Below, one piece after another: positions 1 through 33,521 of a stretch of DNA of 33,521 nt (within the stretch, counting starts at the first letter, position 1; every line of letters begins with the position of its first letter). The DNA is from Bacillota bacterium. GTDB taxonomy: Bacteria > Bacillota > Thermosediminibacteria > Thermosediminibacterales > Thermosediminibacteraceae. A program made the translations under genes and the position numbers. Where the stretch lies: positions 1-33,521 of the forward strand of contig QGUT01000007.1 of the NCBI GenBank assembly GCA_003242255.1, in the 5' to 3' direction. A model generated the notes under the pieces. It saw only the letters and a program-made list of their open reading frames with translations, ran no database searches and had not been told where the DNA came from.

Positions 1-49
1 CTAGAGACTTTTGAATGACAGTATACCTTTTTAATTGTTCTTGAGTCAT
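1..49 (-). CDS. Transposase N-terminus, cut by window edge
   Basis: Reading leftward from the ATG at 49-47 gives MTQEQLKRYTVIQKSL, then the window ends. This resembles the N-terminus of the ISNCY/integrase-core transposases common in clostridia, where a helix-turn-helix segment follows directly. A ribosome site (AGGTG) lies about nine bases before the ATG. Only 16 residues are visible, so the family call rests on remembered similarity and the copy may be intact or broken outside the window. The repeats at 74-110 fit the end of the same element. Confidence 0.6.
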   Translation of the reverse strand, partial: MTQEQLKRYTVIQKSL

Positions 50-73
50 CAGATAGCGCACCTCATTCCTCAT

Positions 74-110
74 AGTGACATTTTATCACGATAGTCTACA
101 AAGTGACATT
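74..110. repeat. Direct repeats AGTGACATT at a probable IS end
   Basis: AGTGACATT occurs at 74-82 and again at 102-110, 28 bases apart start to start. Both copies are followed by AT-rich runs (TTATCA and ATCATA). They lie just upstream of the minus-strand transposase start, where several IS families carry repeated transposase-binding sites in the subterminal region. The exact element boundary and target duplication cannot be set from one end. Confidence 0.45.
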
Positions 111-145
111 ATCATAAAATAACTACAATTTCATGCAAAAAGGAC

Positions 146-174
146 TTGCATTTTTCCAAAGTTTAAGTTATAAT
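146..174 (+). promoter_or_regulatory. Sigma-A promoter of the first tRNA operon
   Basis: TTGCAT (146-151) and a perfect TATAAT (169-174) are separated by 17 bases. Transcription would begin near 181, about 55 bases before the first tRNA. Confidence 0.8.
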
Positions 175-234
175 AAATCTTGCGTTCGGCAATAAAGCCG
201 CAGACATGGCTCAGCTGAGAATGAGTAGTTAAGT

Positions 235-310
235 GGGGACGTAGCTCAGCTGGGAGAGCGCTACATTCGCATTGTAGAGGCCGTGGGTTCAAATCCCATC
301 GTCTCCACCA
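235..310 (+). tRNA. tRNA-Ala (CGC)
   Basis: A 76-base cloverleaf. The acceptor stem pairs 235-241 with 300-306, and the CCA end is encoded at 308-310. The anticodon loop TTCGCAT gives anticodon CGC, reading GCG. The alanine identity pair G3-U70 is present (G237 with T304). The C34 isoacceptor is not essential where a U34 tRNA-Ala exists. Confidence 0.95.
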
Positions 311-318
311 GTATTCAT

Positions 319-394
319 GGGCGCGTAGCTCAGTGGTATGAGCGCTTGACTCACATTCAAGAGGTCGCAGGTTCGATCCCTGCCGTGCCCACCA
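319..394 (+). tRNA. tRNA-Val (CAC)
   Basis: The acceptor stem pairs 319-325 with 384-390 and CCA is encoded. The loop CTCACAT gives anticodon CAC, reading GTG. The third acceptor pair is G-C, so the alanine G3-U70 signal is absent. The anticodon stem is identical to that of the following tRNA-Ala(GGC). Confidence 0.93.
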
Positions 395-416
395 TAATCA
401 ATATCTTCTTTCTTGT

Positions 417-492
<76 letters not shown>

Positions 493-515
493 TTATTTTA
501 TACTTCACACCACTG

Positions 516-541
516 GACTCCCAAAATGGGGTCTATTTTTT
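516..541 (+). terminator. Probable terminator of the first tRNA operon
   Basis: GACTCC (517-521 region) pairs with GGGGTC (528-533) with one G-U pair, followed by TATTTTTTAT. The stem is short (six pairs), but the place, directly after the last tRNA, supports it. Confidence 0.5.
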
Positions 542-542
542 A

Positions 543-782
543 TGCCGCATTTTGCGGCAGAATCCTGCCTTGAGTTTCTTCTTCATCGGCCCGTCTTGCG
601 ATCTTGCCAGTACTAGTGTCCCTATGAAAGTGGAATTGAGAGCAATGAAATTAATGCAAAATTTCAGAATTAATGATAATATATAAATTGAGGTATGTCC
701 GTACGTGAGTTCGCGCTAAAATTAAGAAATAGAATATTCAGATTTTTAATAAAATAAATATTGCTAGGAGGTGGTCTTTTCC
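543..782. other. Intergenic stretch with two small inverted repeats, no gene seen
   Basis: Between the tRNA terminator and the ABC operon. A perfect 7-bp stem TGCCGCA/TGCGGCA with loop TTT sits at 543-559, and TGAAATT/AATTTCA with a 7-base loop at 646-666. On the minus strand a short lysine/arginine-rich frame ends near 534 (tail KAGFCRKMRHKK). It could be the end of a decayed mobile gene, but I do not recognise it. I see no convincing promoter for the next operon here. Confidence 0.35.
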
Positions 783-2183
783 ATGAAAAAGCTTTTGTCC
801 GCAAGTATAATTTTAGCTCTGATTTTAAGTCTATTGTTGTCAGGGTGTTCTAAACAAGACCAGCCTAGCGATGACGCAGGGGCCATTGAAACAGTGACAA
901 TTGAGGTAGAGTCCTACGGCTCTCCGGCAGATTCGACGAGGGTAACTAATTTACAGGAAGCGGCAGAGGAATTAAACAAAATCCTCGAACAGAAAGGCGA
1001 TAGCAGAAGGGTGGAAGTTAAGGCTAACCACGTTTCCTCCGGATATGAAGAGTACAACAAAAAATTCATGTTGGCCCACAAATCCGGGGGAGGAGCTGAT
1101 ATCAGGACAATAGCTCATACCGATCTTTCCATGATGGTCGAGGGAGGATACCTGTTGCAACTTGATGATTATGTAAATGGCTCCGAATGGGGCGAATATG
1201 TAAAAGATATATATCCAAACTTATGGGAAGCCGCTAAATGGAATGGGAAAATTTACGGAGTGCCCCAGGATACAGAAGTGAGAGTAGTATATTACAGGAA
1301 AGATGTTTTGAAGAAATTAGGGTGGTCCGATGAAGAAATTGATTCCCTGCCAGAGAAAATTAAAAGTGGCGAGTTTACTCTGGAGGATATGACGAAGGTA
1401 GCGAAGGAAGCTGTGGAAAAGGGGATTGTAAAAGCCGGCATTTACCACAGGCCGAATAACGGGCCGTATTTCAGCGCCTTTGTATATGCCTTTGGGGGCA
1501 AGCTTTATGATGAAAGTACCGGGAAATTAGTATTCGATAGGAAAGCTATAAAGGATACTTTAAATTACTTCTACCGAATTGCTCAGGTGGAAAAGGTTCT
1601 GCCTTCGGGCATGACTTCCATGGAGTGGAGGCAAATCCACAAGGATTGGGTAGAAGGCAGAGTGCTTTTCTGGTACGGCGGAACCTGGCATTGGGGAGAA
1701 TATCAGACCGTCGACTACCACAGTGAATTGGGCAAATTGACTGAAGACTACATGTTTGAGAATATGGGGTATGCTTTGGTGCCCGCAGTAGCCAAAGGTG
1801 GAAGACCTTTATCCCTTTCTAACCCTTACCTGTACGTGGTGAACAGCAATACCAAACATCCGGACCTTGCCTTTGCGCTTATTGCTCTTGCATCCCAGCC
1901 CAAGTATAACGTCAAGCATGCGGTAAATTCCGGCCACCTCGTCATAAGCCCTGCTGCGGCGGAAGACCCGCTGTATAAAGAGAACAGGTTCTTAAAAGAT
2001 GTGCAATATATGTTGGATTATACTACAGTTCAGCCCAACCACCCGGAATTTTCAAAATTCAGCAGTGCCCTCTTTAAAGCGATTCAGGCTGTCGAAATGG
2101 GAGAGTACACCCCTGATCGGGCAGTGGAATGGTTGGAAGAACAGGTAAAAAATGATATAGAAGAGATAGTATTTGTGAATTAA
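783..2183 (+). CDS. ABC transporter substrate-binding lipoprotein (family 1, sugar type)
   Basis: Binds an extracellular solute, probably a sugar or oligosaccharide, and passes it to the two permeases that follow. The 466-residue product begins with a lipoprotein signal: two lysines, a hydrophobic run, and lipobox LSGC with the lipidated cysteine at residue 22. Length and layout fit bacterial extracellular solute-binding family 1, with aromatic-rich stretches such as FWYGGTWHWGEY in the mature part. I chose the ATG at 783 over an in-frame GTG at 771 because AGGAGGTGG at 765-773 then has normal spacing and the signal peptide starts cleanly. First gene of a four-gene importer operon. The substrate cannot be read from the sequence. 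Confidence 0.9.
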   Translation: MKKLLSASIILALILSLLLSGCSKQDQPSDDAGAIETVTIEVESYGSPADSTRVTNLQEAAEELNKILEQKGDSRRVEVKANHVSSGYEEYNKKFMLAHKSGGGADIRTIAHTDLSMMVEGGYLLQLDDYVNGSEWGEYVKDIYPNLWEAAKWNGKIYGVPQDTEVRVVYYRKDVLKKLGWSDEEIDSLPEKIKSGEFTLEDMTKVAKEAVEKGIVKAGIYHRPNNGPYFSAFVYAFGGKLYDESTGKLVFDRKAIKDTLNYFYRIAQVEKVLPSGMTSMEWRQIHKDWVEGRVLFWYGGTWHWGEYQTVDYHSELGKLTEDYMFENMGYALVPAVAKGGRPLSLSNPYLYVVNSNTKHPDLAFALIALASQPKYNVKHAVNSGHLVISPAAAEDPLYKENRFLKDVQYMLDYTTVQPNHPEFSKFSSALFKAIQAVEMGEYTPDRAVEWLEEQVKNDIEEIVFVN

Positions 2184-2217
2184 AAAAGAAATAAAAATAG
2201 GTAAGGTGGTGGTTCCT

Positions 2218-3198
2218 TTGTCGGAATTAGAAGCTAAAATCTTGGAAAGGGTCACCGCAAAAAAGGCTTCCATGGAAGGGGTGCGCAAATTTTTCACCGC
2301 CTTACCTTTCCTTGGGCCTTTTTTGTTCCTCATCATTCTTTTTTACCTGGTGCCGGTGATCTTGACTTTTACGATGTCTTTAACCAGCATGGACTACGCC
2401 CTTGAGTGGAATTTCGTGGGCTTAAAAAACTTTGTGCGTTTTTTTCAGGATAGCAGCGTAAAAATAGTAGTCCTCAATACGGTTAAATATGTGGTTTATA
2501 CGCTGATGATCAACGTAGGTTTTGGATTTTTTCTGGCCGTTGCTACCAGTTATTTCATAAAAAATGAAAACTTAAGGCTCGCTTTCCAAACGATATGGAT
2601 GCTGCCCAGAATGACCCCTCCGGTAGTCTATGCCCTCTTGTGGCTGTGGTTTTTGGACCCCACCGAAGCCGGAACGCTGAACAGCGTGCTACACAAGCTG
2701 TTCGGTTTACCCGCCCAGAATTGGATATTGAATCATCCCATGAAGGTAGTAATAGTCGCCAACGGCCTGATAGGCACTTCCCTGGCCATGGTCGTGTTTT
2801 CGGCGGCCATTAAGTCCATACCTGTTGACTATTTCAGGGCGGCCAGCGTCGATGGAGCTTCCGATTGGGATGTCGTAAGGCATGTGATCGTTCCCTTTTT
2901 AAAATGGCCCATAATGTTCATGACTATATGGCAGACTCTGTCGCTTATAACCTCCTACGAATACATTTTGCTCATCACCGACGGAGGACCTCTAAACAGG
3001 AGCGAAGTGCTGTCGCTTTTTTCGTACCACAAAGCCTTCAGCAACTACGAGTTTGGCTACGGGGCAGCCATCTCTACGGTTCTGGTAATCTTTGCAGTGA
3101 TTCTCGCTGTCGTTATGTTAAAGGTCTTCGGATATGACGCAATAATGATGAGAGGTGAAATCGATGAAAAACGGGATAAAGACCACATCTCTTTCTAG
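2218..3198 (+). CDS. ABC sugar-type permease, MalF/UgpA-like
   Basis: One of the two inner-membrane subunits of the importer. The 326-residue protein has about six hydrophobic segments, the first near residues 25-45, and a permease EAA loop around ASVDGASDWDVVRHVIVP that docks the ATPase. The start chosen is TTG 2218, placed normally after AAGGTGGTGG; upstream in-frame GTG codons at 2206 and 2209 lie inside that ribosome site. It follows the binding protein by 34 bases and overlaps the second permease by 35 bases, so the three are cotranscribed and probably translationally coupled. Confidence 0.88.
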   Translation: MSELEAKILERVTAKKASMEGVRKFFTALPFLGPFLFLIILFYLVPVILTFTMSLTSMDYALEWNFVGLKNFVRFFQDSSVKIVVLNTVKYVVYTLMINVGFGFFLAVATSYFIKNENLRLAFQTIWMLPRMTPPVVYALLWLWFLDPTEAGTLNSVLHKLFGLPAQNWILNHPMKVVIVANGLIGTSLAMVVFSAAIKSIPVDYFRAASVDGASDWDVVRHVIVPFLKWPIMFMTIWQTLSLITSYEYILLITDGGPLNRSEVLSLFSYHKAFSNYEFGYGAAISTVLVIFAVILAVVMLKVFGYDAIMMRGEIDEKRDKDHISF

Positions 3199-4015
3199 GG
3201 CGGCAATCTATATCTTATTGATTATACTGAGTTTGCCCATATTATTGGGGTATTTGTGGCTTTTTTCCGGCTCCATTTCCGATGAGTTAGAATTTGGGAT
3301 TGTGCCCAAAAGGATAACTTTTGAAAACTGGAGGTTTTTGTGGAGCGATATAACAATAGGCACGAAGGTGTTCCCGAATATCTGGCCCATAACTTTAAAT
3401 AGCCTCCTGCTTTCAGGGAGCATCACCCTTTTAGAAGTCTTGATCAGTCTACTGGCCGGTTATGCCCTTTCCCGGATGAACTTTCCGGGGAGGAATTTCA
3501 TCCTAAAAACTACCATCATACTCCACGCTTTTCCAGGGGTGGCTCTTTTGATCGCCCTTTATTATGTGTTGAATTACATCGGCATGATAGACAAAATTGC
3601 GGGGGTAGTGCTGGTAAAAGTCGCGCTGGAATTGCCGATGGCTACCTGGATGATAAAGGGTTTTTTTGATGAAATATCTTGGGAAATTGAATGGGCCGCA
3701 TATATGGATGGCTGCTCGAGGCTCCAGGCGTGGTATAAAATCATCCTGCCCCAGATAAAGCCTGGCATAGCGGCTGTCGCCCTATTCGCCTTTTTGGCCG
3801 GATGGTCGGAATTCATCTATTCCTATACATTTATTTTCAGCAGTGAAAATTACACTTTGGCTGTGTTCCTGAAAAATTTGATAGGCGATTTCAGGTTTCT
3901 CGATTACGGCTTGTTAGCAGCAGCCGGCTTGTTTTACATGATACCGGTTATTGCCTTTTTCCTCATTTCCCAAAAGTCGCTGGCCACGATAAAATTTGGA
4001 GGCATAAAAAGGTAA
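3164..4015 (+). CDS. ABC sugar-type permease, MalG/UgpE-like
   Basis: Second membrane subunit of the importer, 283 residues with about six membrane segments. The cytoplasmic EAA motif is visible as EWAAYMDGCSRLQAWYKIILP. The ATG at 3164 follows AGAGGTG by six bases; an in-frame GTG at 3155 lies inside that ribosome site and is unlikely. The start lies inside the end of the first permease. Typical partner order: binding protein, MalF-like, MalG-like, ATPase. Confidence 0.88.
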   Translation: MKNGIKTTSLSRAAIYILLIILSLPILLGYLWLFSGSISDELEFGIVPKRITFENWRFLWSDITIGTKVFPNIWPITLNSLLLSGSITLLEVLISLLAGYALSRMNFPGRNFILKTTIILHAFPGVALLIALYYVLNYIGMIDKIAGVVLVKVALELPMATWMIKGFFDEISWEIEWAAYMDGCSRLQAWYKIILPQIKPGIAAVALFAFLAGWSEFIYSYTFIFSSENYTLAVFLKNLIGDFRFLDYGLLAAAGLFYMIPVIAFFLISQKSLATIKFGGIKR

Positions 4016-4031
4016 GAGGAGGGAAGGGCGA

Positions 4032-5126
4032 ATGGAAGTGACGATGATGAACGTAGTGAAGCGCTTCGGCAACTTTAAGGCAGTAGACAACCTAAGTTTG
4101 ACCATAAAGGACGGGGAATTCGTAGCTTTGCTTGGACCGTCGGGCTGCGGCAAAACTACTACACTGCTTATGTTGGCAGGAATCTATAAACCGGATGCGG
4201 GGGAAATAATCTTTGACGACAAAATTGTAAACGATGTCTTACCTAAGGACAGAAATATCGGCATGTGTTTTCAAAGCTACGCCCTTTATCCCCATATGAC
4301 CGTGGAACAAAATATCGCGTTCCCTCTGAAGCTAAAAAAGTTGCCGAAAAAAGTCATCGACGAAAAGGTCAGAGAAATTGCGGCCAAATTTCGTATAGAG
4401 CACTTGCTGAAAAGATATCCGGGTCAAATTTCCGGCGGGCAGCAGCAGAGGGTCGCCCTGGCCAGAGCCCTCATAAAAGAACCCAATCTGCTTTTATTAG
4501 ATGAACCCCTTTCAAATCTGGATGCGGGACTTCGAATCTCGATGAGAGCAGAGATCAAAAAGCTCCAGAAGGAATTGGGAATAACCACTGTTTTTGTCAC
4601 CCACGACCAGACGGAGGCCCTGTCCATGAGCGACAGGATTGCTGTGATGAATAAGGGGAAACTTCAGGCCATAGGCACGCCCGAAGATCTGTATATGAGG
4701 CCCAAAAACATGTTTATAGCCGGTTTCATAGGCAATCCTCCGATGAATTTTCTAGAAGTCGGCTATATCATGGATGGTGATCGGGTAACCCTCAAAGGTA
4801 AAAATTTTGAGATATCGCTTCCCGAAGAAATATCCAGGACTTTTATAAAAAAACAAAATAACGAAAGGATAGTTATGGGCATCAGACCCGAGCATCTTTC
4901 GGTAGGAGCCGAGGCTCCCAACACTATTAAAGGTGAGATATATGTAGTGGAACATTTGGGAAAAGACAAGCTGGTAGATGTAAAAGTGGGCGATGACAGA
5001 ATAAAGGTGCTGACGGGTCAGGATTTTGAAGGGAAAATGGGGGATACGGTAAACCTTCATCTGGATTTCAAAAATGTCCATCTTTTTGATGCCGCCGATG
5101 GAAATTCGATGAAAAGGGTAGCTTGA
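4032..5126 (+). CDS. ABC importer ATPase, MsmK/UgpC/MalK type
   Basis: Drives the importer by ATP hydrolysis at the inner face of the membrane. Visible motifs: Walker A GPSGCGKT (residues 35-42), Q-loop region CFQSYALYP, signature ISGGQ (133-137), Walker B LLLLDE (about 153-158) and the switch histidine in VTHDQTEA. The C-terminal third carries the MRPEHL-like IRPEHL motif of the TOBE regulatory domain of sugar ATPases. Full length at 364 residues. It starts 16 bases after the permease behind GAGGAGGG. Many Firmicutes share one such ATPase between several importers; here it is encoded in the operon itself. Confidence 0.92.
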   Translation: MEVTMMNVVKRFGNFKAVDNLSLTIKDGEFVALLGPSGCGKTTTLLMLAGIYKPDAGEIIFDDKIVNDVLPKDRNIGMCFQSYALYPHMTVEQNIAFPLKLKKLPKKVIDEKVREIAAKFRIEHLLKRYPGQISGGQQQRVALARALIKEPNLLLLDEPLSNLDAGLRISMRAEIKKLQKELGITTVFVTHDQTEALSMSDRIAVMNKGKLQAIGTPEDLYMRPKNMFIAGFIGNPPMNFLEVGYIMDGDRVTLKGKNFEISLPEEISRTFIKKQNNERIVMGIRPEHLSVGAEAPNTIKGEIYVVEHLGKDKLVDVKVGDDRIKVLTGQDFEGKMGDTVNLHLDFKNVHLFDAADGNSMKRVA

Positions 5127-5130
5127 CGCC

Positions 5131-5164
5131 GCTTTCAGGCTTTTAGCCTGAAAGCAATTTTTTT
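5131..5164 (+). terminator. Strong terminator of the ABC operon
   Basis: An 11-bp perfect stem GCTTTCAGGCT / AGCCTGAAAGC (5131-5141 with 5145-5155), loop TTT, followed by a seven-T run. It starts four bases after the ATPase stop codon. Confidence 0.92.
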
Positions 5165-5174
5165 ATATAATAAC

Positions 5175-5262
5175 GCCCAAAATCCGGCACTTGAAACTTT
5201 TCGGCATTATTGCTAAAATATAAAACAAACGCTTAATATTAGGCATATGCCGAATTTTGGGC
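5175..5262. promoter_or_regulatory. Inverted repeat flanking the nhaC promoter (candidate paired operator)
   Basis: GCCCAAAATCCGGCA (5175-5189) and TGCCGAATTTTGGGC (5248-5262) are reverse complements at 14 of 15 positions. The left arm ends one base before the -35 box and the right arm lies downstream of the expected start of transcription. A further TCGGCA sits between -35 and -10 (5201-5206), and GGCATATGCC (5242-5251) overlaps the right arm. This arrangement suits a repressor bound at two sites with DNA looping, or a long stem in the leader RNA. The regulator is unknown. Confidence 0.55.
5191..5219 (+). promoter_or_regulatory. Sigma-A promoter of nhaC
   Basis: TTGAAA (5191-5196) and TAAAAT (5214-5219) with 17-base spacing. 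Start of transcription expected near 5226. Confidence 0.75.
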
Positions 5263-5301
5263 ATAATTGAAAGAGTATATGAGTAAAAAAGGAGGATGGA
5301 G

Positions 5302-6984
5302 ATGAAGAATAGGAAGCTTATATTAATGGGCGCTGTTGTTTTGTTACTTTTTGCTGCCGCCATCCCTGCCCTGGGAAGTGGCGAGCAAGCAGAGGCTCCT
5401 GAACATTACGGCTTCTGGTCCATTTTACCCCCTGTTCTGGCCATCAGCCTTGCGATTATCACCAAGGAAGTCTTGAGTTCACTGGTCATCGGGATAATGG
5501 TGGGTGCCCTGATTTTGACGGGGGGAAATTTACTTGAAGCCTTCGAAAAGGCCCTGGAAATCCTGATAAACACGGCGGGAGACCCTTCCTGGAATTTCAG
5601 GGTGCTGATTTTCATTACCCTTTTGGGTTCCATCATAGGCATGATTTCCAGGGCTAATGGGCCTCAGGCCTTCGGCCGATGGGCGGAAAAGAATATAAAG
5701 TCGAGGAGCACATCCCTTTTTATGACCTGGCTCCTGGGAGTCCTGATATTCATGGACGATTATTTCAACTGCATGACCGTGGGCACCGCCCTGAGGCCGG
5801 TGACGGACAGGTTCAAAGTATCCAGGGCGAAGCTTTCGTTTATCATCGATTCCACGGCAGCTCCAGTGTGCACCCTGGTGCCCATATCTACCTGGGTGGC
5901 CTACGTCGCTTCGCTGATGATACCGCTCTTTACCCAGTACGGTTTGAACTTAAACCCGTACAACGCCTACATCCAGATGCTGCCTTACGCCTTTTATCCC
6001 TGGCTCATAGTGCTCATGGTTCTCATCACATCGTTTACTGATCTGGAATACGGGCCCATGGCTCTGGCCGAATACAGGGCTCTCAGCGGCAAAGGCCTGT
6101 GGGATGAGAATCTGGCAAAGACCCCGCCAGGGGATGAGTTTGAGAGCATGGAGAAGTCGGAAAAAGGCACCGCTATAGATATGGTACTTCCGTTGGTGGG
6201 GCTTATCGTAATAACGCTGATCTGCATGGCCTACAGCGGAGGATTTTTCGATGGCAAAGCCGGGATTTTCGAGGCCATTATGAATTCCGATTCGGCGACA
6301 GCACTGGTATGGGGATCCACGATCACTCTGTTTTTGACCGCCGTGTTTTATTCGGTGCGGGGAGTGGTCCGCCTCAAGGATTCGATGGAAGCCGTGATCC
6401 AGGGTGCCAAGTCGATGATGGTGGCGCTCTTTATACTCTCTCTGGCCTGGACCATTGGCAGCATATGCCAGGAATTGGGCACGGGGCTTTATGTTTCGAG
6501 CATCATGTCCGAGACATTCCCGGCCTGGGCGGTGCCGTTTACGCTATTCGTCCTCTCAGCCTTCATAGCATTTTCCACCGGCACGTCCTGGGGCACCTGG
6601 GCCATAATGATCCCGATCGCCATACCGCTGGTGGTGGCTATGGATATCAATTTGCTGCCTAGCCTGGCGGCGGTCCTTTCAGGTGGAGTATTCGGGGACC
6701 ACTGTTCTCCGATTTCGGATACTACCATCATGTCGTCGACGGGGGGAGCCTGTCCTCACATAGAACACGTAAACACCCAGCTGCCCTATGCTTTGACGGC
6801 GGCGATCGCATCAGGGGTAGGTTTTTTGATAACCGGATTTGTTGAAAATCCCCTGATCGTGTGGCTTTTCACCGTAGCACTGTTTTTCGCGGTGGTTTAT
6901 GTGCTCCATAAGTTATGGGGAAGCCCCACTCTTGCCGAGGAACATGCGAGCGGAAAAGGTGTGATACGGGAAGAAACAATATAG
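5302..6984 (+). CDS. Na+/H+ antiporter NhaC family protein
   Basis: A multi-span inner-membrane antiporter, predicted to exchange sodium (or an organic acid) for protons. The 560-residue protein has a cleavable-looking N-terminal hydrophobic segment and about a dozen membrane spans. Family-typical stretches are FMDDYFNCMTVGTALRPV, DSTAAPVCTLVPISTW and, near the C-terminus, FSTGTSWGTWAIMIPIAIP and GDHCSPISDTT, with conserved charged residues inside membrane segments. ATG 5302 is used because GGAGG at 5291-5295 is then six bases away; the ATG at 5296 touches it. Single gene between its own promoter and that of rex. The transported substrate is uncertain, since relatives carry malate, lactate or amino acids. 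Confidence 0.88.
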   Translation: MKNRKLILMGAVVLLLFAAAIPALGSGEQAEAPEHYGFWSILPPVLAISLAIITKEVLSSLVIGIMVGALILTGGNLLEAFEKALEILINTAGDPSWNFRVLIFITLLGSIIGMISRANGPQAFGRWAEKNIKSRSTSLFMTWLLGVLIFMDDYFNCMTVGTALRPVTDRFKVSRAKLSFIIDSTAAPVCTLVPISTWVAYVASLMIPLFTQYGLNLNPYNAYIQMLPYAFYPWLIVLMVLITSFTDLEYGPMALAEYRALSGKGLWDENLAKTPPGDEFESMEKSEKGTAIDMVLPLVGLIVITLICMAYSGGFFDGKAGIFEAIMNSDSATALVWGSTITLFLTAVFYSVRGVVRLKDSMEAVIQGAKSMMVALFILSLAWTIGSICQELGTGLYVSSIMSETFPAWAVPFTLFVLSAFIAFSTGTSWGTWAIMIPIAIPLVVAMDINLLPSLAAVLSGGVFGDHCSPISDTTIMSSTGGACPHIEHVNTQLPYALTAAIASGVGFLITGFVENPLIVWLFTVALFFAVVYVLHKLWGSPTLAEEHASGKGVIREETI

Positions 6985-6998
6985 GAAGATGAGCGGCC

Positions 6999-7027
6999 TT
7001 GCTATTATTATACTGGTGTGTTAAAAT
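6999..7027 (+). promoter_or_regulatory. Sigma-A promoter of rex
   Basis: TTGCTA (6999-7004) and TAAAAT (7022-7027), 17-base spacer, 47 bases upstream of the rex start. Confidence 0.65.
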
Positions 7028-7074
7028 TTAATCGAATATTGAATTCGGGCACTAAGAACTAACCGGAGGAAATC

Positions 7075-7740
7075 ATGAGTTCCAATGGGGTCAGAAAGGT
7101 GTCTCTGGCGGTAATAAAAAGGTTACCCAAATACCACAAATGCCTGGGAGAACTCCTTCAAAATAACGTGGAGAGGATTTCTTCCCAGGAATTGGGGCGC
7201 CTCTTGGGGTTTACGGCATCTCAAGTAAGACAGGATTTAAATAATTTCGGGGAATTCGGGCAGCAAGGCTACGGCTACAATGTGGAACAGCTTTACAACG
7301 AGATTGCGAAGATTCTGGGACTCAACGTGGAACACAAGGTGGTAATAATAGGAGCCGGAAAGTTAGGGCAGGCCTTGGCCGGTTACCGTGATTTTGAGAA
7401 GCACGGATTTAAGATACTGGCCATGTTCGACGTCGACCCTAAACTCGTGGGTTCAAAGGTGCGCGACATTCCCGTATACGACGTGAAAGACCTCATATAT
7501 TATGTAAATGAAAACGAAATCGACATAGCCATAATAGCGGTGCCCCGAGAGAGTGCCCAGGAGATAGCCGACGCTCTCAGCAAGACCCTGATAAAAGGGA
7601 TATGGAATTTTGCTCCTGTCGAGGTGGATGCGGGGCCGGACATCCTGGTGGAGAACGTTCATTTGCTGGATAGCCTCCTGACTTTAAGTTATAGGATGAA
7701 CGAGAGCAAATTGATGGAACGCCTGGAGAAGGAAAATTAG
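7075..7740 (+). CDS. rex: Redox-sensing transcriptional repressor Rex
   Basis: Represses fermentation and respiration genes when the NADH/NAD+ ratio is low; NADH binding releases it from DNA. The 221-residue protein has the N-terminal winged helix (LPKYHKCLGELL to SQELGRLLGFTASQVRQDL, residues 17-55), the GEFGQQGYGYNV linker, and a Rossmann fold with GAGKLGQA at 93-100. Full family length. The ATG at 7075 follows GGAGG. It is transcribed alone between a promoter and a terminator. No good Rex operator was found in its own upstream region. Confidence 0.95.
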   Translation: MSSNGVRKVSLAVIKRLPKYHKCLGELLQNNVERISSQELGRLLGFTASQVRQDLNNFGEFGQQGYGYNVEQLYNEIAKILGLNVEHKVVIIGAGKLGQALAGYRDFEKHGFKILAMFDVDPKLVGSKVRDIPVYDVKDLIYYVNENEIDIAIIAVPRESAQEIADALSKTLIKGIWNFAPVEVDAGPDILVENVHLLDSLLTLSYRMNESKLMERLEKEN

Positions 7741-7775
7741 AAAAATCCCTGCCTTACTCGGCAGGGATTTTTTTT
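7741..7775 (+). terminator. Terminator of rex
   Basis: AATCCCTGCC pairs with GGCAGGGATT around a six-base loop (TTACTC), and eight T follow. The upstream A-run makes it usable from both strands. Confidence 0.9.
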
Positions 7776-7868
7776 ACATTTATGTTACGATTATACTTTT
7801 GTGGGAGGATTCGGAGCGAAAAGGTCGAAGAATGTTATATGCTATACTTTACGGAGGGAAGTTGTGGC

Positions 7869-9533
7869 ATGATTAGAAAAGTGGTCTTTGTAGTCTTCAT
7901 GGCGGTTATCCTTCACAGCGCCATTTGTGCTGCTCAGGTTCAACCAAACGTAGAGATTTACATAAATCACCAGAAGGTGGACTCGGATGTGCCGCCGGTA
8001 ATTTATGAGGGCAGGACATTGGTGCCTTTGAGGGTCATATCCGAGTACCTCGGCGCATCGGTGGCGTGGGATGGGCAAAGTAAGACGGTGAGAGTTTCTG
8101 CCGACGGAAGGCAGATAGTGCTCAAAATAAACGACAGCGAGGCGCAGGTGGATAAGAACACGGTTCTTCTGGACGTACCTGCGATGATAATAAATGGCAG
8201 GACCATGGTGCCTCTCAGGTTTGCAGGCGAAGCCCTGATGGCGGAAGTCTCCTGGGACGGGGAACTGAAACGAGTGGACGTTGTAAAGCAGCTCCATGAG
8301 ATAGTAGATTTTTCTTACACTGCGGTAAATAACGTACCATCCCTTTTGATAAAGGGAAATGCCCCTTTGGAATATACGGTAGCGGGCTACGACGGCGAAA
8401 GGGTTGTGGTCGACTTAAAGGCAAAGCTTAAAACTCCTCGCAATGTGCTGGATGTCGGCGACAGCGCTTTGAAGAGGGTAATTGCGAGCGAACTTTATGG
8501 CGAAGGCGCGAATTTTACCCGATTTGTGTTGGAACTGAGCGAAGGGAGTTCTTTCTACATATTCAGGCCCGATCAAAATTCCGTCGCCGTCGCTGTGACC
8601 AACGTTTTGTCTTCCATAGAAATAAATGAAGAGGACGGCGCCCTGGTCGCCCGATTGAGGACGGCTTATCCGGCAGCGTACAGCTACTTCACCCTGGGTT
8701 CTCCGGAAAACGGCGATTACAGGCTGGTAGTTGACATTTCCAATGCCTCCCTCTCCGCCTCCAAACCCGTAATTTTCGACAATAACTTCGTAAAAGACGT
8801 GCGGGTGAGCCAGTTCACGGTGAATCCCTATGTGGCAAGAGTGGTCTTCGACTTGAAAACGGACTTGAATTACAGGGTCTGGCAGGACGGGAACGAAATC
8901 CTTGCCGCATTTTCATCCCGGGAAATGCCGTCTCGCTGGGGTGAGCCATCCCGCGGCGATGAATCACCCGATGGCTATAAAGATGGTTTGTTGATCAATA
9001 AAATAATTGTGGTAGACCCGGGCCACGGAGGCAGCGATCCGGGAGCAGTGTATTCGAACGTAAACGAAAAGGACCTGAACCTGGACATCGCTTTAAGGCT
9101 CAAACAACTCCTCGAGGAAAGCGGCGCGAGGGTGCTGATGACTAGGGAAAGCGATATATACGTAAACCTCTACACCCGAGCCGATATAGCCAACCGGGTA
9201 GGAGCTGACCTTTTCGTGAGCATCCACAACAACGCCAGCACCAATGCTTCCACTTCCGGGACCATGACCTTATACTATCCATCTCCTGAAAAAAAGGTCC
9301 TGGCCAAGATACTACAAAAGGCGGTGGTTGAAACTCTGGGACTGCCCGATTTAGGCATTTCCGAAAGGCCTAACCTGGTGGTCACCAGGGAGACGAAGAT
9401 GCCTTCGGCACTGGTGGAAGTGGCCTTTATGAGCAATCAAAAGGACCTCGCCCTCCTTCAGACGGAGGAGTTCAGGCAAAGAGCCGCCGAAGGGATATAT
9501 AAAGGCATATTGATGTATTTTTCAGAAAAATGA
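7869..9533 (+). CDS. N-acetylmuramoyl-L-alanine amidase, exported, with stalk-like N-terminal domains
   Basis: A zinc hydrolase that cuts the amide bond between muramic acid and the peptide of peptidoglycan, outside the cell. The 554-residue protein starts with a signal peptide. Then comes a copper-amine-oxidase-N-like domain (two repeats, with GRTLVPLRVISEYLG and GRTMVPLRFAGEAL), a middle region resembling two AMIN domains, and a C-terminal Amidase_3 domain. Zinc and catalytic residues are visible: H386 (DPGHGG), E400 (NEKDLNLD), H453 (SIHNN) and E517 (LVEVAF). I chose ATG 7869 since GGAGGG lies about nine bases upstream and the signal peptide then begins MIRKVV; earlier in-frame codons give no signal peptide. 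Probably used in cell separation or sporulation. Confidence 0.9.
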   Translation: MIRKVVFVVFMAVILHSAICAAQVQPNVEIYINHQKVDSDVPPVIYEGRTLVPLRVISEYLGASVAWDGQSKTVRVSADGRQIVLKINDSEAQVDKNTVLLDVPAMIINGRTMVPLRFAGEALMAEVSWDGELKRVDVVKQLHEIVDFSYTAVNNVPSLLIKGNAPLEYTVAGYDGERVVVDLKAKLKTPRNVLDVGDSALKRVIASELYGEGANFTRFVLELSEGSSFYIFRPDQNSVAVAVTNVLSSIEINEEDGALVARLRTAYPAAYSYFTLGSPENGDYRLVVDISNASLSASKPVIFDNNFVKDVRVSQFTVNPYVARVVFDLKTDLNYRVWQDGNEILAAFSSREMPSRWGEPSRGDESPDGYKDGLLINKIIVVDPGHGGSDPGAVYSNVNEKDLNLDIALRLKQLLEESGARVLMTRESDIYVNLYTRADIANRVGADLFVSIHNNASTNASTSGTMTLYYPSPEKKVLAKILQKAVVETLGLPDLGISERPNLVVTRETKMPSALVEVAFMSNQKDLALLQTEEFRQRAAEGIYKGILMYFSEK

Positions 9534-9539
9534 GCCTTA

Positions 9540-9568
9540 TTGACACAAATTAACAGGTTTGATATGAT
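9540..9568 (+). promoter_or_regulatory. Consensus sigma-A promoter upstream of the UPF0316 gene
   Basis: Perfect TTGACA (9540-9545), 17-base spacer, TATGAT (9563-9568). It lies right after the amidase stop codon and may also serve the gerM-rph genes by read-through. Confidence 0.85.
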
Positions 9569-9600
9569 ACACTTGAACTAAAACCCTGGGAGGTTCTGGC

Positions 9601-10110
9601 TTGGACGCATTATTAGGTTATTTCTTCATTTTTTTTGCCCGGGTATGCGATGTCTCTCTGGCGACGGTGCGAACCTTAATGGTGGTCAGGGGAAACCGGC
9701 TACAAGCGGCTATTATAGGCTTTTTTGAGGTCATAATATACATAACGGCACTCAACGAAGTCGTTGGAAAGCTGAATAATCCGTTTAATCTCCTCGTCTA
9801 CGCTGTGGGCTTCGCCACGGGAAATTACGTGGGAAGCCTGATCGAGGAGAAACTGGCCCTGGGACTCACTACCGTACAGGTGGTGACGAAGGACCCCGAA
9901 CTTTGCAACAAGATAAGAAATCTGGGCTATGGAGTCACGGCACTCAATGGTTTTGGCAAGGAGGGCACCCGCCACGTGCTCTTGATTTCTCTGGCGAGGA
10001 AAAACGTGCCCGATTTGATAAGTTACGTAGAAAGCGAAGATGAATCGGCCTTCGTCACTATAATGGATACAAAGTCGGTTAAAGGGGGATACTTTAAACA
10101 GTCCAAGTGA
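9601..10110 (+). CDS. UPF0316 / DUF2179 membrane protein
   Basis: A 169-residue protein of unknown function. The N-terminal half has three hydrophobic membrane segments (start LLGYFFIFFARVCDVSLATV), the DUF5698-like part. The C-terminal half is a soluble alpha/beta DUF2179 domain (about residues 95-165, GYGVTALNGFGKEGTRHVLL), a small ligand-binding-type domain also found on YitT proteins. Start is TTG 9601, behind GGGAGG with normal spacing. Conserved in Bacilli and Clostridia; the role is not established. Confidence 0.88.
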   Translation: MDALLGYFFIFFARVCDVSLATVRTLMVVRGNRLQAAIIGFFEVIIYITALNEVVGKLNNPFNLLVYAVGFATGNYVGSLIEEKLALGLTTVQVVTKDPELCNKIRNLGYGVTALNGFGKEGTRHVLLISLARKNVPDLISYVESEDESAFVTIMDTKSVKGGYFKQSK

Positions 10111-10112
10111 CC

Positions 10113-10187
10113 CTTAAGGCATAAAACGCCCCTTTTTTTAAATATTATTAATTAGATTTCGGAAAAGGGGGTTGTTTTATGCCTAAG
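10113..10187 (+). promoter_or_regulatory. Long hairpin covering the gerM ribosome site and start codon
   Basis: The left arm (10113-10136) and right arm (10163-10187) are inverted copies: CTT, AGGCATAAAAC and CCCCTTTT pair, about 22 base pairs with one bulge and a small internal loop, around a 26-base AT-rich loop. The right arm contains the AAGGGGG ribosome site and the ATG of gerM. In RNA reading through from the upstream gene this would hide the start of translation. The T-run lies in the left arm, so it is not a standard terminator. Confidence 0.6.
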
Positions 10188-11174
10188 AAATTTTTAGCGT
10201 GGTTGGCAGGGACTCTTTTTATCCTCGCTTTTTTTGTGGCCTGCGGCTTTTTGGAAGACAAAAGCGCAACTTCGCCGGAAGGCGCCGATTCTGCCCTGGA
10301 AACCCAGGCCAACATGCGAAAGACGGTGCTTTATTTTGTAAATCAGCAGAATCTGCTGGTCCCGGTGACGAAGGACATACCGTGGGTGGAGGGAATCGGC
10401 AGGGCCGCTCTGGAAAATCTCGTATTCACTGAGGAAAGGGGAAAGGAGCTGGAAGATCAGGGGCTCAAACCGCCCTTGCCCGAGGGGACGAGGGTATTGG
10501 GATTGACCATAAGGGAAGGGCTGGCCAAGGTGGACTTCAGTCACGAATTTCTGAACCTGAAGGACAGGATCGAAGAGGAAAATGCGATAAAAGCCGTGGT
10601 TTACACCCTCACCGAATTCCCGACGGTTGAGCGGGTGCATTTCATGGTAGAAGGCAAACCTTTGAAAAAATGCCCCAACGGCACCACTTTGGAAGATGAA
10701 GTAAAGCGCGAAAAGATAAACCTGGAAGACCAGAAAACCGGAGGCGACAACGTCCCCGTGACCTTGTATTTCAGAGCATCCAGCAGCGACGGGACCTTTT
10801 CCTATTTCGTCCCGGTCACCCGGATGGTTGAAAAGAGCGACGATATGATGAGAGTCGCCCTGGAAGAATTGATCAAAGGACCGAAAAAAGAAATGGGTTT
10901 GACTTCGGTCCTGCCGGCCGACACGAAGGTGATCAGCTTAACTCAGAGCGGTGGCGAAGTGATAGTCAATTTTTCTAAAGAAATAGAGGGTTACGGCGGT
11001 GGCGTTGAAAGCGAACAGGCTCTGGTGGATTCCATAGTCCTTACTCTATCCGAATTTCCCGGGGTAGAAAAGGTCACGCTGCAGGTGGAGGGTGAGAGCG
11101 GGGTACTGCCTGAGGGAACCATGCTGGACGCTCCCATTCTAAAACCTGCTTATATAAACCCAGACTTTATCTAA
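10179..11174 (+). CDS. gerM: GerM-like lipoprotein with two GerMN domains
   Basis: Probable sporulation and germination lipoprotein on the outer face of the membrane. In Bacillus, GerM helps the forespore-mother cell channel complex assemble. The 331-residue product has a lipoprotein signal with cysteine at residue 22 (FFVAC). It then has two copies of a GerMN domain, about residues 45-165 and 190-320. Each contains a VNFS/VDFSHEF strand followed by [18 protein letters not shown] or [18 protein letters not shown]. Next to rph, rdgB and ysnB as in Bacillus subtilis. Its ribosome site and ATG lie in the right arm of a long inverted repeat. Confidence 0.85.
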
Positions 11175-11193
11175 ATCGGAGAGGATGATTTTA

Positions 11194-11931
11194 TTGGCAA
11201 GAGTTGACGGCAGGGAGTACAACCAGATAAGGCATGTAAAAATAACCAGGCACTTTAACAAGTATGCCGAAGGTTCGGTGCTCATTGAAGCCGGCGACAC
11301 CAAGGTAATATGCACCGCGACCGTAGACGATAGAGTTCCTCCATTCCTGAGGGGCAAAGGGCAGGGCTGGATTACGGCCGAATATTCGATGCTGCCAAGA
11401 TCTACGGAAATCCGCAATGTGAGGGAAACCCTGCGTCCGAGCGGCAGGACCATGGAAATACAAAGGCTGATAGGAAGGGCCTTGCGGTCAGTGGTGGACC
11501 TGTCGGCCATGGGGGAGAGGACGATATGGCTGGACTGCGATGTGATCCAGGCCGACGGAGGAACCCGGACGGCGGCCATAACCGGGGCTTTCGTGGCTCT
11601 TGTGGATGCTTTCAAGCATCTGAAGGATAAGGGAGTCCTCGAGGTGATTCCCGTCAACAGCTTTGTGGCGGCAGTGAGCGTTGGCATTGTCGAAGGACAG
11701 AAATTGCTGGATTTGAATTTCAACGAAGACAGCAGAGCTCAGGTGGACATGAACGTGGTGATGACCGATAAAGGACAGATAGTGGAAATTCAGGGGACAG
11801 GCGAGGCCTTTCCTTTTACCCGCCAGGACCTGGACGAACTCCTGGACCTGGCCTGCAAGGGCATAGCCGACCTTATCGCAGTGCAGAAGGAAGTTCTGCA
11901 GGATATTCTGGATGAGGTCGAAAAGCAATGA
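11194..11931 (+). CDS. rph: Ribonuclease PH
   Basis: A phosphate-dependent 3' exonuclease that trims the 3' ends of tRNA precursors. The 245-residue protein covers the family from [14 protein letters not shown] through the phosphate-site region [19 protein letters not shown] to the C-terminal [17 protein letters not shown] prefer TTG 11194, which gives the usual MARVDGR-type start and normal spacing from GGAGAGG; the in-frame ATG at 11185 touches the ribosome site. The stop codon overlaps the rdgB start (ATGA). Confidence 0.93.
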
Positions 11932-12566
11932 AGAGCATAGTGGTGGCCACAAAGAACCGCGGCAAGCTGAAAGAATTTCAGGAAATGCTTCGCGATGTCC
12001 CGCTGAAGCTGCTGTCGCTCCTCGATTATCCGGCCATCGAAGTGGAAGAGAACGGTAAGACCTTCGAAGAAAACGCCTTGATTAAGGCGAAAAAGGTCGT
12101 GGAGTTGACTGGAAGGGCGGCCTTAAGCGACGATTCGGGGCTGGAAGTGGAGGCCTTAGGGGGGAGGCCCGGGGTGTACACAGCGAGATACGCGGGGCCT
12201 GCTGCTTCCGACCGGGAGAACATCGAAAAGCTTTTGAAAGAACTCGATGGCGTCCCTCAAGAAGAGAGGAAAGCCCGATTCGTATGCTGCCTCTGTTTCG
12301 CCCTCCCCGATGGGCGAATTTTTATCGAGCACGGTTATTTAGAAGGATATATTACCTTTGAGCCGAAAGGCAGTATGGGATTCGGGTACGATCCTGTTTT
12401 TTTTGTACCGGAACTTAAAAAGACCCTGGCCGAGGCGGGGCTGGAGGAAAAAAACTCGGTGAGCCACAGAGCTCGGGCTATGGAAAAGATGAAAAAACAT
12501 CTTTTGCAATTTGCGAAGAGTATTCATGGAAGCGGAGGGGCAGTGCTTGAGGATAGCGGTAATTAG
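11928..12566 (+). CDS. rdgB: XTP/dITP pyrophosphatase (RdgB/HAM1 family)
   Basis: Hydrolyses non-canonical purine triphosphates (dITP, XTP) to monophosphates, keeping them out of DNA and RNA. The 212-residue protein shows the substrate motif [11 protein letters not shown] at the N-terminus, FEENALIKA, the metal-binding [11 protein letters not shown] and the C-terminal SHRARAM. Known as ysnA in Bacillus. The start overlaps the rph stop by four bases and the end overlaps the next gene by 20 bases. Confidence 0.93.
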
Positions 12567-13020
12567 CGATACTCACGGCTTTCTGCCGTTGATAGATAGG
12601 GCTTTGGAATTGGCAGGTCAGGTGGATTTGGTTTTTCACGCAGGGGACATATCGCCCGATGCCGATTACATAAGGGAAGCGTACGGCTACAAAGTTTACG
12701 GCGTTTTGGGAAATTGCGATACTTTTTCGGACTACCCGGGAGAGCGGCTCATAAGGCTGGAAGGGAAGAAGATTTTTCTCACTCACGGCAATGCGTACCG
12801 GGTAAAGCGAGGACCTGAGAGGTTGCTGGCCCGGGCTCAGGAACTTTCAGCCGATGTGGTGGTCTTCGGGCACACTCACTGTCCTGAAAATTTCTGGCAT
12901 AACGGTATTTTCGTCTTCAACCCGGGCAGCCTGGCGTTTCCCCGGGGCTCCAAAAGGCCTACTTTCGGCATTCTGGAGTTGAATAAAGGAGAGATAAAAG
13001 GCTCTATTTTGGAACTTTAA
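12547..13020 (+). CDS. YfcE/YsnB-like metallophosphoesterase
   Basis: A small two-metal phosphodiesterase of the MJ0936/YfcE family; the natural substrate is unknown. All metal motifs are visible in 157 residues: SDTHG (7-11), HAGDIS, GNCD, LTHGN and GHTH. TTG 12547 is chosen because it gives [11 protein letters not shown] and sits after GGAGGGG; the longer in-frame start at 12511 lies deep in rdgB. It overlaps rdgB by 20 bases, so coupling is likely. The order matches ysnA-ysnB in Bacillus. Confidence 0.88.
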   Translation: MRIAVISDTHGFLPLIDRALELAGQVDLVFHAGDISPDADYIREAYGYKVYGVLGNCDTFSDYPGERLIRLEGKKIFLTHGNAYRVKRGPERLLARAQELSADVVVFGHTHCPENFWHNGIFVFNPGSLAFPRGSKRPTFGILELNKGEIKGSILEL

Positions 13021-13039
13021 CAGGGGGTGTTGGAGGACC

Positions 13040-14002
13040 GTGAGGAAGATCCTGTTTGGGGATAAGGTTTCCGAAAAACATCTCCAGAAGACCAGGGAAA
13101 TTGCACCGGATTGGGACATAGTTATATGCGAAAACCCCGAAGATAAATTGAGGCACGTACAAGATGCAGAAATATACGTGGACTGGGCTATGAATATCGA
13201 AAGGCGTTTTATCGAAGCTGCGGAAAAATTAAAATGGATACAGGCGCTGTCGGCCGGCGTTGACGGGCTCGCCTTTGACCTGGTAAGACAAAAAGGAATA
13301 ACTGTGACCAATACCAGCGGAATCCATAAAGTGCCGATTGCCGAGATGGTTTTCGGATATATGTTGATGTTTGCCCGGGGACTTAACCGGTTTTTCGGCC
13401 AGCAAAAAAATAAGGTCTGGGATAAGAGTATACGGACTACGGAGCTCTTCGAAAAAACTCTTGGAGTTGTGGGGACGGGGAATATCGGAAACGAGATAGC
13501 CCGGCTGGGCAAAGCTTTCGGCATGAAGGTCCTGGGCCTCAACAGCAGCGGCAGAATACCGGCAGATTGTCCGGGCCTTTACGACGAAATATACGGCATA
13601 AATTCGCTCTTCGAGCTTCTCTCGAACTCCGATTTTGTGGTTTGCGCCTTACCCCTTACCCCTGAAACCCATCACCTTTTCAAAGAAGAGCAATTTAAAG
13701 CCATGAAGCCATCGGCCTACTTTATAAACATAGCCCGGGGGGCTGTGGTCGATGAAAGGGCCCTGGAGAGGGCGCTCGCGGAGGGCTGGATAGCAGGAGC
13801 GGCCCTGGACGTCTTCGAGAGGGAGCCCCTGCCATCGGAAAGTCCCCTTTGGGAAATGCCCAACGTCATCGTAACTCCCCACGTAGCGGGCAGTTCCAAT
13901 CGTTACATGGAGAGGGCCATGAAGGTGGTAAACGAAAACCTGCAAAGATACCTGAAAGGGGAGCCGTTGATAAATGTGGTCGACCCGGTCAGGGGATACT
14001 GA
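13040..14002 (+). CDS. D-2-hydroxyacid dehydrogenase (NAD-dependent)
   Basis: An oxidoreductase of the D-isomer-specific 2-hydroxyacid dehydrogenase family. The 320-residue protein has the NAD motif VGTGNIGNEIA (144-154) and the catalytic triad R233 (NIARGA), E262 (FEREPL) and H281 (TPHVAGSS). It lacks the ACT or extra C-terminal domains of SerA, so it is closer to glyoxylate/hydroxypyruvate or phenyllactate-type enzymes; the substrate is not readable. GTG start at 13040 with GGAGG only three bases upstream. Last gene of the gerM-rph block, ending eight bases from the end of the opposing serA. Confidence 0.85.
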   Translation: MRKILFGDKVSEKHLQKTREIAPDWDIVICENPEDKLRHVQDAEIYVDWAMNIERRFIEAAEKLKWIQALSAGVDGLAFDLVRQKGITVTNTSGIHKVPIAEMVFGYMLMFARGLNRFFGQQKNKVWDKSIRTTELFEKTLGVVGTGNIGNEIARLGKAFGMKVLGLNSSGRIPADCPGLYDEIYGINSLFELLSNSDFVVCALPLTPETHHLFKEEQFKAMKPSAYFINIARGAVVDERALERALAEGWIAGAALDVFEREPLPSESPLWEMPNVIVTPHVAGSSNRYMERAMKVVNENLQRYLKGEPLINVVDPVRGY

Positions 14003-14010
14003 GTTTCCAA

Positions 14011-15582
14011 TTACAGCTTCACGAAAAGGACTTTTTTGATATCTTCGATGGCTTTGAGTTCCTTCAGCACCTCTTCCGGGATTTCTTCGTCTACGCTCAA
14101 AGCCATCAGGGCATCGCCTCGATAAGACCTCCGGCCGAGTTGCATCGAGGCGATATTTATTTGGTTTTCTCCCAGGATGGTGCCGACCTTCCCCACTATT
14201 CCCGGTTTGTCCCTGTGGTTGGTGATGAGGACGTACCCTTCGGGGATGAGGTCTATCTTGTAATCGTCTATGCCGGTTATCCGAGGGTTATCCTTTTCGA
14301 AGACGCAGCCCGAGATGGTCCCCGTTTCCCTGTCGGTCCGGACCTTCATGGTCACTGTGCCGGGGGCGTCCCCGTCTTCTCTTATTTTCCTTTCGGTTAT
14401 CTTTATCCCCCTGTCCCGGGCTATTATCGGGGCGTTGATCAGGTTGGCAGGGGACTGTAAAATGTGGGATAAAAGGCCTTTTATGCCTGCGGTGGTTATC
14501 AGCTTGACGTCCATGTTCGCGAGTCTTCCCCCGTAAGTCATCTCCACTTCCAGGAGCCTGCCGTTTTTAAGCTGAGTGTAAAGGCATCCCATTTTTTCAG
14601 CGAGCTTTATATAGGGCAGAATGAAACTGTATTCTTCCGACCTTATGGACACCATGTTTACGGGGTTCTTCACCATTTCGCCTTTCAGAGCTCTCAGTAT
14701 ATCTCTGGCCACTTCTTCCGCCACCACAATCTGGGCCTCGGCGGTGGAAGCCCCCAGGTGGGGGGTCGCGATCACGTTGTCCAGGCTCAAAAGCGGGCTT
14801 CCTTCCGGCGGTTCCTTTTCGAATACGTCCAGGGCACAGCCCGCCACCTTGCCCGAAAGGAGAGCATCGTAGAGGGCCTTTTCGTCAATGATGCCTCCCC
14901 GGGCGCAGTTTATCAGGTACACGCCGTCTTTCATGATTCTGAACTGTTCTTCCCCTACCATGTGCCTGGTATTTTTTGTGAGGGGCACGTGGAAAGTGAG
15001 GAAATCGGAAACTGCCAGGACCTCCTCCAGGTCGGCCAATTTGACGTTGAGGTTTTCCACGTTTTCCGCAGAGATGTAAGGGTCGTATCCCACCACGTTC
15101 ATCCCCAGGGAGGTGGCCCTTTTTGCCACTTCCTTTCCTATTCGCCCGAGGCCTACTATCCCTAAGGTCTTTCCGGAAAGCTGGACGCCCGTGAATTTGT
15201 TCCTCTCCCACCTTCCGCCTTTTAAGCTGCTTACAGCCTGGGGGATTTTCCTGGCCAGAGCGAACATCAGCGCAAAGGTGTGCTCGCAGGCGGCGATGGT
15301 ATTGCCCTCGGGGGCGTTCACGACCAGTATGCCCTTTAAGGTCGCAGCCTCCACATCGATGTTATCCACGCCGACGCCGGCCCTTCCTATGACCTTAAGA
15401 TTGCTGGCCTCGATCAGGTCTCTGGTCACTTTCGTCTGGCTCCTCACCACCAGGGCGTCGTAGTCTTTTATAATTTCCTTCAATTGTTCCGGGCTGAGAT
15501 CCGTTTTGACATCTACTTCCAGTTCGGATCGGAGAATTTCGATGCCTTCCTTGGCTATCTTGTCGGAAACCAGCACCCTCAT
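14011..15582 (-). CDS. serA: D-3-phosphoglycerate dehydrogenase
   Basis: First step of serine synthesis: oxidises 3-phosphoglycerate to 3-phosphohydroxypyruvate with NAD. The long form, 523 residues. Substrate and NAD domains come first (GRAGVGVDNIDV, GIVGLGRIGKEVA about 141-153). The triad is R228 (CARGG), E257 (FEKEPP) and H275 (TPHLGAS). An intervening ASB-like domain follows, then a C-terminal ACT domain (from about residue 450, NHRDKPGIVGKVGTILGENQ) for serine feedback. ATG at 15582-15580 behind GAGGAGG. Three bases downstream of the aminotransferase stop, so both share the T-box leader. Confidence 0.95.
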   Translation of the reverse strand: MRVLVSDKIAKEGIEILRSELEVDVKTDLSPEQLKEIIKDYDALVVRSQTKVTRDLIEASNLKVIGRAGVGVDNIDVEAATLKGILVVNAPEGNTIAACEHTFALMFALARKIPQAVSSLKGGRWERNKFTGVQLSGKTLGIVGLGRIGKEVAKRATSLGMNVVGYDPYISAENVENLNVKLADLEEVLAVSDFLTFHVPLTKNTRHMVGEEQFRIMKDGVYLINCARGGIIDEKALYDALLSGKVAGCALDVFEKEPPEGSPLLSLDNVIATPHLGASTAEAQIVVAEEVARDILRALKGEMVKNPVNMVSIRSEEYSFILPYIKLAEKMGCLYTQLKNGRLLEVEMTYGGRLANMDVKLITTAGIKGLLSHILQSPANLINAPIIARDRGIKITERKIREDGDAPGTVTMKVRTDRETGTISGCVFEKDNPRITGIDDYKIDLIPEGYVLITNHRDKPGIVGKVGTILGENQINIASMQLGRRSYRGDALMALSVDEEIPEEVLKELKAIEDIKKVLFVKL

Positions 15583-15585
15583 AAG

Positions 15586-16734
15586 CTATTCCTCCTCTCC
15601 TTTTTTAAATACTTTTTCGGCAGCTTTGACTCCCTTGCCGAAAAGTTCTTCCTCACCCAGTACCATCTCTAATGCTGAGAGCACGTTTAAAATGTCGAGT
15701 TCATCCACGTATCCCACGTGGCCTATCCTCATAATTTTTCCTTTCAGCTTTTCCTGCCCGCCGGCTACGGTGATGTTGAATCTGTCCTTTAAAGCCTTGG
15801 AAAAATTGATTTTGCCCTGGAAGTCCGTTATATCCACGGCGGTCACCGTCGGCGACGCCCAGGAGTCTTCGGCGAAAAGTCTGAAGCCCAGGTGTTTCAG
15901 GCCTTCCCTTAAGGCTGCTGCCAGCAGCCGGTGCCTCGCAATTATGTTTTCAAGCCCTTCTTCGAGGATCAGATTTAAAGCTTCGTCGAGGGCGAAGATC
16001 TGGGATACGGCGGGGGTGTACGGCGTTTCACCCTTTTCCAGGGTCTTTCTGGCCTTTTTGAAATCCCAGTAGTATTTGGGCATTTTAGATTGTTCCGCAG
16101 CTTTCCAGGCTTTTTCGCTCACCGAAACGAACCCCAGGCCGGGAGGGAGCATCAGGGCTTTCTGCGATCCCGCCACCACCGCGTCGATTTGCCACTCGTC
16201 TGCCTTCAGTTCTACGGCACCCAGAGAGCTTATGGCGTCGACTACCACCAAGGCGGGATGGTCTCCCATTGCTTCCCTCAGGGCTCTAATGTCGTTGAGG
16301 ACCCCGGTGGACGTCTCGTTGTGGGTAAAAAGCACCCCTTTTATTTCTCCCTTGGCATCCCGCAAAATCCTTTCTTTCACGATGTCGCAGGCCACCGGCT
16401 TTCCCCATTCTACACTGATTCTCTCGACTCTTGCGCCGAAAGCCTCCGCAATATCGGCAAATCGATCGCCGAAAACACCGCAGCTGAAAGAGACGATCAG
16501 GTCTCCGGGGGAAAATAGATTTGCTATGGCCGCCTCCATGGCTCCCGTTCCGGCAGAGGGAAATATCAGCACGTCGTTTTTAGTTTGAAAGACTTTTTTA
16601 ATATTTTCAGAGACCCTTCTGAAAAGGGACCTGAATTCGTCTCCCCGGTGGTTGATCATCGGGGACTGCATGGCCCTCAGCACCCGTTCTGGAACTTCAG
16701 TGGGACCGGGAATCCGCAAGTGATGCTTTTTCAT
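15586..16734 (-). CDS. Class V aminotransferase (alanine-glyoxylate / serine-pyruvate type), candidate phosphoserine aminotransferase
   Basis: A PLP-dependent transaminase of 382 residues. It opens with the family signature IPGPTEVPERVL and carries SAGTGAMEAAI, HNETSTGV, VVDAISSLGA and the PLP lysine K192 (AGSQKALMLPPG). By sequence it is the AGXT/PucG type, not SerC. By context (immediately upstream of serA, one promoter, a T-box with a serine codon) I infer that it makes phosphoserine from phosphohydroxypyruvate. Alternatively it interconverts serine or alanine with glyoxylate or hydroxypyruvate. ATG at 16734-16732 behind AAGGAGG. Confidence 0.88.
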   Translation of the reverse strand: MKKHHLRIPGPTEVPERVLRAMQSPMINHRGDEFRSLFRRVSENIKKVFQTKNDVLIFPSAGTGAMEAAIANLFSPGDLIVSFSCGVFGDRFADIAEAFGARVERISVEWGKPVACDIVKERILRDAKGEIKGVLFTHNETSTGVLNDIRALREAMGDHPALVVVDAISSLGAVELKADEWQIDAVVAGSQKALMLPPGLGFVSVSEKAWKAAEQSKMPKYYWDFKKARKTLEKGETPYTPAVSQIFALDEALNLILEEGLENIIARHRLLAAALREGLKHLGFRLFAEDSWASPTVTAVDITDFQGKINFSKALKDRFNITVAGGQEKLKGKIMRIGHVGYVDELDILNVLSALEMVLGEEELFGKGVKAAEKVFKKGEEE

Positions 16735-16761
16735 ACGATAGACAACCTCCTTCCAAATGAT

Positions 16762-17004
16762 GCAAAAAACCGCCCCTTAAAGGGGCGGTTTTTTACCGCG
16801 GTGCCACCCTAGACCATAGAAAGTATAGTAAGGAAAGGCTCGTTTGAATAACGGGCTTTTGCCCGGCTCGGCTCGTCGCCGGCAGCTCCGGGGCGGAAAT
16901 AAAGGGCTCCTGCCGGTTTGCACCAACCACCGGCTCTCTTGAAAGGATTTCCCTTTAATTTTCCCCTTCACCGCTTTTTGGCTTTTAAAGAGTTGAATTA
17001 ATTT
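16762..17004 (-). promoter_or_regulatory. T-box leader, serine (UCC) specifier
   Basis: On the minus strand the canonical T-box AGGGTGGCACCGCGG lies at 16810-16796, directly before the terminator hairpin. The leader also shows the conserved AGAGAGCCGGTGGTTGGTG of the distal part of stem I. In stem I TAAAGGG pairs with CCCTTTA and GGGG with CCCC, leaving an internal loop whose 3' side reads TTTCCG. The codon TCC (16897-16895), followed by a purine, fits serine, as does the operon. Uncharged tRNA-Ser would stabilise the antiterminator and switch on the aminotransferase and serA. The frame TTC (Phe) is the less likely reading. Confidence 0.9.
16764..16794 (-). terminator. T-box terminator hairpin
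   Basis: On the minus strand AACCGCCCCTT pairs with AAGGGGCGGTT, followed by six T. It lies between the T-box motif and the aminotransferase start, and is exclusive with the antiterminator. Confidence 0.9.
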
Positions 17005-17010
17005 CTTCAA

Positions 17011-17039
17011 ATTTTAGATCAGATTAAAAAAGATGTCAA
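17011..17039 (-). promoter_or_regulatory. Sigma-A promoter of the serine operon
   Basis: On the minus strand a perfect TTGACA (17039-17034), a 17-base spacer and TAAAAT (17016-17011). The start of transcription near 17004 begins the T-box leader. Confidence 0.88.
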
Positions 17040-17052
17040 CACTCACTAAGGG

Positions 17053-17081
17053 TTGTTTTTTATGCAATTTTGCGGTATAAT
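17053..17081 (+). promoter_or_regulatory. Sigma-A promoter of pheB-hom-thrC-thrB
   Basis: TTGTTT (17053-17058), 17 bases, perfect TATAAT (17076-17081). The -35 box is only 13 bases from the -35 of the divergent serine promoter. Confidence 0.8.
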
Positions 17082-17135
17082 GTCTCCTATCTACGCATAA
17101 ATGTATTTTTCACGCGAACAGCGGGAGGGAGCCTT

Positions 17136-17579
17136 TTGACAGGAGGTAAAGGTTTTTACATAGTGAAGGAAGAGATTTTGCCGGATATATTGAAAAAGAC
17201 GGTGAAGGCCAAGGAACTTTTGAAAAACGGCACGGCCAGGACGATAAACGAAGCCACAAAAATGGTGGGCATGAGCCGGAGCGCCTTTTACAAGTACAAG
17301 GACTACGTGTTTCCCTTTTATGAAGCCAGCATGGGAAAGATAATTACGATATCACTGATTTTGGAGCACAGGCCGGGAATATTATCATCCATTTTGGATG
17401 AGATCGCAAAAGGGCACGGCAACATCCTCACCATAAACCAGAATATTCCGGTGCACGGCCTGGCCAACGTCACCATATCCTTCGATACCAGCCAGATGAG
17501 CAAAAACGTGGAAGAAGTGCTGGAAACGATCGAAAAAAAGCCGGGAGTGGCGAAGATCGAGGTTATAGCTCAGGAATGA
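17136..17579 (+). CDS. pheB: ACT domain protein, PheB-like (UPF0735)
   Basis: A small amino-acid-sensing protein of 147 residues, the length of Bacillus PheB. The N-terminal part is helix-turn-helix-like (LLKNGTARTINEATKMVGMSRSAFYKYKDYVFPFYE); the C-terminal part is an ACT domain (residues 69-147, SLILEHRPGILSSILDEIA). I set the start at TTG 17136, with GGGAGGG five bases upstream; the product then begins TGGKGFYIVKEEILP, matching the family N-terminus. The GTG at 17163 would cut the family start. It heads the hom-thrC-thrB operon, so it may sense a branched-chain or aspartate-family amino acid; the ligand is unknown. Confidence 0.85.
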   Translation: MTGGKGFYIVKEEILPDILKKTVKAKELLKNGTARTINEATKMVGMSRSAFYKYKDYVFPFYEASMGKIITISLILEHRPGILSSILDEIAKGHGNILTINQNIPVHGLANVTISFDTSQMSKNVEEVLETIEKKPGVAKIEVIAQE

Positions 17580-17598
17580 CAAAGGGGGAGGAGAAAAG

Positions 17599-18894
17599 GT
17601 GATAAATGTAGGGATCATGGGACTCGGCACCGTCGGCACAGGGGTCGTAGAACTCCTTGAGACCAACCGGAGCACCATAGCCAGGAGGTTGGGGGATGAG
17701 GTAGAGGTCAAAAAGATACTGGTGAGGGACCTTTCTAAAAAGAGGACTCCTTATGCGGAAGGCAAGCTGACCACAAGGGCCGATGATATCCTGGAAGACG
17801 GCGAAATAGATGTAGTAGTGGAACTGATGGGCGGCGAGGAGCCGGCAAGGACTTATATAAAAAAAGCGCTGGAGAATAAAAAGCACGTGGTGACCGCCAA
17901 CAAGGAGGTCATCTCGAAGCACGGGAAGGAACTCCTGGAGCTTGCGGAAAGATCGGGGGTGAGCCTTCTCTTCGAGGCCAGCGTTGGCGGCGGAATTCCC
18001 ATAATAAGGCCGATGAAGCAGTGCCTTGCTGCCAACCGCATTATGAAGATCTCCGGGATATTGAACGGCACTACCAATTACATTCTGACCCAGATGCGAG
18101 AAAAGGGATGGAGCTTCGGGGAAGCCCTGCGGGAGGCCCAGAGGCTGGGTTACGCCGAAAGCGATCCTTCCGCCGATATAAAAGGCTTCGATGCGGCGAG
18201 AAAGCTGGCGATCCTCTCGTCGATAGGGTTCAACGCCAGGATAACCCCAGACAGGGTTTACGTGGAAGGCATAGAAAGGATAGGGCCCGAAGACATAAAA
18301 TACGCCGGCGAATTGGGCTATACGATTAAACTTCTGGCGTCGGCCAGGAGGACCGGAGAGGGGAGAGTCGAAGCCGTCGTGGCGCCGGCGATGCTGAAGG
18401 AGAACCACCCCCTGAGCGCCGTCAGGGACGTATACAACGCCATTCTGGTGGAAGGCGATGCGGTGGGTCAGGTCATGTTTTACGGGCAGGGCGCCGGGAA
18501 GATGCCCACGGCCAGCGCGGTGGTGGCCGATATAATCGATGCAGCAAGGGGCGGGAAAAGGATCTACTGCACCTGCTACGGCGAAGTGGAGGTCGTCCCC
18601 GCCAGTTTGATGACGAGCCGGTTTTACGTGCGGCTGAAGGCTGAGGACAATCCCGAAGCGCTTGCGGAGATTTGCGGAGCTTTGGGAAGAAACGGCATAG
18701 GCCTTGAAATGGCGGCGCAGAAAGGCGTAGGCGGTGGCCTCGTCGAGATAGTGATGCTGACTTTATGGGTTCCCTTCGGAGACCTCCAAAGGGCTTTAAA
18801 TGAGATAAAGAATCTAAAAGGTGTCAAAGAGGTGGCCAACATCATAAGGGTAGAGGAGGCGGATGAAGATGGCTTACATGGGGGTCATCGATAG
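17599..18894 (+). CDS. hom: Homoserine dehydrogenase
   Basis: Reduces aspartate semialdehyde to homoserine, the branch to threonine and methionine. The 431-residue enzyme has the NAD(P) motif [10 protein letters not shown] (8-17), [14 protein letters not shown], the catalytic region [10 protein letters not shown] to [14 protein letters not shown], and a C-terminal ACT domain (about 345-425, [18 protein letters not shown]) for threonine feedback. GTG start at 17599 behind GGGGAGGAG. Its end overlaps the start of thrC. Confidence 0.95.
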
Positions 18895-19930
18895 GTATTT
18901 CGATCTGCTGCCGATTAAAAAGAAAGAATGCATTGTGACTTTGAAGGAGGGCAACACGCCCCTCATCAGGGCCCATAACCTGGAAAGGCACCTGGGACTT
19001 AACTTTGAACTTTACCTGAAATACGAAGGTGTAAATCCGACCGGTTCTTTTAAAGACAGGGGCATGACGGTTGCGGTCTCCGCAGCTCTGGAAAAAGGGG
19101 CCAAGGCGGTCATCTGCGCTTCCACCGGGAATACCTCCGCTTCTGCGGCGGCGTACGCGGCCAGGGCCGGCTTAAAGTGCGTGGTGCTGATACCCCAAAA
19201 CGCCATCGCCCTCGGCAAACTGGCCCAGGCCATAGCCTATGGGGCAAGGGTGGTGGCCCTGGAGGGCAATTTCGACGATGCTCTGAAAATGGTGAGGGAA
19301 TTTTCCGAAAAGCATCCGGTAACCCTGGTAAATTCCATAAATCCCGACCGCATCGAGGGGCAGAAGACGGCGGCTTTTGAGATATGCGATGAATTTTCCG
19401 ACGCCCCGGATTACCTCGCTATTCCGGTGGGAAACGCGGGCAACATCACGGCGTACTGGAAGGGATTTAAGGAATACCATTCTCTAGGAAAGACTTCGAA
19501 GCTCCCGAAGATGGTGGGATTTCAGGCGGCCGGGGCCGCGCCCTTGGTGGAAAAGAGGGTGATAGAAAAGCCAGAGACTATCGCTACAGCCATAAGGATC
19601 GGGAACCCGGCCAGCTGGAAGATGGCCGAGGCGGCCATCGAAGAATCGGGGGGATTGGTGGACAAGGTGACCGATGAGGAAATTCTGGATGCCTATAAGC
19701 TTCTGGCCAAAAAGGAAGGGGTTTTTGCCGAACCCGCTTCGGCGGCGTCGCTGGCAGGCGTCATAAAACATTTCAAGGTGGGGTATTTTGAGGAAAATTC
19801 TAAAGTTGTGTGCGTGCTGACCGGCCACGGCCTGAAGGATCCGGATACTGCCATAAAGACCGGCGTTTCTCCTGTGGTCATACCTCTTGAAATTGAGGCT
19901 CTGGAAAGAGAAATATACGGTTGGGAGTGA
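18869..19930 (+). CDS. thrC: Threonine synthase
   Basis: A PLP enzyme converting O-phosphohomoserine to threonine. About 353 residues, the short bacterial form without the long N-terminal extension. The PLP lysine is in [10 protein letters not shown] (near residue 62), with [15 protein letters not shown], the phosphate-binding GNAGN, and [10 protein letters not shown] near the end. ATG 18869 is nine bases from AGGAGG (18854-18859); an in-frame ATG at 18863 is possible but only three bases away. It overlaps the end of hom. Confidence 0.94.
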
Positions 19931-19935
19931 AGGCT

Positions 19936-20826
19936 TTGGTCCGAGTTAAGGTTCCCGCAACCATAGCCAATTTCGGCCCCGGTTTCGATTGCATCGGGAC
20001 GGCGGTGAATTTGTACAACTTCATCGAGATGGACTTTTCGGGCTTTCCCCAGATAGAAGTTTCGGGCGAGGGAGAGGGGAGAATATCTCTGGGGGAGGAC
20101 AACCTGGTGTACCGGGCGGCCAGGTCTCTTTTAAAAAAGGCGGGCATCGAAAAAAGCCTGTATATAAGATTAAAAAATAGAATACCGCTGTCGAGAGGAT
20201 TGGGAAGCAGTGCCGCGTGCATCGCGGGCGGTATGATGGCCGCCAACTACCTCGCGGGAAGCCCCTTCAGCCGGGAAGAAATAATAAATTTCGCCACCGA
20301 AATGGAAGGTCATCCGGACAACGTGGTGCCGGCCGTCGTGGGGGGACTCGCCATATCGGTGAGGGAAAAGGACAGGGTCGTTTACAAAAAGTTGTCCATG
20401 CCCTCGGACCTTAAAATCGTCGTTGCGGTGCCGGAATTCGAACTTTCGACCAAAAGGGCGAGGGAAGTCCTCCCCAAAAAATTAGGCCTCGATGAGGCGG
20501 TTTTCAACATCGGGCGGACGGCCTTGCTGGTGGCGTGCCTGAGCGATGGGGATTTTTCCCTGCTTCAGATGGCCACCCAGGATGTTCTGCACCAGCCCTA
20601 CAGAAAATCTCTGGTGCCCGGAATGGAGGAAATACTGAAAGAGGCCCTGTCGATGGGTATGCTCGGCTGCTTTTTAAGTGGTGCCGGACCTTCGGTGGTG
20701 GGCCTCGTCAGAGAAGAAAAAGCGAAGGAAGCGGGAGAGTTTATGGTGGGAGTCTTCGGAAAAAAAGATGTTAAAGCGCGCTATTTAATTTTGGATACTT
20801 GCAATGATGGAGCGACCGTCGTTTGA
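19936..20826 (+). CDS. thrB: Homoserine kinase
   Basis: A GHMP-family kinase that phosphorylates homoserine for threonine synthase. With TTG 19936 the product starts MVRVKVPATIANFGPGF, the usual ThrB start. GGGAG ending in the thrC stop region is then correctly spaced; the earlier in-frame TTG 19921 and GTG 19927 lie in the end of thrC. The ATP-binding motif PLSRGLGSSAACIAG is at about 84-98 and the C-terminal GAGPSVVGLV is present. About 296 residues, full length. Last gene of the threonine operon; no terminator is seen before the sigma-54 control region. Confidence 0.93.
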   Translation: MVRVKVPATIANFGPGFDCIGTAVNLYNFIEMDFSGFPQIEVSGEGEGRISLGEDNLVYRAARSLLKKAGIEKSLYIRLKNRIPLSRGLGSSAACIAGGMMAANYLAGSPFSREEIINFATEMEGHPDNVVPAVVGGLAISVREKDRVVYKKLSMPSDLKIVVAVPEFELSTKRAREVLPKKLGLDEAVFNIGRTALLVACLSDGDFSLLQMATQDVLHQPYRKSLVPGMEEILKEALSMGMLGCFLSGAGPSVVGLVREEKAKEAGEFMVGVFGKKDVKARYLILDTCNDGATVV

Positions 20827-20827
20827 T

Positions 20828-20876
20828 TTGGTAAAAAGTATCTACTTTATTCTATAAGGTTGGTACTTTTTCCCAA
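20828..20876. promoter_or_regulatory. Paired upstream activator sites of the glp sigma-54 promoter
   Basis: Two inverted copies of one 17-bp dyad: TTGGTA-AAAAG-TATCTA (20828-20844) and, on the other strand, TTGGGA-AAAAG-TACCAA (20876-20860). Their centres are 32 bp apart, about three helical turns. The first is centred 71 bp before the GG of the -24 box. The same dyad precedes dhaK, which suggests binding sites for the activator encoded between them. Confidence 0.65.
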
Positions 20877-20905
20877 CAGGCTCGTCGATTGACGGACTTT
20901 GGTGC

Positions 20906-20921
20906 TGGCATAAATTTTGCA
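20906..20921 (+). promoter_or_regulatory. Sigma-54 promoter of the glp-like operon
   Basis: TGGCATAAATTTTGCA contains the -24 GG (20907-20908) and the -12 GC (20919-20920) with the required ten bases between. It differs from the consensus TGGCAC-N5-TTGCA at one position. Confidence 0.85.
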
Positions 20922-20947
20922 ATTAAAAATAGACAGAATTAAGATAG

Positions 20948-21493
<546 letters not shown>

Positions 21494-21545
21494 TTTAAAT
21501 TTTGTCGAAGTACTACAATAAAAAAATACATTACCATGTAAAAAG

Positions 21546-21600
21546 TTGTGGTGGAGAAAAGGAGAACCACACCTGTAGGTGTGGTTCTCTTTACTTTTTT
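21546..21600 (+). terminator. Attenuator-like terminator before the glycerol 3-phosphate dehydrogenase genes
   Basis: A perfect 12-bp stem GAGAACCACACC / GGTGTGGTTCTC with loop TGTA (21562-21589), followed by TTTACTTTTTT. Just upstream, TGTGGT (21547-21552) can instead pair with ACCACA (21566-21571) of the left arm, giving a competing structure. It lies in the leader of the dehydrogenase gene, where GlpP-type antitermination acts in other Firmicutes. Confidence 0.8.
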
Positions 21601-21634
21601 AAAGAGGTCACTTCAATTTAAGGAGGTAATTCAA

Positions 21635-23104
21635 TTGCTAGACGTAGTCATAATAGGTGGGGGCGTCGTGGGATGCATGATTGCCCGCGAATTATCCAGG
21701 TACCAGTTAAAAGCAGTACTCCTGGAAAAGGAGGATGATGTGGCAAGCGGCACCAGTAAGGCCAACAGCGCCATCATCCACGCCGGTTACGACGCAAAGC
21801 CCGGTACCCTGAAAGCGAAGTTAAATGTGAGGGGCAACCCTCTTTTTGACATAATTTGCGGAGAACTTGATGTACCTTTTAAGAGGATAGGTTCTCTCGT
21901 TGTGGCTCTAAACGAAGAGGAGGTCAGGGCACTGGAGGAATTGCTGGAAAGGGGGAAAAGCAACGGCGTTCCAGGTCTCGAAATTATAAGCCGGGAAAGG
22001 CTGCGGGAAATGGAACCCAATGTCAACAGAGAGGCTCTGGCAGCGCTTTATGCACCTACCGCCGGTATCATATGCCCTTATGAGTTGACGATTGCTCTGG
22101 CTGAAAATGCCTGCCAGAACGGGGTAGAAATAAAATTGAATTCCCCGGTGCTAGGCGTAAGGGTGGAAAACGGTGGGGTGCTGTCCGTCAGAACTCCGGG
22201 AGAAACCCTTTACACCCGGTACATTATAAACGCTGCGGGCCTTTTTGCCGATGAGATATCGAGATTGGCGGGGGCGGAAGACTATCGCATAACGCCGCGC
22301 AAAGGAGAGTATCTCATCTTTGACAGAAGGTTTGGAGGCATAGTAAGCAGAGTGATATTCCCAACTCCTACAAAAATATCTAAAGGAATTCTCGTTTGCC
22401 CCACGGTGGATGGTAACTTTTTCATCGGTCCCAATTCCAACGATGTCGGTGAAAAGGACGACGTTGCTGTCACGCAGCAGGGGATTGAGGAAATAATTAA
22501 AGGTGCCCGCAAGCTGGTGCCGGACCTGCCTCTGAAGCATGTTATCTCCTCTTTCGCCGGATTGAGAGCCGTGTCGGATACCGATGACTTTGTCATAAGG
22601 GCATCCAAAAAAGTAAAAGGCTTTATCAATGTTGGAGGTATCCAGTCGCCTGGACTCTCCTCCGCACCTGCCATAGCCGAAATGGTCCTCGAAATTTTAA
22701 AAGAAGAGGGATTGGAGCTTAGAGAGAAAAATAACTTCAATCCCAAAAGGCCGCCAATTTTCAAATTCCGCCATCTCAGCAATGAAGAAAAGAGAGAGTT
22801 GATAAGAAAAAAACCGGCGTACGGCAGGATAATTTGCCGGTGCGAGACGGTGACCGAAGGGGAAATAATCGATGCCATCAGAAGGCCAGTGGGAGCCCGG
22901 AGCCTTGATGCCGTAAAACGTCGAACCAGGGCAGGAATGGGCAGGTGCCAGGGAGGTTTTTGCTCGCCCAGAATAGTAGAAATACTGGCAAGAGAACTCG
23001 GCATAAGTCCCCTGGAAGTTACCAAATGCGGCAGCGGTTCCGAGATACTAAAAGGGCGGACGAAAGAATTTATCGAGACAGGTGGTGTTATCAATGCAAA
23101 ATAG
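21635..23104 (+). CDS. FAD-dependent glycerol-3-phosphate dehydrogenase-like protein with BFD iron-sulfur domain
   Basis: Probably oxidises glycerol 3-phosphate to dihydroxyacetone phosphate. The 489-residue protein begins with an FAD site (VVIIGGGVVGCMIARELS) and a DAO fold (GTSKANSAIIHAGY, SSFAGLRAVSD). It ends with a BFD-like [2Fe-2S] domain whose four cysteines are C401, C403, C438 and C443 (ICRCETV, GRCQGGFC). TTG 21635 follows AAGGAGG with normal spacing; earlier in-frame codons lie in the attenuator. Together with the next two genes it forms the three-gene set seen in Clostridia and Thermotoga at glycerol loci. By annotation habit it could also be called an NAD(P)/FAD-dependent oxidoreductase. 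Confidence 0.85.
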   Translation: MLDVVIIGGGVVGCMIARELSRYQLKAVLLEKEDDVASGTSKANSAIIHAGYDAKPGTLKAKLNVRGNPLFDIICGELDVPFKRIGSLVVALNEEEVRALEELLERGKSNGVPGLEIISRERLREMEPNVNREALAALYAPTAGIICPYELTIALAENACQNGVEIKLNSPVLGVRVENGGVLSVRTPGETLYTRYIINAAGLFADEISRLAGAEDYRITPRKGEYLIFDRRFGGIVSRVIFPTPTKISKGILVCPTVDGNFFIGPNSNDVGEKDDVAVTQQGIEEIIKGARKLVPDLPLKHVISSFAGLRAVSDTDDFVIRASKKVKGFINVGGIQSPGLSSAPAIAEMVLEILKEEGLELREKNNFNPKRPPIFKFRHLSNEEKRELIRKKPAYGRIICRCETVTEGEIIDAIRRPVGARSLDAVKRRTRAGMGRCQGGFCSPRIVEILARELGISPLEVTKCGSGSEILKGRTKEFIETGGVINAK

Positions 23105-24371
23105 AGAGCTTGTTATAATTGGTGGAGGGCCTGCCGGGTTGTCTGCTGCAGTAGAAGCCCGCAGGCTGGGGATAAAAGATGTCCTCGTTATCGACAGGGA
23201 GTCGGAGCCAGGGGGGATACTGAAGCAGTGCATTCATCCAGGGTTCGGACTGCACATCTTCAAGGAAGAACTCACAGGCCCCGAATACGCGGAACGTTTT
23301 GTAAGAGAAGCCAAAAACCTCGGTGTGGAAATAATGCTTGACACTATGGCAATAGAGCTTACAGCAGACAAGCGCATAATTGCAGTTAACAGCCAGGAAG
23401 GGCTCATAGAAATCCAGGCGAAAGCGGTTATACTCGCTATGGGATGCAGGGAGAGGACCAGAGGTGCCATCAACATTCCAGGTTTCCGGCCGGCGGGTGT
23501 TTTTACCGCAGGCACGGCGCAGCGGTTTGTAAACATCGAAGGCTATATGCCTGGGCGAGAAATAGTTATCCTGGGTTCTGGAGACATAGGACTGATAATG
23601 GCAAGGCGTCTTACACTGGAGGGGGCTAAGGTCCGGTGCGTCGTAGAGATAATGCCCTACTCCAACGGCCTCACGAGGAACATCGTGCAGTGCCTGGAGG
23701 ATTACGATATACCCCTTCTTCTAAAGCACACCGTTGTAAACATCCACGGCAGAAAAAGGGTAGAAGGGGTCACCATCGCCGAAGTCGACGACAATATGAA
23801 GCCCATCATGGAGACCGCGAAATTCATACCCTGCGATACGCTTCTGTTATCCGTAGGCCTGATACCGGAAAACGAACTTTCCAGGATGGCGGAGATTCAA
23901 ATAGACGAGGTCACTGGAGGTCCGGTGGTAAACCAGCGGATGGAGACGTCGGTTCCTGGAATTTTCGCCTGCGGCAATGTGCTGCACGTCCATGACCTGG
24001 TGGATTTCGTCACCCGGGAAGCGATTCTAGCTGCAAGAGGAGCCGCCTCATACCTGGCAGATTCGGATAAAAAATATGACTACGTACCCGTCGTAGCGGG
24101 AGACGGATTGAGATACGTGCTGCCTCATAGGATAAATATAGAAGCTATGCCGGAGAAAAGGCAGACCTTCTTCATGCGGAGTGTCAAACCCATGGCAAAG
24201 GCAAGGCTTTCTATTGAATCAGAAAAGGGCGTAATAAAATCCAGGGTGATGAGATACGTCAAGCCCAGCGAGATGTTAAGCATCCCCATTGACCGCGATG
24301 AAATGAAAGGGATTAAAATTTTAAAATTCAACCTTCAGGAGGAAGGTGACAGCGTTGAGCGCGGTGAATGA
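23094..24371 (+). CDS. FAD/NAD(P)-binding oxidoreductase partner subunit
   Basis: A 425-residue pyridine nucleotide-disulphide-type flavoprotein. The FAD motif IIGGGPAGLSAAVEAR is at the N-terminus, a second dinucleotide fold (IVILGSGDIGLIMARRL) lies near residues 158-175, and the FAD-closing motif GIFACGNVLHVHDLVD near 295. No redox-active CxxC disulphide is seen. The ATG at 23094 follows AGGTGGTG, and the gene overlaps the preceding one by 11 bases. It probably passes electrons between the dehydrogenase and NAD or another carrier; the acceptor is not known. Confidence 0.87.
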   Translation: MQNRELVIIGGGPAGLSAAVEARRLGIKDVLVIDRESEPGGILKQCIHPGFGLHIFKEELTGPEYAERFVREAKNLGVEIMLDTMAIELTADKRIIAVNSQEGLIEIQAKAVILAMGCRERTRGAINIPGFRPAGVFTAGTAQRFVNIEGYMPGREIVILGSGDIGLIMARRLTLEGAKVRCVVEIMPYSNGLTRNIVQCLEDYDIPLLLKHTVVNIHGRKRVEGVTIAEVDDNMKPIMETAKFIPCDTLLLSVGLIPENELSRMAEIQIDEVTGGPVVNQRMETSVPGIFACGNVLHVHDLVDFVTREAILAARGAASYLADSDKKYDYVPVVAGDGLRYVLPHRINIEAMPEKRQTFFMRSVKPMAKARLSIESEKGVIKSRVMRYVKPSEMLSIPIDRDEMKGIKILKFNLQEEGDSVERGE

Positions 24372-24720
24372 AGAAAAGAGTGTAACTTGTATTGTATGCC
24401 CTAGGGGTTGCAGAATCAAGGTGAGTATAAAAGGAGGTGAGATAATCAGGATCAGTGGCAACCTTTGCAAGAGGGGCGCCGATTATGCTAGATCTGAGGT
24501 GACACAGCCCATGAGGGTGCTTACAACTACAGTGCGGTTGGAAGACGGCCACTTGTTGCCCGTGAAGACAGCTCGCCCAATACCTAAGGAGTTGCTTTTT
24601 GAGGCTGTGAGGGAACTGAGCGGCGTGAGGGTCAAAGGACCGATAGAAATCGGCCAAGTAGTTTACTCTAACGTGGCCGGTACCGGTGTCGATGTGGTGG
24701 CTACCCGTAGTTGGAACTAA
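24355..24720 (+). CDS. DUF1667 four-cysteine iron-sulfur protein
   Basis: A small (121-residue) third subunit of the glycerol 3-phosphate oxidation set. The N-terminus holds C12, C15 and C19 (CIVCPRGC) and C38 (NLCKRG), a pattern like the cluster site of molybdopterin oxidoreductases and suited to one [4Fe-4S] cluster. The rest is the DUF1667 fold (PMRVLTTTVRLEDG, PVKTARPIPKELLFE). Start is uncertain: TTG 24355 has the best spacing from GGAGGAAGG, GTG 24346 lies three bases from AGGAGG. It overlaps the preceding gene. A role in electron transfer is inferred. Confidence 0.85.
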   Translation: MSAVNEEKSVTCIVCPRGCRIKVSIKGGEIIRISGNLCKRGADYARSEVTQPMRVLTTTVRLEDGHLLPVKTARPIPKELLFEAVRELSGVRVKGPIEIGQVVYSNVAGTGVDVVATRSWN

Positions 24721-24733
24721 AATACCGGCGGTG

Positions 24734-26419
24734 ATGAGCGTGCATAAAAAGGAGGTCCTTTTTAAAAACAAGAAAGGTCTTCATATCAGAGCAGCCGCTA
24801 TGCTGGTTCAAAAAGCCTACGAGATGCAAAAGGAGCTGGACGCCAATCTTTATGTGAGAAAGCATAAGGGCCACGAAGTGCCTGCAACGGCTCTCATGGC
24901 CCTTTATTCCCTGCACATAAAGCCTGGAGATAAAATTACGGTGCTTGCGACAGGTGCTGATGCGGGGACGGCCTTGGAAAGGTTTTCAAGATTGCTGGAA
25001 GGCGATTTGACACCAAAAGATCTTGATGAGAACGATAAAATAGATTCCATATTAGAAGAAAATGCTCTGACATCCGATGTAATCTTTGACAGCATAACTG
25101 ATGGCCTCATAGTCGTAGATACAGATTCCACAGTTACAGTCTTTAACAGAGCCGCGGAAGAAATCACCGGGGTGCCCAGAGCCCTGGCAGTGGGGAAAAA
25201 TCTCAACTTTATACTTCCTGGAACCGGGATAGATAGGATACTGGATGGCGGAAAAGGGGAATACGAAAGGAAAAAGGTCTTTAACGGCCGACCGGTAATA
25301 GCCGACCTGGTGCCGATAATAATAGATAAGAAAATAATAGGGGGAGCAATAATTTTTCAGGATGTTTCCCGCATGGAGAGGCTTTTGAGAGAAATGAAGG
25401 ACTTCAACGAAGCAGTGGCACGAGCCGAATATCTGGAAGAAGAGCTCATGAGGAGTAAAAAGCTAGACAGGGCCTTTGACGAGATAGTAGGCAGGAGTGG
25501 GAAACTATTGGATGCCCTGGCTATAGCCTCTAAAGCCGCTGCCACGACTTCTACGGTTCTCATCAGAGGCGAAAGCGGCACGGGGAAAGAACTAGTAGCT
25601 AGAGCCATCCATTGTGCAAGCAAGAGGAAAGACGGACCGTTTATCCGGGTGAACTGTCCGGCTATTCCCCAGACACTGTTGGAGAGCGAGCTTTTTGGCC
25701 ATGAAAAAGGTGCATTCACTGGAGCGCTATACCAAAAAATAGGTAAATTCGAACTGGCCGACGGAGGTACGATTTTCCTCGACGAGATCGGCGAAATGGG
25801 AAAGGACATGCAGACCAAACTTCTGAGGGTACTGCAGGAGAAAGAGTTCGAAAGGGTTGGAGGAAATCAGACCATAAAAGTGGATGTCAGAATCATCGCA
25901 GCTACCAACAGAAACCTGGAGGAGATGATAAAAAAGGGGGAGTTTAGAGAAGACCTTTACTATAGGTTAAATGTGGTCCCCATTTTCCTGCCCAGCCTCA
26001 GAGAGAGGAAAGAAGACATACCCCTTCTGGCGGAACATTTTAGGGAAAAGTTATCAAAGGCACTGGGGAAAAATGTAACAACTATAACACCCAGAGCCAT
26101 GAGGTGCTTGATGAGTTACGATTGGCCTGGAAATGTGAGAGAGTTGGAAAATATAATTGAAAGGGCTATCAACCTCACTGATGATGTAGAAATCGACATA
26201 GATGACCTACCTTCTTATATAAGCGGGCAGGAGAGCAGTGACTCCGGCCACCTCATTAACTTGAGTGGAGACGGTGAAATAGCACCACTCGAGGAATACG
26301 AAAAAGAGATCATCAGAAAGGCTTTAAAAAAGTACAGGAGCTTCAATGCTGCGGCTAAAGTACTGGGCATCACCCATAAGACTGTTGCCGCCAAAGCCCG
26401 TAAGTATGGATTGATATAG
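24734..26419 (+). CDS. Sigma-54 enhancer-binding activator with HPr, PAS, AAA+ and Fis domains
   Basis: A 561-residue transcription activator, probably controlling both sigma-54 promoters of this island. Domains: HPr-like at 1-88 with the phosphorylatable histidine H17 in KGLHIRAA, but alanine where HPr has Ser46 (VPATALMA); PAS about 113-215 (SITDGLIVVDTDSTVTVFN); AAA+ about 250-475 with Walker A GESGTGKE (279-286), the sigma-54 contact GAFTGA (326-331) and Walker B TIFLDEIG; a Fis-type helix-turn-helix at the C-terminus (NAAAKVLGITHKTVAAKA). The AAA+ part resembles DhaR/AcoR-type regulators. ATG 24734 has only a weak ribosome site; GTG 24731 is an alternative. It ends two bases before the dhaK upstream site. 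Confidence 0.92.
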   Translation: MSVHKKEVLFKNKKGLHIRAAAMLVQKAYEMQKELDANLYVRKHKGHEVPATALMALYSLHIKPGDKITVLATGADAGTALERFSRLLEGDLTPKDLDENDKIDSILEENALTSDVIFDSITDGLIVVDTDSTVTVFNRAAEEITGVPRALAVGKNLNFILPGTGIDRILDGGKGEYERKKVFNGRPVIADLVPIIIDKKIIGGAIIFQDVSRMERLLREMKDFNEAVARAEYLEEELMRSKKLDRAFDEIVGRSGKLLDALAIASKAAATTSTVLIRGESGTGKELVARAIHCASKRKDGPFIRVNCPAIPQTLLESELFGHEKGAFTGALYQKIGKFELADGGTIFLDEIGEMGKDMQTKLLRVLQEKEFERVGGNQTIKVDVRIIAATNRNLEEMIKKGEFREDLYYRLNVVPIFLPSLRERKEDIPLLAEHFREKLSKALGKNVTTITPRAMRCLMSYDWPGNVRELENIIERAINLTDDVEIDIDDLPSYISGQESSDSGHLINLSGDGEIAPLEEYEKEIIRKALKKYRSFNAAAKVLGITHKTVAAKARKYGLI

Positions 26420-26421
26420 GC

Positions 26422-26438
26422 TTGGTAAAAAGTATCAA
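26422..26438. promoter_or_regulatory. Upstream activator site of the dha sigma-54 promoter
   Basis: TTGGTAAAAAGTATCAA, dyad TTGGTA-N5-TATCAA. Fifteen bases (TTGGTAAAAAGTATC) are identical to the site at 20828. Its centre is 72 bp before the -24 GG, nearly the same distance as at the glp promoter (71 bp). Confidence 0.7.
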
Positions 26439-26457
26439 CAATGAAAAAGATCGGAAT

Positions 26458-26492
26458 GGATAACCCTGCGGAACCAGACAGCAGGGTTATCC
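26458..26492 (+). terminator. 12-bp hairpin after the activator gene
   Basis: GGATAACCCTGC (26458-26469) pairs perfectly with GCAGGGTTATCC (26481-26492) around an 11-base loop. Only GTCTTTATT follows, so it is a weak terminator by sequence. It sits between the activator site and the dha promoter and may also affect DNA bending or looping there. Confidence 0.5.
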
Positions 26493-26500
26493 GTCTTTAT

Positions 26501-26516
26501 TGGCACAAGTTTTGCA
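26501..26516 (+). promoter_or_regulatory. Sigma-54 promoter of dhaKLM
   Basis: TGGCACAAGTTTTGCA matches the consensus TGGCAC-N5-TTGCA fully, with GG at 26502-26503, GC at 26514-26515 and ten bases between. The dhaK start is 46 bases downstream. Confidence 0.93.
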
Positions 26517-26561
26517 AATAAATTTTTTAAGTTAAGAAAATATTATTTGGAGGTGGACCGG

Positions 26562-27560
26562 ATGAAAAAATTGATAAACAATCCCGAAGTCGTCGTTGAG
26601 GAAATGCTGGAGGGTATGGTCAGGGCATTTCCGCAGTATGTTAGAAAACTTGATGGCTACAACGTGATAGTGCGGGCCGATGCTCCGGTAAAAGGAAAGG
26701 TGGCGCTGGTTTCCGGTGGAGGTAGCGGCCACGAGCCTTCTCACGCCGGATACGTCGGTAAAGGAATGCTGGATGCTGGCGTAGCCGGTGCTGTATTTAC
26801 TTCCCCTACCCCGGACCAAATCTTCGAGGCGATTAAAGCCGTCGACGGCGGCGCAGGAGTGTTACTGGTTATAAAGAATTACACCGGCGATGTAATGAAT
26901 TTTGAGATGGCCGGTGACATGGCTAGAGCCGAGGGAATAGAAGTCGCCAGCGTAATCGTCAATGATGACGTGGCGGTGGAAAACAGTACGTATACGGTGG
27001 GAAGAAGGGGCATAGCTGGTACGGTCTTCGTGCACAAAATCGCCGGGGCCAAAGCCCAAGCCGGCGGGACGCTGGAAGAGGTCAAAGCAGTAGCTGAAAA
27101 GGTCATTAAAAATGTGCGGAGTATGGGAATGGCACTGACACCGTGCATAGTACCGGCTGCAGGAAAGCCTACTTTTACTATTGGCGACGATGAAATGGAA
27201 ATAGGTATGGGCATTCATGGAGAGCCGGGTACCATGAGGACAAATATTATGAAAGCTGATGAAATTGTAGATCACCTTATGTCAAAAATCCTCGTCGATT
27301 TACCCTTCGAACCGGGAGCTGAGGTAGCGGTGATGGTAAATGGACTGGGCGGCACCCCGCTAATGGAGCTTTTCATACTGAACAGAAGAGTTAGCCAGAT
27401 TCTCGACGATAAGGGAATAAAAGTATACCGCACCTATGTGGGAGAATTTATGACTTCCTTGGAGATGGCAGGGGCATCCATCACGCTTCTGAAACTGGAT
27501 GACGAACTCAAATCCCTTCTAGATGCGCCTGCGGACACTCCTGCATTCAAACAATTATAA
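26562..27560 (+). CDS. dhaK: PTS-dependent dihydroxyacetone kinase, DHA-binding subunit DhaK
   Basis: Binds dihydroxyacetone covalently as a hemiaminal on a histidine, for phosphorylation by DhaL-ADP. In the 332-residue protein this histidine is H219 in GIHGEPG. The substrate loop SGGGSGHEPSHAGYVG (about 51-66) with H57, and NYTGDVMNFEMA, are present. Length fits DhaK alone, without the ATP-dependent kinase domain. ATG 26562 follows GGAGGTGG with proper spacing. First gene of dhaKLM. Confidence 0.95.
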   Translation: MKKLINNPEVVVEEMLEGMVRAFPQYVRKLDGYNVIVRADAPVKGKVALVSGGGSGHEPSHAGYVGKGMLDAGVAGAVFTSPTPDQIFEAIKAVDGGAGVLLVIKNYTGDVMNFEMAGDMARAEGIEVASVIVNDDVAVENSTYTVGRRGIAGTVFVHKIAGAKAQAGGTLEEVKAVAEKVIKNVRSMGMALTPCIVPAAGKPTFTIGDDEMEIGMGIHGEPGTMRTNIMKADEIVDHLMSKILVDLPFEPGAEVAVMVNGLGGTPLMELFILNRRVSQILDDKGIKVYRTYVGEFMTSLEMAGASITLLKLDDELKSLLDAPADTPAFKQL

Positions 27561-27582
27561 TCGTTCGGGAGGAGATATAAAA

Positions 27583-28221
27583 ATGGCGGTAGATTCTGTA
27601 AAACTCATCGATATAATAAAGGTTATTGCAGATAAGATAACCGAAAACAAGGAATACCTTACCCAACTGGACTCGGCTATAGGGGATGCCGATCACGGGA
27701 TAAATATGAGCAAGGGGTTCAGGACTGTAGTCGAAAAGATATCTGATATGAGTGAAAAAGACTGCGGCACAATACTGAAGACCGTTGGTATGACGCTGGT
27801 CTCTACTGTCGGCGGAGCTTCCGGGCCGCTTTACGGCACTGCTTTCATGAGAGCAGGGCAGGCAGTGGCCGGAAAGCACCAGTTGGATTTCAACGACCTC
27901 ATTTCAGTGATGGAAGCAGCCCTTGAAGGAATAAAATATCGCGGCAAAGCAGAAAAGGGAGAAAAGACCATAGTGGATGCTCTGGAACCTGCGGTAGAAA
28001 CTCTAAAACTGTGCCGCGAAGAAGGCCTCGAAACCGCGCTGCGGGAAGCGGTGGAAGCGGCACGAAGAGGAATGGAATACACCAAGGAAATAGTAGCCAG
28101 GAAAGGAAGAGCCAGTTACCTGGGGGAAAGAAGTTTGGGCCACCAGGACCCAGGTGCCACATCATGTTATATAATACTTGAAGCCATGGCCACCCAGCTC
28201 CTGGATGACAAAAAATCTTAA
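27583..28221 (+). CDS. dhaL: Dihydroxyacetone kinase, ADP-binding subunit DhaL
   Basis: Carries a tightly bound ADP that accepts phosphate from DhaM and passes it to dihydroxyacetone on DhaK. The 212-residue protein has the magnesium-binding aspartates D30, D35 and D37 in LDSAIGDADHG, the nucleotide-site GGASGPLYGTAF, and the C-terminal LGHQDPGATS. ATG 27583 behind GGGAGGAG. It lies 22 bases after dhaK. Confidence 0.95.
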   Translation: MAVDSVKLIDIIKVIADKITENKEYLTQLDSAIGDADHGINMSKGFRTVVEKISDMSEKDCGTILKTVGMTLVSTVGGASGPLYGTAFMRAGQAVAGKHQLDFNDLISVMEAALEGIKYRGKAEKGEKTIVDALEPAVETLKLCREEGLETALREAVEAARRGMEYTKEIVARKGRASYLGERSLGHQDPGATSCYIILEAMATQLLDDKKS

Positions 28222-28233
28222 GGGGGCCTTTCT

Positions 28234-28629
28234 ATGGTGGGCATAGTGCTCGTATCCCACAGTCCCCGTATAGCAGAAGGAACGCTGGACCTCGTCAGGC
28301 AGATGGTAGGCGATAAAGTGCCCATTGAAATTGCAGCAGGTACGTCTGATGGCAGGCTGGGCACCGATGCGGCGGCGGTAGAGAAAAAAATCAGGAAAGT
28401 TCACAGAGGAGACGGAGTGCTGATTATGGTGGACCTGGGCAGTGCAGTACTGAGCGCCGAATTCGCCATCGAAAATCTGGAAGAACCGCTTAGATCAGCA
28501 ACGGCAATAGCCGATGCACCTTTCGTGGAAGGAACGGTGGCAGCAGCCGTTGAGGCCAGTTTCGGCAAGAGCCTGGCCGAAGTCAGGGCGGCGGCCGAAG
28601 GTGTAAAAGCGTACAGCAAGCTGGGTTGA
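28234..28629 (+). CDS. dhaM: DhaM, single-domain EIIA-mannose-type phosphocarrier
   Basis: Passes phosphate from HPr to DhaL. At 131 residues it has only the EIIA-Man-like domain, with the phosphorylatable H9 in VLVSHSPRIAEG and VDLGSAVLSAEFA. The HPr and Enzyme I domains fused to DhaM in Escherichia coli are missing, so phosphate must come from separate PTS proteins. ATG 28234 follows AGGGGG; 12 bases after dhaL. Notably the nearby activator carries an HPr-like domain. Confidence 0.93.
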   Translation: MVGIVLVSHSPRIAEGTLDLVRQMVGDKVPIEIAAGTSDGRLGTDAAAVEKKIRKVHRGDGVLIMVDLGSAVLSAEFAIENLEEPLRSATAIADAPFVEGTVAAAVEASFGKSLAEVRAAAEGVKAYSKLG

Positions 28630-28638
28630 GATAAAAAT

Positions 28639-28674
28639 ACCCCGCTTTATTTATAACTGGCGGGGTCATTTTTT
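28639..28674 (+). terminator. Terminator of dhaKLM
   Basis: ACCCCGC (28639-28645) pairs with GCGGGGT (28660-28666), loop of 14 bases, followed by CATTTTTTG. Confidence 0.85.
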
Positions 28675-28736
28675 GCAATGTCGGCAAAAATAATTCAATT
28701 ATTTTTTGGCATTGTATTTGATTTTACAATTAAACT

Positions 28737-28766
28737 TTGCTAAACAGCCGAGATTTGTGGTAAAAT
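28737..28766 (+). promoter_or_regulatory. Upstream promoter of the seven-tRNA operon
   Basis: TTGCTA (28737-28742), 18 bases, TAAAAT (28761-28766). It lies directly upstream of a second, better promoter. Confidence 0.55.
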
Positions 28767-28770
28767 AACC

Positions 28771-28799
28771 TTGACTCCATATTTAAATTAATGTATACT
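28771..28799 (+). promoter_or_regulatory. Main promoter of the seven-tRNA operon
   Basis: TTGACT (28771-28776), 17 bases, TATACT (28794-28799). Transcription would start about 16 bases before tRNA-Pro. Confidence 0.8.
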
Positions 28800-28821
28800 A
28801 TACTGTGTCCTGAAGCCTCAT

Positions 28822-28898
28822 CGAGGCATGGCGCAGTTTGGTAGCGCACATGGTTTGGGACCATGGGGTCGGGGGTTCGAGTCCCTCTGCCTCGACCA
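28822..28898 (+). tRNA. tRNA-Pro (TGG)
   Basis: The acceptor stem pairs CGAGGCA with TGCCTCG; the anticodon loop TTTGGGA gives TGG, reading CCA. CCA end encoded. Confidence 0.96.
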
Positions 28899-28903
28899 TG
28901 CGT

Positions 28904-28979
28904 GCGGGAATAGCTCAGGTGGTAGAGCACCAGCCTTCCAAGCTGGGTGCCGCGGGTTCGAGTCCCGTTTCCCGCTCCA
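28904..28979 (+). tRNA. tRNA-Gly (TCC)
   Basis: The acceptor stem pairs GCGGGAA with TTCCCGC; the anticodon loop CTTCCAA gives TCC, reading GGA. CCA encoded. Confidence 0.96.
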
Positions 28980-28987
28980 TAAGATAC

Positions 28988-29064
28988 GCGCCCGTAGCTC
29001 AGTAGGACAGAGCAACGGACTTCTAATCCGTGGGCCAGGGGTTCGAATCCTCTCGGGCGCGCCA
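28988..29064 (+). tRNA. tRNA-Arg (TCT)
   Basis: The acceptor stem pairs GCGCCCG with CGGGCGC; the anticodon loop CTTCTAA gives TCT, reading AGA. Discriminator G, CCA encoded. Confidence 0.96.
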
Positions 29065-29074
29065 TGCTCAACAT

Positions 29075-29152
<78 letters not shown>

Positions 29153-29167
29153 TTTATTTTTTTGCTT

Positions 29168-29241
29168 TGGGGCGTAGCCAAGAGGTAAGGCACGGGACTT
29201 TGGATCCTGCATCGTAGGTTCGAATCCTACCGCCCCAGCCA
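29168..29241 (+). tRNA. tRNA-Gln (TTG)
   Basis: The acceptor pairs TGGGGCG with CGCCCCA; the anticodon loop CTTTGGA gives TTG, reading CAA. Discriminator G, CCA encoded. Confidence 0.95.
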
Positions 29242-29248
29242 AAATAGC

Positions 29249-29324
29249 GGGCCATTAGCTCAGGCGGTAGAGCACCTGACTTTTAATCAGGGTGTCGGAG
29301 GTTCGAGTCCTCCATGGCTCACCA
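29249..29324 (+). tRNA. tRNA-Lys (TTT)
   Basis: The acceptor pairs GGGCCAT with ATGGCTC (one G-U); the anticodon loop CTTTTAA gives TTT. CCA encoded. Confidence 0.96.
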
Positions 29325-29326
29325 TT

Positions 29327-29410
29327 GCGGGCGTGGCGGAACTGGCAGACGCGCCAGACTTAGGATCTGGTGGGTTTCCCGTGGAGGTTCAAATCCTCTC
29401 GCCCGCACCA
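29327..29410 (+). tRNA. tRNA-Leu (TAG)
   Basis: An 84-base class II tRNA with a long variable arm (TGGGTTTCCCGTG). The acceptor pairs GCGGGCG with CGCCCGC; the anticodon loop CTTAGGA gives TAG, reading CTA. It starts only two bases after tRNA-Lys. CCA encoded. Confidence 0.96.
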
Positions 29411-29429
29411 AAATTTTTTAGAAAAAAAG

Positions 29430-29459
29430 CCTCGGTATTCATGCCGGGGTATTGTTTTA
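29430..29459 (+). terminator. Probable terminator of the tRNA operon
   Basis: CCTCGG (29430-29435) pairs with CCGGGG (29444-29449) with one G-T pair, followed by TATTGTTTTATT. Confidence 0.6.
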
Positions 29460-29474
29460 TTATTTATTTTTTTA

Positions 29475-29483
29475 TGCTATAAT
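29475..29483 (+). promoter_or_regulatory. Extended -10 promoter of tig
   Basis: TGCTATAAT: an extended -10 (TG, one base, TATAAT at 29478-29483). No good -35 is present at the correct distance. It lies 42 bases before the tig start. Confidence 0.6.
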
Positions 29484-29525
29484 AAAATGGCAAAAAAGGT
29501 TATCGCTTTTGTGAGGAGGAGCATA

Positions 29526-30875
29526 ATGAAAGTTAATGTGGAAAAAATAGAAAATAATGTAGCGACTCTGAAAATCGAAGTAGAAGCCGGAGAATTTGAA
29601 AAGGCGATAGAACAGTCGTACCGGAAAAACGTAAGAAGGTTCAACATCCCAGGTTTCAGGCGGGGCAAGGCTCCCAGAAGCCTTATTGAAAGGTATTACG
29701 GTGTAGAGGTTTTCTATGAAGATGCGGCAGAAATCGTGCTCTCCGAAGCGTACGAGAAAGCAGTGGAAGAAAATAACCTCGAACCGGTAGACCACCCCCA
29801 TTTTGACATAGATGAAATTGGAAAGGACAAAGGCGTTGTCGCCACTGCCAGGGTGACGGTAAAGCCCGAGGTAAAATTGGGTCAGTACAAAGGTTTAGAA
29901 GTGGAAAAATTGGTGTACAATGTTACAGAAGAAGATGTGGAAAAGGAACTGAAGGTTTTACAGGAGAAAAATGCGAGGTTAGTTACTGTTGAACGGCCAG
30001 CACAGAAAGGCGATGTAGTAGTAGTTGACCTGGAAGGCTTTGAAAACGGGAAGCCCGTAAAGGATCTGAAGGTCGAGAATTACCCCGTAGAGCTCGGTTC
30101 CAGTCTCCTCGTGGAGAATTTGGAAGAGAGCATAATCGGCATGAAGCCAGGCGAGGTCAAAGAGGTGACTGTTACATATCCTGCTGAACATCCGAACAAG
30201 GACCTGGCGGGAAAGGAAGTGCTCTTTAAGGTTTCCTTGAAAGAAGTAAAAGAAAAAGAACTTCCGCCGGTGGATGACGAATTCGCCAAAGACGTGAGTG
30301 AATTTGAAACTTTGGAGGAATTAAAGCAGGATATTAGGAATAGATTGGAACAAAGGGCAAAATCGTTTTCCGAGAGCTCTTTAAGAGGAGCCGTTCTGAG
30401 CAAGGTGCTGGAACAGGCAGAAGTGGATATACCGCAGGTGATGGTGGATAGAGAGATAGAAAGATTGATCATGGATTTCGCTTTCCAGCTCAGGTTAAGA
30501 GGTATGGATATAAACCAGTATCTGGAAGTTTCCAAGCTTTCGCCTGAAGAATTCAAGGGAAGGTTCCAGGAAAGGGCATACAACAACGTGAAGACAGCGC
30601 TGGTCCTTGAAGCTTTGGCTAAAGCGGAAAATATTGAAGTGACTGAGGATGAACTGGACCAGGAACTGGCCAAATACGCCGAAGCTTCTCAGAAATCCGT
30701 GGCGGAATACAAAAAGAATCTGAATGAAGATGACCTTGAGCGCATCAAAGACAGCATACTCACCAGGAAGATATTCGACTTTTTGATATCCCAGGCAAAG
30801 GTCAGCGAAAAAGCTGTAGAGAACGTTGAGAAGGTTTCAGAAGGAGAAGGCGAGGGCGAGGGAGAACAAGCTTAA
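29526..30875 (+). CDS. tig: Trigger factor
   Basis: A ribosome-bound chaperone and prolyl isomerase that receives nascent chains. The 449-residue protein has the ribosome-binding motif GFRRGKAPR (43-51), the FKBP-type PPIase domain (about 155-240, GDVVVVDLEGF) and the C-terminal helical arms (about 250-430). The tail is acidic with a run of Glu-Gly pairs. ATG 29526 follows GAGGAGGAG; the upstream in-frame region lies over the tRNA-Leu and is not coding. Followed by clpP 16 bases later, the usual Firmicute order. Confidence 0.96.
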   Translation: MKVNVEKIENNVATLKIEVEAGEFEKAIEQSYRKNVRRFNIPGFRRGKAPRSLIERYYGVEVFYEDAAEIVLSEAYEKAVEENNLEPVDHPHFDIDEIGKDKGVVATARVTVKPEVKLGQYKGLEVEKLVYNVTEEDVEKELKVLQEKNARLVTVERPAQKGDVVVVDLEGFENGKPVKDLKVENYPVELGSSLLVENLEESIIGMKPGEVKEVTVTYPAEHPNKDLAGKEVLFKVSLKEVKEKELPPVDDEFAKDVSEFETLEELKQDIRNRLEQRAKSFSESSLRGAVLSKVLEQAEVDIPQVMVDREIERLIMDFAFQLRLRGMDINQYLEVSKLSPEEFKGRFQERAYNNVKTALVLEALAKAENIEVTEDELDQELAKYAEASQKSVAEYKKNLNEDDLERIKDSILTRKIFDFLISQAKVSEKAVENVEKVSEGEGEGEGEQA

Positions 30876-30891
30876 TAAGGAGGGGCTATAG

Positions 30892-31491
30892 ATGAATCTC
30901 GTGCCTATCGTGATAGAGCAGACCAATCGGGGGGAAAGGGCTTACGATATATACTCCAGGTTGCTCAAGGATAGGATAGTGTTCATAGGGACTCCCATCG
31001 ACGACACGGTGGCAAGCCTTGTAATAGCGCAACTGTTGTTCTTGGAATCGGAAGACCCGGACAAAGACATCTACCTCTACATCAATTCTCCGGGCGGTTC
31101 AGTGACGGCTGGCCTTGCCATATACGACACCATGCAGTATATCAAGCCCGATGTGGCCACCATCTGCATAGGCATGGCGGCCAGCATGGGTGCGGTGCTC
31201 CTCGCGGGCGGAGCCGAGGGCAAGCGCTATGCGCTCCCGAACTCAAGGATCATGATACACCAGCCGTGGGGAGGAGTGCAGGGCAAGGCGCTGGATATCG
31301 AGACCCAGGCTAAAGAAATATTGAGATTGCGGGAGGTACTGAACGATATCCTCGTGAAGCACACCAAGCAGCCTTTGGAGAAGATCGAACGGGACACTGA
31401 GAGGGACTACTTCATGTCGGCTCAGGAGGCTAAAGAATACGGGATCATCGACGAGGTAATACACAAACGCAAAGCCGAAGAAAAGAGGTGA
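30892..31491 (+). CDS. clpP: ATP-dependent Clp protease proteolytic subunit
   Basis: A serine protease forming the double-ring chamber fed by ClpX or ClpC. The 199-residue protein has the full triad S98 (MAASMG), H123 (MIHQPWGG) and D172 (ERDYF), and the [11 protein letters not shown] oxyanion loop. ATG 30892 behind AAGGAGGGG. Four bases separate it from clpX. Confidence 0.97.
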
Positions 31492-31495
31492 TAGA

Positions 31496-32761
31496 ATGTT
31501 CAAATTCAACGACGAAAAGGGGCAGCTCAAGTGCTCCTTTTGCGGCAAGACTCAGGATCAGGTGAGAAAACTGGTTGCAGGTCCCGGCGTATATATTTGC
31601 GACGAATGCATAGAGCTCTGCAACGAGATAATAGAGGAAGAATTCAGCGAAGAAGCCGAAATGGATTTTACGGATATCCCCAAGCCCAGGGAAATAAAGG
31701 AGATTTTGGACCAGTACGTCATAGGTCAGGAGCAGGCGAAAAAGATACTTTCGGTGGCGGTATACAACCACTACAAGCGCATCAATTCCAATGTGAAATC
31801 GGACGATGTGGAACTTCAAAAGAGCAACATAATAATGCTGGGCCCGACGGGCAGCGGCAAGACCCTGCTGGCCCAGACCTTAGCCAAAATTTTGAACGTG
31901 CCTTTTGCCATAGCCGATGCCACTTCCCTGACAGAAGCCGGTTACGTCGGTGAAGACGTTGAAAATATACTTTTAAAATTAATTCAGGCGGCCGACTACG
32001 ATGTGGAAAAGGCCGAAAAGGGCATAGTCTACATCGATGAGATCGATAAGATTGCGAGGAAATCCGAAAATCCGTCGATAACCCGGGACGTATCCGGAGA
32101 AGGCGTTCAGCAGGCTCTTTTGAAAATCCTGGAAGGCACCATAGCCAGCGTGCCGCCCCAGGGAGGGCGGAAGCACCCGCACCAGGAATTTATCCAGATA
32201 GACACGACCAATATACTCTTTATCTGCGGCGGGGCTTTCGAGGGAATAGAAAAGATCATAGCCAACCGAATCGGCAAAAAGTCGATAGGTTTCGGGGCAG
32301 AAATCAGGAGCAAGGAAGAGAAAAACGTAGGGGAACTCCTCAAGCAGATAATGCCGGAGGATCTTCTTAAATTCGGAATGATACCGGAGTTCGTGGGAAG
32401 GGTTCCCATAATAGTGACCCTGGATGCCTTAGACGAGCAGGCCCTCATAAAGATCCTGAAAGAGCCGAAAAACGCCCTTGTGAAGCAATACCAGAAATTG
32501 TTCGAAATGGACAACGTGCAGCTTGAGTTCACCGACGAAGCGCTGCAGGTCATCGCTCAGGAAGCCCTGCGGCGCAAGACTGGCGCCAGAGGCTTGAGGG
32601 CGATACTGGAAGAAGTCATGATGGACGTAATGTACGAGATCCCCTCCAGGGACGATATCGCCAAGTGCGTGATAACTAAAGAGGTAGTGGAAAAGCGCGA
32701 AGAGCCGATCATCGTAACGTCGGAAAGAAAAAAATCGAAGAAAAAAGAAGTGACGGCCTGA
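31496..32761 (+). CDS. clpX: ATP-dependent Clp protease ATP-binding subunit ClpX
   Basis: An AAA+ unfoldase that recognises substrates and feeds ClpP. The 421-residue protein starts with the zinc-binding domain, cysteines C13, C16, C35 and C38 (CSFCGK, YICDEC). Walker A GPTGSGKT lies near 116-123, Walker B is [11 protein letters not shown], and the ClpP-docking IGF loop is visible as [11 protein letters not shown] 31496 follows AGAGGTG, partly inside the clpP end. A terminator follows directly. Confidence 0.97.
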
Positions 32762-32764
32762 TGT

Positions 32765-32795
32765 AAAAAGTGCAGCAAATTGCTGCACTTTTTTA
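32765..32795 (+). terminator. Terminator of tig-clpP-clpX
   Basis: AAGTGCAGCA pairs with TGCTGCACTT around loop AAT, with an A-run before and six T after. It begins three bases after the clpX stop. Confidence 0.93.
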
Positions 32796-32807
32796 CTTCC
32801 CTTTCCA

Positions 32808-32836
32808 GGATAAATTGAAGGCTTGAGGTAATAATA
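32808..32836 (+). promoter_or_regulatory. Possible forespore sigma-F-type promoter of lonB
   Basis: GGTAATAATA (32827-32836) fits the sigma-F -10 pattern GGNRAYAMTW at every position. GGATA (32808-32812), 14 bases upstream, is an imperfect -35 (pattern GYATA). In Bacillus subtilis lonB is a forespore sigma-F gene. Confidence 0.4.
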
Positions 32837-32868
32837 AAAAAAGCCGAAGCTGGAAGGGGGAGTATATT

Positions 32869-33521
32869 TTGAACGTAACGGTAAACATCCTGAGCTTGCT
32901 CCAAATAGCCTTGGCCATCGTCATAGGGCTTTACTTCATAAATTTGATGAAAAATCAGACGGGAACGCGAGTGGTGGTGGACCGAGAATCGAAAAAAGAA
33001 ATGGAAAAATTGAGGAAGATGCGGGAAATTTCCCTCACCGAGCCTTTGACGGAAAAGACGCGACCCACTAAGTTTGAAGATATAATCGGCCAGGAGGAGG
33101 GGCTCAAAGCCCTGCGGGCGGCCCTCTGCGGGCCCAACCCCCAGCACGTGATAATTTACGGTCCTCCGGGCATAGGTAAAACAGCCGCGGCCCGCCTGGT
33201 TTTGGAAGAGGCCAAGAGGACGCCGGGTTCTCCTTTTGGGCCCGACGCCAAATTTGTTGAAGTGGACGCTACCATTGCCCGCTTCGACGAAAGGGGCATT
33301 GCCGATCCCCTCATCGGCTCGGTGCACGACCCCATATACCAGGGGGCCGGCCCTCTGGGAATAGCGGGGATACCGCAGCCCAAGCCCGGAGCGGTGACCA
33401 AAGCCCACGGCGGGGTGCTCTTTATAGACGAGATAGGAGAACTGCACCCGGTGCAATTGAATAAGCTTCTAAAGGTGCTGGAAGATCGAAAGGTGTTTTT
33501 GGAAAGCGCCTACTACAGCAG
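32869..33521 (+). CDS. lonB: ATP-dependent protease LonB, 3' end outside window
   Basis: A membrane-anchored Lon-type protease, sporulation-associated in Bacillus. The first 217 codons are present. An N-terminal membrane segment (residues 6-27) is followed by a linker, FEDIIGQEEGLKALRAAL, Walker A GPPGIGKT (98-105) and Walker B GGVLFIDEIGEL near 185-196. The substrate-binding LAN domain of LonA is absent, as expected for LonB, and the C-terminal protease domain lies beyond the window. Start TTG 32869 sits eight bases after GGAAGGGGG. The position after clpX is conserved in Firmicutes. Confidence 0.92.
   Translation, partial: MNVTVNILSLLQIALAIVIGLYFINLMKNQTGTRVVVDRESKKEMEKLRKMREISLTEPLTEKTRPTKFEDIIGQEEGLKALRAALCGPNPQHVIIYGPPGIGKTAAARLVLEEAKRTPGSPFGPDAKFVEVDATIARFDERGIADPLIGSVHDPIYQGAGPLGIAGIPQPKPGAVTKAHGGVLFIDEIGELHPVQLNKLLKVLEDRKVFLESAYYS

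Follow-up and report, generated by a model that had tools for sequence, protein, structure and literature searches.

A sigma-54-dependent activator that carries its own HPr domain lies between glp genes and dhaKLM in the stretch of DNA analysed here (the window; 33,521 nucleotides), and this arrangement raises the question of whether the regulator takes its signal directly from the phosphotransferase system (PTS) and which operons that signal would reach. A preliminary description had proposed that the HPr domain is phosphorylated by Enzyme I and may exchange phosphate with DhaM, such that the use of dihydroxyacetone sets the activity of the regulator for both operons. We consider it rather probable that the protein is a sigma-54 activator with direct PTS phosphate input through its own HPr domain, controlling dhaKLM and glp.

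Domain structure of the activator

The activator and its domains were located as follows.

24734..26419, + strand: sigma-54 activator of HPr-PAS-AAA+-Fis order, 561 aa, from the ATG at 24734 to the stop codon that ends at 26419
24746..25000, + strand: HPr domain (genome-wide PF00381 search, E 9.9e-19; modelled fold resembles solved HPr)
25079..25369, + strand: PAS domain (Pfam); a predicted helix (residues 97-119) connects it with HPr
25484..25984, + strand: AAA+ sigma-54 interaction domain (PF00158, E 9.5e-75; GAFTGA at residue 326)
26288..26413, + strand: Fis-type helix-turn-helix (PF18024, PF02954)

In the Pfam search, whose residue numbers for this protein count from residue 2 (add 1 to count from the ATG), PTS-HPr spanned residues 4-88 (E 1.2e-17; 64.2 bits against a cut-off of 23), PAS approximately 115-211, Sigma54_activat 250-416 and HTH_50/HTH_8 518-559, in agreement with an HPr domain previously read from the letters at residues 1-88. 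The AAA+ assignment is carried by PF00158 at 250.3 bits, with Walker A at 279, GAFTGA at 326 and Walker B at 345. The order of an N-terminal HPr, a central AAA+ and a C-terminal DNA-binding domain is that of the HPr-bearing sigma-54 activators of Clostridia. Within the HPr domain, H17 (codon 24782-24784; His15 of HPr) stands inside KKGLHIRAAA, R19 keeps the Arg of HPr position 17, and HPr position 18 is Ala instead of Pro. Ala53 (codon 24890-24892) aligns to HPr Ser46, such that the Ser targeted by HPr kinase is absent; domain order, retained His and replaced Ser are all as first described.

AlphaFold modelling of the N-terminal 126 residues gave a pLDDT of 83.7, and in Foldseek this model aligned with solved HPr structures at a probability of 1.00, a best E of 5.2e-07 and TM scores, taken by target length, of up to 0.91. 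A sequence profile of the N terminus likewise matched solved HPr structures. The model of the whole activator (mean pLDDT 83.2; pTM 0.48) places a helix at residues 97-119 between HPr and PAS, the relative placing of the domains being unreliable at this pTM. None of the NCBIfam models listed for the activator scored above its cut-off, the best being PrdR (NF041552; 455.6 against 795). The DhaR model (NF008485) reached 251.7 against a cut-off of 551 and aligned only residues 113-559, from the PAS domain onward; given this score, and given that E. coli DhaR has neither GAFTGA nor HPr, identification of the activator as DhaR was rejected.

Conservation of the HPr phosphorylation site

Conservation was assessed in two sets of sequences. 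The first comprised 23 HPr activators, namely the window's and those of the 22 loci that carry the HPr motif among the 67 returned by the relative search. The second comprised 46 distinct HPr domains of activators (44 listed by residue pattern, the window's and that of L012). It leaves out activators known only as search rows (e.g., G031, G032 and G037), and as the pattern demanded small residues at positions 19-20, strongly decayed HPr domains could have escaped it.

Among the 23 activators only G13, H15, R17, A19 and A20 are invariant, all at the phosphorylation site; the chance that five random columns would all fall inside positions 13-20 is 1.4e-6. His15 is present in 46/46 distinct domains and Arg17 in 41/46, with Gln in the other five, all of family f69, and on these counts the activator HPr domain is plausibly phosphorylatable. 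Pro18 is found in 0/46, its place being taken by Ala, Ile or Val, and phosphate transfer may therefore be altered. Position 46 is Ser in 13 of the 23 activators, Ala in seven and Asn in three; Ala46 was accordingly rejected as a family-defining residue and, judged from the alignment, is a lineage trait.

These replacements bear on an alternative in which the HPr domain is a Crh-like docking surface that senses the amount of unphosphorylated Enzyme I, DhaM or HPr kinase. The loss of Pro18 from every domain, of Arg17 from five and of Ser46 (to Ala) from the window's group would suit such a surface, as would the fact that the partner's gene adjoins the activator in many genomes. The universal His15 and the confinement of the invariant columns to the phosphorylation site speak against docking, which we regard as improbable.

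The Arg17-to-Gln family occurs in the setting glp-activator-dhaKLM. Five loci (L196, L197, L202, L218 and L219) combine Gln at Arg17 with Ser or Asn at Gly13 and keep His15, and the HPr domain of L215, of the same type, still exceeds the Pfam HPr cut-off with 35.9 bits.

Genes around the activator and PTS components of the host

The genes flanking the activator are listed below.

20978..21493, + strand: glpP N terminus fused to glpK C terminus (deletion or misassembly)
21548..23104, + strand: FAD-dependent glycerol-3-phosphate oxidoreductase ("GlpA"; Pfam, NCBIfam)
23082..24371, + strand: pyridine nucleotide-disulphide oxidoreductase ("GlpB"; Pfam)
24346..24720, + strand: DUF1667 protein, immediately before the activator (PF07892, E 5.6e-32)
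26562..27560, + strand: dhaK (PF02733; TIGR02363, 518.2 bits)
27583..28221, + strand: dhaL (PF02734; TIGR02365, 261.7 bits)
28234..28629, + strand: dhaM, 131 aa, lone EIIA-man domain, H9 (PF03610; TIGR02364, 140.2 bits against a cut-off of 98.25)

The best NCBIfam model for "GlpA" was type 2 glycerol-3-phosphate oxidase, with a score below its cut-off. At the glpP-glpK junction (near 21171) three relatives (L005, L008 and L010) carry about 2.5 kb more, with matches overlapping by 0-3 bp; the fusion reflects a deletion or, the genome being fragmented and incomplete, a collapse during assembly. Seven tRNA genes stand in a row after dhaM (window 28822-29410) and three at 235-492; the minus-strand ORFs called over the 28822-29410 set are probably spurious.

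EIIA-man is the sole Pfam domain of DhaM in the window and H9 was read from the translation, which bears out its description as a bare EIIA. The DhaM ORFs of relatives measure 131-154 aa in 13 of the 14 retained by the ORF caller; in the 14th (246 aa) an early start codon was chosen and the DhaM match spans 130 residues. A short bare-EIIA DhaM thus appears to be usual among relatives. The available host genome (1.96 Mb, 81.5% complete) holds a separate HPr (C21; with His15, Pro18 and Ser46), Enzyme I (C198), HPr kinase (C131) and sigma-54 (RpoN; PF04552 matches). Since separate HPr and Enzyme I exist and a bare DhaM is ordinary, not much can be built on the contrast that had been drawn between an activator with an HPr domain and a DhaM lacking one.

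Predicted binding sites and promoters

Candidate sites upstream of the two operons were found at the following positions.

20828..20844, + strand: glp operon palindrome 1 (one mismatch)
20860..20876, + strand: glp operon palindrome 2 (one mismatch; 32 bp from palindrome 1)
20906..20921, + strand: glp operon sigma-54 box, TGGCATAAATTTTGCA (10/11 consensus positions)
26422..26438, + strand: palindrome before dhaK, TTGGTAAAAAGTATCAA (sole zero-mismatch match to TTGRTANNNNNTAYCAA in the available genome)
26501..26516, + strand: sigma-54 box before dhaK, TGGCACAAGTTTTGCA (11/11 consensus positions)

The palindrome common to relatives is TTGRTA-N5-TAYCAA, whose R and Y letters were picked after seeing the relatives. 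A search of the available 1.96 Mb with at most one mismatch returned 15 sites against 6 for a reversed control; the only exact copy is that at 26422, and two of the 14 other sites are at glp. Of the 12 sites that lie outside the window, the nine that were examined all lack a sigma-54 box within 350 bp of available sequence, which at some of them stops short at the end of a contig. Matching palindromes and sigma-54 boxes upstream of both glp and dhaK support one regulator for the two operons, as had been supposed, and we take them as predicted binding sites of the activator. The host's own ptsI and ptsH have no palindrome with one mismatch or fewer; a two-mismatch match at the start of ptsI falls, by our reading, in coding sequence, and control of these two genes by the activator is unsupported.

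All 23 HPr-activator loci contain at least one palindrome (one mismatch or fewer), accompanied at 21 of them by a sigma-54 box; L014 and L032 have no box at the threshold used, and the Halonatronum box is weak. In a survey of dhaK loci the pair was present at 15 of 41 and at none in shuffled sequences; 11 of the 52 loci were skipped as the script found no reading frame, and the 41 include second dhaK copies and activator-less genomes. Palindromes that come in twos are often spaced by 30-32 bp, or some three turns of the helix (L013, L015, L016, L023, L210, L215 and the window), with 28 bp in L017.

Neighbourhoods of HPr-bearing activators in other genomes

At the Clostridium HPr-activator loci a divergent ptsI is the PTS neighbour seen in 12/12, with no dha gene. 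The Halonatronum and Selenomonas activators have ptsH and ptsI downstream, two Heliobacterium loci read activator-dhaKLM-ptsH, and at seven loci from Thermosediminibacteraceae, Tepidanaerobacteraceae and kin, among them that of the window, the activator is preceded by glp and followed by dhaKLM.

A profile of the HPr part was searched against 398 genomes of the phylum (E 1e-14) and returned 52 rows, 29 of which are an HPr domain in an open frame of at least 549 aa, one per genome. The remaining 23, with short frames or with stop codons within the match, were set aside as ordinary HPr; the four that were checked (L198-L201) are 83-89% identical to the host's own HPr, with no activator. By raw count, 28 of the 29 HPr activators adjoin dhaK and/or ptsI, and the 29th (G027) is split over contigs, with dhaKLM and an HPr gene on another contig. 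Nine of the 29 lie beside dhaK (class survey). Among 19 fetched loci (L203-L221, with coordinates given in the activator's orientation), seven contain ptsI or ptsH-ptsI without any dha gene over the 14 kb read (L203, L210-L214 and L221), four have dhaKLM, ptsH and ptsI together (L205, L207, L208 and L209), L204 has dhaM, dhaL, dhaK and ptsH beside the activator, and seven have dhaKLM without ptsI in the stretch (L206 and L215-L220). The domain order was found repeatedly beside dhaKLM; many copies adjoin ptsI or ptsH-ptsI, which supports a link of the activator to Enzyme I.

Across 26 genomes of the host's class, an HPr activator was found in 17, dhaK in 20 and Enzyme I in 23. Each of the 17 activator-bearing genomes has dhaK, against 3/9 without the activator (one of the three a fragment); Fisher's exact test gave p 0.0004, which is only a guide as the genomes are related. 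In 16/17, dhaK shares a contig with the HPr part and lies no more than about 3.4 kb from it. Enzyme I is likewise present in 16/17, and none was found in G043 (83% complete). A palindrome lies within 450 bp at all 16 class dhaK loci beside an HPr activator, with a plausible sigma-54 box at 12 of them (two of the 12 with 8/11 positions); a thirteenth candidate (L147) was judged implausible. The class genomes G048 and G040, which have intact dhaK and no HPr activator, show neither palindrome nor box at dhaK. In genomes with a ptsI-type activator, a palindrome was present at two of seven main dhaK loci (L086 with a box, L088 without) and absent from L084, L085, L089, L094 and L096.

In some members of the order an ORF of 572-579 aa separates the activator from dhaK, at these positions.

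L007, 8729-10447: 572-579 aa ORF
L009, 8729-10447: 572-579 aa ORF
L168, 4639-6378: 572-579 aa ORF
L172, 5580-7313: 572-579 aa ORF

The L007 copy has a methyl-accepting-chemotaxis signalling domain and a phosphonate-type substrate-binding domain, the other copies having been assigned by look only, and L006 has, by eye, a possible broken remnant of this ORF in the same place. Two conserved large genes of one family's loci (L215-L220, approximately 9700-13700) lie downstream of dhaKLM; one of them begins, by eye, like an Hsp70/DnaK-type ATPase (GIDLGTTNTV).

HPr-less relatives and the history of the fusion

Activators without HPr lie in or beside glp clusters at 15 of the 67 loci, and 12 of these 15 are in the tree. 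The palindrome-box pair is present at 11/15, with the box upstream of the glp genes each time. At the main dhaK of genomes with HPr-less activators the pair occurs in four of the six examined (L083, L087, L091 and L093) and is absent from L095 and L097. As these relatives stand in similar clusters with mostly the same sites, HPr is dispensable among relatives and is best regarded as an added input, not as the source of dihydroxyacetone specificity.

Their existence favours an alternative in which the signal enters through the PAS domain, or through contact with DhaK/DhaL, and the HPr domain is minor or vestigial; E. coli DhaR senses DhaK and DhaL by protein contact, and in the HPr-less relatives glp or dha genes remain nearby, as do the sites in most cases. 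The HPr active site is nevertheless conserved across distant genera, and the resemblance to DhaR is below the model's cut-off and begins only at the PAS domain. We therefore judge this alternative unlikely.

The G040 activator (L172 7332-8690, 452 aa) has no HPr match, keeps the gene order and falls inside the HPr group of the tree, and may be viewed as a natural deletion variant; its dhaK has no palindrome. In G048, glp and dhaKLM stand without an activator between them. L018 (6-143) and L022 (3-236), both with HPr-less activators, show an HPr-like gene piece bordering the glp cluster on its upstream side. A first tree (55 rows), from which the HPr-less loci L026, L030 and L037 were absent because the motif filter missed them, placed the HPr fusion at one change with weak support (58/37). 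In a second tree (61 rows) the count rose to three changes, of which well-supported branches forced two or more, and these may be read as one gain and two losses of HPr.

Proposed control of the two operons

Phosphorylation of the HPr domain by Enzyme I is likely given the dhaK and ptsI neighbours, the shared palindromes and the constant His15, and on balance this phosphorylation would alter activation of both operons, the activator probably reading the phosphate level of the relay directly. We propose that the activator would bind TTGRTA-N5-TAYCAA upstream of the sigma-54 promoters of dhaKLM and glp, and that Enzyme I would phosphorylate His17 at the expense of PEP. Dihydroxyacetone use via DhaM, DhaL and DhaK would be one of several ways to drain phosphate from Enzyme I and HPr; once drained, the HPr domain would lose its phosphate, its hold on the AAA+ ring would relax and both operons would be made. 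The phosphorylation state would tune the ring through the HPr-PAS helix, with the PAS domain as a second input. Direct phosphate exchange with DhaM could occur within this scheme, which does not require it, and we put it forward only tentatively.

Seven PTS EIIC domains (PF02378) in the host genome rule out a PTS that serves dihydroxyacetone only, and they imply that sugars, too, would drain PTS phosphate. The control proposed earlier is plausible in outline, its dihydroxyacetone part being hypothetical, and three observations count against it as the whole story: HPr-less glp activators carry the site pair, sugars share the phosphate supply, and the Clostridium loci show ptsI and no dha gene.

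As to the sign of the effect, we lean very slightly toward activity of the unphosphorylated form, to which the ptsI sites of relatives point, whereas the glp genes point the other way. If active, the unphosphorylated form would switch glp on during sugar uptake, contrary to the usual catabolite repression. Catabolite control would have the opposite sign: at high PEP and in the absence of PTS sugars, Enzyme I would phosphorylate the HPr domain, the phospho-form would be active, and the glycerol and dihydroxyacetone genes would be off during growth on PTS sugars. The number of EIIC domains and the inclusion of glp, a non-PTS pathway, in the predicted regulon fit this sign, as does the activation of PRD regulators and of Firmicute glycerol kinase by phospho-HPr. 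A phospho-active form would, however, produce positive feedback on Enzyme I wherever the sites lie at ptsI or ptsH-ptsI, and we hold catabolite control to be possible but doubtful.

Quite unlikely, in our estimate, is a further reading in which the activator's HPr is a working carrier from Enzyme I through the regulator to DhaM, and the regulator reads dihydroxyacetone flux by its own turnover; if it were true, a transcription factor would be an intermediate of the phosphorelay whose genes it controls. One class genome (G033; L168) has the activator's HPr as the only HPr found, with Enzyme I and DhaM present, which may be due to an assembly gap (89% complete, approximately 490 contigs).

If direct phosphate input through the HPr domain is correct, a single protein, with neither a PRD nor an EII receptor domain, would couple sigma-54 transcription to the phosphorylation state of the PTS. 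Natural variants are at hand, which differ in the residue at position 46 (Ser, Ala or Asn), have Gln in place of Arg17 or lack HPr altogether; together with a candidate binding site they make the old idea of an HPr-gated activator testable in a laboratory host.

Comparison with known systems

The activator is real, well conserved and a variant of a described kind of regulator. As a protein type, the HPr-bearing sigma-54 activator is not new: Francke 2011 (PMC3162934), with reference to Reizer 1999, puts at 0.3% the share of sigma-54 activators that bear an HPr signal domain, and locates them in Clostridia. The window's protein resembles these type Ib activators, which have an N-terminal HPr and are counted as PTS-linked, and differs from their description in that source in its one PAS domain, its Ala at 46 and its predicted glp and dhaKLM sites. 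Nie 2019 (PMC6615313) places PTS-HPr among activator domains, its available text not assigning this domain to DhaQ itself, and predicts a sigma-54 DhaQ regulon of dhaKLM and ptsI in Acetobacterium, Clostridium and Geosporobacter; the locus is like that DhaQ/DhaR system in its predicted control of dhaKLM, and unlike the DhaQ regulon as listed there in that its predicted sites include glp, ptsH being absent from the DhaQ list too. Genes for ptsH or ptsI within dihydroxyacetone kinase clusters of other bacteria are described by Comas 2008. The open-licence literature, as far as its available text goes, yielded no experimental test of an HPr-bearing sigma-54 activator, and nothing was found there on C. 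acetobutylicum CAC3088 or on a DhaR with HPr and Enzyme I. The parts of this literature at hand likewise do not state a common palindrome at ptsI, ptsH-ptsI, dhaKLM and glp, a constant His15, or natural HPr-less and Arg17-less forms.

DhaKLM takes PEP as its phosphate donor, and E. coli DhaR is activated by dihydroxyacetone (PMC6643234). Both DhaR and the window's activator are AAA+/Fis proteins, dhaKLM being the target of DhaR and a predicted target of the window's activator. E. coli DhaR is GAF-PAS-AAA+-Fis with no HPr match, as the preliminary description had it, and has no G.F.GA motif, whereas the window's activator has both HPr and GAFTGA. E. coli DhaM (472 aa), unlike the bare EIIA of the window, carries HPr and part of Enzyme I; of the fusion to HPr and Enzyme I earlier ascribed to it, EIIA-HPr stands, but Enzyme I is represented by its N-terminal and mobile parts only, with no match to the PEP-binding C-terminal domain. 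LevR-type sigma-54 activators are likewise steered by PTS phosphorylation and, as described in Francke 2011 (PMC3162934), do so with PRD and EII receptor domains, not with HPr.
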